Assembly (NCBI GenBank): GCA_950295325.1
Contig: OX485807.1
Coordinates: 50,250,440-50,314,439 of the forward strand
Reading direction: 5' to 3'
From: Polytrichum commune
Lineage: Eukaryota; Streptophyta; Polytrichopsida; Polytrichales; Polytrichaceae
DNA length: 64,000 nt
The notes under the pieces are model-generated. The model was not told the origin of the DNA, made no database searches, and worked only from the letters and a program-made list of their open reading frames with translations. Below, one piece after another: positions 1 to 64,000 of this stretch. The number at the start of each line of letters is the position of its first letter. Positions within the stretch are counted from its first letter, which is position 1. Made by a program: the position numbers and the translations under genes.

Positions 1-1240
1 TCCGAGAGGGTAATCACTTGGGCTCTAGGACCAGATATTGTTTCAATGTGGGTGGTTACATGTTTGGTTGGGTAGGCTCTCGGCTAGTTAGTGTAGAGTC
101 TTAGTTAGAGGGGCCAGATTTTGGATGAATGTGAAAGCCTTCAAGTTCTGTTAGTTTAGGCTCTCGGCTAGGTAGTCTAAGGTCTTAGTTAGAGGGGCCA
201 TATTTTGGATGAATGTGAAAGCCTTCAAGTTCTGTTAGTTTAGGCTCTCGGCTAGTTAGTGTAGAGTCTTAGTTAGAGGGGCCAGATTTTGGATGAATGT
301 GAAAGCCTTCAAGTTCTGTTAGTTTAGGCTCTCGGCTAGCTAGTGTAGAGTCTTAGTTAGAGGGGCCAAATTTTGGATGAATGTGAAAGCCTTCAAGTTC
401 TGTTAGTTTAGGCTCTCGGCTAGGTAGTCTAAGGTCTTAGTTAGAGGGGCCATATTTTGGATGAATGTGAAAGCCTTCAAGTTCTTTTAGTTTAGGCTCT
501 CGGCTAGGTAGTCTAATGTCTTAGTGTAAGGGCTAGTTAGTGTAAGGTCTTAGTTAGAGGGGGCCATATTTTGGATGAATATGAAAGCTTAGAGGTTATG
601 TTTGTTTAGGCTCTCACCTAGTTAGTGCAGGTCTTAGTTATAGGGGGCCATATTTTGGATGAATGTGAATGCTTCAAGGTTATGTTTGTTTGGGCTCTCG
701 GCTAGTTAGTTCAAGGTCTTAGTTATATGGGGCCATATTTTGGATGAATGTGAAAGCTTAGAGGTCATGTTTGTTTAGGCTCTCACCTAGTTAGTGCGGG
801 TCTTAGTTATAGGGGGCCATATTTTGGATGAATGTGAATGCTTCAAGGTTACGTTTGTTTAGGCTCTCGGCTAGTTAGTTCAAGGTCTTAGTTATATGGG
901 GCCATATTTTGGATGAATGTGAAAGCTTAGAGGTCATGTTTGTTTAGGCTCCCGGCTAGTTAGTGAAGGTCTTAGTTATAGGGGGCCATATTTTGGATCA
1001 ATGTGAAAGCTTCAAGGTTATATTTGTTTAGGCTCTCGGCTAGTTAGTTCAAGGTCTTAGTTATAGGGGGCCATATTTTGGATCAATGTGAAAGCTTCAA
1101 GGTTATATTTGTTTAGGCTCTCGGCTAGTTAGTTCAAGGTCTTAGTTATAGGGGGCCATATTTTGGATCAATGTGAAAGCTTCAAGGTTATATTTGTTTA
1201 GGCTCTCGGCTAGTTAGTTCAAGGTCTTAGTTATAGGGGG
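1..1240. repeat. 84-bp tandem satellite array
   Basis: Tandem array of about fourteen units. The first six start exactly 84 bp apart (TAGGCTCT at 73, 157, 241, 325, 409, 493). From about 530 on, the units form a diverged subfamily with GGGGGCCATATTTTGG and a slightly different length. Every unit carries GGCTCTCGGCTAG. No coding frame is conserved. The array is cut by the left edge of the window. Confidence 0.9.
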
Positions 1241-1246
1241 CCATGT

Positions 1247-1444
1247 ATTGGATGAGAGGTTCAATGGCCTTAAGTTGGATTTGGCTTGTGATTGTGAATT
1301 TGTTGGTTTACACTTCAAATCTGATCTTTTGAGGTTAGGCCAGATTTTCAAGTTGTGAGGTTCAATGGCCTTGAGTTGGATTTGGCTTGTGATTGTGAAT
1401 TTGTTGGTTTATACTTCAAATCTGATCTTTTGAGGTTAGGCCAG
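1247..1444. repeat. 101-bp tandem satellite, left part
   Basis: About two units of a 101-bp repeat (GGTTCAATGGCCTTGAGTTGG ... GAGGTTAGGCCAG). The same array resumes at 4294. The two parts were one array until the element at 1445-4293 inserted into it. Confidence 0.85.
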
Positions 1445-3617
1445 TGTCACCAAAAATCCTCCACCCTTCGATTTCGTCCTAGCCCGAGTGGAAAAGTTTA
1501 TAATGACATGTAGAGACTTCTCTCTTTGTAACCCAATATATAATTCCAATCTACCCTTGGAATATACACAACTTGATTAACTCCACACTATGTAGTTTTA
1601 CATTCCTTAACCCCTAAGTGCCCAAGCCTTTCGGAATGCACTTTTCCTAAGAAATATGTGCATGGCTTTAATACAATCCCCAATGGAGGAATTTGTTTTT
1701 TATCCAAAATCTAACCGTATAGATGTTTAAAGAACTTGTTTATTAGTATGCATACCAATTATGAGACCGAGATTGCATAAGAGTTGTGAGGTACAAACAG
1801 GAGAAATGTATACATTCTTTTTTTTGTATGCCGCCCCTCCCCACAATGTTGGTATGATTTGCTCATAAGTGTTTTTGGGAGTTTGAGGTGACATGAACAA
1901 CTCCAACATGTGAAAGAATACGAAAATGTGATTCCAAAGACCCTATATATGCATATAGAGCTATCCCAATCATTTCGCAATCCTCCTTGCAATTCTTGAA
2001 ATGCATTTTCTTTATTTTAACACTTGACGATTTGATATTGCAAATTACTTCACATTGGTAATTGTGAATACTAATATTCAATGGTCAAAAATACGGAATT
2101 TTTTTACTCTTTCCACTACGACACTTTTAAAAAGAAATGAATAATGAGAACTCTTTGGATGTCAAAACAAGTACAATAGTCCAATTAGCAGAAACATTGA
2201 AGAAATAGTAAAGCACTTTCTCCACCCATTCCCTACATCACGGACACATATGCCTTTCCGATCCTCTCCAAAATCGAATATTTATTCTTTTTGGTTAAAA
2301 ATGCCTCAATCCAAAAGTTGCCCTTCCATACTGTCCGCCAGAAAAATTTACGCGGTCAAAGGAATTTTACCTGCCCACACACAAACGAGCCGAAATTTTT
2401 GATCAACCATATATGGTTGCTCGGACACTTAGGGGTTAATGTTGGGCAAGGTTACATCCTTAGCCTTTTCTAATGTCCACCCGGCCGCTTTGGCCACGCA
2501 TGCCTTCAAAGATATCCCTCTTGTGAAGCGAGTCCTTGCCGTCGACTCCACATTACTACATGAGTTCTCGCTTATTGATTCCATGAATTACACAAATTTA
2601 AGTATTGATAAATACTTGTCACTTATTGTAGTTTTCTCCTCACGCTTCAACCACAATATTGGTTTAATGAACTAATGGTTATCCCTAATGGAACCAAACA
2701 AACTTCCTTTGTCCCCCTAGACTTTACTAGCTAAACCTCACTTATACTACTAATTTAACTTATTTCTCGCTAATCCTCGTCACAAATTTATAAATTTATA
2801 TCACCCCTAAATAACCAATATCAATACCATTCCAATTAAATTAGTCTCCCGGTCTCAGTCCCGGCAGGTTGGGCGTAAATCAACGTTGTTTGCTGCCTCA
2901 GTAACCCGTCAGAGCCCGTCAATTACAGAGGCCGTTTTGACGGGCTGCCCTCCAAAGAACTTCAGAATAGGATAGCGTTCTCTGACTTACTCAGAATGAC
3001 CTGAAATTTTATCTGTAACTAGGGAAACAAAGCAAAAAACATCTCACCAATTTATGAGCCTATCCCATTTTCTGTCTGACAGTTATGACCATTTTAATGT
3101 GTCAGTCTACCCAGATTTCAGAATGTCATAACTTCCTTCCATAGGCTCCAAAGAACTTCAAATTTTGGGAGAAATCACAAAAACTAATTTTTTATAACCC
3201 CCTGAAATTTCAAACTATTTTCATTTTCTGCCAAAACGTTATGGCTTTTTTAGTGTGCAACTCTTGAAAACACTTCAGAATGATATATCTCCTTCTCATC
3301 TGATCGGAATGACTTGAAATTTGTACCACAACTAGGAAACCTAAGAACAAAGCATCCCTCAAAATTTCATGCGTTTCCAAGCCTTTGTCCAGGAGTTATG
3401 CCCATTTCAGCTCAAAAATGTAGGCAAAGTTCAGAATGTCATAACTGCTGCTCTAGTACTCTAAACATCCTCAGATTTTGACCATGTTCATATAAACAAG
3501 TTGTTTACTAACCCTCTAAATTTCAACGAAGTATCTTCTTTTGCTCGGAAGTTATGCCCCTTACAACCTAGACTACTCAAAAGACCCTCTCATTTACCAA
3601 CTCGTGTTCCGGCAACG

Positions 3618-4293
3618 TGTCACCAAAAGTACTCCACCCTTCGATTTCGTCCTAGCCCGAGTGGAATAATTATGATGACACTTAGAAAATACATATACCC
3701 AAGAAATATGAACTCAAGTACTACAACTGGAAGCCATAAAATATCTTAAAATTATTCACACCAAAACTAATTCTAACAAGAGGTCAAGCCCTCTTCAAGG
3801 CCAACTAGCCTTGGCTCTCCAACTAAAAACTAAGCACACACACATGTGCTCCAATCTTGCTTCCAACACACCCACACTTATAACACGTGGGGTGCCTTGG
3901 AGCACGAAGGGAAGAGAGGATGAGTGAGGGAAGAATGAGGTATTATATAGTGAGTTTAAGGGGGTGAGCACCCTCAAGGCTCACGATAAGCCCTCGAAAT
4001 CTCCTCCTACTTTATAGGCTCTCATCTTATCTCCTAAGTCTTCCTCCCTCAGATGATCAACAAAGATCCTAATTCAAACATTTAACTAACCTTGGCTTTC
4101 TACCTACCACACTTTACCAAGTTATGTCTTCATACTACTTAAATCCACTCCACACAAGTCTAGTGCTTCAAACTTAGCTTTCTTCAAGCTTCACTCTTTT
4201 TATATTTTTGTGAATAATCATAAATCAACAAAACACCACTTGTAATGTTTTATAAGTGTTAACAACACATGTGGGCATCAATTTGGGCTCACA
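3618..4293 (-). repeat. LTR of the inserted element, homologous to 20185-21070
   Basis: On the minus strand it runs from TGTGAGCCCAAA to TTTTGGTGACA. The stretch 3740-4140 is an inverted copy of about 20720-21070, including CCTTGGAGCACA-type sequence, a TATA region and the GAGCCTTGAGGGTGCTCACC segment. Confidence 0.7.
3941..3949 (-). promoter_or_regulatory. TATA box of minus-strand LTR
   Basis: On the minus strand the sequence reads CTCACTATATAATACC, a TATA box inside the LTR. The same position in the inverted copy is ACTATATAAT at 20884. The conservation supports an LTR promoter. Confidence 0.5.
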
Positions 4294-5166
4294 GCCAGAT
4301 TTTCAACTTGTGAGGTTCAATGGCCTTGAATTGGATTTGGCTTATGATTGTGAATGTGTTGGTTTAGACTTCAAATCTGATCTTTTGAGGTTAGGCCAGA
4401 TTTTCAACTTGTGAGGTTTATTGTTCTTGAGCTGGATTTGGCTTGTGATTGTGAATTTGTTGGTTTATACTTCAAATCTGATCTTTTGAGGTTAGGCCAG
4501 ATTTTCAACTTGTGAGGTTTATTGTTCTTGAGTTGGATTTGGCTTGTGATTGTGAATTTGTTGGTTTACACTTCAAATCTGATCTTTTGAGGTTAGGCTA
4601 GATTTTCAACTTGTAATGTTCAATGGCCTTGAGTTGGATTTGGCTTGTGATTGTGAATTTGTTGGTTTACACTTCAAATATGATCTTTTGAGGTTAGGCC
4701 AAATTTTCAAGTTGTGAGGTTCAATGGCCTTGAGTTGGATTTGGCTTGTGATTGTGAATTTGTTGGTTTATACTTCAAATCTGATCTTTTGAGGTTAGGC
4801 CAGATTTTCAAGTTGTGAGGTTCAATGGCCTTGAGTTGGATTTGGCTTGTGATTGTGAATGTGTTGGTTTAGACTTCAAATCTGATCTTTTGAGGTTAGG
4901 CCAGATTTTCAACTTGTGAGGTTCATTGTTCTTGAGTTGGATTTGGCTTGTGATTGTCAATTTGTTGGTTTATACTTCAAATATGATCTTTTGAGGTTAG
5001 GCCAGATTTTCAAGTTGTGAGGTTCAATGGCCTTGAGTTGGATTTGGCTTGTGATTGTGAATTTGTTGGTTTACACTTCAAATCTGATATTTTGAGGTTA
5101 GGCCAGATTTTCAACTTGTGAGGTTCATTGTTCTTGAGTTGGATTTGGCTTGTGATGGTGAATTCC
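4294..5166. repeat. 101-bp tandem satellite, right part
   Basis: About nine units with exact 101-bp spacing (GCCAGATTTTCAA at 4294, 4395, 4496 and so on). Units alternate between GGTTCAATGGCCTTGAG and GGTTTATTGTTCTTGAG variants. The array ends within a few bases of a possible exon at 5168, so it may lie in an intron. Confidence 0.9.
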
Positions 5167-5167
5167 A

Positions 5168-5435
5168 GAGATATGGGATTCCAGAGTTGTGTTTGCCACG
5201 CGAGCATAACCTAGTTAAATTGTTTAAATTGAACTTCATGTTGTTCTTAGAGAGCCGGCACGTCACCTCGAGAATTTCGTAGAGGATTCTGAGGTCGGAG
5301 TTGGGGGATTTGTCTTTGCGGTCTTTGGCTAAGCTAAGGACTGAACTGGAAGCCTGTTATGGTGCGGAGAATATCTATGGCATGTTCTTTGGATCATTTT
5401 ACCCATATTGGACATGCCCGGCAGATAGGGTGTAG
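5168..5435 (+). pseudogene. Terminal exon of unknown gene, one in-frame stop
   Basis: The preceding ...TTCCAG is a plausible splice acceptor. The frame then runs RYGIPELCLPREHNLVKLF, followed by MLFLESRHVTSRIS, one TAG, and ELEACYGAENIYGMFFGSF, ending at a TAG at 5433. The same frame is kept on both sides of the internal stop, and the composition looks like real protein. An AATAAA signal follows at about 5518. The family is not recognised. It could be the end of a retroelement or host gene disabled by one stop. Confidence 0.35.
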
Positions 5436-5509
5436 ATGGCCTTAAACTATAGTATATAGCTACTTGAACTAACTATCCATTTTTGTAAGTCTTTAGGTTG
5501 GCTACATTT

Positions 5510-5695
5510 TGTTGACTAATAAAATATTTTGTATATTTCGAACAAATTTTGGTTATTAAGTCCACGGGAATGGGGTGCCTTTCCAACATATTGAATTCAA
5601 ACTATCTCTAATTCCACGGAAATAGGCACTGCTTCTCCGAAAATTTCCCAATATAATCTAAATTCTCCGCTCTACGCTCACATACTTGAGTTTCC
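5510..5695. repeat. Conserved post-satellite flank, copy 1
   Basis: The sequence from AATAAAATATTTTGT through CCACGGGAATGGGGT and GGAAATAGGCACTGCTTCTCC to CGCTCTACGCTCACATA recurs at about 16600-16900, behind a different satellite. Confidence 0.8.
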
Positions 5696-7138
5696 CGGCG
5701 GGCTGGCGGACTTCCGGGTGAAGAGGGTGGTGTGAGGTAAAGTAGGCAACCCCCTTGGTTTCCAAGCCAAAGGGTTGAGTCGTGCTTACTTTTCGTTCAC
5801 AAATACATTTTATAAGATTCGAAAGTCTTTTTGAGAGAAAAGATAATAGTTAGCCTCTTAAGTATCCGATTAGTCCAACTTAAGCTTAGTTACCTTGGAA
5901 TAGGCAACCTAGACCCTTTTAATGTAGCTAAACTACTAAAAATCAATGCAAAGAATACCAAATGCTAATAAAACTTCTAACTAATCAAAAAGGAATATGA
6001 AGAAAGAAGAAATATATGAGCTGCCTCACGGAAACTCTCATAACTTTTGGACAGAGTTTTAGTTTTACGCAATATTAGGATACAAGGATAGATAACTTCA
6101 AGACCTACCTAGAAATATAAAACTTGTAGAAAATGGCCCAACCAGCTAACCGGGGTGAAGCTTCAAAGTCAGCAGTGCTACATCAGGAGCTGTCTCACGG
6201 AAACACTTATAACTTCTAGACAGAATTTTAGATGTGAATGAAACTAATTTTGTTGGAAAGATAATTTTATTATCTATCTATGCATATAAAATAAATTGAA
6301 ATCAGATTTATTGGTAAGACGTGGCAAGCCTCTAAAGTACGCTGTCCTATATGATTCAAGTTGCTAACTAATTTTCATTCTATATAAACTAAGGTTGCTT
6401 CACTAACAAGTAAAGAAGAGGTGAGGAATGTGAATGTCATACAAAGAGGAAAATACTAATAAAACTATAAGAGAATATTTTATTTGAAAGATAGAAACAC
6501 TTACTCCTTCTCAAGGAGTACAACCACTCCCCCTACTAACTACTAACTACTAACTACTAACTACTAATAGAAGTCGGGGACACCTAAGTTGGCGAGATAG
6601 ATAACTAAGCGTCGAGAAGGTTGAGGCTCTAAGGGCCCGAGACCGATGAAGTGGAATAGTGGTAATGCTTGATGGAGTTTCGACGCCTCTTAAATAGGTG
6701 GTCGAGGTAGACACTCCGTGGTATTCCGTCTTGCTACGTCTACCCTCGCATTGGATCTGTTTAGGCTTTGTTGATCTTTCGCATTGGATCCGCTTAGATC
6801 CATTTTGACTTAGTAGTGCCCAAAGACACTTGTCAACTTGGATCTTCTCTCGTCGAAGCGAATCGGCTTGGTCAAACGTGCATCCATCTAGTCCACGTTG
6901 TTTTGCTCCACTCCTTTAACCCGTTGTCGCGTAGTCACTTTGGATTTAGCCCTTAGCTAAGTCAATCTTAGCCTTACCAACCACTTAAATCTTGCCCTAG
7001 CTAAGTCAATCCTCACATAGTCCTATAATATTCCGTTAATGCTTGTCCTATTAGGATTTACTTACTAGGCTAGTTTCTAACTCCCAACTTACCTAACCGA
7101 CCTCATATTTACTATCTAAAGTCTATTTACCACTAGTA
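5696..7138. other. No gene recognised
   Basis: Non-coding stretch. Two related segments (about 6020-6060 and 6180-6240) share CTGYCTCACGGAAAC and CAGAATTTTAG-like text, typical of non-coding retroelement interiors. A short CTAACTA run lies near 6535-6565. No sustained reading frame was found. Confidence 0.4.
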
Positions 7139-7921
7139 TTAGGTTAATTCGATAAAGGAATAAAAAAAAACCTTCACAGGTGGCGCTTCCGGAACTATGG
7201 GGTCGCTGGAGGTCTCCGTCTCGAGGTCTCCGACCTCTGGATGGAGCTTGTATGTGACTTCATCCGCCGCGATCGTTAGCATGTCCTCCTCCTCGGCCGT
7301 GATGCAGTCGAAGTGCTGGTAGAGGTGTAGGATAAAGGGGGAAAGGAAGGAGGGTTTCCGGCCTATGTGGGGGAGGGCCTGTCCTACGACCTCGTGGATT
7401 ATCAAACCCCAATTTACAGGCCGAACTCCGGACATAGCTCCAAACAGGGTGTTAGCCATGGTCAGGCTAATCCGCTTGGGCTTGTCCGGGTTAAGGATGG
7501 GTAGGAGAAATTCTAACACTCTCCTTTCTCTCAGGTTCCGGCAGTTCCCGGGATGGAATCCGTCCTTCGGATCCGCGTCTCCCCGGAACTTTCCGGCAAA
7601 CAGTCCAGCCCGTTGGCCGGCCCACCCCTCTGTAATTCCCCGAGGGAACCCGTATACTCTATTCCGGATGTCCGGAGTCCAGCTGTCCGGATCTCCCCTT
7701 TTTGTCCCCCACCACTGATTCCCTCTCTCAAATTTAAACTCTCGGAGGGTATCTTCCGCTCGGAGGTTCCAGGGTTTGGTGAGCAATCCCTCACACCCCA
7801 TGACCCGGAGATCCTCCGCTAGCTCATGCAACTCCCCATCCTCCCTCGGAATTGCAGGGATGAGGGCTTTGAGCGGAATGGGAATGGGGTCCCTCCGATC
7901 CTCCTCCCGTGCTTCCGGCAT
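7139..7921 (-). CDS. Hypothetical protein, transposon-like first exon
   Basis: An open frame of 260 codons starts with MPEAREEDRRDPIPIPLKAL. The C-terminal third has a compact globular look, with segments RRVLEFLLPILNPDKPKRIS, ANTLFGAMSGVRPVNWGLII and FLSPFILHLYQHFDCITAEE. I do not recognise a named domain. The style (a charged N-terminus, then one folded segment) resembles gag-like or transposon-associated plant ORFs, which is inference only. It is strikingly GC-rich and CCGG-rich compared with its surroundings. Near the end the sequence reads CCTGTGAAG followed by GTTTTTTTTT, which could be a splice donor. If so, the last few codons are intron and further exons lie below 7139, where I see none. 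Confidence 0.45.
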   Translation of the reverse strand: MPEAREEDRRDPIPIPLKALIPAIPREDGELHELAEDLRVMGCEGLLTKPWNLRAEDTLREFKFERGNQWWGTKRGDPDSWTPDIRNRVYGFPRGITEGWAGQRAGLFAGKFRGDADPKDGFHPGNCRNLRERRVLEFLLPILNPDKPKRISLTMANTLFGAMSGVRPVNWGLIIHEVVGQALPHIGRKPSFLSPFILHLYQHFDCITAEEEDMLTIAADEVTYKLHPEVGDLETETSSDPIVPEAPPVKVFFYSFIELT

Positions 7922-8197
7922 TTTCTCTCTTTGCTCACCCTCTGTCCGCTACGGATTATCTCTTCTCTCCTCTCCGGATTCCCTCTCGTCCGTTTAATTG
8001 CGATGGAGTTCCGGCAAACCAACTGCCGGTAACTCGAAATTGCAGAGTCCCAACAATCCAACTGCTGGCGGCTCGAAAAACAACCTCACCACTCGTTCAC
8101 TCAACAAAACTTTCTTCTTGCGAAAAAGTGGGGAGAAGAAGGAAGGTCCCTTAAATCTCCTTCCCCTCTCTTCCCTCCCATGCTGACCGTTCGGGTT

Positions 8198-8228
8198 AAC
8201 GGAAAACGGTTGCCAACCGTTTTCCGTT
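8198..8228. repeat. 31-bp near-perfect hairpin
   Basis: Arms AACGGAAAACGGTTG and CAACCGTTTTCCGTT pair perfectly around one C. It lies upstream of the minus-strand frame at 7921, possibly in its leader or promoter. Confidence 0.8.
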
Positions 8229-8338
8229 GGGGGGCCAACGGTCTTCCCTCCAATCGTCACCAGTCCGTTCCAACTGCCATTCTCCACCGGCTCTTCCCCT
8301 TCCGGACCGTTGGAAGAACGTGGCGTAATTGTTACTTA

Positions 8339-8359
8339 GTCCGGACCAGTGGTCCGGAC
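8339..8359. repeat. 21-bp palindrome
   Basis: GTCCGGACCA and TGGTCCGGAC flank a single G. Several more GTCCGGACC-type words lie nearby (8298-8306, 8393-8400). Confidence 0.8.
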
Positions 8360-8660
8360 CATCATCCATTGGTCCCCCCCTAATCCAATTCGCCGGACCG
8401 GCGGTAGTACCTCTTTTTATCATTTTTTAAAGTACTAGGCGGACCTAGAACGTCCTATTTCCTAGTGCACTTAATTTATCCTAATAACCCCTATGGTTCT
8501 CACAAAAGCAGGGTAGAATACGGAAAGCGGATCCATATTTCCGTATTTCCGTCTTTTTGTAGAATACTGGCCTCCCACAGCCAACATCAGATTTAATGTA
8601 TATGTAGGTTCAGGGTAGCTATATATCAAAATTCAAAATGTTTGAATTTGTAAAAATCGG

Positions 8661-8684
8661 GTAGCTCTCGGATTCGAGAGCTAC
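8661..8684. repeat. Palindrome of the CTCTCGG...CCGAGAG class
   Basis: Arms GTAGCTCTCG and CGAGAGCTAC flank GATT. It resembles the palindromes of the 13.56-13.91 kb array. A weaker relative (CTCTTGGATCCGAGAG) lies at about 8819. Confidence 0.75.
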
Positions 8685-8956
8685 CTCAATTTTTCAAAAA
8701 TGGATGGATGTGCAAATTCTGGTGTAGCTCTCGGCCCATTTCAAAAGGCTAGAATGTGTATGTTCAGGTGTGGCTCTAGGCCCATTTCAGAAGGCTAGGG
8801 AGTGTAGGTTCAGGTGTGGCTCTTGGATCCGAGAGGCTGGCTATCGGCCTAGTCTTTGCTTATGCCTTCCTATTCAATATCCTCTTTTTGTCTGTTTTCT
8901 TACACCGTCATGTTTTGCAGATTGACCATCATTATTCCAGCTTCATCGTCACAGAT

Positions 8957-11606
8957 ATGACGATAGAAAAACTCCAAAAGGTGGCAACCACCCATGTCGA
9001 TGCCTCTTTCAAAGCCAAGTGGCTTCAGTGGTGGAATTCTTCCACCGACGTCAAAATCAAAAACCAATTCCCCTCTGTTCTTCCTCTCCGTGAGAAAGTC
9101 CTTGACGACTGGCTAAACAAAGTTTCTTTCTGGGCACAGGTATATCTTCAAGAATTGTTTCTTTAGTTTGTTTCTTTTATTCTTTGGCATTTCTAACTAT
9201 TGTTCTCTCTTAACATAGTTGGAGAAGGGGGTTGAGGCCGAAATCGCATCGTTTGAAAACGAGTGTTCCGTTGACATTGATTGGATTTTTGCGGAGATTT
9301 TGCAACCGTCCAATTATGTTGAGTATAGGAGGCTCATTTTGTGGGACAAGGCTTTCCGTGTGTATTTTGACGACAAAGGCGAATTGAAATTTGTTAAAGG
9401 CCTTGACCTCACGGAGTTTGAGGAAGGTCCGATAGCAATCAAACGCGTTGCTTACCGGTAATTGTTGAAGTTCTCTTTTTGTACATTTCGTTTCATTCCC
9501 TTTTTGTTTCCATATTCTTATTTGATGTTCTTCATTTTCCAGATACATTCATCGTGAGCTCGTTGTGAAGAATGTTTTGCCTCCTTCTTCATTGCCTGCT
9601 TTCCTCTTTGATTGGGTCGATGTCGACTCCAATTTCTGTGTCTATACTGCCATGCAAGTTACAAAGTTTCCACACGTGCACTTGAAAGCTGGTGGTTGGT
9701 ACTTGGATTGCTCCCGTGGATTTGTGCCCGATGAGGAAGAATCCCTTTACAGCAGCCTAGTAAGCTCTGCGCCTGACGTGATTGGAGGAAGAGCCGGAAG
9801 AGCATATGCCCGCTCCTCAGTCCATTGAGAAGGATGTTGCGCCCGTCAAAGGTAAGGGCAAGGGTAGGAAACTTGTCCCCCTTGCCTCTTCTCAAGTTTC
9901 TACTCGGTCTTTCACAAAGGCCTCAGTTCAACGCACTGTTGCTCCAGCCACCACCGTTGTTGGAAGTCCAAGCGCCACTTCTTCTGCCCCCCACCCCAAT
10001 CCTCCTCCTGTTCCTTCTCATAGCGGCGCAACCATCCCATCTGTGCCTCGCAAGAGGAAGGCAGTTGCACCGGATACATCAGCAACTTCCTCGGAGAGGT
10101 CAACTAGCCTTTCTTTGATTGAGAATGTGGACATGGTAGAGCTCATTGAAGATCTTATGAAGACGAAGGTTCCCCCTCCCGCCTACCGCCGCATACAAGA
10201 TTTCCTAACCAAGGTTTGTATGTCGTTTTGTTTTTTTGTCTTTCATTCATTGTAATTTGACATTTATTTTGTTTCTTGATTTTCTTTGCAATTTTTCCTT
10301 TCAGGTTGGAGCGGGCCGTACTCGTCCCAACACCAAGCCTAAGGCTCATACGGGCATTGATCTTCTCTTCGCAGATGTGCCCGAGAACCTCCGTGTGCCG
10401 GGCATTTCGTCCTCATCCTCCGATATTCCTCAATGGAATAAGAGGTCTTCCACTTACTTTGAGGTTTTGTTTGCCTTTGCAACTGCCAATCTCCATGATG
10501 ATGGTGTCATCGTCTTTGCATACGCAGCGGATCCTGATATCTCTAGAGAGATTCACAACTGGGCACATACGGAGGATTTTTATGTTGCCGAAGACTGGTT
10601 TGGAATGAATGACCTCGACCTTCAATCGCCTACTAATCCTAGAGAATTGGTAATTCAATTTCGCCTTCATCCTTTGTGATTTTTAGTTATTTCTTTATTT
10701 TGTTATTTATTTAATGAACCGATTCATCATCTTGCAGACTCGCAAGTTCTTTATCAAAGTACTTGTGCGCAACGTATCGGTTTTGAATGTCCGGACTTCG
10801 GACTTCAAGGATATGGGTTATAATCTCAAACGAGATGGTTGGCTCAATAGCTTCACAGATGTGAAGAACCAATCCATAAGGGATGACGGGGTGCCTTGGA
10901 GAGGAGCTCGTGAAAAACGTCCCGAGTTCTTCTCCATCCTTTTCTCCGCCCTCACGGACAAGGACGATATTATATTTGATTGGCAATGTGGCGTTGGTTC
11001 GATCTTAACCTTCCTTGTTTTTCCTGCCCTTGTTTTGTTATGTTTTAACTTATTTCATATTTTGTTTATGTCACGTGCATTTTCTTATCCTCACCTATTG
11101 GCATTGTCTTGTTCTAGGAGGTTCCATCATTGCATGTCGCTTCATTCAACGCCATATTGTGGCGCTTAACTCGGATGTTGATGTCTTCAAGTCCATCCTC
11201 CTTCCCATTTGTGAGCCTGAGCAAGAACACACCTCTCAACATACCGCCCCTCGACGAGGCTCAGTATTTGCTCCTCCTCCCCGGAAGATGGCCAAACGCA
11301 ATTTCGATTTGCTTTGTGAGTAAGTTCATTCTTGTATTCAACTTTTTTTGTATTTTCATCTCTTCGTCTAGGACATTTCGACTTTAGCTCATTTGTTTAT
11401 CTTCCTTCATGTGCAGAGTTCAAAATGATAGCCCCATCCGCGTTCTTAATGCGGACATGTTCTTTACGCCTTCGACTACGTTTGAGCTTCCTTCCTATGC
11501 TGCTCAGCTTGCCAATCTCTTGGCGGAAGCACCCTCCCCACCTCTTAGTCGCACCCGCCCCTTTAACAAACTAGTATTGGATTTCCTAGACATAGAGGCC
11601 GAGTAG
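8957..11606 (+). CDS. Eight-exon gene with DNA amino-methyltransferase-like C-terminus
   Basis: Exons: 8921 (ATG at 8957)-9139, 9219-9457, 9543-9759, 9821-10213, 10305-10649, 10738-10996, 11118-11319, 11417-11606. All have GT-AG borders. The joined frame is open to the final TAG, about 675 aa from the ATG. The intron at 9760-9820 is only 61 bp, but it exactly restores the frame. The first two thirds are unrecognised: a tryptophan-rich N-terminal domain, then a Pro/Ser/Ala linker with basic stretches KGKGKGRK and PRKRKA (possible nuclear localisation). The C-terminal part follows beta-class N4/N6 DNA methyltransferase order. IDLLFADVPENL occupies the motif IV (DPPY) place. A domain with LHDDGVIVFAY follows. 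Then RPEFFSILFSALT precedes DIIFDWQCGVGG, in the motif I (DPFxGSG) place. Both catalytic motifs are altered, so activity is doubtful. The family assignment is inference from motif order. Exon 1 has a good acceptor (TTTTGCAG before 8921), so an upstream exon may be missing. Confidence 0.55.
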
Positions 11607-12869
11607 GGTGAGGATAGTGATAGACATGCTAGTCCACATTCTTGACTACGCCTTGTTATGATGACACATTTCCCATCCCATATGTATTATCTTTTTTCAG
11701 TTCCTCTTAATATTATTTGTTGAATTTCCATTCACCTTTTGCAAACCCCTGTCAACTTCTTATTCATCTTATGTTGGCGTTGAATTCCATTTTCTGAAAA
11801 TGTTTGGGCTCACGGCTGTACTCTTTGGTGGTTGAGTTGAAATGTTTCAAATTCGTGTGTTGGACCAGGAATGTTGTCGCGCACCTCTCCATGAGGAGTG
11901 CCCAAAACACCATGGGCACAAGGGGGACCCCGGAGTGACACCCGGGACTTGTGGCGCCGTTGGTGAGAGGGCCCAAGTGATCCTAGTGTGGGTTAGGGCC
12001 CCGGGCGTTGGGAACGCCTCCCACCCACGGAGACTAGGAGGCACAAGGGTAAGGCCATGAGCTATGCGTAGCTCATGGCGTGGTGATTCTAGAATGCTCA
12101 AGAACACCTCAATCGGAGGTGTGAGCTAGGAGTTATGGCCATTTGAGTGGAGCGCTGTCCCGGGACAGCGCCCTGGTTCAGCAGTGCCTGGGAGTGACTC
12201 CCGGGACTGCCAAGGTTCAAAGAGGCATAACGTCCTCATAACTTGCCCAAATGAGGCAAGTGAGCAGTCCATCAGCATCTACGTGAAACGTAGATGAAGA
12301 TGAAGTGGTTGGTTGCTAGCATCGGACATCATACAAGGAAGTTATGATGGTCTGAAGCTGCTAGAGGCTTCTTAGCTCAGCGGCTAAGGGAGAATGTCCA
12401 CTTGGCCCCAACTCTTGGTAGAGAGACAAGAGGTTGGTTGACGGTGGGGTAGGGGCCCCGTGTAAAGTCCTAGAGGCTTATATGGGTGAGGTGGTGTGGC
12501 CTCACCCACCCGAGGCCGAACGGCACGGCCTCCATGGGCTTTGGCCCATTGTGAGGCCATAGTTGCCTAGTATGGTTCGGGTTGTTGTAGTGTTGCTCCG
12601 GCAATGCGATGATCAACATAAGATGGGACTTTCATGGATGGAAGTCCACATCGAAGAAATGGGTTACCGATTAAGGGGTGAGTCCCGAAAGCAAAGTAGG
12701 AGGGTTGGTTCCCCTCCTTTGAATTATATGGTCCGGGGTAAGAGGAGCTAACCATTAGCATGGCGGTATGCGAAGGGTTAGCGCTCGTAACCTTTGCTAG
12801 AAAGGAAAATTGGCAAGATTGCTAAGGGGGCTAGCAAGGGTTGCGACAAATGTATAGTGTAGAGGGTTC
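11607..12869. other. No gene recognised; retroelement-like non-coding DNA
   Basis: GC-richer block with ACACCCGGGACTTGTGG, ACTCCCGGGACTGCC and similar CCCGGGA words, and text such as GAGTTATGGCCATTT. This is typical of plant LTR-element interiors. No sustained reading frame was found. A 20-bp perfect palindrome lies at 12152-12171. Confidence 0.4.
12152..12171. repeat. 20-bp perfect palindrome
   Basis: GCGCTGTCCCGGGACAGCGC is identical to its reverse complement. Confidence 0.85.
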
Positions 12870-13165
12870 GGCCACAAATTTTGTTTCGCTAAGTGGTTTC
12901 GGTTGGACAAGTTCGATCTCAAGTTAAGGGGTTGGATCTCAAGCTTAGGGGGTTGGAGGTTTGGGGTTCGGTTTAATCACAAAAGTTTTGGTTGGCTAAG
13001 TGGTTTCGGTTGGACAAGTTCAATCTCAAGTTAAGGGGTTGGATCTCAAGTTTAGGGTGTTGGGGGTTGGGGGTTGGGGGTTCAGTATATTTACAAAACA
13101 ATTGTTTGGCTAAGTTGTGTCGGTTGGACGGGTTGGATCTCAAGTTAAGGGGTTGGGGGTAGGCA
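12870..13165. repeat. Tandem repeat, about 100-bp units
   Basis: About three units contain GGCTAAGTGGTTTCGGTTGG, CAATCTCAAGTTAAGGGG and GGTTGGATCTCAAG. No conserved frame. Confidence 0.75.
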
Positions 13166-13558
13166 TTAGATTTTTGCATGTGGCATTATAGTCATCATCC
13201 CATAGATTGCATCCTGATCATAATATTTATTCTTAGCTATGATCCCCCAATCAAGCGGGGATTCACCTCATCAATATAGTGCAATCGGGACAAATATCAT
13301 CCCAATGATGGTCAAATCCCCCAAGCCCTTTTCACATTCATATACTTCCAAGCCTATGCGCTACATATCTAATGTTGGTGGGTGGCAAGTGTTTGTTGGG
13401 AAGCTCTCTTCGGCCATTGAAGAAGGTTGGATGTTGTATCTTGAAGGTTCGGCCCCTCCCCCCCCCCCCCCCTACATTTGCATGTTGTTTTTTATTTCAC
13501 AATGTGCCTACACTAAGGGCTGTGATCGGAAATGCTAGTTGGATCCTGTGGGTAGGCT

Positions 13559-13908
13559 AAGGTCTCGGATCCGAGACCTTAGAGAATTCGGCCATTGAAC
13601 CAGGTTGTGAAGTTTTTTGGGTGAAACCTGTGGGTGGGTAATTAAGGTCTCGGATCCGAGACCTTACCCGATTCGGCCACTGGACCAGGTTGTGAAGTAT
13701 TTTGGGTGAATCCTGTGGGTGGGTAAGGTCTCGGATCCGAGACCTTGGAGGATTCGGCTATTGGACCAGGTTGTGAAGTGTTTTGGGTGAGTCCTGTGGG
13801 TGGGTAAGGTCTCGGATCCGAGACCTTAGAGGATTCAGCCATTGGACCAGGTTGTGAATTTTTTTGGATGAATCCTGTTTGTAGGTAAGGTCTCGGATCC
13901 GAGACCTT
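13559..13908. repeat. Array of perfect palindromes, 81-bp spacing
   Basis: Five copies of a 22-bp perfect palindrome with core GGTCTCGGATCCGAGACC start at 13559, 13644, 13725, 13806 and 13887, so spacing is 85 then 81, 81, 81 bp. The linker is conserved (CATTGGACCAGGTTGTGAAG, TTTTGGGTGAATCCTGTGGG). This is a satellite whose every unit can form a hairpin. Confidence 0.9.
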
Positions 13909-13914
13909 AGAGGT

Positions 13915-16585
13915 TGAATGTGAGGGTTTTGAATGTAGGTGTTTAATACTTGAAATCTGCTATTGTGAGGGTAGGTTCTTTATACTTGACATCTGGTATT
14001 GTGAGGGTAGGTGCTTTATACTTGAAATCTTGTATTGTGAGGGTTTAGGCCAGAATTAGGACTTGTGAGGTTGAATGTTTGTGTTTCAATGTGAGTGCTT
14101 TATATTTGAAATCAGGTTTTGTGAGGGTATGTGCTTAATACTTGAATTCTGGTATTGTGAGGGTTTAGGCCAGAATTAGGACTTGTGAGGTTGAATGTTT
14201 GTTTTTCAATGTGAGTGCTTTATACTTGAAATCTGGATTTGTGAGGGTAGGTGCTTAATACTTGGATTCTGGTATTGTAAGGGTTTAGGCCATAATTTAG
14301 ACTTGTGAGGTTGAATGTTTGTGTTTCAATGTCAGTGCTTTATACTTGAAATCAGGTTTTGTGAGGGTAGGTGCTTAATACTTGAATTCTGGTATTGTGA
14401 GGGTTTAGGCCAGAATTAGGACTTGTGAGTTTGAATGTTTGTTTTTCAATGTGAGTGCTCTATACTTGAAATCTGGCATTGTGAGGGTAGGTGCTTTATA
14501 CTTGAATTCTGGTAGTGTGAGGGTTTAGGCCAGAATTTAGACTTGTGAGTTTGAATGTTTGTTTTTCAATGTGAGTGCTCTATACTTGAAATCTGGCATT
14601 GTGAGGGTAGGTGCTTTATACTTGAATTCTGGTATTGTGAGGGTTTAGGCCAGAATTAGGACTTGTGAGGTTGAATGTTAGTGTTTCAATGTGAGTGCTT
14701 TATACTTGACATCTGGTATTGTGAGGGTTTAGGCCAGAATTTAGACTTGTGAGTTTGAATGTTTGTTTTTCAATGTGAGTGCTCTATACTTGAAATCTGG
14801 TATTGTGAGGGTAGGTGCTTTATACTTGAAATCTGGATTTGTGAGGGTAGGTGCTTTATTCTTGAATTCTAATATTGTAAGGGTTTAGGCCAGAATTTAA
14901 ACTTGTGAGGTTTAATGTTTGTGTTTCAATGTGAGTGCTTTATACTTGAAATCTGGTATTGTGAGGGTAGGTTCCTTATACTTGAAATCTGGATTTGTGA
15001 GGGTAGGTGCTTTAAACTTGAATTTTGGTATGTATGTTTAGGCCAGAATTTAAACTTGTGAGGTTGAATGTTTGTTTTTCAATGTGAGTGCTTTATACTT
15101 GAAATCTGGTATTGTGAGGGTAGGTTCCTTATACTTGAAATCTGGATTTGTGAGGGTGGGTGCTTTAAACTTGGATTCTGGTATGTATGTTTAGGCCAGA
15201 ATTAGGACTTGTGAGGTTGAATGTTTGTTTTTCAATGTGAGTGCTTTACACTTGAAATCTGGTATTGTGAGGGTAGGTTTTTTATACTTGAAATCTGGAT
15301 TTGTGAGGGTAGGTGCTTTATACTTGAATTCTGGTATGTATGTTTAGGCCAGAATTTAGACTTGTGAGGTTGAATGTTAGTGTTTCAATGTGAGTGCTTT
15401 ATACTTGAAATCTGGTATTGTGAGGGTAGGTTCTTTATACTTGAAATCTGGATTTGTGAGTGTAGGTGCTTTATACTTGAATTCTGGTATGTATGTTTAG
15501 GCGAGAATTTAGACTTGTGAGGTTGAATGTTTGTTTTTCAATGTGAGTGCTTTATACTTGAAATCTGGTATTGTGAGGGTAGGTTCTTTATACTTGAAAT
15601 CTGGATTTGTGAGTGTAGGTGCTTTATACTTGAATTCTGGTATGTATGTTTAGGCGAGAATTTAGACTTGTGAGGTTGAATGTTTGTTTTTCAATGTGAG
15701 TGCTTTATACTTGAAATCTGGTATTGTGAGGGTAGGTGCTTTATACTTGAAATCTGGATTTGTGAGGGTAGGTGCTTTATACTTGAATTCTGGTATGTAT
15801 GTTTAGGCGAGAATTTAGACTTGTGAGGTTGAATGTTTGTTTTTCAATGTGAGTGCTTTATACTTGAAATCTGGTATTGTGAGGGTAGGTTCTTTATACT
15901 TGAAATCTGGATTTGTGAGGGTAGGTGCTTTATACTTGAATTCTGGTATGTATGTTTAGGCCAGAATTAGGACTTGTGAGGTTGAATGTTTGTTTTTCAA
16001 TGTGAGTGCTTTACACTTGAAATCTGGTATTGTGAGGGTAGGTTTTTTATACTTGAAATCTGGATTTGTGAGGGTAGGTGCTTTATACTTGAATTCTGGT
16101 ATGTATGTTTAGGCCAGAATTTAGACTTGTGAGGTTGAATGTTAGTGTTTCAATGTGAGTGCTTTATACTTGAAATCTGGTATTGTGAGGGTAGGTGCTT
16201 TATACTTGAAATCTGGATTTGTGAGGGTAGGTGCTTTATACTTGAATTCTGGTATGTATGTTTAGGCGAGAATTTAGACTTGTGAGGTTGAATGTTTGTT
16301 TTTCAATGTGAGTGCTTTATACTTGAAATCTGGTATTGTGAGGGTAGGTTCTTTATACTTGAAATCTGGATTTGTGAGTGTAGGTGCTTTATACTTGAAT
16401 TCTGGTATGTATGTTTAGGCGAGAATTTAGACTTGTGAGGTTGAATGTTTGTTTTTCAATGTGAGTGCTTTATACTTGAAATCTGGTATTGTGAGGGTAG
16501 GTGCTTTATACTTGAATTCTGGTATGTATGTTTAGGCCAGAATTAGGACTTGTGAGGTTGAATGTTTGTGTTTTCAATGTGGGTT
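13915..16585. repeat. Higher-order satellite, 120-bp then 153-bp units
   Basis: Unit text: GGGTTTAGGCCAGAATT ... GACTTGTGAGGTTGAATG ... CTTTATACTTGAAATCTGG. The period is exactly 120 bp from 14041 to 14641. It changes to 153 bp (GTATGTTT at 15491, 15644, 15797) by adding one about 33-bp subrepeat (GTAGGTTCTTTATACTTGAAA). No gene is present. Confidence 0.9.
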
Positions 16586-16594
16586 TATGATATG

Positions 16595-16905
16595 AATGAC
16601 CAATAAAATATTTTGTTTATGGTATTTTGATTTCAATTTGGTGACGTCAGCCCTAATTTAATATGATACATTAGAAACATATACTATAAGATGTTTGATA
16701 ACAAATGCAATCTTGCACGCCTATAGGATCCGTTGGTTTCTTGAACAATTATGGGTTATTATGTCCACGGGAATGGGGTACCTTTCCAAATATAGAATTT
16801 AAACTATCTCTAATTCCACGGAAATAGGCACTGCTTCTCCTAAAATTACCCAACAAAATCTAAATTTTCCGCTCTCCACTCTCCGCTCTACGCTCACATA
16901 GCTAA
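16595..16905. repeat. Conserved post-satellite flank, copy 2
   Basis: AATAAAATATTTTGT at about 16600 and CCACGGGAATGGGGT through CGCTCTACGCTCACATA at 16755-16900 match 5510-5695. Copy 2 has extra sequence (16620-16740) between the two blocks. Confidence 0.8.
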
Positions 16906-18088
16906 ATCCCCCCAGCTCAACTTAAGACTAGGATAACTTATGCCTAAATCTCATTTATAATCCAAAGTTAATCCTATCTTAAACTTACTCTTAATGACCC
17001 TAACTTCTCAAATTCCCCTCTAATCAACTGATCATAAGTGATTTCTCATCACTTCAGTTGATTGAGATTCTCTCTTAAATTACATTCTTCCCAATTGTAC
17101 AACTAACAGCCTACACTCAAAATCCAACTATAATCTCATGTGGCTGAACTATAATCCTCTTCTCTCTGTATTACCTCCCACAGGTTTCAACAATAATCAT
17201 TTCCTTTTATGTGCTGGCCTTTGGCCTTACACCTTCCTTTTAGTGCCTATCCCAGGCCTCAACTATATTCAGTGGGTTCTCTCACAATCTGATACTTGGC
17301 CTTACGGCTTCTTACAGCCTATAGTGAATCTCAACTATAGTCCAGAGTTACACTACAATCAGCCTAATGCTCGACTGGCCCGATTTCTCCCTCTCACAGG
17401 TAATCGAAGGGTCACTCAACAAGGCTGCCTATTTCCTCAGTCAATAGTTCGACTTTCCTTCACTCTCAATCGCTCAGGACTCTACTCCTCAACGATACCA
17501 GCCCATAGTTGCACTCTGATGCACCCCGTGGGTCGTTCCCTTGCAAATTAGCTCAAGAAGACTCACGGTGAAACATCACGTAAATTTATATTCGCTTGAG
17601 AACTACCGTGCCTCATTAATATGTTCGGTCTCGAATTAATAATCCCTCTCTTCTCCTTATGATATGAATATAATTATTGGAATGGACACAATCTCATTAT
17701 CTTAATTCTTACTCTCAATGTAAGGCATCATTGATAATAAGAACCATTAGATTTTAAGAAAGCTTCAAGAGGTGTAACAATATCCTTGATAATAATATAT
17801 TTTTCAATAAGTTATATAAATCCTTAAGGTTCGTAGTTCATAAACATCAATCATACAAATGATAGTAAACTTGTAATGATGAAGAAGATCCAATATTCTT
17901 GAGTCTTCCTTTTTAAGCTCAAGTGCTACTACTTATGATATTGTAACTTGACATGTATGCATATAGTAGTTATAATTTCATGAATACATCATTGATTGTT
18001 TTGCAATGTCACGTTTAACTTCAAAGTGTTTTAATGACAAGAATAATTATAACTCTCTTGAGGTTTATTCAAGAGTAAGAACTTCTCT
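16906..18088. other. No gene recognised
   Basis: AT-rich. The stretch 17138-17551 is open for 137 codons, but its composition (repeated GGCCTTAC..., TCAACTATA words) looks like repeat text, and no homologous family is recognised. Confidence 0.35.
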
Positions 18089-18100
18089 TTGATTGTTGAT

Positions 18101-18560
18101 GACATCCAACAACTCACAAAGTATCTTAAGAGAAGAAGCACTTTTACTACAAAGTGTTTCTTGATGACGAGAAGATTAGAACATCATTCTTACATTACTC
18201 TCTTGTGTGTTTGTTCAAGAGAGAGAATTCTTTCAACTTATAATGACATCCAACAACTCACAAAGAATCTTAAGAGAAGAAGCACTTTTACTACAAAGTG
18301 TTTCTTGATGACGAGAAGATTAGTACATCATTCTTACATTACTCTCTTGAGTGTTTGTTCAAGAAAGACAACTCTTTCAACTTATAATGACATCCAACAA
18401 CTCACAAAGAATCTTAAGAGAAGAAGCACTTTTACTACAAAGTGTTTCTTGACGACGAGAAGATTAGTACATCATTCTTACATTACTCTCTTGAGTGTTT
18501 GTTCAAGAGAGACAACTCTTTCAACTTATAATGACATCCAACAACTCACAAAGAATCTCG
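18101..18560 (+). repeat. 144-bp tandem repeat with open 48-codon frame
   Basis: GACATCCAACAACTCACAAA starts at 18101, 18245, 18389 and 18533, so the period is exactly 144 bp. Because 144 is divisible by three, one frame stays open through all units (DIQQLTKNLKRRSTFTTKCF...). I regard it as a minisatellite rather than a gene, since there is no start context or splice structure. Confidence 0.75.
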
Positions 18561-18564
18561 AAAG

Positions 18565-20184
18565 AGAAAGAAGTTCTAATTTATGTCTTCATCATTCTTG
18601 TTAATCACAAAATAAGTTCGATACTCAAACATATGTTATATAATATAATATGCATAATACTTGTAAGTCAATTATGTAGTTTATGATAATAAGTTCCTCC
18701 TCTTTTGAAGGAGTTTGTAATCGTTAAGTTTCACTTAAATTATCCATAACATGCATATAATTCTTCAAACATACAATCACATGTATATTTATAATTCCCT
18801 TTTGAGGAGTTCAATGATAAGTTCCACTTTAGAGAGTCAATCGTAATTCCGACGTTCAAGTCAAATTGTCGTTACTACTCACAACAACTACTCTCAAAGT
18901 TCCATTGATACTCCAACTCTTCTTGAGCACTTTGTTCTCACCCTCGCACTAATACTTTGAGTTCTTTCTCAAAGCACCTATTCTTCTCTCGTTCAATAAT
19001 CTCTTGAGTCACAAGTACCAATTGACAACTCATAGTTCGACTTGAGAAAGAGAGAGAGAAAGGTCACACGCATTTGTGGAAAATATATTGTATTGCAAAA
19101 GAGCTCCGAGAGGAGAGATACAAAGAAACTCAAGTGTTTTTGACACTCAAATTTGTGATAACTTCGTTGTGTAGAAAATGAGGTATAAGTCTCCTAATTT
19201 GCTTTCCTTATATAGTCTTTTCTTCCTAACCCAAGATCTACATTTAAAGTGGTTGTTAACTCCTCTTCTTCTTAGATAACTACCTATCTTCGTCATATGT
19301 AGATGATATCTAACCTAAACGGTTATAACCGTTTTTCTATTTGAATGTTCAAGTCTCTAAGATTCTACTACATCCTTGTCGTGGCTACATTGTAATTCCT
19401 TTTGAGAATTCAACCAAATCTTCACATTTGCTTGATTCCAATGATTTGTATTTAAACATACTAGTAGAATCTATCCTTGTCGTGTATGCTCATAATGCAT
19501 CTTCATAATGTTTTTGTATCATAAGAATCTAAAATTCTTACATAATACATAATCATGCTTTTTCAAAATTCCATAATCATGTTCTTTGGAAAGACATTTA
19601 TTCTCAAAATCCTATAATCTAATATATCTTTGTAATTCTCTTAATTACCCTTAATATACCCCTAATACATCCTTAAATATACTCCTAATTTATCCCTAAC
19701 TATACCCCTAATAATTCCCTTTAAAGTCCCTTTGATAAGATACTAGGGAATCCTTTGTAAGCCGCTGGCGCCTATTGCCGTGGGTAAGGGGGCCCTTAAC
19801 CGCGCGTCTTCCTTGTGATACCGCGGTTGGGGACCCTATAACCGTGGTCGTGCCCCTATCGCCATGGCCGAGAGCTCTTCGGCATTCTCCTTCGGCATTC
19901 TTCCTCTTCTTCTCTGGAGTTATTCTTGATGTCGTTACACACTCTAACTTGCCTCTTTCTCTCTTACAATGTTGTTGCTTAACACACTCGCTTCACTCCC
20001 AGGTGGTGATTTTCTCACTTCCTTCATTTAGGTTTCACCTTCTTCGGCCAAGGATGTCACATACATTCCTCACTCTATCTGGCACTCTATTCAAAGTTCG
20101 CCTCACTTTCCTACTTTGTTTCAGTCAACTATACTTGCAATCTCCCTTTAGACGATTGTGTCTTCCACAATAGCCAACGGTTTC
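18565..20184. other. Probable LTR-type promoter region (minus) and unique DNA
   Basis: No coding gene found. The minus strand around 19000-19215 reads like the U3/R of a plant LTR: a TATA box (GACTATATAA at 19208-19217), then a CTCTCC/TCTC-rich leader. GC-rich text with CCGCGG and CCGTGG words lies at 19760-19870. Confidence 0.35.
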
Positions 20185-20883
20185 TGTGAGCCCAAAAGGG
20201 TGCCCACATTTAGTCTTAGACCCTTGAAACGTTAGTTGATGCACTTTGAAGTAGCATGTTACTTTACAAAAATATAAAAAGAGTGAAATGTTAGTCTTAG
20301 AAGTACCATGTTGTAAGAGGCTAGGATGTGAGTTGTTATTGTGTTTTTACCTTCGGAAGGATTTGAGTGAATGAGGATAGGTAAGGAGAACTTGGATTGA
20401 GTAGTTAGTGAGTAGGCTAGTACAAATGGATGGAGACAACCAAAGTGACTCAAGAGGCAAGTGCATTCGAATTGGGATGAATGGAGGATCACATGGAGCG
20501 CACAAGTGGACCACCTCATCATGGCCACTTAATGGGGAAGGCCCAAGGAAGAATGCAAGGTGGAGGATAAGCAAATTCTCACAGCACCAATCAAATCACG
20601 AGTTAAGCATCGTGGTTCGAATTAAGTGGTGAGCGACGATTTGGGAAAGTAAGGGGAGAAAGTTATGGCGGCGGAAAGCGAAGGAGGCTAAGTTTGGGTT
20701 GAAGCATCCCAAGTTTGGTAAAGTGTGGTAGGTAGAAAGCCAAGGCTAGTTAAATGTTCGAATTAGGATCCTTGTTGATCATTTGAGGGAGGAAGGCTTA
20801 GAAGATAGGATTGGCGCCTACTAAGTAGGAGGAAATCTCAAGGGCTTATCGTGAGCCTTGAGGGTGCTCACCCCCTCAAGCTT

Positions 20884-20893
20884 ACTATATAAT
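20884..20893 (+). promoter_or_regulatory. TATA box of solo LTR
   Basis: ACTATATAAT, conserved in the inverted LTR copy near 3945. Confidence 0.5.
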
Positions 20894-21410
20894 CCCTCAT
20901 TCTTCCCTCACTCATCCTCTCTTTCCTTTGTGCTCCAAGGCACCCCACGAGTTATAAGTGTGGGTGTGGGAAGCCATATTGGAGCACATGTGTGTGCTTA
21001 GTTTTTAGTTTGAGAGCCAAGGCTTGTTAGCCTTGAAGAGGGCTTGACCTCTTGGTAGAATTAGTGTTGACGTGAAGGATTTTAAAGTTAATTCATGATT
21101 CCAATTTGTGGTACTTTAAGTTCATGTTTTGAATACACGTGGTTGCAAGTTCCATGTTTAAGAGTTGAGCACTTGATGTTGTGATGAGTGCAAAAATATA
21201 CTTGTGTGGATTAGTTAGTCTTAGTGAAGTTAGGAAATTCTCTCTCCCCCTCTCCTCTCTAGGATTTTAGGATTTTAGGATTAGAGAAGAATTGTGTGAT
21301 TAGAAAGGGGTTGTTAGTAGAATTAGGGAAATTAGGTAGGAAGATTAGTTAAGGGCTTGAATAATTAGTGAGGTAGTTGGGGATTACAACTACAAAGTTG
21401 TGGGTTCATG

Positions 21411-21870
21411 AAGGAGCTGGGTTTATGAAGGAGCTGGGTTTGTTTAGTTAGAAAGTAAAGAGCTGGGTTTATGAAGGACCTGGGTTTGTTTAGTTAGAAG
21501 CTAAGGAGCTGGGTTTATGAAGGAGCTGGGTTTGTTTAGTTAGAAGCTAAGGAGCTGGGTTCATGAAGGAGCTGGGTTTATGAAGGAGCTGGGTTTGTTT
21601 AGTTAGAAGCTAAGAAGCTGGGTTCATGAAGGAGCTGGGTTTATGAAGGAGCTGGGTTTGTTTAGTTAGAAAGTAAAGAGCTGGGTTTATGAAGGACCTG
21701 GGTTTGTTTAGTTAGAAGCTAAGGAGCTGGGTTCATGAAGGAGCTGGGTTTATGAAGGAGCTGGGTTTGTTTAGTTAGAAGCTAAGAAGCTGGGTTTATG
21801 AAGGAGCTGGGTTTATGAAGGAGCTAGGTTTATGTAATTAGAAAGTAAAAAGATGGGTTCATGAAGGAGC
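21411..21870 (+). repeat. Minisatellite inside LTR
   Basis: Many copies of GAGCTGGGTTTATGAAG (17 bp) alternate with GAGCTGGGTTTGTTTAGTT plus AGAAGCTAAG, giving a higher-order unit. This expansion is absent from the related LTR at 3618-4293. Confidence 0.85.
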
Positions 21871-22871
21871 TTAGTAGATAGCCTACCTAATTAGCTCATA
21901 GACAAGTAGTTAGTTACATTATGCTAGTTAGTGTTATGTGTGGCTTTCACAAGTAAATGTATTTGAGATTGACTATAGAGAATAGTGTTTTTTTTAACAC
22001 TTGCATCCTCTCTTTAAAAATAAACCACGTGCACAACTTAATGGAGAATGTGGAGCACTCTCGCGATGGCAAGACAAAGGAAGCAAAGACCAAAGTTAAA
22101 TCCAAGACCACTTGAAGGGTGAACCTTGCACTATGGACTCATCCAAGTCCAAATCCAATACCGCGGAGGAATGTGAGCCCAAACCCACTACTCGGACTAC
22201 GGACGCTTAAGGGTGGGGGGTTTGGCCTCACAGTTTCACAATTCGTTCACCCATTTCTATCGTGACTCACACTCTGCTTCTCATGCTTTCTTCCTTTCTC
22301 AACTACTGAATTACAATAAGGGCTTATTACTCAGATAATTGTTCACACAATGTTCCATTCCCTTCAATTGTAATCTCACTCTGGAATTCGCTCGCTCATC
22401 TCTCGTACACTCCTAATTCTTCCTCGCTCAATTTGCCCTTCGCAATTTTTTTTTTCTTAGTTCCAATGACACTCATCTTCTCACCAATCAATCAATTTGA
22501 TGCTCATTTTACTTCATCCCTATCAACTCTCACAAACTTGCTCTCGTAATCAATGTTCACACAATTCCTCTTACACTACTATCTTATTCACCAACTCTCA
22601 TAGCAATGAACAACAATATTTTTACACTCACATTCCAGTCATCCAAACAGAAAATAGTCTGACCTCTCACTCGGCCATTCAACATATCTCAATTCAATTA
22701 AGAATATTCTTTCACAGTAATCAGTAACCCGCAATCACTGCGGTGTTTACTCCAGGAAATAGATGAACTGTAGACCTCGCCCGAATGCGGTGTTGAGGGA
22801 GACAAGACTATTAGTTAAACAATGTGCTCAAAACTATCTGAGTAATGTCTAGTTTCCCCCTCCTTGCCAGC

Positions 22872-23770
22872 TGCGAGGCCAAACCACCCACCCTTATGCG
22901 TCCTAGTCCGGGTGAGGGCATGGGGATCACATTCATGTTCACATAACTCCCTCTTCCCAACGCCATTAAAATCCATCACAATTCACGTCAACTTTGGCAC
23001 ACCAATTTATTCCATGACATGAGTACAAGCGTTGAAAAACGCTCTTCTCTATTGTCACCCCCTAATCCCCCATCTAATTCCTCGTGATCCCCTCACTTAC
23101 TAATAACTAATTGTCTCAATCACTATTCCTTAATAAACCTAATTAACTAAACTATAAGGTGCAATAGTGTAAACACTAATGGCCCCTCTTCATTATTCGA
23201 CCTCCGAAAGTGCTAGTCCAACTGCTACATAATCCTCTTAGCTGCCGAACATTCCAGCTGCCCAGTTGCTACATAATCCTCCCAGCTGCCGAACTATCGA
23301 GCTGCCCAGCTGCTACATAATCCTCCCAGCTGTTGAACTATCCAGCTGCCGAGCTGTGGAGAGAGAGGGAGAGAGAGGGAGAGAGGGAGAGAGAGGGAGA
23401 GAGGGAGAGAGGGAGGAGAGAGGGCACTCCAAAACCACACACCCCTTAGCCCCTTTCCAACTAAAAATAAACCCAAGCCTATCCACTAAACCCTCAACCC
23501 CTAAACCAACACGGGAAGGCCTCAATTCAAGCAATTAAACCCCAAGGCCCTTCCCCTTGCTTCATCAAACACCACTCACTTAACCAAAACACCCCCTAAT
23601 GCCACTAAGCTTCTAATTAACCACACAAAATAAGCCTAAGGCCTAAAACATAACTCCACACCAAGCCTCACTCTTTTTAATACTTTTAGTTGTTTCAATA
23701 ACGACTTCAAATGCAATTCTAAGTAAATCCTAAACATAAAACAAATATGAGCAACCATTTTGGGCTCATA
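22872..23770 (-). mobile_element. LTR-type element, minus strand, 5-bp target duplication
   Basis: On the minus strand it starts TATGAGCCCAAAA (a mutated TGTGAGCCCAAA) and ends GGTGGTTTGGCCTCGCA. It is flanked by a perfect direct repeat CCAGC (22867-22871 and 23771-23775). It belongs to the same family as 20185-22232 but has a different interior, with a pentameric CAGCTGCC / CTACATAATCC minisatellite (23215-23355) and a GA-rich run. Confidence 0.7.
23357..23425. repeat. GA-rich simple repeat
   Basis: (GAGAGAGGGAGA)n-type purine tract of about 68 bp. Confidence 0.9.
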
Positions 23771-23775
23771 CCAGC

Positions 23776-24720
23776 CCTCTTAGCTCGGCGAGAGAAAGAA
23801 GACGATATTTTCAGTAACTACCTAAGGGCACCTAAGCCCGTGCCTATAGTTATAACTATTTCCTAGCCTATAGTTCAACTATTTTCATCTGACTGGATGA
23901 ACTTCATCCAATTGCTAACTATTTGCTTATAGTTAAACTAAATGACCAAAAATTTGGCTCACACACCCCAAACGCCATTGAACCTATTGGAAACATATAC
24001 ACATGATCATCTAGGGACATAGGATGGTTATGATGCATGTTTTTTAATATGTTACAACAACAATATTTGCACAATGAATAATGATGAATTGTCTATTCTA
24101 CTACATTGTTTATGGTATTTTAGTGTCACATGCATAATAGTGTCACTAACCCTATTTTGAGGTGTATCCTAGGTTACTATAATGATCAACAACTTCATCT
24201 TTAATGTCACCGCATGACAATTGGTGTTCACATGACACTTGCTATTAGTATCCTCAATGTAATATCTTTTGCTTACATACTAAAATACAAAACTATCATC
24301 TCAAACATCCCAATGTGCTATGATGTAATGCAAATAAATATCACTTCAAAAATCACTCATGTTGACAATTAGGAGACGTGACACTTTTAAACCTCAAGGC
24401 ATCTAGGTTAGGCCCTTCACAAAATATATACATGACACTAAATACCATAAATGGTGTATTATACTGTGCAATACTGAGAAAAAACAGCAGAAGCAAGTTG
24501 GTTGTTTTGTTTGGTGTTTGGACAGAAGGGTTTGACAGAGGCTCAGTAGAGTATAATAATCAATTCATGTAACCTAACTTAAGGTTTTTCCCTGTACATA
24601 GTATTGGTAGTACTTGGCCGCAGAGACTTTGGTAGCAGAAAAGTAGCACAAAATCCTAGAAGAAAAGTAGCAGTGAAGTAGCACGAAACCCTATACGAAA
24701 ACCACGACAGCAGGAAACTA
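23776..24720. other. No gene recognised
   Basis: AT-rich DNA. Its last 120 bp (from about 24600) contain TACTTGGCCG followed by GTAGCAGAAAAGTAGCA words. These resemble the region in front of both trihelix genes (25950-26100 and 59660-59870), so it may be a fragment of the same upstream sequence. Confidence 0.35.
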
Positions 24721-25093
24721 CACTAAATATGATATTTAGTGTCACCAATTTTAATTGTCTTGATCAATACTAATTGTAAACTGCAGTGTAGTGTCACCAA
24801 CAGTATATGTTAACCCAACATAATTTGCCATCCCTTGTAATTTTTTGGATGATTATATAGTTACAGTGTTGTGATTACAGTCACTTATCAAGTGATTTTT
24901 TTTCCCAAATTTCAAATCATCAATGACAATATTTCATGACAAGTTGGTGACAGAGGAAGGCAGGGGGTTGGCCAATGGATGAACTCGCCCATCATCCATG
25001 ACAATATTTGTTCATTTGTTCGGAAGAAGTGTCACCCATAAAGTTACGGTAGTGACATAAAACACCATATGACACTAAATATCATATTTAGTG
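24721..25093. mobile_element. MITE with self-palindromic ends (family 1)
   Basis: 373 bp bounded at each end by a 21-bp perfect palindrome (arms CACTAAATAT and ATATTTAGTG around one base): 24721-24741 and 25073-25093. Inside are repeated GTGTCACC and ATGACAATATTTCAT words. This is the most complete short copy in the window; the others lie at 39.5, 43.3, 47.7 and 56.2 kb. Flanking duplication is not clear (ACTA before, TAGT after). Confidence 0.75.
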
Positions 25094-25406
25094 TAGTAGA
25101 AAATGATAGCAGCGGAAGTCTTGTTTCTGGAGTCATTTCAAGCTAGCTAGTATTTGAAAATCGCTTTAAACCAAGATCATGTAGTCTCAGTTCTTCATAT
25201 TCATATTCTCTATGTATAATAGAAATATCTATATTCATAACTTCATTTGATATAATTTATAACAAGCATGGAGTGACAATTATTTAATAAAGAATTGGAA
25301 TAAATGATTGAGACAAAGCCTCTCATAGGCACACCAATTTGTTTGGTATTTGGATAGAGTGTTATGGCCGATGTTGAGGAGAGCATAATATTAAAATGAT
25401 GTAACT

Positions 25407-25661
25407 TCACTTAAGGATTTCCCATATACATATGATAGGTTGATAATATAATCCACAATCCATGTGGGATACGTAAACTTCGAAGATGAAAGCCTTGGTA
25501 GTCCTCTTGAATGTATTTGTTTGTATCTTTTGCATAACAACTTCAAAGTTATTCTTGGACGTAGTAGTTTGTTCCATGTACCAACTTTCTCTAGTTGGAC
25601 ACAATTCCAAATAAATGCACCTTCTTTGTTGAATTAAGGTTCCAAACTTTATTAAAGACAT
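25407..25661 (-). other. Conserved 84-codon open frame of unknown meaning
   Basis: Starts MSLIKFGTLIQQRRCIYLEL. The duplicate at 58056-58310 is also open over 84 codons, with about four substitutions. It could be an exon, but equally a chance frame kept because the copies are young. Confidence 0.25.
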
Positions 25662-25960
25662 AGACTAAGTTTGTAGTATATAGTTTGACAATTTTATGTT
25701 AATCCATTTTCTTTTGTGATGACTAAGGACGACTCAGAATATGATGGGTACCCCTCCTCTATGTAATATCATATAGTGGATTATTAACACTGCATAAGCT
25801 TGTGTAGAGTGCGAATTTATTATTATCTTGGGAAAGCGTGACCTGAATAATAGTAAATTCCCGCAAATTTTGTCTAGAAATAATCCGAGGTTCATTTGTA
25901 GAATGATTTTTAGCGGGACCTGCCATGAATCAACCCACGCTAGTCTAGGTGGTACGTGGC

Positions 25961-26100
25961 GAACACGGTAGCAGGAAAGTAGCAGGAAATAAGCAAAAGC
26001 CAAGCAGGAAACCCCACAAACAGAACCACAGTAGCAGGAAAGTAGCAGAAGCCGAGCAGGAAAGTCTACAAGAGACCATGGTAGCAGGAAAGTGTAGTAG
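25961..26100. repeat. GTAGCAGGAAAGTAGCAG motif cluster upstream of trihelix gene
   Basis: Four or more copies of GGTAGCAGGAAAGT / AGTAGCAGAAGCC in 140 bp, about 300 bp before the trihelix start. Copy 2 has the same cluster at 59662-59870, and a weaker one lies at 24640-24720. Function unknown. Confidence 0.6.
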
Positions 26101-26395
26101 AAAACGAGAGTATAATAATAAGAGCAGACTCCTATCAATTTCTGTTGAAGAGTCTGACATCCTAGCCTGCTTAATTTAGATTGTTGTGTGTAATTTCTTA
26201 GGCACGCCTTCAACTGAAGTGGAATTCTAGATTATACATCGTCACTACACTGATTTCATGGTGGTGTCTGCGATTGAGTCAGGATTGTGTACTCTCTGTT
26301 CTTCAAGTGCTTCACCTCTACGAGTGTAGAAACTCTCAGCTCTTGCCCTCTTTCCCCCAACTGCAGCATCTGAATCTTTGTAATGCAAGAGCGCC

Positions 26396-27169
26396 ATGAG
26401 TACGGGTGACGAGGCCGATGGCGTGCACGCCACTTCTAATTTCTTGAGCGAGCAAGCAAAGATCGACAAGAAACGGAAACGAAATGGAGCGCAACAGAAA
26501 CGAGCAGCGAAATGGAGCCAGGACGAATCCGTCGCACTGCTCAAGAGTCTGAGGGATTTAGTGCAGATGAGCGAAGCAGGGGAGCAGTGTTTGAAGGGCT
26601 TGGCCAAGTGGGAACGCATTTCTGAGGAGCTCGTTGGCCATGGCTACCAGAAAAGAAAGGCGAATAGTGTCGGTGAGAGGTGGGATACTCTTCGTCAAGC
26701 ATACCTTCACGTCGAAGAGCACTTGAGAGCCGGCGAGAATTTCGCACAGGCTCTACGTGAGACCAGAAAAGAGTTCAAGTTCTTGCCTGCAGAGTACACA
26801 CAGGAGTGGCACGAGTTGGCCGCTAGGTGTGGCCCCAGGCAAAAGAAGAAGCAGAGGAATGGTGGAGCGGAATTAGCCATGGTGGAAAATACTGTTGCAA
26901 AGCAAAAAAATATCGATGCTTTGCCATGTGATGTTAGTCCAGCGTCGGTCTCATTTGAAACCATCCCCCAGGCATTCCGTAAACTTATCAGGAATGTGAG
27001 GTCCCTGCTATCTTGCAGCAGAGATGCAGCCAGTCCAAGCCAAAGATGTGACGAGATGGATGAACTAGGTGACATTGTGAGGTCTTTGCTTTCTATAGTC
27101 GAAGCGGTGAAGACGAATGCCAAATTCGAGAAGTCAGGTTCTCCAATCAGCAAATCTTACCTTTCCTAA
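26396..27169 (+). CDS. Trihelix (GT-factor/MYB-SANT-like) DNA-binding protein, copy 1
   Basis: Single-exon frame of 257 codons from an ATG in ...GAGCGCCATGAGTACGG. Residues 22-38 are basic (KIDKKRKRN...KRAAKW), a likely nuclear localisation signal. Residues 39-108 form a trihelix-type domain: KWSQDESVALLKSLRDL, then WERISEEL, then GYQKRKANSVGERWDTLRQA. The spaced tryptophans and the ERW of the third helix are as in plant trihelix factors. The C-terminal half has an EFKFLPAEYTQEWHELAARC block and a leucine-rich tail. The ULP2-like gene follows about 290 bp downstream, and the pair is duplicated together. Copy 1 has about 155 bp of extra leader (near 26189-26345) that copy 2 lacks. The family assignment is by motif. 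A transposon-derived MYB/SANT protein is an alternative. Confidence 0.75.
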   Translation: MSTGDEADGVHATSNFLSEQAKIDKKRKRNGAQQKRAAKWSQDESVALLKSLRDLVQMSEAGEQCLKGLAKWERISEELVGHGYQKRKANSVGERWDTLRQAYLHVEEHLRAGENFAQALRETRKEFKFLPAEYTQEWHELAARCGPRQKKKQRNGGAELAMVENTVAKQKNIDALPCDVSPASVSFETIPQAFRKLIRNVRSLLSCSRDAASPSQRCDEMDELGDIVRSLLSIVEAVKTNAKFEKSGSPISKSYLS

Positions 27170-27460
27170 CCTAGAGATCATTGGCAATTTTAAGCTCAAA
27201 CAGGCCTTTCAAGATGCATTGAATATTTACAACTTTGAAAGCTTCGAAATGCAATATGTATTTAATTTTGAGATTTCTAAGGTGAGTTCAGAATTGCTGA
27301 TCATCAGAATTTGGTGGACCCATTAAGTGTACCAATTCCGGGGAGCGGTGGGTCATGTTTTGATACGATTCACGTTTCTTGACATCCAAGCTTCAGCACT
27401 GATCACTTCAAACTATTCGCAACTTGATCATCTACTAATTGTGTGTACTGCACTGCACAG

Positions 27461-29791
27461 AGCCGTATTATTCTCTGGAAATTGACAAGCGGGAGTGGAG
27501 ATCGGTGCATGATCTTGCTCTTAGTATGTCACAAGATCACGGGCGCAGGTCAAGGCCAACACCTAGGTCGGTTTCTAACTCAATGGACATTAGATATCGC
27601 AGGCAAATCGGAATAGTCTCTAGAAACTGAACTGCCTTCTCCTCTTCCTGCTTCATGTTCTGAAAACTAGCAGCAGATTCCCCCTGGTAATGCAGATTTA
27701 TCATTGTTGAAACGGAGGGTGAGTGTAGGTCAAGATCCGCTTTTAGGGTTTCTGTGTTTCTGACTTGGAGTTGCCATGACTTGGTCATTTTATTCGCTCC
27801 TCTCAGAACCCTCGACCATGACTGATGTTGAGAACTTGAGGCCTAATTTCCACATTTTAGTCCAGCAGACATCTACAGGGTCAAGGAGCTATCATTTGAT
27901 AGTATGAAGCTGGCTGTAATCTGAATTGAGAACATTGTCTGACACTGTCTCTAGGAATCTCTAGAAGTGTACTTTTGTAATATTCTGGATGGTGAGTTGT
28001 GATTGCATTTCGTATTTCCAGGACTTGGTCCTCTCCACATTATCACGTGAGACTTCACAAATTCTATGTCTCGTCATAAAGTAGGCTCTAAAGACATGCC
28101 ATTTTATTCACAGAGATGCCAATTCCAGTCTTCCAGAGCAAGCACTCGAACGCTTCCAGGGTCTTGTGTACCCTCAAAATGACCCAGATCCGGTAACTAT
28201 CACACAAAAGGACATCAGGACCTTGAATCCATCAGAGTTTCTCAATGATACAATCATTGATTTTTATAACAAGTGAGTGCGGCTCTTGAAATTTTATGTC
28301 TTTTTGTTGTAGGCATACTTTCAAAACATACGGATTCCATGGTGTGTAGTCATAAGCATAACATCCTAAAATGATTTGCAAACATGTTACCAGGCGGGTA
28401 TGGTAATCCATCACTTTGTCAATGAGACATGTCCGTCATCTTGACAAGTAGTTCTGCAGAGTTTAAATTTTGTATTCTATAAGAGTGTGCATCTTGATCG
28501 CCATTTCTGGTTGTGTAGGTACTTATTGCAGACCTTATGGCCACAAGAGAGGTTACCTACTCTGCATGTTTTCAACAGTTTCTTCTTTCCAAAGTTGGTG
28601 GGGACTGACACAAGCTATGAGCAAAGCAAGACTGCGTTTGAACGAGTGAAGAACTGGACCAAGGACATTCCAATTTTCGAGAAAGATTACATCTTCATCC
28701 CTGTCAACCAGAAGTGAGACCTGTTTGTTGCAGTCCGATATTGTGTGCTTTTGAACCTCCATTAACGGAGAAAGTACTTGATCTCGCCTTCCACTCGAAA
28801 ATAACAACATCCTTGAATTTACATAATTTTGTACTAAAACAAGATTTCTTGCAGGTCACATTGGAGTCTCATCATCATTTGTCACCCGGGACACATGTGC
28901 GATGCTGATGGTAAGGATAAGTCCAATCACTTTGCAATAAATTTGAGGTTGAACAGTTCTTTTCACCAAGGTATCAATATTTGTGCCATACCTTGATCTT
29001 TTTGCCAGTATCATTGCTTTCTGAGGGTAAAGAATGGCTGAGCCAAGTTGTTTTGGATGCAGGTCCATCTGGTGTCCCCGTTGGGGATCCTTGCATTTTG
29101 CATTTAGACTCGTATGAAGGAACTCACCATACTGGCTTGGAAGACTGCATCAAAAAGTTTGCACCAGCCTACATGCTCATGTCCATTGAATTCTATTTTG
29201 TTCGCTTTATTTCCTTCCTCGAAACCACAACTATTTCTCAGGTTGGTTGTTTAATCTAAATTTGGCAGGTATCTTTCGGAGGAATGGAAAGAACGAAATC
29301 CAGATGCAGATCCTGGAGGATATTTTGATGAAATACACTTCATTAGTGCGAAGGTCCCTCAACAAGGCAACGACTATGATTGTGGCATCTTTCTGTTGCA
29401 CTATGTGGAGCTTTTCCTAAAAGTAGCACCTACGAGGTTCAGCTTGAAAAGAATTCGTAATTTGGAACCAAACTTTGTAAGTATGGAGACCATCTTTTAT
29501 ATTCCCACTCATACGTGCTTTTGTTCCGCTTGTCAGCTCTTAGTGATGTAAATATAATATGACCTGACCTCCTGTTTGGTGGGTCCTTAACAGCTCAGAA
29601 GGGAATGGTTCAAGCCATCTGAAGCCTCAGCAAAGCGCCTCTTCATTCAACAACTCATTATTTCCCTTGCAGAAGAGAGAAGTGCAGTTTCTTTGAAGGA
29701 TGATCAAGAAGCTAATGGAGAGTTAGCAGGAGTGAGTGAATCTATTGTTGACAAATGCGATCATGAGAAGCTGAGAGGCTTCAATATTTAG
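27461..29791 (+). CDS. ULP2-type SUMO protease (C48 cysteine protease), copy 1, 5' end unresolved
   Basis: Exons: 27461-27548, 28114-28272, 28519-28713, 28855-28910, 29063-29156, 29269-29476, 29594-29791. Every border is GT-AG, phases agree, and 331 codons are open to TAG. The catalytic domain is clear. NPSEFLNDTIIDFYNKYL is followed by HVFNSFFFPKL and WTKDIPIFEKDYIFIPVNQK. His lies in SHWSLIIICHPGH, Asp in CILHLDSYEGTHH, the oxyanion Gln in VPQQ, and Cys in NDYDCGIFLLHYVELFL. EWFKPSEASAKR and LIISLAEERS follow. These are hallmarks of the plant ULP2-like (SPF/ASP) group, which removes SUMO from nuclear proteins. The starting exon is not found. The open stretch before 27291 (donor CTAAG|GTGAGT) is in the wrong phase to join exon 27461. 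All catalytic residues are present, so this copy may be functional. Confidence 0.85.
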
Positions 29792-30580
29792 AAGAGAAAT
29801 GAGTTTCTTTTGTCATTGAATGTGCAACCTCTAATGTACTAACCCGTAACAAGGATGGCACAAAGGTAGTTCTGGATAGAATCAGTTGTGGAATTGGGTT
29901 TCTTTCAGGAGTTGCAATTCCGAGTTCTCAAACTTGAAGTTTATGGCTTTCAGACTTCTCTGGAATGTGAACACGACACCCACAAAAGTGGAAATGACTT
30001 CTTCCCAGAGGTATCACAGGTGCTTGGCCCACCAACGAGGTGAGAAATCCTCAATTGAATATTTTGAATCAAGCAACAAATATATTTCATTGGACATGGC
30101 AATATAAAAGAACCTCTTAAGAAATTTGACTAAAAATCAATGCACAATAATACACAAATTTCCTAACATTCTTAAGCCTTGCTAAGGGTGCAACCTTGGA
30201 GGAGGAATCAACTGGCTTGACTTGCAAAATTGTTCGTAAACACTCGTCTAAATCGGATTTGAATTGGGTGGGTATTTGATATTGGGTCTTATTAAAGCTT
30301 TTTTTAGGATATGAAATAGATATGTGCTTTGGAACAAATAATTTTGACATATGATATAAATATTATATTTGTGTATATTCTTATTATATATTATCAATAG
30401 CCTATATCCCAATATGTCTTGACATATCCTCTTGATCTCCCCCTTAGATGATATGGGAGTGGCCACCTTAGGGGTTTACCATCCAATTTATGAAATTGAA
30501 TATAGAGACGTGGAAATTAACGTGAATCAGAGTATTACAGAGAACGAAGGGATTCTCAAGAGGAAGAGATCTTGCTAGAT

Positions 30581-33500
30581 ATGGAAGTAGCAGCAACATG
30601 TAATGAGTTGGTCGTTGGTTCAGGTAAGTGATTTGAAGCACGATGGAATTCAAACCTTCCAAATCTATGTGACTTTTCCATGCAAAAAGATTGATTTGTT
30701 GCTATGATCAAAATCTAAAATGAAGTTATCTTTGTGCCAGGAAGAGAAACTCCCCCCCTAGAAACACATCACAGAGAAGTTGGACCTAGGCAACAAGATT
30801 TGCAAACTATGGGATACACCCGTAGCCTTCTTGATACATTACATCAAAGGCCATGCCAGCTGATTGAGGATCCCACAAACTGCAAGACCACTACAACTCA
30901 AATATCTACTTTCGACATGCCGATGGGAGTATGCTTCATTTCCCTTTTTGATGTTGATGTATTTTGTTCAGTGAGGAAGAAAAGTGGACATCAATCCTTA
31001 ACTCATGAAGGTCCAAGATCTCGTTTGGTTAGTTGAGCACTTAAAACAAAAATAATCGTATATCTCATTCTATAGAAAGATACGTCATTGTTATGTTGAA
31101 CAAGCAAGTCACAACGTGACATACAATCTTCATCAATACTTCAAATGTAAGAACCTTAACAAAATCATCCACTCTATGTCTTGTAGTCCCTAAATTAAGA
31201 TACAATTTCCAAACACAAAGAATTAAGTGTATGTAACATAGAATCATTTTTTATTGTGTTATCATATATGTATCCAAGACTTTGTTCTAGAGGCATGTTG
31301 TGGGGATTAAGATTTCAAGCATAAGTAGAAAGTTGTACATTAGTCAACATGTATTTAGTGTTTTTTAGGTGTTAATTTCTCAAAATCATAGATAGTGATT
31401 CATGCATTGCACAAGTGTGAAAACAACTTGTAACGTGTAGATGTTGTCTTTAAGGTGTTTTTAGCAACTTTGGTATTTGTTTCGGACAAGGAGATTTAGA
31501 TCCAATTAAGACTTTCATCTTGGTTACTTGATAAAATAAAATCATAACGCAAGTGAATGAATGAATGAGAGTTGTACACTAACTCCCCTCTAGGCTTAGA
31601 TTACTTTTACCATTTCACTATATATTTTTATTGATTATAGTTTTGCTAAGTAACACCTTTAATTAACTCAAGGCCTTAGCTTATGCAAGTACCATAAGCA
31701 AGTGGAGTTGATACTCTTGAGTAGCCTATAGACTATAATAATAGTGCTATGATACCTATTTGAATATATTTGAGATTGTTGCAACAATTGACCTTAACCA
31801 TTTTGACATTTATATGTTTGATTCTCATCAACAATTAACATTTTGAAATTAATGATTGACGAATATTGTAAATGTTTACCCATAATAGAAAGAGAGCAAC
31901 ATTTGACATATGTATGGTTTTTGACCACGCGATTTGACTTTCTAATTTCAACAGGGACATAAACTAGATTTTGTTAACCAAGGAGATTCATTGCTGCTTT
32001 GGGGTGCGCGGTCCTCTTACATACTCAAGGATTGGAAGCATGTGAGTTTTGAAAAGGTTTAGGAAAATTTTGAGTTATTATTTACGTGCCGTTGACATTT
32101 CTAGAATACGTAAAGTGTTGGATGTTGTTCATGTGGTAAAGATAATAAGTTGAAAAATGAAATTGTGGTTTATTCTTTTAGGGCACCCTTACTATTGGAT
32201 CCTCATGGCAACTACTTTCTGATGGAGTCGGTATGCCTTGGAGGCATTGCCCTCTAAATTCTAAGTATTGTAAGCATGGCACGTGCATAGTGGAGGCTAC
32301 ATCAACAACCATTGGTATTTTTGATGTCTTTCACCGTAAGGTAAGGGTCATACATAGCTTTGAGGATGAATAGTTTTCTCGCTTTACACATTATTTTATT
32401 ACATACAATTTCTCTAATGATGTTTCTCATAGTTGCTTTTTTTTAAAGATCATGGCCCCTTTCATTGCAATGTAAACACCTTTGTGGTAGAACATGGTAA
32501 TCATCTCCATAAATGTATGTCTTTGATTTGATGTAAAGGAAAATCCCCCACACTTCAAGGATTGGTCACCTTTGCGGAATATCAAGCATGCTTATACAAA
32601 GTTGGATGAGGTATTTATATTTCATTTCCTTTTGCCTATGATGTGAGTTTGTTTGAAGGGTCGGGGAATTTACCATGATGGTAAATACAACATCCACTAC
32701 ATTGGTGTTGTTATTTAGTATGGGTTTGAGAATATTGACATGCGTGGTATGTCACCACCAACACATCTTGACAAACAACACAAACGGCACAAGCTTACAT
32801 AGACATTTAACAACTTGATTATATGTATAATCATATACATAATAATATTAAGTGTCATTTCAATATATCTTTATTTTAGTTGGATATTATATTTGGATAT
32901 ACTAAAGTTGTTATTACAGCCAATATTGTTATTAATTGTCATTAGAAGTGTACATCAATGTCATTTAAGTTGAAAGTTGTATTATGATATAAGTATATAC
33001 TATGACATTGTGGTACATTTAAAATTATGCTATTAAACTTTATCTGGCATATCCAAAATAAGTGTTTAAACCGAGAGTTAGATATTGACATGTGACAATC
33101 CATATGAATATTTCAGGGAATATGTAGTCCTCATTCTTTAATTTCTTTTTGACATCATTCATAGATCCCTGCCACAATTTCAAAATTTTAAACGTCATAA
33201 AAATGCATTTAAACCAATACTGAATCTTGGAAGTCCTTCCAATATCTTCAAAATATAATGAATGGTACTTGCAATATCTTCATGAAAATCCACATATTGG
33301 AATTATTGGAAGGATAATATGTCACAATCTATATGTCTAGAATAACCTATGTGTTATGAACTATGTAACCAAAAGCTATGCAGAGAATGTTTGAAGAACA
33401 TGACAATGAAGAAGGGATAATAACGACCTTTTGCTCCCCTCCCCTCATGTTTCTTACATCTTAGCTTAGTTACATTCACAAATAAAAAAATATGACCCAA

Positions 33501-36500
33501 TATAATTATGAGTTGTATCTAAAAGTGCGGTGTTCCAGTGGAATGATTTGAGGTTTTAGTGCAATCCTACTTACATGGAACCTTACACGTTACACCATGG
33601 TCTAGTGTGATGGTGGGATTGGTGAAAATCCAACCCTACACCAATTTTTGGAGGAGGTTTACTTTCCATGAAGATCTAGATGAATGAGTTTTGAATTTCT
33701 AATTCTTGATGGACAAACGTAATTTAATAAAATTTCACACAATTGAAAATTTAATTCATACTGTCAAGAAACAAATAAACAAATAAAGATTGGACCATGA
33801 AATTCATGTAGTACTACATAGGGGGTGATCTTAAGATGCTTTAAAATCAATAAAATGTTCATCAGTTGTTCCATGGATAATGACATTTGTAGGTTGTACG
33901 ATAAGCAAGCTCACACATTTTAGCTTTGATCAAACTTATGGGTGTAGAAGTACTTGTTAATTCACAAACTTTTGGTTACTCACAAACACCGAAAAACAAT
34001 TATGGTGAAAGATAATAAATACATGTTATATAAACCAAATACATAATATGAGTGTGAAATAATGGCTGTGCAATTGACTAAAATTGGATTTTACATCAGT
34101 GCATCAAGTGTTGCAAGGTGTTGGTTTAAATGATGTCTAAATTCAAAAATGAGATTTATACTATCTTTAATTGTAGATTTTGTTGCATTCTTCCCATTGT
34201 ATCATACATATGCATACACGAATATAAATGATCCATATTCAAATACATAGTACATATATATGATAACTATTGTCAAATGTCATATTATTTCCACATTATT
34301 TTTAAATAAGTTTCAATTTTGGCATATACAAAGGAAAAGCTCACTTTAATACTCATAGGGGTTGGATTAAACATACCATCTAGAGCACAAAATTAATAGT
34401 AGGGTCTTTATCACACGAACCAAATCAAATGATTGATTCTTTTATTCCATTGTAGTGGTCAATATGATGATAATCATGAAACACTTCAAATTACATCTAT
34501 TGTGTGAAGTTTGAAGTGTATATTTAAAGCATGAAACATTCATCATTAAAACGTAACATACAAAGAGTAGAAGAAATCTTCGTCACCTTCAAGGTGTTGG
34601 TTGTTGGCTCAACCACTCCAATATCTCATGAAAGAATGGTTATTGCTATTCGACTTGCAAGAAAAGAAAACGGATAGAGAGAAAAGTAAAAATATGTTAG
34701 AGGGTGGTTTTGTCCCTTGCTTGAAGAAAATTCTTTTGTCTTTGGGGACAACATGTGCATGACGCATTTAGGTTTCTTGAAGATCACCTACTTAGTTGTT
34801 TTGGAGACTTGAATCTTTACGATAAAAAAATCCAAATCATATCACTCTATGAAAACTTGGGTTTTGGTAGTTGTGTTATGAATGTGTCCTACGAACAGAC
34901 ACTCTATTCACCCCGGCCCCTAGAAAAGGGGCCGGAGTTCTTCTTCTTCTGTGTACAGATAAATATGTTTGATGTTCCATCACCATCATAAAATTTGCTT
35001 ACATATATTTTATTTAAATTAAAGCAATATCTTCATTAAATGGATTGTCAAAGTGTTTTTATTCTTTGAATGTTGTTTTTCAATGCAGCTAATATATGAA
35101 TTGACAGGTTGTTTAAACTCAAATGTTAGTAGATTAAATATTAAACATTTTTGGAGTTGGTGTTAAGATGACATCAACTTGTTTGTACATTATTTTAGTT
35201 GAAATATGAATATGGAGGATTTCATGGCATTTGGATTTAGCATATCAATGATTTCAATTATGATATAAAAATTAAACCCAACTATAGAAATAATTGTTTG
35301 ATAGTCACATAAACTTTATTTTATAATACTTCTACGCCAAATTTCAATGTTCAAACCAAAAGAGTTCATATTGGAATCAAATTCCCCATTGTCATGAATC
35401 TCTTAAAAGATTGAGTCATTTTTCATTTGAAGATTTGTGTGGGATGCATTGGGCAAGTTTAGCTATGGCCACCTCGACAATCATTTGGGTCGATATGTTA
35501 TTAACTTTTGTGCCTTGGAAGGGCCCATGGATGGGTCCATGGTCTTGTAAGGTTATTATTTGCAATAACGCAACAAGTAACATTTTGACCAAAATACAAT
35601 CTAAAAATATGATATGTTTACTAATTCCATGAATTCTATTTAATATGTACAAGTAACTTAACATCGTTATAAGATAAGGTCATTTTATATTTAACCTAGA
35701 GTACCAAACAAAGGCCGGTGTAGATCTTCATGTTCACACAATACGTGGAATGTTGTTAACAGTTCCATAAAATGTGATATCAAGTAAGTCCATATATGTG
35801 GTGGATCTAAATAGCATGTTGGTTTCCTCTAAAGAAACATGTCAGGACTCTTGAAGTCAAAACATAAATTAGGCTTGAATATTCAACCTCCTAGCTCGAT
35901 AATAAAATTTTTTTGGTTAAATTTGTCATTAGTCGACATGAGAAGTAAGGTAGTTATATACACATCTCATAGTAAGACAATTGACTTTGAGTTCCTTACT
36001 TGAATATTTGTATAGCTACAATTTATAGCGAGAGAATGATTGTGAATTGATGATAAATGAAATGGAGTATTCTAGATTAATAGCGGCACAATGCATCAAA
36101 GTGCTTCATGTTTAGGTGATTGCATTATTTTTTATTTGCAGGATGAAATTTCAAATGTCCTAATACATCCACATCAGAACATTGTATTTTGGGCTACAAA
36201 GCATGGTGTTATTGGGGCCTATGATTTCCAAAATGAGGTACAAAATTACTATCCAAATCATACATGTGGAATACAAAAATATGCATTGATAAATGATAAT
36301 TTTATTGAAGTACTAAAGATTATCTTATTTACGAGAGTCACTTTTGTAGTCCAGAGAATGTCAATATGGCACATGAGTTAGACCTACGTGATGGTCTTAA
36401 CTTCCTCTTGAATAATTTGTTGTTGACTTTTAGATGCAAATAATATGACCCAAAATAGGCACATTGTGGGAATCAATTACATGATTTGCAAAAAAAAGTT

Positions 36501-38786
36501 GATGTACGCATAATTTCAAGACGATTAATCAAATCATCTCAAGCAAAGTCCAATGCATGCAATCTACCTTGCATAGGGGTGCTTAACAAAGGTGCTAATT
36601 TAGATAAATGTGCACATTGAGCACATAAGGGGATATCGTTGAACGTATGGTTTGTATGGATCATTAGGGTGATTAATAAGATGTGTGTAATATGTAAAAT
36701 GACAATAGGCCCATGATCCGGACATGAATGCAAAATCACAACAATAGCCATGAACAAGTGCATATGTTATGGGTCACTACATATATTTAAAGCTATGTGT
36801 AATATCTATGCTTGGATTTGAAGGTGGAGCAAACACGTTACTTTTAAGTTTGTTGAAGAGTGCACCCCTCCAAACAACTATTGTTCGCATTGGACTATTC
36901 TAACGTAGATGGATTAATACATGGAAAAATTATGTTGGATCGCAGGATTTGACTAGAAGAGTGCATCTCCCTCAATTAGGGGAGAATTCTAGCGGGTATT
37001 ACACAAGGGACCTAATTTTTTCCATCGTTCTAAATGTGTTGGTGTTTTGTTGCAGTTTTCAAGGCGAGGTAATTTTCCTCATATATGAAAGTCATCCATG
37101 CACTTGAGTTTCCATTTACGTTCATGCCAAACTCCCCTTAGAAAGTTAGAACTTTGTTATCATTTCACCCTTTGATTATGATGATGTGTATTGAATCATG
37201 TTGAATTACAATTGAATAAAAGCTCGTGTTTTTTTTTGTAAAGTTTATATCCTATGACTCCAATCCCAAATTATTGGGTTCAAGCAAATTAACACTTAGT
37301 TATGTTCTAACATGCGTGTTGGTGGTGTCATTAGGACCAATTATTTACATGGACACTCGATGATGAGCACGTGGAGAGAATATATGGATCGGCCCGCCAC
37401 ATAATTCGTGACCTCCACAATGACCAAGTTCAACTCCTTGTTATGAATCCACACATCTTAGCCATTTGGGATTTGCGGCAACGAAAGGAACTGCACAGGG
37501 TAAATATTAAATTCTCCTTAAGACCTTGATTCATTCATTGCACTTTTTTTTAGCAATCACGCCTTATTGCGATCATGATGCATGGTACACTTAATAATGT
37601 TTTTTGTGTCACCAATTCTATTCAAATTCAAATTCTTTTTGGGATCTTGATTCGTCCATTGCACTTTGTGAGCAATCATGCCTTATTGTGATCGTAATGC
37701 ATGGTACACATAATAGTGCATTTTGTGTCATCAACTCTATTCATCTTGCTCAATATTAATTATAAACCACCCATGTAGTGTCACCATCATTGAATATGAA
37801 TTTAACATTATTTGTCGTTCCTTGTAAAATAAATTCTGCATTAGAAATTCACTATGTTGCAATTATTGTCACTTACTTAGTGATTTTGCATCCAAATATC
37901 AACCATCCATGACAATAATATTTCATTTCGGAATTGTGAGGATGCAAAATATACCAAACTTTGTTTCAAAAAATGGCAATTTTTGGATGGACTAAAGTAA
38001 TATGGGATGAAAGTACTCACTATAGTAAACTTGCTCACAAGAAGTGTCATGAGAACAATTACCAGAGTGACATGAAATAGCATATGAAAGTGCATCCAAT
38101 ATATGGTGTAGTACCTTGATGTGCTAGCTGTTATACTTATGTGTCCCTACTCAACCCATAATGAAATTCCCACCTCCCATTCATTGACGTTTGGAATTCG
38201 TTCTACGCAGTGGCACCCCAAGGACACAATTTTCGGCCAAGAATGGATACATGACGCCAAGTACTCATGTGACGGCGAGCTTGTGTATGCCTTTTTTGTC
38301 CACTGTTCGATTGGCATATTTGATGCCACTGCTCGTTTACAACTACGTTGTCGAATTACACCATCCGCATATTACAGCCCAATTCATCAGTCTCCCATGT
38401 ACAAATACGAATACCCAAATCCATGCGGCAGTCATATCCAATTCTTCGATCTCTGCTAGCCTGCAGTAGAACATGAATTGTTTGTGGCTGTGGAGCATAA
38501 TATGTGTAGGTGTGGATGTTACTGTTTGCAGATATCATAATCTATAGTTGCAGCAGTTGGAGCTCTTCATAGATTACATGCCGTGCTTGTCAATTGACGG
38601 AGTTTGTGATGTTTTCACGGAAATTTTGATTCAACATTTGTTGTTGATGGCAGGAGTTTTGGGCAGATTGTAGCGCATCCTCAAAAGCGCAACCAATTTG
38701 CAATTCATATGCGGCAATATTTTCAGAGCAATGATGTCGTATATGTCATTGAGCCATCACATGAGCTGGGAGGAGAGTGGGTTTGA
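30581..38786 (+). CDS. TOPLESS-like WD40 protein lacking the LisH/CTLH N-terminus
   Basis: Ten exons can be chained: 30581-30623, 30741-30928, 31955-32041, 32182-32340, 32539-32610, 36142-36237, 36946-37068, 37335-37499, 38211-38398, 38654-38786. All borders are GT-AG and all phases match. The total is 1254 nt, or 417 aa ending TGA. The order of segments follows the second half of TOPLESS/TPR corepressors: PCQLIEDPTNC, then DFVNQGDSLLLWGARSSYIL, GIFDVFHRK, EISNVLIHPHQNIVFWATKH, TRDLIFSIVLNVLVF, DQLFTWTLDDEH, QVQLLVMNPHILAIWD, DAKYSCDGELVYAFF, LQLRCRITPSAY, QIVAHPQKRNQFAIHMR, VVYVIEPSHE. This should form a beta-propeller. The N-terminal tetramerisation and EAR-binding region and the first propeller are absent, so it would lack the usual corepressor recruitment. 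Long introns (3.5 kb) and MITE-derived DNA in the eighth intron are notable. Sequence is far diverged from canonical TOPLESS. Expression is unproven. Confidence 0.65.
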
Positions 38787-38829
38787 AGGGGCAATCAAAG
38801 GAGTTGGCGGACAAATTAGGATTAATTAG

Positions 38830-39487
38830 GATTAATTGGACTTGATTACATTCAATCACACTTTATTAGTTTGAATGTATATAAATACATGTGGAAATAG
38901 AAGGCATTATCTAATATATTATAAGCTTAACGTACTAAAACAAAACACTAAGTTTAGTTCCCTTTTAGAATGACCAACATCTTTTCAACAATAAGTCCCA
39001 AAAATTATAACCTCAATGTTAATGAGGTTTTTGTAATATATTTGACTTCCAAGTTAATTACATGCTTTATGACGGTTTCACTTTGAAAATTAAATCCCAA
39101 TCAATTCTTTTTTTAGTCAATGGAAGTGAACATATTTATTATATTTTGGACCTTGAAGATGAAGTGCACTCTATATGGGTTATATGGACAAGCGGCCTTC
39201 AAGAGTGCTAGAGCGACTTTGTTTTTCAAAGTCGGGCGGAGCGGGTAGTAGTTTTCGATCGTGCTATGAAAAATTTAAGATTTGTTTTGTGGGGGCTGCT
39301 TGAAATTGCCATATCGCGTGCCCCAACCTCCATCCACCTCCCTTGAAAGTTCGTAGGGGGAGGGTTAATGTCCGCCATCTATAAGTAGCGGTTGGACCTT
39401 CTTAATTTGCAATTACTTATTTAGTAAAACAATTCACCAATTGAACATGTACCTCGTAATACAAGATTTAAACCTTTTTGATAACTA
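38830..39487 (+). repeat. Repeat A, copy 1 (follows TOPLESS-like last exon)
   Basis: The block starts TTAATTGGACTTGATTACATTCAATCAC and runs through TTGACTTCCAAGTTAATTAC, GGACCTTGAAGATGAAGTGC and TTTGTTTTGTGGGGGCTGC to TTTAAACCTTTTTGATAAC. It is directly joined to a family-1 MITE. Five other copies lie downstream. This copy has frame-breaking indels relative to the copy at 42676. Confidence 0.85.
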
Positions 39488-40310
39488 CACTAAATATGAT
39501 ATTTAGTGTCACGTGGTAGTTTATGTCACTATGGTAACTTCTCGGATGACACTTCTTATTAATAAGTTTATAGATGTTGTCATCGGTGATGGATGAGTTC
39601 ATCCATTGGCCAAAACCCTACCTTCTCTTGTCAGCAGCTTGTGATGAAATATTGCCATAGATGAATAAAATTCGGATGAGAAGTTGCTTGGTAAATGACA
39701 ATAATTGCAACACTGTAAATCTGTCATCCCAAAAAGAATTTACAAGGAATGACAAATAATGTTGGGTTAACATGTAGTGTTGGTGACACTATACTGCGGT
39801 TTACAACTACCGTAGTTTAATAGCAGTTTCGGCACAAAATAATTCTAAAAATAAATGCCTAAATTTTTGGAATATTATTGGCATTTTTTGCCGAATACAA
39901 AATTAATTATTTTTCAAAATTGCCGAAAAGTAAGAAATTTTTACTTCTCACTAGAGTTTTATTTACAATGGAAGCATATGTAAATTTTGATGGAGAGAAG
40001 GTGCTCCTTTTGTAATCAAGCTCACTTACATTAGTCCACAAAGAATATGGGTTAAGAAGTAGCAAGACTCTAGGTGAGGCTTTTCAAATGTGTTGTACAC
40101 AAATTTTTGGAGTCCAATTGAGCATAGAAGATGAAGTTTATTAGAATTTTGTACAACTAACAAAAGTTGAGAAATCAATCCTTCTCCCACCTCCGACAAG
40201 TTTTGTGTCAAAATAAGTCTTTATGCAAAATAAATAATCTTAAATAGTGGTTTACAATTGGTAGTGAGCAAGACAATTAGAATTGGTGACACTGAATATC
40301 ATATTTAGTG
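39488..40310. mobile_element. MITE family 1 copy carrying a 442-bp insertion
   Basis: The end palindrome lies at 39488-39508 and its partner (one mismatch) at 40290-40310. Interior text matches 24721-25093 in reverse. The stretch 39807-40248 is foreign and is flanked by a 9-bp direct repeat GGTTTACAA (39798-39806 and 40249-40257). Confidence 0.7.
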
Positions 40311-40403
40311 TACTAAGGGGGCTACTTGCAAGTAGCTGCTGAACCTCATTTATTAGTTACCTACTAGCAGCCACCAAACCTCACCAAGTAGACACTGAGG
40401 GCC

Positions 40404-40527
40404 GGTTTACACTATGGACCATGAAGTTGGACTATGGAAGAGGGCCCTTTTCAATGGTTTGAGTTCATGGTCCAACTTCTTAAAAAATTAGTTTTAAAAG
40501 CCTTGCACCCCTCACTAGGTGTAAACC
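40404..40527. mobile_element. Small MITE (family 2)
   Basis: 124 bp with terminal inverted repeats GGTTTACACTA and TAGGTGTAAACC. Related copies lie at 43617-43753 and 45124-45249. Confidence 0.65.
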
Positions 40528-40817
40528 GAATGTGCACCAAGACGAATGACCATGCACTAAGAAGTGAAGGTGTTGATTTTCTATAATACATGTTCAAAAA
40601 GGGTAGTTCTGAAAAAAATTCAAGTTTGATCATTCTCTTGTCTTCTCTTGGGCTTCACTTGTCTTCACTTCTTGTTAAATGTGTTGAATATGCGGCTTGC
40701 AAATCTTCTCACAACAACTTTTACCATAAAACCAAAAAAAAAACAAAAAAAACGAGTGATTTAATTTGTACATGTTCAATGTAATTTACATGTGACATGT
40801 ACCTTGTGTTGTCACTA

Positions 40818-40833
40818 CACTAAATAAGATATT
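40818..40833. repeat. Broken family-1 terminus next to captured kinase DNA
   Basis: CACTAAATAAGATATT is the left part of the family-1 end palindrome. The match stops and unrelated sequence leading to the kinase gene begins. Confidence 0.6.
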
Positions 40834-41148
40834 GATCTTTGTAGCGTACCGTAGGGGTTTCGGGGAGATGCGGGTTAAATTCCTGTTCAAAAACTCGCAC
40901 GCTCACATCGGCTGAACGGACCATTGCTTGTGGTCACTTTTCCACCTGGTGATCTTGATCACCATCCAATTTCAGCAGTTTTATGCGTCAGTGTCTCTTG
41001 TCAACCCAGCTAGGATATGTTCGGATGAGGTAGGTCTTAGTTCGTTTTGATGTCATTCATCTGCCCATTATGTAGCAAACGAAGGACAGGCTATCCTGCG
41101 TGATGCTTCGTTGAGCATGAGGCACACAAAGTCATCCAGAACCTCAAG

Positions 41149-42231
41149 ATGCAAGCACTCCGTGCCATTAGAGACTGGGTTGTGCCTGTGCCTGTGCCTG
41201 TCGATTTCCTAAGGTTCTCCCAAGACTGTGTGGAAGAGATAGACGACCGCGTAAGAAACTCCAACGCCCTCCTGAATGAATCTCAGTGTGGAGATTTGTC
41301 ATCAAAACTTGTGGAAACCATTGAGAATGTCACAGCACTCATCTCAAACTGTGGGGAATCTTCCACCCCCTTTGCACCGGCTTTAGGCGACTTATATAAG
41401 ATTTCAGAGAAGGCGAAGCGGCTTGTTTTAAACTGTTCCAATAAGAACCGGCGTGAAGCATCACTAATATTTCAGCTACAAAATGTTGAGGCATTTCAGG
41501 AGATTTTGTTGGAGATGGGTTTATGTTACAATGTCATTTGTGAGCAAGCCAAGGGGATGCGTGGAAAAGGTGATCCTCAGATAAAGGATCTTCGCGAGTC
41601 TTCAACATTTTCACCTGCAAGTGAAGAGAAGGTCCGTAAAGATCGAGAATCTTTGCAGGAGGTACTTGTGCGCTTAGCCGGCACCATATCCACTTCAAAC
41701 CCTTGGGAGAAATGCCTCGCAGAATACTTGCTGAGAAGATTCGACTGCCGACCTCAACATGGCCAGGCCAATGAGTTGGGCATCCCTACCAGTCCAATTT
41801 TGTGGGTGAAGGAAACAGAACCTCCAGGCACTTGGAAATATGATGGCTTTCTTGGAGGTGGTTCCGGCGCCAGTGGTGTTTTGAAAGCACGATGGCTTGG
41901 CATTCCGTGCGCCAAGAAGGAGTTTCGCTCGGAAGTGGAGATGGCTATTTTCGTACGAGAAGCGGGAATCTTATATCGTCTCAGCCATCCAAACATTGTG
42001 AATTTTCTGTGTTGCAGCAATGACCCGGAGAAGGGACAATGTTTCATAGGGATGGAGCTTATGGAAATGAGCCTTTCTGATTTGATTCGGGATCAAGCAA
42101 AAAAAGGGCGAAAACTGTTTCTTCTCTCTACAGCACTTGATATTATCGTGCAAATCGCCCGGGGAATGTGCTATCTGCACGACTTGGGGATTGCACATCG
42201 AGACCTCAAACCGTCAAATGTGGTTGTAAAT
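41149..42231 (+). pseudogene. Truncated protein kinase gene with helical N-terminus
   Basis: 361 codons of kinase-type sequence start at an ATG. Residues 1-135 are helical and resemble the N-terminal region (DUF1221-like) of some plant kinases; this is judged by pattern only. The kinase domain begins near residue 225. The glycine-rich loop GGGSGASG is at 236-243, with Lys in CAKKEF (256-257), EMAIFVREAG and LSHPNIV after it, and the catalytic loop HRDLKPSN at 350-357. The match ends right after SNVVVN, so DFG, the activation segment and the C-lobe are missing. A further 29 unrelated codons lead to a stop at 42321. Upstream, the gene DNA abuts a broken MITE terminus. Downstream, from about 42280, the sequence is the last intron and exon of the TOPLESS-like gene. 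It is a captured fragment, not a working kinase. Confidence 0.8.
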
Positions 42232-42512
42232 AGATTGATCACCCAACATCTCATCATCAGTCTCAAATCATCAGTCTCAAATCCTGTACAAATACTAATA
42301 CAGATTTTCCTTCTCTGCTAGGCTGCAGTAGAACATGAATTGTTTGTGGCTGTGGAGCATAATATGTGTAGGTGTGGATGTTACTGTTTGCAGATGTCAT
42401 CTATAGTTGCAGCAGTTGGAGCCCTTCGTAAATTCAATGCCGTGCTTGCGATTAGACGGAGTTTGTGATGTTTTGACAGAAATTTTGATTCAACTTTTGT
42501 TGTCGATGGCAG

Positions 42513-42675
42513 GATCTTTTGGGAGATTGTAGCACATCCTCAAAAGCACAACCAATTTGCAATTCATTCGCCGCACCATGATGTCGTATATGTAATTGAG
42601 CCATCACATGAGTTGGGAGGAGAGTGGGTTTGCAAGGGCAATGAAGGACTTCGGAGACAAATTTGGACTAATTAG
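42513..42675 (+). pseudogene. TOPLESS-like last exon, fragment copy
   Basis: After GATGGCAG the frame reads WEIVAHPQKHNQFAIH, then VVYVIEPSHELGGEWV, with a longer tail than the parent exon at 38654. The preceding exon is absent and is replaced by the kinase fragment. A splice from the kinase into this exon at GTACAA (42285) would be out of phase. Confidence 0.7.
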
Positions 42676-43307
42676 ACTTGATTGCATGCAATCTCACTTT
42701 ATTAGTTTGAATGTATGTAAATAATTTTGGAAATAGAAGGCGTTAACTAGAATATTTTAAGCTAAACATTCTCAAACATAACACTGATTTTAATTCCATT
42801 TTAGGATGACAAAGACCCCTTCAATGGTAAATCATAAAAATGTTAACCTCAATGCTGATGAGGGTTTCGTAATATTTTTGACTTCCAAGTTAATTACATG
42901 CTTTATTGACGGTTTCACTTCAAAAATGAAATCCCAATCAATTGCTTATTTACTCAATGAAAGTGAACATATATATTGGATTTTGGACCTTGAAGATGAA
43001 GTGCACTCGATATGGGTTACATGCACAAGCGGCCCTCAAGAATGCAAGGGCAATTTTATTTTTCAAAGTCGGGCGGAGTGGGTAGCATGAAATAAATTTT
43101 AATTTATTTTTAGATTTCTTTTGTGGGGGCTGCCCGAAAGTGCCAAATCGCAAGATCCCGGCCCCTATCCACCTACCCCTAAAAGCTAACGCCAGCCATG
43201 TATAACTAGCTGTTAGACCTTCCTAATTTGCAATTACCTACATGATGAAACAGTTCAACAATTGAACGTGTACCCTATAAAACCATATTTAAACCTTTTT
43301 CATAACT
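42676..43307 (+). repeat. Repeat A, copy 2
   Basis: Best-kept copy: it has an open frame of 94 codons at 42806-43090 (MTKTPSMVNHKNVNLNADEG ... WILDLEDEVHSIWV). The same residues recur in the other copies, with breaks. Confidence 0.85.
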
Positions 43308-43521
43308 ATGCTAAATAGGATACTTAGTGAAATTTGGATGAGAATTTGCTTTGTAAATGACAATAATTGCAACATTGTAAATCTGTCATCCCAAGAGGAA
43401 TTCACAAGGAATGACAAATAATGTTGGGTTAACATGTAGTGTTGGTGACACTATATTGCGGCCTACAATTAGTAATGAGCAAGTCCAATAGAATTGGTGA
43501 CACTGAATGTCATATTTAGTG
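43308..43521. mobile_element. MITE family 1, shortened copy
   Basis: The left end is degraded (CTAAATAGGATACTTAGTG). The right end CACTGAATGTCATATTTAGTG is at 43501-43521. About 214 bp; much of the left interior is deleted. Confidence 0.6.
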
Positions 43522-43616
43522 AACTAAGGGGCTACCCAACCTTGCAAGTAGCTGGTGAACCTCGTTTATTAGTTACCTACTAGCCACCAAACCTCACCAA
43601 GTAGGCATTGAGGGCC

Positions 43617-43753
43617 GGTTTACACTATGGACCATGAAGTCGGACCATGGAAGATGGCCCTTTTCAATGGTTTGAGTTCATGGTCCAACTTCCAAGGTTC
43701 AACTTCTTTAAAATCTAGTTTTAAAAGCCTTGCGCCCCTCATTAGGTGTAAAC
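43617..43753. mobile_element. Small MITE (family 2)
   Basis: 137 bp, GGTTTACACTATGGACC to AGGTGTAAAC. It lies in the same relative position after a family-1 MITE as the copy at 40404, because the larger block (about 40310-40800) is repeated here (43520-44030). Confidence 0.65.
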
Positions 43754-44029
43754 TGAATGTGAACCAAGAAGAATGACCATGCACCAAAAAGTGAATGTGC
43801 TGATTTTTTTTAATAGATGTTCAAAAAGGATAGTTCTAAGAAAAATTCAAGTTTGACCATTCTCTTGTCTTCTCTTGGGCTTCACTTGTCTTCACTTCTT
43901 GTTGAATGTGTTGAAGATGTGGCTTGCAAATCTTCTCACAACAACTTTTACCATAAAACAAAAAAAGGAAAAAAAAAAAAACAAGTGATTTAATTTGTAC
44001 ATGTGACATGTGCCTTGTGTTGTCACTAC

Positions 44030-44994
44030 ACTAATTAGGATATTTAGTGTTTGATTATATTTAATATTGTAACGGCCGTACCTTGCTCAACACTAATATT
44101 CAATTCTTTGATGACTAGTGTTAGAAGATTTGCTAGAAGATATGTTGGAATTCTCCTCATATAGTTGTTTTTATTTTTTCATATCCTTACTAACACTAAA
44201 TTAAAACATGTAACGTCCACATATTACCATAGATAATATTTAGTGTTTGAGTTTACATATAAAGTTACTTACTTTCATAGGGTTATTGATATTTAGTGCA
44301 TGTGTTTTTATTTAAAGTATCAAACACCAAATATCCTATGTAGTGTAGTAGAAAACATTAAAAAAAAATTATGTTTTTTTTAAAGAATTTTTTTAAAGAA
44401 TTTTTTTTCCATTGTAGTTCTTTTGACTACCCTAATTTACAGTCGCTAAATGACTACATAATTTTCTTTTTTTCATTTTGCAACTGTAATTTCAAAACTT
44501 TTTGGGATGTGTAATATACCCTTGGAAGGGTAATTTCACGACCTTTCCAACGTTATATTACAAGCCCCCAAATTACAAATATTTTAGTTGGTAGACCAAA
44601 AAAGCAAATATGCACTCAAATTCTTTAGTTCTAGATGTCCCACATTGTTTGATGAAACATGTTAGAGCAAGTTCAAGGGGTAGGGCATGAAAGATGTGGT
44701 ACATCTCATAAGTTATGAAAGAAATGGTATGTCTCATGGGCTATGATATGACCTAGGCACATAGAGAGGGTGGACTTGCTTCTCGAGATTCATTATGTTT
44801 TATAGATGTTGAAAAGTGTGACTTGTGAGCCTTGCCCAGTGGGAAGATTTGTATATTTAAGCACCGAAAATAAATTTCATTAAAAGTATATTATAACACC
44901 CATTTCTCTTTCATAGGCCCTTGCATTTTCCTAATAGACCACCTCTCTCACCGCAAACCCACCGCAAACTAGTCTCACCGCAAGTAGTTTCATG
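44030..44994. other. No gene recognised
   Basis: AT-rich, with poly-A/T tracts and scattered ATATTTAGTG fragments of family-1 ends near 44040, 44230, 44300 and 44340. Confidence 0.35.
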
Positions 44995-45420
44995 ACAAGT
45001 TTAGTCTCACCGAAAGTAGTGTACTTTGGTACTACTTAGCTACCAAACCATAAATGACAATGAATTTTCAACACAATCGAAATTTTTGTTAACCAAAGTG
45101 TCCAGGGCCGACGTTGTCAAGAGTTTACACTCCATGGTCCCTCTGCCTTTTTTTCCTTACTGTAAACCGAAGTGGTCCCAGTATGAGTTCAGCAACCAAT
45201 CAGTGCTCTTTTAGCATCCTAATCTGACGTCATGGTCCATAGTGTAAACCAAGAGTTTTAAGTCAAACCTAGTTTGTGTCATATGTGGTTGTCATGAAAA
45301 CACCTTATTTCTACACGTGATTCCTCCACCGTTTGGATTCTTTCCATATGGCATGCGGGCTCCCACATAATTTCTCGGCCTTCCCTTGACCGCACTAGTA
45401 GGAAATTTGGGGGGGAGGGG
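44995..45420 (+). repeat. Repeat block B, copy 1
   Basis: Text from TTAGCTACCAAA through GTCATATGTGGTTGTCA and TTTCTACACGTGATTCCTC to TTGACCGCACTAGTAGGAAAT recurs at 48600-48870. This copy is interrupted by the family-2 MITE at 45124-45249. Confidence 0.75.
45124..45249. mobile_element. Small MITE (family 2) with identifiable empty site
   Basis: TTTACACTCCATGGTCC at the left, GGTCCATAGTGTAAAC at the right. Flanked by CAAGAG on both sides (45118-45123, 45250-45255). The paralogous block near 48712 lacks the element and has one such site, so the insertion and its duplication are directly visible. Confidence 0.75.
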
Positions 45421-46319
45421 GGTTATGTCATTGAAATGATTGTGGAATGACATTGTTTTGTTGTTTTGAATGTTGTCAAGGGCCTCTAAAGATACATGTA
45501 AGTGTTATTCAATTGCTCTTCTTAATCAGACCCCTATATTTGATTGGTATGTGGTTAGGTGTGGATTAAAGAACAAACGCCATAAGGGCACATGTCTAAA
45601 AGAGATTGAATTGTGTCTTCATATTCTATTGACTACTCTATAGTCAATAGTGTACACAATTGGGAGGACCTACGTATTTGATTAAAGAATCAAGAACCAC
45701 ACATTTTTGGCTTTTGCGTATTTTATTGAAAGTGTAGGTTGGTAATAGGCTGCATATTACTCATGAGCATCATAGTTCGGTCATACGTAAGACGGTAATC
45801 TAGCATAGTTTTTGGTGTCAACATAGGCTGCGTAAGTGACATTTAGTGCAAAGCCAATCGTAACTCACCGGAAATGTTGCCACCGGTGACTTTTTGGCCC
45901 CTATTCTTATAAGTTTTCGGTTCATTTGAGAAAGAAAAAATGATAGAATAAATATAATTTCAAACTAAAATTCACCTTATTAATTTTGGTGCAATCTATC
46001 CTCATGGAGTGAAGAAATGAACCTTTAACCCTGCTTGCATTTGAATGTTTTAAGGCTTCTACGACAACAATTGCCAAGAAGTTAGCAAATGTGGGGAGAT
46101 GGAGAAGGGATAGAGAATTTGAAACCTTGCGATACTTGAGGAGCCATTTTGTGAGCAAACAATTCAAGAAAGACAAGATCTTGCACTTAACAATCCTTCT
46201 TTACACTAGAATTTAGCACCTAACACTGCTATTCCATGCAATCCCACTAACACCGAAGAGATACCCCCTGTTGCAAGCCAACTCGGACTCTAAACCCACT
46301 CAATCCACTGATAGAGAAT
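45421..46319. other. No gene recognised
   Basis: AT-rich unique-looking DNA. The short open frame at 45922-46176 (minus) has no recognisable family. Confidence 0.3.
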
Positions 46320-46800
46320 GTTTGTTCAAATCGCACATGCACGGCAGACATTAAACACCCCCGTACGGACTTCCGGGGGTGTCAGATCTAGGCTGGAGCA
46401 GCTCTCCCAGGAAATTTTCGAACCCGACCGAAAACTGTTGCTCGCCCCATCCAACTTCGAAAAAAACTTTGTCCTTGCATTTTTCAAGGCCGCTTGATTA
46501 CAAATCCCATATTGAGTGCACTTCACCTTCAAGGTCCAAAATCCAATATATATATGTTCACTTCCATTGAGTAAATAAACAATTGATTGGGATTTCATTA
46601 TCTAAGTAAAATTTTCAATAAAGCATGTAATTGACTTGGAAGTCAAAAATATTAGAAAACCCTCACTAGCACTGAGGATATAATTTTTGTGACTTACAAT
46701 TTGAAATTGTCTTTGTCATTCTAAAATGACACTTAAATAAGTGTGCTGATTTAGTATGTATATTTTATAATATTTTAGGTAATGTTGTGTACTTTCACAT
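46320..46800 (-). repeat. Repeat A, inverted copy
   Basis: The reverse complement carries GTGAACATATATATTGG, GGACCTTGAAGGTGAAGTGC and TTCAAAGTCG-like text of repeat A. It is the only copy in this orientation. Confidence 0.75.
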
Positions 46801-46920
46801 GTATTCATATGCATCCATTAAATGTCATGCTTGCCAATAGACGGAGTTTGTGCTTGTCAATAGATGGAGTTTGTGATGTTTTTACAGAATTTTTGATTCA
46901 ACATTTGTTGTTGATGGCAG

Positions 46921-47068
46921 GGTCCGAAAGATTGTAGCACATCCTCAAAAGCGCAACCAATTTGCATTTAATTCATATGAGGGAGTCATATATGTAATTG
47001 AGCCATCACATGAGTTGGGAGGAGAGTGGTTTTGCGAGGCCAATCAAAGGAGTTGGCGGACAAATTAG
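46921..47068 (+). pseudogene. TOPLESS-like last exon, fragment copy
   Basis: The frame after GATGGCAG reads KIVAHPQKRNQFAF, VIYVIEPSHELGGEW and a 10-residue tail to TAG. The conserved stretch MRQYF is replaced. No upstream exon precedes it. Confidence 0.7.
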
Positions 47069-47737
47069 GATTGATTAGAATTGATTAGATTTAATTACAT
47101 TCAATCACACTTTATTAGTTTGAATGTATATAAATACATTTGGAAATAGAAGGCATTAACTAAAATATTATAAGAAAAACATACTAAAAACAAGGCACTA
47201 ATTTTAGTTCCATTTTAGAATGACAAAGATCTTTTCAACAATAAGTGACAAAAATGATAACCTCAATGTTAATGAGGGTTTTGTAATATATTTGACTTCC
47301 AAGTTAATTACATGCTTTATTGACGGTTTCACTTTGAAAATGAAATCCCAATCAGTTCTTCTTTTAGTCAATGGAAGTGAACATATTTATTGAAATTTGG
47401 ACCTTGAAGATGAAGTGCATTTTATATGGGTTATATGGACAAGTGGCCTTCAAGAATGCAAGGGCGATTTTATTTTTCAAAGTTGGGCGGAGCGGGTAAC
47501 ACGTTTCGATCGTGATCTGAAAATTCTATATTTGTTTTGTGGGGGCTGCCGAAAGGTGCCGGATCGCGGGCCTCATCCCCTATCCACCTCCCCTGCAAGT
47601 TCGTAGGGGGAGGGTTAACGTCCGCCATTTGTAACTAACCGTTGGGCCTTCTTGATTTGCAATTACTTACCTGATAAAACAATTCACCAATTGAACATGA
47701 ACCCTACAATACCATATTTAAACCTTTTTGATAACTA
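47069..47737 (+). repeat. Repeat A, copy 4
   Basis: Same order as copy 1: post-exon AT-rich tract, LDLEDEVHFIWVIWTSGLQE frame (47397 on), GTAGGGGGAGGGTTAACG, then a family-1 MITE end. Confidence 0.85.
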
Positions 47738-48478
47738 CACTAAATATGATATTTTGTGCCACTATGGTAACTTCTCGGATGACACTTCTTATGAATAAGC
47801 TTACAGATGTTGTCATGGATGGTGGATGAGTTCATCCATTGGCCAAAACCCTACCTTCTCTTGTCGGCAACCTGTGATGGAATATTGCCATGGATGAATA
47901 AAAATTGGATGAGAATTTTCTTGATAAATGACATTAATTGCAACATTGTAAATTTTTCATCCCAAAAAGAATTTACAAGGAATGATAAATAATGTTGGGT
48001 TAACATGTAGTGTTGGTGACACTATACCGCGGTTTACAACTACATGTTGAATGACTCCCACATACTAAATGGATTTCATTTGGATATTATTCATTTCATA
48101 TGAATCCACATGCTTAACTTGAATGTTGAATTCAATCCAATGCTATGATATTGAAGTGTATTTTTCCTCCAAAATGTATTTGTGTGTCGTCTTGGAATGT
48201 TAAAATATTAGAAGGTTGAATTGTTAGAATTGTCCTCCATCATAATTAATCAATTAATTTTGTAACTGTACTAAACACTGAATTCGTGCAAATAACTTTC
48301 ACATATTACCATAGATGATATTTAATGTTTGAGTTTACATTTAATGTTACTTAATTTCATAGGGTTAGTGATATTTAGTGTAGTGTTTGTATTTAGTGTA
48401 TCTAACACTAAATATCATATTTAGTGTAGTAATGAGCAAGACAATTAGAATTGGTGACACTGAATATCATATTTAGTG
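47738..48478. mobile_element. MITE family 1, nested or interrupted copy
   Basis: Ends recognised at 47738 (CACTAAATATGATATTTTG), an internal perfect palindrome at 48406-48426 and the outer right end at 48458-48478. Sequence from about 48047 to 48405 is not part of the short element and is probably a second insertion bounded by ACTAC/GTAGT. Confidence 0.55.
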
Positions 48479-48599
48479 TACTATGGGGGCTACCCAACCT
48501 TGCAAGTAGCTGCCAAACCTCATTTATCAGTTACATACTAGCCACCAAACCTCACCAAGTAGGCATTGACTTCACTCACAATTCATTAACAATCATCAA

Positions 48600-48870
48600 G
48601 CCTAGTCACCAAGCACCGTACCTCGTTACTTAGCTACCAAAGCACAAATGACGGTGAATTTTAAACACAATAAAAAATATTGACAACCAAAGCATCCAAA
48701 GCCAACATCGTCGAGAGTTTTAACTCAAACCTAGGTTTTGTCATATGTGGTTGTCAAGAAAATAGCTTATTTCTACACGTGATTCCTCGACCGTTTGGAT
48801 TCTTCCCATATGGCATGTGGGCTCCCACATAATCTTGTGGCCTTCCCTTGACTGCACTAGTAGGAAATGT
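48600..48870 (+). repeat. Repeat block B, copy 2 (empty site for family-2 MITE)
   Basis: Collinear with 44995-45420 without the 126-bp MITE. Confidence 0.75.
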
Positions 48871-49077
48871 GAAACTGATTGTGGAATGACATGGTTTTGT
48901 TGGCCAAGCCCAAAGTCCAAACCTTTGGCCATGAACTCCCACGGCCTCTTGACTTGGACGGCCATAGTGTGAAGCCTCCAAAGGCCAAGCACAAAGTCCA
49001 CATGAAGAAGGAGCATCCCACTTTATTCCTTGTCCAAAACAACACCTCCAATCTAACGGCCAAGATGTTGTCAATGC

Positions 49078-49831
49078 TTGATTAATTTCTGGAAAAAAAT
49101 CGACGGCCTCTCGACCATAGTTTGGGTTTCCATTCCCATCCAACCCGAACTTCCTTTGAGAGTCTGTCGTCTTGGTCAAAAAGTAGGCATTTTATATTGC
49201 AATGGCCTTTGGACTTTGGCCTCTAGTTTCTTTTATCTTATATTCTCCATTGATGAAGGTTTGAAGGTTATGGATTGTTCCATCATTCATGACAAAGGGG
49301 GCATCCGCTAGCTAGTTTGGGATGGTATGCGCCATGTGAATATGTGGTGTGAGGATTTCTTTGTCCTTGGTTGAGCCATTGTTTGTGAGGTTGTCGGCTA
49401 TTTCTTTGTTGGATATCCCAAAGTGGGCTCTAACAGTTTGTATGGTTATCTTTTGTTTGGTCCATTATATTTGATGAACTACGATTGCTATTAGTGGTTT
49501 ATATGGGTGATGATGTTGTGAGGATTGTTGTCCATTTTGGTTGTTTATTAGGATGAACCTCATATAAATCATTGTTACAACTTGTCTCATAAGTAAATGC
49601 ATTCCAGCATGATGTACAATAATCCCAACAAATTTGAAGGATTAGAACTCAATCCCAAATTTGCTAACTCGAATTTGATCCAAGAATATGTGCTCCCTAT
49701 ACACTTTTAGATTCACAGACATGTAGCATTCTAGGTCAATTTACCACTCCTATGAGGCCACTGTGGTGAGTGGGGGATAATTCAAATAAACTGCAAGCTT
49801 AGCTTTGGGAAGTGGCCTTTAGGTCCTACTA
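49078..49831 (+). repeat. Repeat block C, copy 1
   Basis: CGACGGCCTCTCGACCATAG, TTGGTCAAAAAGTAGGCAT, CCATTGATGAAGGTTTGAAG and GTTGTGAGGATTGTTGTCC recur in the same order at 52943-53607. Both copies run straight into a pogo/Tigger-like end. Confidence 0.8.
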
Positions 49832-50300
49832 CAGTCTAACCTCGTTAGTACGACACTCGTTTATACGACACCCTCGATATTATGACACATTTCTGCGCGA
49901 CCAAACTTTTTAAGTTCAATACTCCCTCTTTTATACGACTATGACACTCGATAACACGACATTCACAATCTTCGGTTTGTCATATTTAAGAAGCATTTCA
50001 TGCTAAATGTTTTTTTCATCTATATTACATATATTTTAAATACATCTATTTTCACTTGGGAACTTCACTTATCATTGGGAACTTAATGATAATTAGGGTT
50101 ATTAGTGTAGAATGGACTTGGTTAGGGTTAGAGTGGCCTCCTTCTTATTCTTTTGTCAGATTATGAGCCTGAAGATGTTTACAACATAGATGAGATTGGA
50201 TTGTATTTTAGAGCACATCCTAATAAAGCATTAGCATAAGGGAAGGTGAAGGGCCGGAAGTTACAAAAGAAGCGTGTAACCACGGGGAGGTCACTCCTTC
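49832..50300 (+). mobile_element. Pogo/Tigger-like DNA transposon remnant 1
   Basis: Starts CAGTCTAACCTCGTTAGTAC after TA, a pogo-type terminus. At about 50158-50300 the frame reads YEPEDVYNIDEIGLYFRAHP, the first DDE aspartate region (VYNxDExGL) of pogo/Tigger transposases. It then has a stop and GKVKGRKLQKKRV. The rest is lost. Confidence 0.7.
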
Positions 50301-50429
50301 TTTAATTAATGCATACACATGCGCTCAGGACCTATTTATCGGGGGGGTATTTACCTTGCAAAAAAGATTATAAGGTATGGTATTTTTCAGAATAAAGAAA
50401 AATTCTTGTATTTTAATACACCCTATTCG

Positions 50430-51999
50430 TCATTATAAATCTTGGGGGGAATCACTTTAAAATACCCTATTTTATTTATACTATATTTTTTTCCTTATAC
50501 CTAAAGTAACCAATTTTTTTCCTTGGAGCCCAACTATTGTCCATTTTTTTCTTAAACCGCATTTTATTCCATACACCCATTTTTCTTTGGTTTTATAAGC
50601 AATTTTTTTATTTTTATCATGAAGGACATTTCTCTTCTCACAACCATGCATTGTGAAGTTTAGCCACAATGCTAACTCACATGAACTAAATCAAAACAAT
50701 AAACCTAAGGCAAAGGGATGCAACTAAAGCATTATCTTAGACTGTGAAATAAAGTCAAACAAAGTGCCAAAGTTTTCCCTCCCAGCACGTGGGTAGAGAC
50801 CATTAACTCCACATTGGAATCATTGGTTCAATAACGTTCAAGCAAGCTAGCGTGCGAAGTCATCCATCCAAGCATTTTCAACAAAAAATTGTAATTTTTC
50901 ATCCACTAGCACAGACCCTACCCTAGACCTACTACCCCTAGAAATTGTTTGGATGTTGTTTACATGTACTGACTAGATAAAAAAAGGCCACTACATGTGA
51001 TGGTATTTACATGTAAACATGTTACATTATTTTAAAACTCCCTATATTATATGTACGTTTTTTTGCAAAATTTACCCACAATGAACATATTAGACCTTAC
51101 TTTTTATCGCACATTGTTTCTACAATTTTTGCCAGTGACCTCCCTGTGCCTTAAAGATGCCATTTTAAGGCCCACTGACCTTATCTAAACTCACTTATAA
51201 CACGTGTTTATGATAACCATCAAGCAATTATCAATCATTTTCATAATTATACGGTCTAAGACGCATGAAGGTATTTTCTATCACGATGTATGTAAACGCT
51301 ACAAATTCAGCATAATCACAACTTTGAATGTTTTTTGAGTTTAAAATTTTATGAATATGATTACTTGATGATGCCTCACAACTTTTTTGGGTAGTTTTAA
51401 AGAAAATATTAGAATATTGTTAGAAATCTAGATTTCTAAACTTGGTGGTTAGGCTAGCTACCAAGTCCTACATACCTAAGCCTTGGACCCCTTATGTTAG
51501 GCAACCTCTCAAAATCCAAGCAAGGAAAGCCCAAGAACTTCTAATAGGGCTCTCTTACCTGCACTGTATGATCCACAATTACTAGGAAAGAAGAAAGAAG
51601 AGGAATAATAATACTAATACTAATAATAAATTCATTGTTTGATGTGCACTAATATAAATTTGAGCCCATTTACCTTGTATTGATCATGGTGTTCCACGAT
51701 GACACATGATAAGGAGGATGGCCTTTCTCTCGGAGGGTGGGCTCTAGGTGGGGGATATCTAAGGTGGTATGTCCAGTTTAAGGTAGGTTATGTGTGACAT
51801 GCATTTGCCGGTTATCAAGTTTTCTTTTATTTAGTATGAGGTAAGCCTAAGGTAAATGAGATGTTTCATGGCATTTTGGTGCATGGATTTCATTAGCTTT
51901 TTGATGATATGTTAGAGGATGCCCAAAGCTTTTAATTTCTCTATTGAGTGATCGGATTGTATGTGTTGAGGATGGGTGTATTGGTGATGTTGTGCTTTG
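50430..51999. other. No gene recognised
   Basis: AT-rich unique-looking DNA with poly-T tracts. No sustained frame. Confidence 0.35.
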
Positions 52000-52650
52000 A
52001 TTAATTAGACTTAATTACATTCGAACACTTTGTTAGTTTGAATGTATATAAAGACTTGTGGAAATAGAAGGCATTAAAAAAACTATTATAAGCTATACAT
52101 ACTTAAACAAAACAATAATTTTGTTCCATTTTAGAATGACAAAGATCCTTTCATTGGTATGTCATAAAAATTAAAACCTCGGTGCTAATGAGGGTTTTGT
52201 GATATTTTTGACTTTCAAGTTAATTACATGCTTTATTGATAGTCTCACTCCGAAAATGTAATCCCAATCAATTGCTTAATAAGGCAATGAAAGTGAACAT
52301 ATATATTGGATTTTGGACCTTGAAGATGAAGTGCACTCAATATGGGTTATATGGACAAGCGGCCTTCAAGAATGCAAGGGTAAATTTATTTTTCAAAGTC
52401 GGGCAGAGCATGTAGCACTTTTTGATTGTGATCGGAAACTTTTTAGATTTGTTTTGTGGGGGTTGTCCGGAGGTGCCGGTTTGTGGGCCCCGACACCTAT
52501 CCACCTCCCCCAGAAAGTTAGTAGGGGGAGGGTTAATGCCCGCCATCTGTAACTAGCGGTTGGGCCTTCTTGATTTACAATCACTTACCTAATAAAACAA
52601 TTCACCAATTGAACACGTGCCCTATAATACCATATTTAAACCTTTGTGAT
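52000..52650 (+). repeat. Repeat A, copy 5 (without a TOPLESS-like exon)
   Basis: Begins at TTAATTAGACTTAATTACATTCG and contains the LDLEDEVHSIWVIWTSGLQE frame (52313-52400). The upstream exon found at the other plus-strand copies is missing here. A partial family-1 MITE follows (52650-52945). Confidence 0.8.
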
Positions 52651-52942
52651 AAATACATTAAATAGTCTTTTTAGTCTTATATGGTATTTTATGTCACTAT
52701 GGTAACTTCTCGGATGACACTTCTTATGAATAAACTTACAGATGTTGTCATGGATGATGGATGAGTTCATCCATTGGCCAAAACCCTACCTTCCCTTGTC
52801 AGCAGCTTGTGATGAAATATTGCCATGGATGAATCATTCTACATGACTAGTCACTTGGTAAATGACAATAATTGCAACACTGTAAATATGTCATTTCAAA
52901 TAGAATTTACAAGGAATGACAAATAATATTGGGTTAACATGC

Positions 52943-53607
52943 TTGATTATTTTATGAAGAAAAAATCGACGGCCTCTCGACCATAGTTTGGGTTTCAATT
53001 CCCATCCAACCCAAACTTCCTTTGAGAGTCCGTTGCCTTGGTCAAAAAGTAGGCATTTATATTGCAACGGCCTTTCGACTTTAGCCAATAGTTTATCTTA
53101 TCTTATATTCTCCATTGATGAAGGTTTGAAGGTTATGGATTATTCCATCATGCATGGTTATCTTTTGAATCACTATATTTGATGAACTATGATGACTATT
53201 AGTGGTTTATATGGGGGATGATGTTGTGAGGACTGTTGTCCATTTTGGTTTTTTATTAGGATGAACCTCATATAAATCATTGTTACAACTTGACTCATAA
53301 GTAAATGCATTCCAGCATGATGTACAATAATCCCAACAAGTTTGAAGAATAAGAACTCAATATATTACCTGAAAATCACAATCTCAAATCTACTAACTTG
53401 AATTTGATCCAAAAATATGTGCTCCTTTGAACGCTTTTCTTTGAGAAATATATGAAGGAAGATGTGGACTCCCTATACACTATTAGCTTCACAGACATGT
53501 AGCATTCCAGGTCAATTTACCACTGTTGTGAGGCCACTGTGGTGAGTGGGCAATAATCCAAATAAACTGCAAGCTTAGCTTTGGGAAGTCGCCTTTAGGT
53601 CCTACTA
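52943..53607 (+). repeat. Repeat block C, copy 2
   Basis: Same as 49078-49831, but missing about 90 bp around the position corresponding to 49290-49460. Confidence 0.8.
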
Positions 53608-54640
53608 CAGTCTAACCTCGTTAGTACGACACCCTGGATATTATGACACATTATTGCGCAACCAAACTTTTTTAGTTCAAAACTCCTCTTTTTATACGAT
53701 GATGAACACTTAATAGTACGACATTTAGAATCTTTGTTTTGTCATATTAAAGAGGTAACTAATGCTAAAATTCTTTTCAACATTGTTATGTACATTCAAA
53801 GTACATTTATTTTCATTTGGGAACTACTTGGGAATTTCACTTGTCATCGGGAACTTAATGATAATTAGGGTTACTAGTGTAGAATGAACTTGGTTAGGGT
53901 TAGAGTGACCTCGTTCTTATTCTTTTGTCAGATTATGAGCCTAAAGATGTTTACAACATGGATGAGCTTGGACTGTGTTTTAGAGCACATCTTAATAAAA
54001 CATGCACAAGGGAAGTTACAAAAGAAGCGTGTAACATTTTCTCTTGCTGTTAATTCACTTGGGATTGATAAGTTGAAGTTGCTAATGATTTATATGTCTA
54101 AGCAACCATGATGTTTTCGAGGGTGGCAACCTCGTGAGTATGTTTGGTGGCACTCACATAAAACAACTTGGATGTAGGGGGATATATTTGAAGCTTAGAT
54201 TTTGTAGCTCAACAATCAGTTCAAAGGCCAAAATCGAAAAGTGATTATGATTTTGGATATTGCATCTTCACATGTTATTAGCTCTGCCAAAGTTGGTAAG
54301 TTTCGTGGATTTTCAACCTTGGAATCGAGCAACATTTGGTATTCGTTCCTCCCAATGTTACAATTGTAGTTCAACCCTTGGATCAAGGTATAATATCATC
54401 TTTGAAAACTCAGTACAAGAATAAACTTTTGCAGTGAGTTTTATCACAATATGATGATGCTACATCAAAGGACTTAAGGAAGGTGGCGCCCAACATCAAA
54501 CAGGTCATCATGTGGAGTTATGAAGTATAGAGTGAGTTGGATGTACATATAGTCATGAATTATTGGAGGATTGCGCATATATTACCTGCAACATGGAATG
54601 TTGACTTTGCCCTAGTTGATGAAAGGGGGAAGAATAGAAT
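53608..54640 (+). mobile_element. Pogo/Tigger-like DNA transposon remnant 2 with transposase pseudogene
   Basis: Terminus CAGTCTAACCTCGTTAGTAC after CTA. Decayed transposase: DVYNMDELGLCFRAH (about 53945), KLQKKRVTFSLAVN, then after frameshifts RKVIMILDIASSHV (second Asp region, about 54235), and VPPNVTIVVQPLDQGIISSL (about 54347-54405), matching the PPN(T)...LQPLDQG(I)I signature of pogo/Tigger proteins. Several stops and frameshifts; inactive. Confidence 0.75.
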
Positions 54641-55036
54641 GCATCTTTGAAAACTCAGTACAAGAATAAACTTTTGCAGTGAGTCACTGTAACTGTCACT
54701 CACAAAGTGATTTTTCATCCAAATATCAACCATCCATGACAATAATATTTCATTTCCGAATTGTGAGGATGCAAAATATACCAAACGTTGTTTCAATAAA
54801 TGGCAAATTTGGATGGACTAAAATAATTTGGGATGAAAGCACTTACTGTAGCAAACTTACTCACAAGAAATGTCATGAGGACAATTACCAGAGTGGCATA
54901 AAATAGCATATGAAAGTGCATCCAATATATGGTGTAGTATGTTGATGTGGTAGCTATTATACTTATGTGTCCCTACTCAACCCATAATGAAATTCCCACC
55001 TCCCGTTTGTTGACGTTTGGAATTCGTTCTACGCAG

Positions 55037-55587
55037 TGGCACACAAATGTCAAAGGATGGATATTTGACGCTAAGTACTCATGTGACGGTGAGCTTGTGT
55101 ATGCCGTCTTTGGCGATGGTTCGATTGGCGTATTTGATGCCACTGCTCGTTTACAACTACATTGTCAAATTACACCATCTGCATACAGCCCAAATGACCT
55201 GTCTCCCGTGTACATATACTAATACCCCAATCCATGCGGAAGTCATTTCCAATTCTTCCTTCTCTGCTAGGCTGCAGTAGAACATAAATTGTTTGTGGCT
55301 CTGCAGCATAATATGCAGCAGTTGAAGCTCTTCGTAAATTCAATGCCGTGCTTGCGATTAGACGGAGTTTGGGATGTTTTGACGCAAATTTTGATTCAAC
55401 ATTTGTGGTTGATGGCAGGATCTGGGAGATTGTAGCGCATCCTCAAAAGCGCAGCCAATTTGCAATTCATATGCGGGACTTCTTGCTGAGCAATGGTGCC
55501 GTATATGTTATTGAGCCATCAAGCTGGGAGGAGAGTGGGTTTGCAGGGGCAATCAAAGGAGTTGGCAGACAAATTAGGATTAATTAG
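55037..55587 (+). pseudogene. TOPLESS-like last two exons, fragment copy
   Basis: Exons 55037-55209 and 55419-55587 match parent exons 38211-38398 and 38654-38786 and keep the same splice phase (donor CCCGT|GTACAT, acceptor GGCAG). They encode DAKYSCDGELVYAVFGDGSI, LQLHCQITPSAY, then WEIVAHPQKRSQFAIHMR and VYVIEPSSWEESG, ending TAG. DNA upstream (54690-54900) also matches the parent intron, including its MITE-derived part. Both exons are open, but no 5' exons lie nearby. Confidence 0.75.
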
Positions 55588-56248
55588 GATTAATTATACT
55601 TAATTACATTCAATCACACTTTATTAGTTTGAATGTATATAAATATTTTTGGAAATGGAAGGCATTAACTAAAATATTATAAGCTAAACAATTTTTTTAA
55701 AAAAACACTAATTTTAGTTCCATTTTAGAATGACAAAGACCCTTTCAATGGTAAGTCACAAAAATAATAACCTCAATGCTAATGAGGGTTTCATAATTTT
55801 TTGACTTCCAAGTTAATTACATGCTTTATTGATGATTTCACTTCGAAAATGAAATCTCAATCAAATTGCTTATTTACTCAATGGAAGTGAACATATTTAT
55901 TGAATTTTGGACCTTGAAGATTAAGTGAACTCAATATGGGTTATATGGACAAGCGGCCTTCAAGAATGCAAGGGCAATTTCATTTTTCAAAGTCGGGCAG
56001 AGTGGGTAGCAATTCTCGATTAGAATTTGAATATTTTTAGATTTGTTTTGTGGGGGCTGCCCAAAGGTGCCGGATCGCGGGCCCCGTCCCCTATCCACCT
56101 CCCCTACAAGTTCGTAGGGGGAGGGTTAACGTCTGCCATCTGTAACTAACGGTTGGGCCTTCTTGATTTGCAATTACTTCCCTGATAAAGCAATTCACAA
56201 ATTGAACATAAACCCTATATTACCATATTTAAACCTTTTTGATAACTA
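55588..56248 (+). repeat. Repeat A, copy 6
   Basis: Same order as copy 1. GGACCTTGAAGATTAAGTGA carries a stop in the conserved frame. Confidence 0.85.
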
Positions 56249-56700
56249 CGCTAAATACGATATTTAGTGTCATATGGTATTTTATGCCACTATGGTAACT
56301 TCTCGGATGACACTTCTTATTCATAAGCTTACAGATGTTGTCATGGATGGTGGATGAGTTCATCCATTGGCCATAACCCTACCTTCTCTTGTCAGCAACT
56401 TGTGATGAAATATTGCCATAGATGAATAAAATTTGGATGAGTTCATCCATTGGCCAAAACCCTACCTTCTCTTGTCAACAACTTGTGATGAAATATTGCC
56501 ATAGATGAGTAAAATTTGGATGAGAATCTGCTTGGTAGATGACAATAATTGCAACACTGTAAATCTGTCATCTCAAAAAGAATTTACAAGGAATGACAAA
56601 TAATGTTGGGCTAACAATAAGTAGTGTTGGTGATACTATACCATGGTTTACAATTAGTATTGAGCAAGACAAATAGGATTGTTACACTGAATATCATATT
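56249..56700. mobile_element. MITE family 1, right end truncated, with internal duplication
   Basis: Left end CGCTAAATACGATATTTAGTG (56249-56269). GATGAGTTCATCCATTGGCC and the following text occur twice (about 56352 and 56437). The right palindrome stops at CACTGAATATCATATTTA, where coding-like DNA starts. Confidence 0.65.
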
Positions 56701-57312
56701 TATGGGAGTTGGAGACATTATTGGACACGTGTTCATGCCACCTTGGCAGACCTCCACCAAGATAGCCCTCATACTTTGAGGCACGGATTTTGGCCACAAA
56801 CTCGTGTCGATGAACAAGCTTCGGAGGCTTGCCTTATGGAAAATGGAGAGGTTCGTGAGGAGTTTGATATGGACGACCATTACGTTGGGCCTGCTAGTCA
56901 ATGTCCCCCACCATCTTTCCGCATTGCAGTGGATTGTCATGAAGGTTATATGCTCATTTTGCGTCCTAGAGACGAGACATATGAGAAGCCAATGTGGGTG
57001 GCAAGAGCTTTGGCTAAACCAAATTTTACAACTTCCAGCCCTCATTTTCGACAAATACAAGTGGAGTACTACCGACCGACAACACAGAATGAAGATGTGA
57101 TTCGGCATTATACAGGCTGGGACACAAACCAAAACTTTCGGTGGAAGGTGGATTTTGAGCACGGTCCATCTTGGGTAGATACGGATTCCATATTCATAGC
57201 ATGGAATCCACGGAAAAACCATAGTGGATCAGTGTGCATCCCTCAAAAATACATAACTTTTGCAAAAGACAACCTTGCTCGGATCGCACAAGAAGCAACC
57301 CATGTTGAATGA
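56701..57312 (+). pseudogene. Gene fragment, unknown WY-rich domain
   Basis: Open through HYWTRVHATLADLHQDSPHT, FGPQ-like and EEFDMDDHYVGPA segments to a domain with EGYMLILRP, PMWVARALAK, QIQVEYYRP, HYTGWDTNQNFRWKVDFEHG and DSIFIAWNPR, ending TGA. The pattern (W-V-A, V-E-Y-Y, Y-x-GW, W-x-x-D-SI) looks like a small beta-barrel such as is seen near the ends of some transposon and chromatin proteins; I cannot name it. It begins exactly where the MITE terminus is cut, so it is a 5'-truncated exon of something larger. About 200 codons remain open. Confidence 0.5.
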
Positions 57313-57844
57313 GAAGTTGGTAGGATTGTGTTAGCATGACTATAGTTTGATACGTAATTATAGCAATATAAATTACTCATATGTGTGCTCTTCAAAATTG
57401 GGGCAGAGTTTGGGTAGAACTTACGAATGCTATATTGTTTGGGGTTGGATGAATATCCATTTACTATATTTCAAAAACAATGTGAAGTTCATCTTATTAT
57501 TAAGTTTGGGACTATATTGTCGATTGAAGAAATATGCATTTATTACATGCACTTTGTATGTTGCAATGTCTATATTCTATTGAACATGCTAATAATAGAA
57601 ATCATTTTATATGTTTTTTGGGTGAAACTTGTTTGGAGTGCTCTACCCAATGTATTTTTGTTGATGAAGTTGGTGTCGAGTGCTCTACCATATGTGCTTA
57701 TGTCCAAACATCATAGATTTGGGATATTAGAACATATAATATATTTGAAATTGTTGACAATATAGTTTTGGGCATCTTCATGTTGTTTGATCCATATATT
57801 AATTTGAGACTAGAGAAAGTCTCAATTTAACGAATATAGTGTTT
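57313..57844. other. No gene recognised
   Basis: AT-rich DNA between the fragment above and the start of the second segmental copy. Confidence 0.4.
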
Positions 57845-58055
57845 CATATTCATAATCTCTATGTATAATAGAAATATCTATATTCATAACTTCCTTTAAT
57901 ATAATTTATAATAAGCATGGAGTGAAAACTATTTAATAAAGAATTGGAATAAATGATTGGGACAAAGCCTCTCATAGCTACGCCAACTTGTTTGGTATTT
58001 GGATAGAAAGTTATGGTCAATGCTGAGGGGAGTATAATATTAAAAGAATGTAACT

Positions 58056-58310
58056 TCACTTAAGGATTTCCCATATACATATCATAGGTTGATAATATAA
58101 TCCACAATCCATGTGGGATTCGTAAACTTCGAAGATGAAAGCCTTGGTAGTCCTCTTGAATGTATTTGTTTGTATCTTTTGCATAACAACTTCAAAGTTA
58201 TTCTTGGACGTAGTACTTTGTTCCATGTACCAACTTTCTCTAGTTGGACACAATTCCAAATAAATGCATCTTCTTTGTCGAATTAAGGTTCCAAACTTTA
58301 TTAGGGACAT
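58056..58310 (-). other. Conserved 84-codon open frame, copy 2
   Basis: Counterpart of 25407-25661, open over the same length with substitutions only. Confidence 0.25.
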
Positions 58311-58616
58311 AGACTAAGTTTGTAGTATATAGTTTGACAATTTTATGTTAATCCATTTTCTTTTGTGATGACTAAGGACAACTTAGAATATAATGGGAAC
58401 CCCTCCTCTATGTAATATCATATAGTAGATTATTAACACTGCATAAGCTTGTGTAGAGTGCGAATTTATTATTCTTTTGGGCAAGGGTGACCTGAATTAT
58501 AGTAAATTCCCGCAAATTTTGTCTAGAAATAATCCGACGTTCATTTTTAGAATGATTTTTAGTGGGACCTGCCATCAATCAACCCACGGTAATCTCGGCG
58601 GTACTTGGCCGTGGCG

Positions 58617-59651
58617 CATGGTTCGGGAGGTTTTTGAGCTCAACCAACTAAAATCTGCCCCTTCACAACTTCTACCGGTCTTTCCACGATTTGATCGGTT
58701 GCAAACTTGTTGCCATTAATTTGGACCGGCCAATATCCTATATTTTTTTTCAAGTGCCGGCTAATTTCCTCTTCATTGTAATGACAACTGGCCAAAAACT
58801 TGGGCATTGATAAGTAAGCCGGTTTTCCAATGTAGCAAAACTTATATCTACAAACAACATACATCATTCAACAACAACGTCCAAAGAACATATCAACATA
58901 CAACAATAATATGTAATGATATGAACATCCAACAACAATGATCGACAATTCATTACATACAAGAAACAACAATAATGATCAAAATTTTATTCATAGTAGG
59001 AGTTGAATCTAAAATAACCCATCAACCAGTTGATGGCCATGGATCATACCTAGGCCTTAAAACCTCATATTAGATATGAGGCCACAACATGATAAAAGAG
59101 TAACCTAACATACCATATTATATACAAAAATGAAATTCATCAATCGTTAGAGTCAAAATCAGCAGTTTCATCTTCACCTTCAAGAGGAAAATGCCCTGAA
59201 AGGTATCTATGTGGATGTGAAAACAACCATCTAAACTTCCTCCATAAAGCTATGGCATCCATTAGTACGTTATCAAGATCACCACGAAGATCTTCCATAG
59301 ACACACGTATAATACATTCTAAACACTAGCCGTCAACAATGAATTGCAATAATGAAGCAAAAGCTTTGCCTGTCCGCCATTCACCAAATCGCTACAAGCC
59401 TACAACGAACACATAACCTAAACCCTAGAACCAGATGATATCCGACCCTAGGTGAATCAAACCGGATGAAATCCGCCTATTTTACAATTCATCCGGGTAA
59501 AAATCCTCCTCCTCAAAATGGTTGCCAGTTGAAATCCGGTTTTTTTAAAAAAAAGCACCGGTTTCGCATCCTCCACTTTCCCAATTCAACTGGACTTTTC
59601 ACAAAACCCACCAGCCGCCATTACACTAGATACCGGCTCTCCCCGGACATT
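58617..59651. mobile_element. 1035-bp insertion with 9-bp direct repeats
   Basis: Absent from copy 1 at the corresponding place (25955-25960). Flanked by GCCGTGGCG at 58608-58616 and 59652-59660. A 9-bp duplication fits Mutator-like elements. Inverted termini are weak (CATGGTTCGGGAGG against AATGTCCGGGGAG). The minus strand has short coding-like pieces (YLSMPKFLASCHYNEEEISR; MEDLRGDLDNVLMDAIALWR) of unknown origin, so it may be a gene-fragment-carrying element. Confidence 0.6.
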
Positions 59652-60004
59652 GCCGTGGCGAACACGGTAGCGCGAACACGGTAGCAGGAAAGTAGCAGGA
59701 AATTAGCAAAAATCCAAAAAGCAGGCAAGCCTAGAACCACGGTACCAGGAAATTGTAGCAGAATCCGAGAAGAAAACCGCTGAAGACAACCACGGTAGCA
59801 GGAACGTAGCAGAAGCCAAGCAGGAAAGTCTACAAGAGAACCATGCTAGCAGGAAAGTGTAGTAGAAAAAGAGTGTGTAATAAGAGAAAACTTCTGTCAA
59901 TTTCTATTGAAGACTCTGACATCCTTGCCTGCTTAAGATTGTTGTGCGTAATTGCCCTCTTTCCCCCAACTGCAGCATCTGAATCTTTGTAATGCAAGAG
60001 CGCC

Positions 60005-60778
60005 ATGAGTACGGGTGACGAGGCCGATGGCGTGCACGCCACTTCTAATTCCTTGAGCGAGCAAGCAAAGATCGACAAGAAACGGAAACGAAACGGAGCG
60101 CAACGGAAACGAGCAGCGAAATGGAGCCAGGACGAATCCATCGCACTGCTCGAGAGTCTGAGGGATTTAGTGCAGAAGAGCGAAGCAGGGGTGCAGTGTG
60201 TCAAGGGCCCGGCCAAGTGGAAAGACATTTCTGGAGAGCTCAGTCGCCTTGGCTACCAGACAAGAGTGGCGAAAAGTGTCGGCGAGAGGTGGGATACTCT
60301 TCGTCAAGCATACCTTCACGTTGAAGAGCACTTGAGAGCCGGCGATAATTTCGCACACGCTCTACGTGAGACCAGAAAAGAGTTCAAGTTCTTGCCTGCA
60401 GAGTACACACAGGAGTGGCACGCGTTGGCCGCTAGGTGTGGCCCCAGGCAAAAGAAGAAGCAGAGGAATGGTGGAGCGGAATTAGCCATGGTGGAAAATA
60501 CTGTTGCAAAGCAAAAAAATATCGATGCTTTGCCATGTGATGTTAGTCCAGCCTCGGTCTCATTTGAAACCATCCCCCAGGCATTCCGTAAATTTATCAG
60601 GAGTGTGGGGTCCCTGCTATCTTGCAGCAGAGATGCAGCCAGTCCAAGCCAAAGATGTGACGAGACGGATGAACTAGGTGACATTGTGAGGTCTTTGCTT
60701 TCTATAGTCGAAGCGTTGAAGACGAATGCCAAATTCGAAAAGTCAGGTTCTCCAATCAGCAAATCTTACCTTTCCTAA
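60005..60778 (+). CDS. Trihelix DNA-binding protein, copy 2
   Basis: 257 codons, same length as copy 1 with no indel. 25 amino-acid differences, nine of them within residues 73-90 (WKDISGEL and GYQTRVAKSVGERW here). That stretch spans the second helix and the turn into the third helix of the DNA-binding domain. The remainder, including the basic N-terminus and EFKFLPAEYTQEWHALAARC, is nearly identical. The start lies in the same GAGCGCCATGAG context. The leader is about 155 bp shorter than in copy 1. Confidence 0.75.
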   Translation: MSTGDEADGVHATSNSLSEQAKIDKKRKRNGAQRKRAAKWSQDESIALLESLRDLVQKSEAGVQCVKGPAKWKDISGELSRLGYQTRVAKSVGERWDTLRQAYLHVEEHLRAGDNFAHALRETRKEFKFLPAEYTQEWHALAARCGPRQKKKQRNGGAELAMVENTVAKQKNIDALPCDVSPASVSFETIPQAFRKFIRSVGSLLSCSRDAASPSQRCDETDELGDIVRSLLSIVEALKTNAKFEKSGSPISKSYLS

Positions 60779-61069
60779 CCTAGAGATCATTGGCAATTTT
60801 AAGCTCAAACAGGCCTTTCAAGATGCATTGAATATTTACAAGTTTGAAAGCTTCGAAATGCAATATGTATTTAATTTTGAGATTTCTAAGGTGAGTTCAG
60901 AATTGCTGATCATCAGAATTTGGTGGACCCATTAAGTGTACCAATTCCAGGGAGCGGTGCGTCATGTTTTGATCCGATTTACGTTTCTTGACATCCAAGC
61001 TTCAGCACTGATCACTTCAAACTATTCGCAACTTGATCATCTACTAATTGTGTGTACTGCACTGCACAG

Positions 61070-63372
61070 AGCCGTATTATTCTCTGGAAATTGACAAGCG
61101 GGAATGGAAATCGGTGCATGATCTTGCTCTTAGTTTGTCACAAGATCACGGGCGCAGGTCAAGGCCAACACCTAGGTCGGTTTCTAACTCAAAGGACATT
61201 AGATGTCGCAGGCAAATCGGAATAGTCTCTAGAAAATGAACTGCCTTCTCCTCTTCCTGCTTCATGTTCTGAAAATTAGCAGCAGATTCCTCTTGGTAAT
61301 GCAGATTTATCATTGTTGAAACGGAGGGTGAGTGTAGGTCAAGATCCGCTTTTAGGGTTTCTGTGTTTCTGAATTGGAGTTGCCATGACTTGGTCATTTT
61401 ATTCGCTCCTCTCAGAACCCTCGACCGTGACTGATGTTGAGGCCTAATTGCCACATTTCAGTCGAGCAGACATCTACAGTGTCAAGGAGCTATCATTTGA
61501 TAGTATGAAGCTGGCTATAATCTGAATTGAGAACATTGTCTGACACTGTCTCTAGGAATCTATAGAAGTGTACTTCTGTAATATTCTGGATGGTGACTTG
61601 TGATTGCATTTCGTATTTCCAGGACTTGGTCCTCTCCACATTATCACGTGAGACTTCACAAATTCTATGTCTGGTCATAAAGTAGGCTCTAAAGAGATGC
61701 CATTTTATTCACAGAGATGCCAATTCCAGTCTTCCAGAGCAAGCACTTGAACGCTTCCGATCCGGTATCCTCAAAATGACCCAGATCCGGTAACTATCAC
61801 ACAAAAGGACATCAGGACCTTGAATCCATCAGAGTTTCTCAATGATACAATCATTGATTTTTATAACAAGTGAGTGCCGCTCTTGAAATTTTATGTCTTT
61901 TTGTTGTAGGCGTACTTTCAAAACATACGGATTCCATGGTGTGTAGTCACAAGCATAACGTCCTAGATGGTAAAATGATTTGCAAACATGTTACCGGGCG
62001 GGTATGGTAGTCCATCACTTTGTCAATGAGACATGTCGGTCATCTTGACAAGTAGTTCACCAAAGTTTAAATTTTGTATTCTATAAGAGTGTGCATCTTG
62101 ATCGCCATTTCTGGTTGTGTAGGTACCTATTGCAGACCTTATGGCCACGAGAGAGGTTACCTACTCTGCATGTTTTCAACAGTTTCTTCTTTCCAAAGTT
62201 GGCGGGGACTGACACAAGTGAGCAAAGCAGGTCTGCGTTTGAACGAGTGAAGAAGTGGACCAAGAAAATTCCAATTTTTGAGAAAGATTACATCTTCATC
62301 CCTATCAACCAGAGGTGACAACGGTTTGTTGCAGTCTTATATTGTGTGCTTTTGAACCTCTATTAACGGAGAAAGTACTTGATCTTGCCTTCCACTCGAA
62401 AATAACAACATCCTTGAATTTACAGTATTTTGTACTGAAACAAGATTTCTTGCAGGTCACATTGGAGTCTCATCATCATTTGTCATCCGGGACACATGTG
62501 CAATGCTGATGGTAAGGATCGGTCCAATCACTTTGCATAAATTCGAGGTTGAACAATTCTTTTCACCAAGGTATCAATATTTGTGCCATACCTTGCGCTT
62601 TTTGCCAATATCATTGCTTTCTAAGGGTAAAGAATGGCTGAGCCAAGTTGTTTTGGATGCAGGTCCATCTGGTGTCCCCGTTGGAGATCCTTGCATTTTG
62701 CATTTAGACTCGTATGAAGGAACTCACCATATTGGCTTGGAAGACTGCATCAAAAGGTTTGCACTAGCCTACATGCTCATGTCCATTGATTTCTATTTTG
62801 TTTGCTCTATTTCCTTCCTCGAAACCACAACTATTTCTCAGGTTGGTTGTTTAATCTGAATTTTGCAGCTATCTTGAGGAGGAATGGAAAGAGCGAAATC
62901 AAAATGCAGATGCTAGAGGATATTTTGATGAAATACACTTTATTAGTACGAAGGTCCCTCAACAAGATAACCAGTGTGACTGTGGCATCTTTCTGTTGCA
63001 CTATGTGGAGCTTTTCCTAAAAGTAGCACCTACGAGGTTCAGCTTGAAAAGCATTCGTAATTCGGAACCAAACTTTGTAAGTATGGGGACCCATCATTTA
63101 TATTTCCACTCATATGTGCTTCTGTTCCACTTGTTAGCTCTTAGTGATGTAAATATAATATGACCTGACCTCCTGTTTGGTGGGTTCTTCAATAGCTCAG
63201 AGAGGGTTGGTTCAAGCCATCTGAAGCCTTAGCAAACCGCCTCTTCATTCAACAACTCATTATTTCCCTTGCAGAAGGGAGAAGTGCAGCTTCTTCGAAG
63301 GATGCTGAAGAGGCAAGCGACTTTGAGGCTAATGGAGAGTTAGCAGGAGTGAGTGAATCTATTAATTGCTGA
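61070..63372 (+). pseudogene. ULP2-type SUMO protease, copy 2, frameshifted
   Basis: Exons 61070-61157, 61715-61869, 62123-62314, 62456-62511, 62663-62756, 62869-63076, 63196-63372 match copy 1 with the same splice sites. Exon 2 is 155 nt instead of 159: CTTCCGATCCGGTATCCTC replaces CTTCCAGGGTCTTGTGTACC-type text, a net 4-bp loss. This shifts the frame to a stop at ATCCGGTAA, before the catalytic domain. The later exons are still open and keep His (SHWSL), Asp (LHLDSYEG), Gln (VPQQ) and Cys (CDCGIFLLHYVE). A 3-bp in-frame deletion lies in exon 3. Recently disabled, or rescued by an internal start or alternative splicing. Confidence 0.75.
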
Positions 63373-64000
63373 CAAATGGGATCATGAGAAGCTGAGAGGC
63401 TTCAATATTCAAAAGAGAAATGAGTTTCTTCTGTCATTGAATGTGCAATCTCTAACGTACTAACCCGTAACAAGGATGGCACAAAGGTAGTTCTCGATAC
63501 AATCAGTTGTTGAATTTGGGATTCTTTGAGGAGTTGCAATTTTCGAGTTCTCAAACTTGAAGTTTGTGGCTTTCAGAGTTCTATGGAATGTGAACACGAC
63601 ACCCACAAAAGTGGAAGTGACTTCTTCCCAGAGGTATCACAGGTCCTTGGCCCACATACGAGGTGAGAAATCCTCAACTGAATATTTTGAATCAAGCAAC
63701 AAATATATTTCATTGGACATATAAAAGAACCTCTTAAGAAATTTGACTGAAAATCAATGGATAATAATACACAAATTTTCTAACATTCTTAAGCCTTCCT
63801 AAGGGTGCAACCTTGGAGTCCTCTAGCTTGACTTGCAAAATTGTTCGTCAACACTGATCTAAATCGGATTTGAATTGGGTGGATATTAGATATTGGGTGT
63901 AATTAAAACTTATTTTAGAATATAAAATAGATATGTGCTTTGGAACACATAATTTTGACATATGATATAATTATTATATTCTTCTATATTCTTATTATAT

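Follow-up and report, generated by a model that had tools for sequence, protein, structure and literature searches.

The gene at positions 8957-11606 of the window, that is, of the whole 64,000-nt stretch of Polytrichum commune DNA analysed here, is best explained as a decayed accessory gene of a lineage of Mutator-like DNA transposons. We give a probability of roughly 0.5 to the reading that the intact protein is an accessory factor of these elements, which attaches to the palindromes of the element that encodes it and, like VANC of Arabidopsis, works against silencing, with a methyltransferase fold that is probably non-catalytic. The preliminary description had envisaged a rare plant host gene; what was found instead is a repetitive accessory gene of a DNA transposon, and the window copy itself is broken.

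The window gene is a truncated and frameshifted copy

Judged by its sequence, the window gene is one copy of a transposon gene that is dispersed through the genome; it is truncated at the 5' end and frameshifted. The proposed multi-exon structure stood in so far as spliceable coding exons are present, but the clean eight-exon frame did not, because exons 3 and 4 could be joined only by a 28-nt "intron" (9760-9787), and a frameshift is read there instead. Six relatives were compared at this place; two (L014 and L018) gave no alignment there, and all four that aligned (Y, L003, L011 and L005) contained five more bases. The intron was therefore discarded in favour of a frameshifting deletion in the window copy, and the gene is read with seven exons.

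All seven exons lie on the forward strand. The first surviving coding exon (8922-9139) encodes part of a middle domain (WLQWWN...LDDWL..FWAQ); it is homologous to internal exons of the relatives and is bordered by an acceptor-like site ending at 8921 and a donor at 9140. The second (9219-9457) continues the middle domain, and its protein product is 57-95% identical to the corresponding parts of other copies. The third (9543-10213) contains a GGWYLD block (9691-9708), the frameshift near 9781, which is a 5-nt deletion relative to the four relatives aligning there, and a basic linker with a PRKRK cluster (10046-10060), of the nuclear type that had been supposed. The exon at 10305-10649 encodes part of the methyltransferase-like domain; it includes the motif IV region ADVPEN (10371-10388) and is at most 87% identical to the genomic copies listed, itself left out. 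It is followed by the exon at 10738-10996, with a VPWRG block (10891-10905) and the beginning of motif I (FDWQCGV, 10975-10995), by the exon at 11118-11319, with the remainder of motif I and then a strand (VALNSD, 11159-11176), and by the last exon (11417-11606), which ends in a stop codon.

The true start is probably not the ATG at 8957, which would be internal. This ATG is preceded by the acceptor-like site, and the homology of the window to other copies reaches back to 8866-8921. MTIEKL was discarded as the start of the protein, because the relatives have further exons upstream; a tblastn search found none of these in the window.

The gene is repetitive

The assumption of a single gene had to be given up, since the protein encoded by exons 5-8 matches many genomic copies: at least 258 exon matches were obtained (121 scored of 2179 first-look candidates), and those listed are located on seven chromosome-size contigs. 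A young related family yielded at least 57 matches that were at least 90% identical across 126 or more of the 128 amino acids (150 scored of 1347 candidates), and, among the matches listed, three copies had identical 128-amino-acid stretches. The gene groups are mutually about 20-57% identical and have the blocks PWRG, GNHR and GAS/GGS in common. Numerous dispersed copies, the broken frame of this one, and the target duplications and terminal repeats that border copies in a related family (see below) make it extremely improbable that we are dealing with a diverged DN4MT-like or METTL-like plant methyltransferase of the host, although the multi-exon frame, the beta-class fold and the nuclear-type linker would fit such a gene.

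Selection within the families appears to be weak. For 22 copies, omega was about 0.59 (p 0.02) and 0.70 (p 0.08) in two exons, one stretch of L035/L036 contained seven nonsynonymous changes versus one synonymous change, and one pair of the E19 family had a ratio of 1.06. Such weak selection, together with the numerous decayed copies, would suit a passenger that was captured in Pack-MULE fashion and brings no benefit to the element. This is nevertheless improbable, as the gene recurs with common blocks and palindromic repeats in several groups, and as, in the young family, 47 of the 57 near-full matches listed are without a stop.

A methyltransferase fold with degenerate motifs

The beta-class methyltransferase-like fold that had been proposed was recovered through relatives of the window gene. 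The L019 frame matched the Pfam family PF01555 (N6_N4_Mtase) above the cut-off, with an E value of 1.1e-7 and over positions 1-216 of 221, and a profile search with relatives against the PDB retrieved M1.HpyAVI at 1.3e-5. In a Foldseek search with the predicted L019 model, which is of low confidence (mean pLDDT 37), ranks 1-46 were DNA methyltransferases (best E 1.6e-6), a class that we presume for some of the PDB entries. The window protein alone matched no Pfam family at E values up to 1; it is tied to the L019-type fold through relatives with about 23-57% identity. Motifs IV and I, whose failure to align had been named beforehand as evidence against the assignment, both aligned in the profile search of a relative. 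A predicted structure lacking a Rossmann-like methyltransferase fold had also been named as such evidence, and a methyltransferase fold was recovered. The C-terminal part also matched methyltransferases in PHROGs (best 3e-5). When phages were searched with the methyltransferase part by tblastn, 24 records with E values of 0.06-0.9 were obtained, which were not taken as kinship; the three of these that were inspected contained short methyltransferase genes without an annotated ParB part.

Active beta-class enzymes have the motif IV consensus (D/S/N)PP(Y/W/F). The window sequence DVPEN departs from it, in agreement with the degeneration noted earlier. Among the window copy and its 11 relatives L002-L012, nine have DVPEN, two DVSEN and one NVPEN. 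L014-L017 have DIPEN (four copies), L013 DIPKN, L018 DILEN, L030-L034 DIPDG (five copies) and L019 DIPYG. The 22 copies of the L035 family comprise 16 with LQFPDGL, three with LQFPDGF, one each with LQFPNGL and FQCPDGL, and one in which the motif is not covered. Typical copies of each group have an acidic residue at the aromatic position; almost all copies read lack the aromatic, with D or E in most of them, K in L013 and N in one copy of the L035 family, and a tyrosine is found in L019 only. Two of the three broad groups have an altered motif I (CSTGAS, HCGVGGS); several groups retain its glycines, as well as an acidic residue following the next strand. In predicted fold and motif order, the proteins resemble M1.HpyAVI, M.BceJIV, RsrI and the rotifer N4CMT, whereas the catalytic D/S-P-P-Y/W/F is not kept.

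These replacements suggest that the fold is probably no longer catalytic, while the tyrosine in motif IV of L019 means that catalysis may persist in some copies. The proteins might also be self-methylating, with an active 4mC/6mA methyltransferase in at least some families that is targeted to its own element by a ParB-like part. The fold identified by Pfam, PDB profile and Foldseek, the retained motif I residues and the DIPYG of L019 would all be in line with this, and algal proteins with ParB-like and 4mC/6mA parts have been suggested to modify their own transposon (PMC12477816). Against the background of a motif IV aromatic lost nearly throughout and an altered motif I in two of the three groups, we regard such an activity as unlikely.

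A further N-terminal region, which had been expected, is present in the relatives and missing in the window copy. It has a motif-level likeness to ParB/sulfiredoxin (IPLCRM...MPxxRP...GNHRxxAW), and, by motif and eye, it looks ParB/sulfiredoxin-like. Pfam gave nothing for this region at E values up to 1, the PDB profile search contained no ParB or sulfiredoxin match, and the PHROGs search was uninformative. With hhalign, the N-terminal alignment was compared with 80 Spo0J domains, and the result was not significant (Prob 0.1, E 0.51; aligned block FFIWDGNHRFFAWKN versus YDIVAGERRFRAAKL). The AlphaFold2 model of the region failed (pLDDT 42) and had no fold match, and when viral contigs were scanned with the alignment of this region, none of 39 candidates was confirmed.

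The gene probably belongs to Mutator-like elements

Mutator-like elements (MULEs) are recognized by a target site duplication of 8-11 bp with terminal inverted repeats, and by a MULE transposase domain, often with a SWIM zinc finger. Duplications and inverted repeats of this kind were found for the L035/L036 family. In X36, the element extends from 4411 to 16137 (11,727 bp), has terminal inverted repeats and is flanked by 10-bp target duplications (CTGCCTACAC) at 4401 and 16138. In L035, it extends from 507 to 9087, with 10-bp duplications (GTGTGTTACA) at 497 and 9088, and the terminal repeats of both copies are alike. These are the two copies that were read end to end, and the duplications in both refer to that family only. 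X36 also contains a SWIM-containing transposase-like gene, which is divergent from the methyltransferase-like gene and lies on the opposite strand. It has a CxC...CxH SWIM motif, with a Pfam SWIM match below the cut-off (E 0.07-0.08) and no Pfam MULE domain at E values up to 1. Readings as a Helitron or a LINE were discarded once the target duplications appeared.

In the window, the 3' end of the element is located at 16597-16917 on the forward strand, about 94% identical to L016 over 16597-16900; its final bases, ...GCTCACATAGCTAAATCCCC, were placed by eye. For the family to which the window copy belongs, no 5' end was found. A dispersed repeat of about 975 bp (11875-12848) is nested in the transposon and is absent at this place in L002, a copy with 96% identity. 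A conserved 21-mer of the 3' end was considered as one arm of a repeat identical at both ends and was discarded, because no opposite-orientation pair within 50 kb was seen by eye among the 100 of 107 matches listed.

Palindrome arrays accompany the gene

Downstream of the window gene, an array with a period of 81-85 bp (13549-13913) contains five perfect palindromes around CTCGGATCCGAG (13557-13582, 13643-13666, 13725-13746, 13805-13828 and 13886-13909), and tandem arrays with units of 120 and 153 bp follow at 13935-16581. CTCGGATCCGAG occurred 3285 times, compared with nine occurrences of the reversed control. For TGTGCGTTAACGCACA (694 occurrences) and CTCTCGGTTCCGAGAG (955+790), the controls did not occur at all. 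The palindromes are about 12-30 bp long and family-specific, with hundreds to thousands of exact copies.

Genes and arrays are associated. The 50 TGTGCGTTAACGCACA sites listed at C1:461578-9401794 were grouped by us into eight clusters, seven of which have a listed methyltransferase exon at a distance of 3-8 kb, with side and strand as expected; the eighth has no gene nearby among those listed. All seven exons listed in this interval have the palindrome upstream, in one case as a single exact site. In X36, arrays occupy the presumed intron of the transposase-like gene as well as the space that separates the two genes. Y has arrays between the ParB-like exons (1970-2753) and the remaining gene (from 7928), and repeated palindromes about 3 kb from its 3' end. 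Arrays of element-specific motifs in non-coding DNA are thus present, and they are weak by count in E19 and E20, where palindromes were barely more frequent than in shuffled sequences (15 versus 5.8 and 14 versus 8.6, respectively); in a control stretch of the window, 40 were counted versus 23.2 in shuffles.

A protein bound to these arrays might also serve transposition itself, by assembling the transposition complex or marking the element ends like TNPA of En/Spm, which acts with subterminal motifs. The repeated palindromes that adjoin the window gene and that of Y, about 3 kb from the 3' end, and the position of the gene beside a transposase-like gene in the complete copy X36, are compatible with such a factor. 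The arrays of X36, however, are not subterminal but lie inside the element, within a gap the size of an intron and between its genes, and we hold this role to be rather unlikely.

Proposed function and known systems

The palindrome arrays and the gene suggest a self-recognition system that may aid escape from host silencing. From the N- to the C-terminus, the intact protein would consist of a ParB/sulfiredoxin-like region, the middle domain, the basic linker and the beta-class methyltransferase fold. Through the ParB-like and middle regions it would bind the palindromes of its element family, collect on the arrays or spread from them across regulatory DNA, and keep host silencing away, in the way that VANC protects VANDAL elements; the methyltransferase fold would serve DNA or cofactor binding and not catalysis. 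In a stricter version, the protein would be a eukaryotic analogue of parS-ParB, in which the ParB-like region would load at the arrays as a nucleotide-dependent clamp and spread over the element, and the dead methyltransferase fold would read DNA without being catalytic. We view this version as doubtful; if true, it would represent a transposon-encoded shield from silencing whose parts come from chromosome segregation and restriction-modification in prokaryotes, and which evolves together with its palindromes.

Algal transposons have accessory proteins with ParB-like and 4mC/6mA methyltransferase parts, which have been suggested to bind their own transposon (PMC12477816, citing Iyer 2011 and Petroll et al. 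for green and red algae). Compared by description and not by sequence, both are accessory genes of DNA transposons on the strand opposite to the transposase, and both combine a ParB-like region, here at the motif level only, with a 4mC/6mA-type domain. The genes described here differ in that their host is a land plant and their element is Mutator-like (the related family has a 10-bp target duplication), in their degenerate motif IV, and in their family-specific palindrome arrays, none being mentioned for the algal proteins in the excerpts of PMC12477816. On our reading, ParB-methyltransferase proteins encoded by transposons would be known not only from algae but also from a land plant and from Mutator-like elements.

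The reading would also add another candidate system alongside VANC of the Arabidopsis VANDAL elements (PMC5735166), likewise a non-transposase gene of a Mutator-like element, with short, tandemly arrayed motifs, located in introns and non-coding regions, that differ from family to family. The VANC motifs have 8-9 bases in one orientation, whereas those described here are palindromes, and anti-silencing has been shown for VANC and is inferred here; the likeness concerns the kind of gene and the arrangement of the motifs. Phage fusions of ParB-CTPase with N6_N4 methyltransferases (PMC12704722) similarly unite both regions in one protein of a mobile element, but differ from the moss proteins, which have no significant ParB profile match and possess eukaryotic introns, a linker and degenerate motifs. 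Retrotransposons of dinoflagellates and charophytes (PMC5890265) also carry a gene derived from a DNA methyltransferase, but of the DNMT (5mC) class and with demonstrated methylation activity. Among the top matches in the open-licence literature, no description of such proteins in mosses or Mutator-like elements was found; the words methyltransferase, moss, Physcomitrella and bryophyte do not appear in PMC6446971, nor do methyltransferase, moss, bryophyte or ParB in PMC13317346. With candidate binding sites and young copies at hand, the action of the protein on its own element is directly testable by binding and methylome experiments.

A neighbouring copy

A second copy lies next to the first at 73-5696 on the forward strand, with arrays at 73-1444 and 4294-5164 and a 3' end at 5185-5696 that includes the 21-mer (5676-5696). 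Methyltransferase exons are found just left of the window (C5:50248557-50249260), and, from their position, the arrays at 73-5696 would belong to the same copy as these exons.

Gene model of the window copy

All exons listed at 8957-11606 in the preliminary description were present in the window sequence. The clean eight-exon frame that had been claimed for them turned out to be broken once: a 28-nt gap with splice-like ends lies between exons 3 and 4. Six relatives were taken for comparison at this gap; L014 and L018 gave no alignment there, and all four that aligned (L003, L005, L011 and Y, a 96% relative of the window copy) had 5 extra bases. The ATG at 8957 is probably not the gene start, since it is preceded by an acceptor-like site (ending at 8921) and since relatives carry more exons upstream. 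The upstream exons of the relatives were not found in the 64 kb with two N-terminal versions in tblastn (E up to 0.1). In addition, the window copy is split by a repeat of about 975 bp at 11875-12848, which is missing at this place from the 96% identical relative L002.

This repeat was also seen nested in or beside other elements, with about 93-96% identity between places (L017, 2651-3623 and 6767-7743; L014, 5754-6753; L035, about 7729-8702). The L035 insert is missing from L036 and was assigned to the repeat by position and a shared palindrome only. A 269-codon open frame on the minus strand, upstream of the copy and between it and its neighbour (7139-7948), had no Pfam match at E up to 1 and is perhaps part of another mobile element.

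Copy number and element structure

The protein encoded by exons 5-8 had at least 258 matches in the 407.8-Mb genome (121 of 2179 candidates scored). Four LEAFY family matches occur in this genome, three of them strong, and one has a DNA-binding exon that looks moss-like by eye; together with seven large contigs of 42-78 Mb, this would fit a moss, perhaps of the Polytrichum group (n = 7). With up to one mismatch allowed, the 21-base 3’ end has 54 occurrences on one strand and 53 on the other, against 0 for its reversed control. Two copies have their 3’ ends inside the window, at about 16917 and at 5696; the latter probably belongs to a copy with methyltransferase exons shortly before the window’s left edge. 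A GTGAGCG block and a terminal G/C run are common to the 3’ ends of the window’s group, the E19 family and the L035 family, which argues for common descent of the three. By uncounted impression, a large share of the listed exon 5-8 matches lies on contig C4 at about 42-58 Mb, possibly a non-recombining or pericentromeric region.

No complete copy of the window’s own family was seen, and the two copies read end to end both belong to a young related family (L035/L036), which was reached via the C-terminal exon. With that family’s own exon as the query, 150 of 1347 candidates were scored; this gave at least 57 matches that covered 126 or more of the 128 residues at 90% identity or higher, of which 47 were free of stops. 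Both copies read end to end are flanked by a 10-bp duplication, CTGCCTACAC at 4401 and 16138 in the longer copy X36 (C1:63975600-63993500) and GTGTGTTACA at 497 and 9088 in L035. Both begin with GAGGGAAGCTATCTTATGAGCG and have similar, inverted ends (...CATAAGATAGCACTCCCC). The minus strand of X36 carries a transposase-like gene with a CxC...CxH SWIM motif, read as two exons (9284-7059 and 6683-5319). By eye, its predicted product resembles Mutator-type transposases; in Pfam, only SWIM was matched, weakly (E 0.076). L035 retains only the SWIM part of this gene. The accessory, methyltransferase-like gene lies on the plus strand of X36.

In the E19 locus (L025+L019; about 6599-7760) and also in E20, a kinase-like gene (GRGSYGVVWK, HCDLSFTN, GDWG) was observed upstream of the accessory gene. 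Its joined exons matched Pfam Pkinase below the cut-off (E 5.9e-4), and tblastn turned up no counterpart in E14, E15, E16, E18, the window, L013, L017, X36, L035 or Y.

A methyltransferase fold with a degenerate motif IV

The METHYLTRANSFERASE fold proposed in the preliminary description was recovered through relatives, but not from the window protein alone, which had no Pfam match at E up to 1. A search of the genome with the DNA-methylase model of Pfam yielded the diverged relatives L019 and L020, with 577-codon open frames, and the match of L019 to N6_N4_Mtase covers 216 of 221 positions (E 1.1e-7). A 23-row profile, four rows of which were window exons, matched M1.HpyAVI in the PDB at 1.3e-5, followed by CcrM at 0.086 and two unrelated chains. 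As a single sequence, the L019 frame gave only two PDB matches, both methyltransferases (E 0.31 and 0.39). Its AlphaFold2 model was poor (mean pLDDT 37), and the best 46 PDB matches of the model were DNA methyltransferases, from E 1.6e-6. The genome search with the DNA-methylase model also gave three strong N6_N4_Mtase matches on contigs C10 and C12, outside the seven large contigs (best E 1e-25 and 2e-16), which are perhaps bacterial.

The degeneracy of catalytic motif IV was borne out. In the window and its 11 relatives L002-L012, the motif reads DVPEN (9), DVSEN (2) or NVPEN (1); it is DIPEN in L014-L017, DIPKN in L013, DILEN in L018, DIPDG in all five of L030-L034, and QFPDG in L035 and L036. 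The L035 family was read in 22 copies, L035 and L036 among them: 19 have LQFPDG(L/F), one LQFPNGL and one FQCPDGL, and one was not covered. The sole exception seen was L019 (2169-2183), with DIPYG and thus a tyrosine where L030-L034 have D. The loss of the aromatic residue is thus a trait of the family and does not reflect decay of a single copy. The motif I glycines are kept, as is, in most groups, an acidic residue after the next strand (NSD in the window). From these residues, SAM binding appears possible and methyl transfer unlikely. The retained motif I glycines would also suit a writer that methylates its own element, a reading that we regard as rather unlikely.

The N-terminal region

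The N-terminus of the relatives reads I/VPLCR(M/L)xxxPxxRP, helix, strand, insertion, F(F/H)(I/V)W(D/E)GNHRxxAW, with GNHP in L019. ParB proteins contain the blocks IPLxxIxxNPxQPR and GERRxRAA, and at the level of these motifs the region may be read as ParB/sulfiredoxin-like. The tests run gave this reading no confirmation: the region matched no Pfam family, the PDB profile search returned no ParB, and the best PHROGs match was a family of unknown function (E 0.012). Alignment with 80 Spo0J domains by hhalign gave E 0.51, with FFIWDGNHRFFAWKN against YDIVAGERRFRAAKL as the sole aligned block, and the AlphaFold2 model was poor (pLDDT 42), with no fold match.

The best outside support for the ParB-like reading comes from proteins of other systems. 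Algal transposon proteins combining a ParB-like part with a 4mC/6mA methyltransferase, encoded on the strand opposite the transposase, are independently described (PMC12477816), as are ParB-N6_N4 fusions carried by phages (PMC12704722). The protein class is already known from transposons of algae. No paper listed in the searches of one open-licence library reported it from a Mutator-like element of a land plant, combined with a degenerate active site and palindrome arrays.

Palindrome arrays and a possible role

Palindromic repeats that differ between families occur in nine assembled loci and in the window. Palindromes of 16 bases with at most one mismatch were counted and compared with the average of five block-wise shuffles (200-base blocks): 102 versus 8.0 in E16, 40 versus 8.4 in E18, 39 versus 5.4 in E14, 52 versus 8.6 in E15, 15 versus 5.8 in E19, 14 versus 8.6 in E20, 22 versus 7.6 in L035, 31 versus 6.6 in X36, 27 versus 6.6 in Y, and 20 versus 6.2 in window 1-17000. 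The comparison stretch, window 24001-64000, gave 40 versus 23.2, so that the E19 and E20 arrays are weak in number, and E20 is no better than that stretch. Inspection by eye showed seven copies of a TTGTGCGCTxGCGCACAA-like unit in E19. In the genome, CTCGGATCCGAG occurred 3285 times (reversed control 9), TGTGCGTTAACGCACA 694 times (control 0), and CTCTCGGTTCCGAGAG 955 and 790 times on the two strands (control 0).

Fifty listed sites of the 694 for TGTGCGTTAACGCACA fell, by our own grouping, into 8 clusters on C1:461578-9401794. Among the matches listed, a methyltransferase exon lay 3-8 kb from seven of the eight clusters, on the expected side and strand, and none lay near the cluster at C1:461578-462635. 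Conversely, all seven listed methyltransferase exons in this stretch had the palindrome upstream, one of them as a single exact site. X36 also has a second palindrome, of the GTTTGGGTCGAxCGACCCAAAC type: it lies within the transposase-like gene, in the intron-sized gap, and recurs ahead of the accessory gene. In Y, one array (3330-5405) separates the ParB-like exons (1970-2753) from the remainder of the gene, which resumes at 7928, and a second array follows downstream; in the window, the downstream array was the only one seen.

VANC of the VANDAL elements offers the closest working model. As described in PMC5735166, VANC is a second protein of a Mutator-like element, binds short motifs and removes silencing, and its motifs are tandemly multiplied in introns and non-coding DNA. 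The parallel consists of an accessory gene and element-specific arrays in intron-sized gaps and between genes, whereas the component parts differ. Because of this parallel in anatomy, we propose, with a probability of about one half, that the accessory protein would bind the palindromes of its own element and protect it from silencing, while the methyltransferase fold would act as a module without catalytic activity. The protein, encoded beside a transposase-like gene, could instead assist transposition itself, which we regard as rather unlikely.

Selection

Between L035 and L036, synonymous and nonsynonymous differences numbered 6 and 10 in the N-terminal region (ratio 0.43), 8 and 10 in the methyltransferase exons (0.33), 1 and 7 in a middle stretch (1.85), and 19 and 15 in the transposase-like exon (0.22). 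Pairs of the E19 family gave 0.46, 0.61 and 1.06, L013/L014 0.39 and L016/L017 0.68. In the 22 L035-family copies, in which stops are under-represented because 20 were picked from listed stop-free matches, 29 synonymous stood against 65 nonsynonymous or stop changes in the first exon of the domain (about 0.59, p 0.02), and 34 against 87 in the second (about 0.70, p 0.08). Constraint is weak, as expected where most copies decay after insertion, and does not prove function; that the gene is a passenger seems unlikely to us.

In a subgroup of the young family, the matches listed show at many places a C-terminal exon broken into one frame of 70 aa and often another of 122 aa, apparently a single lesion that transposition has amplified.
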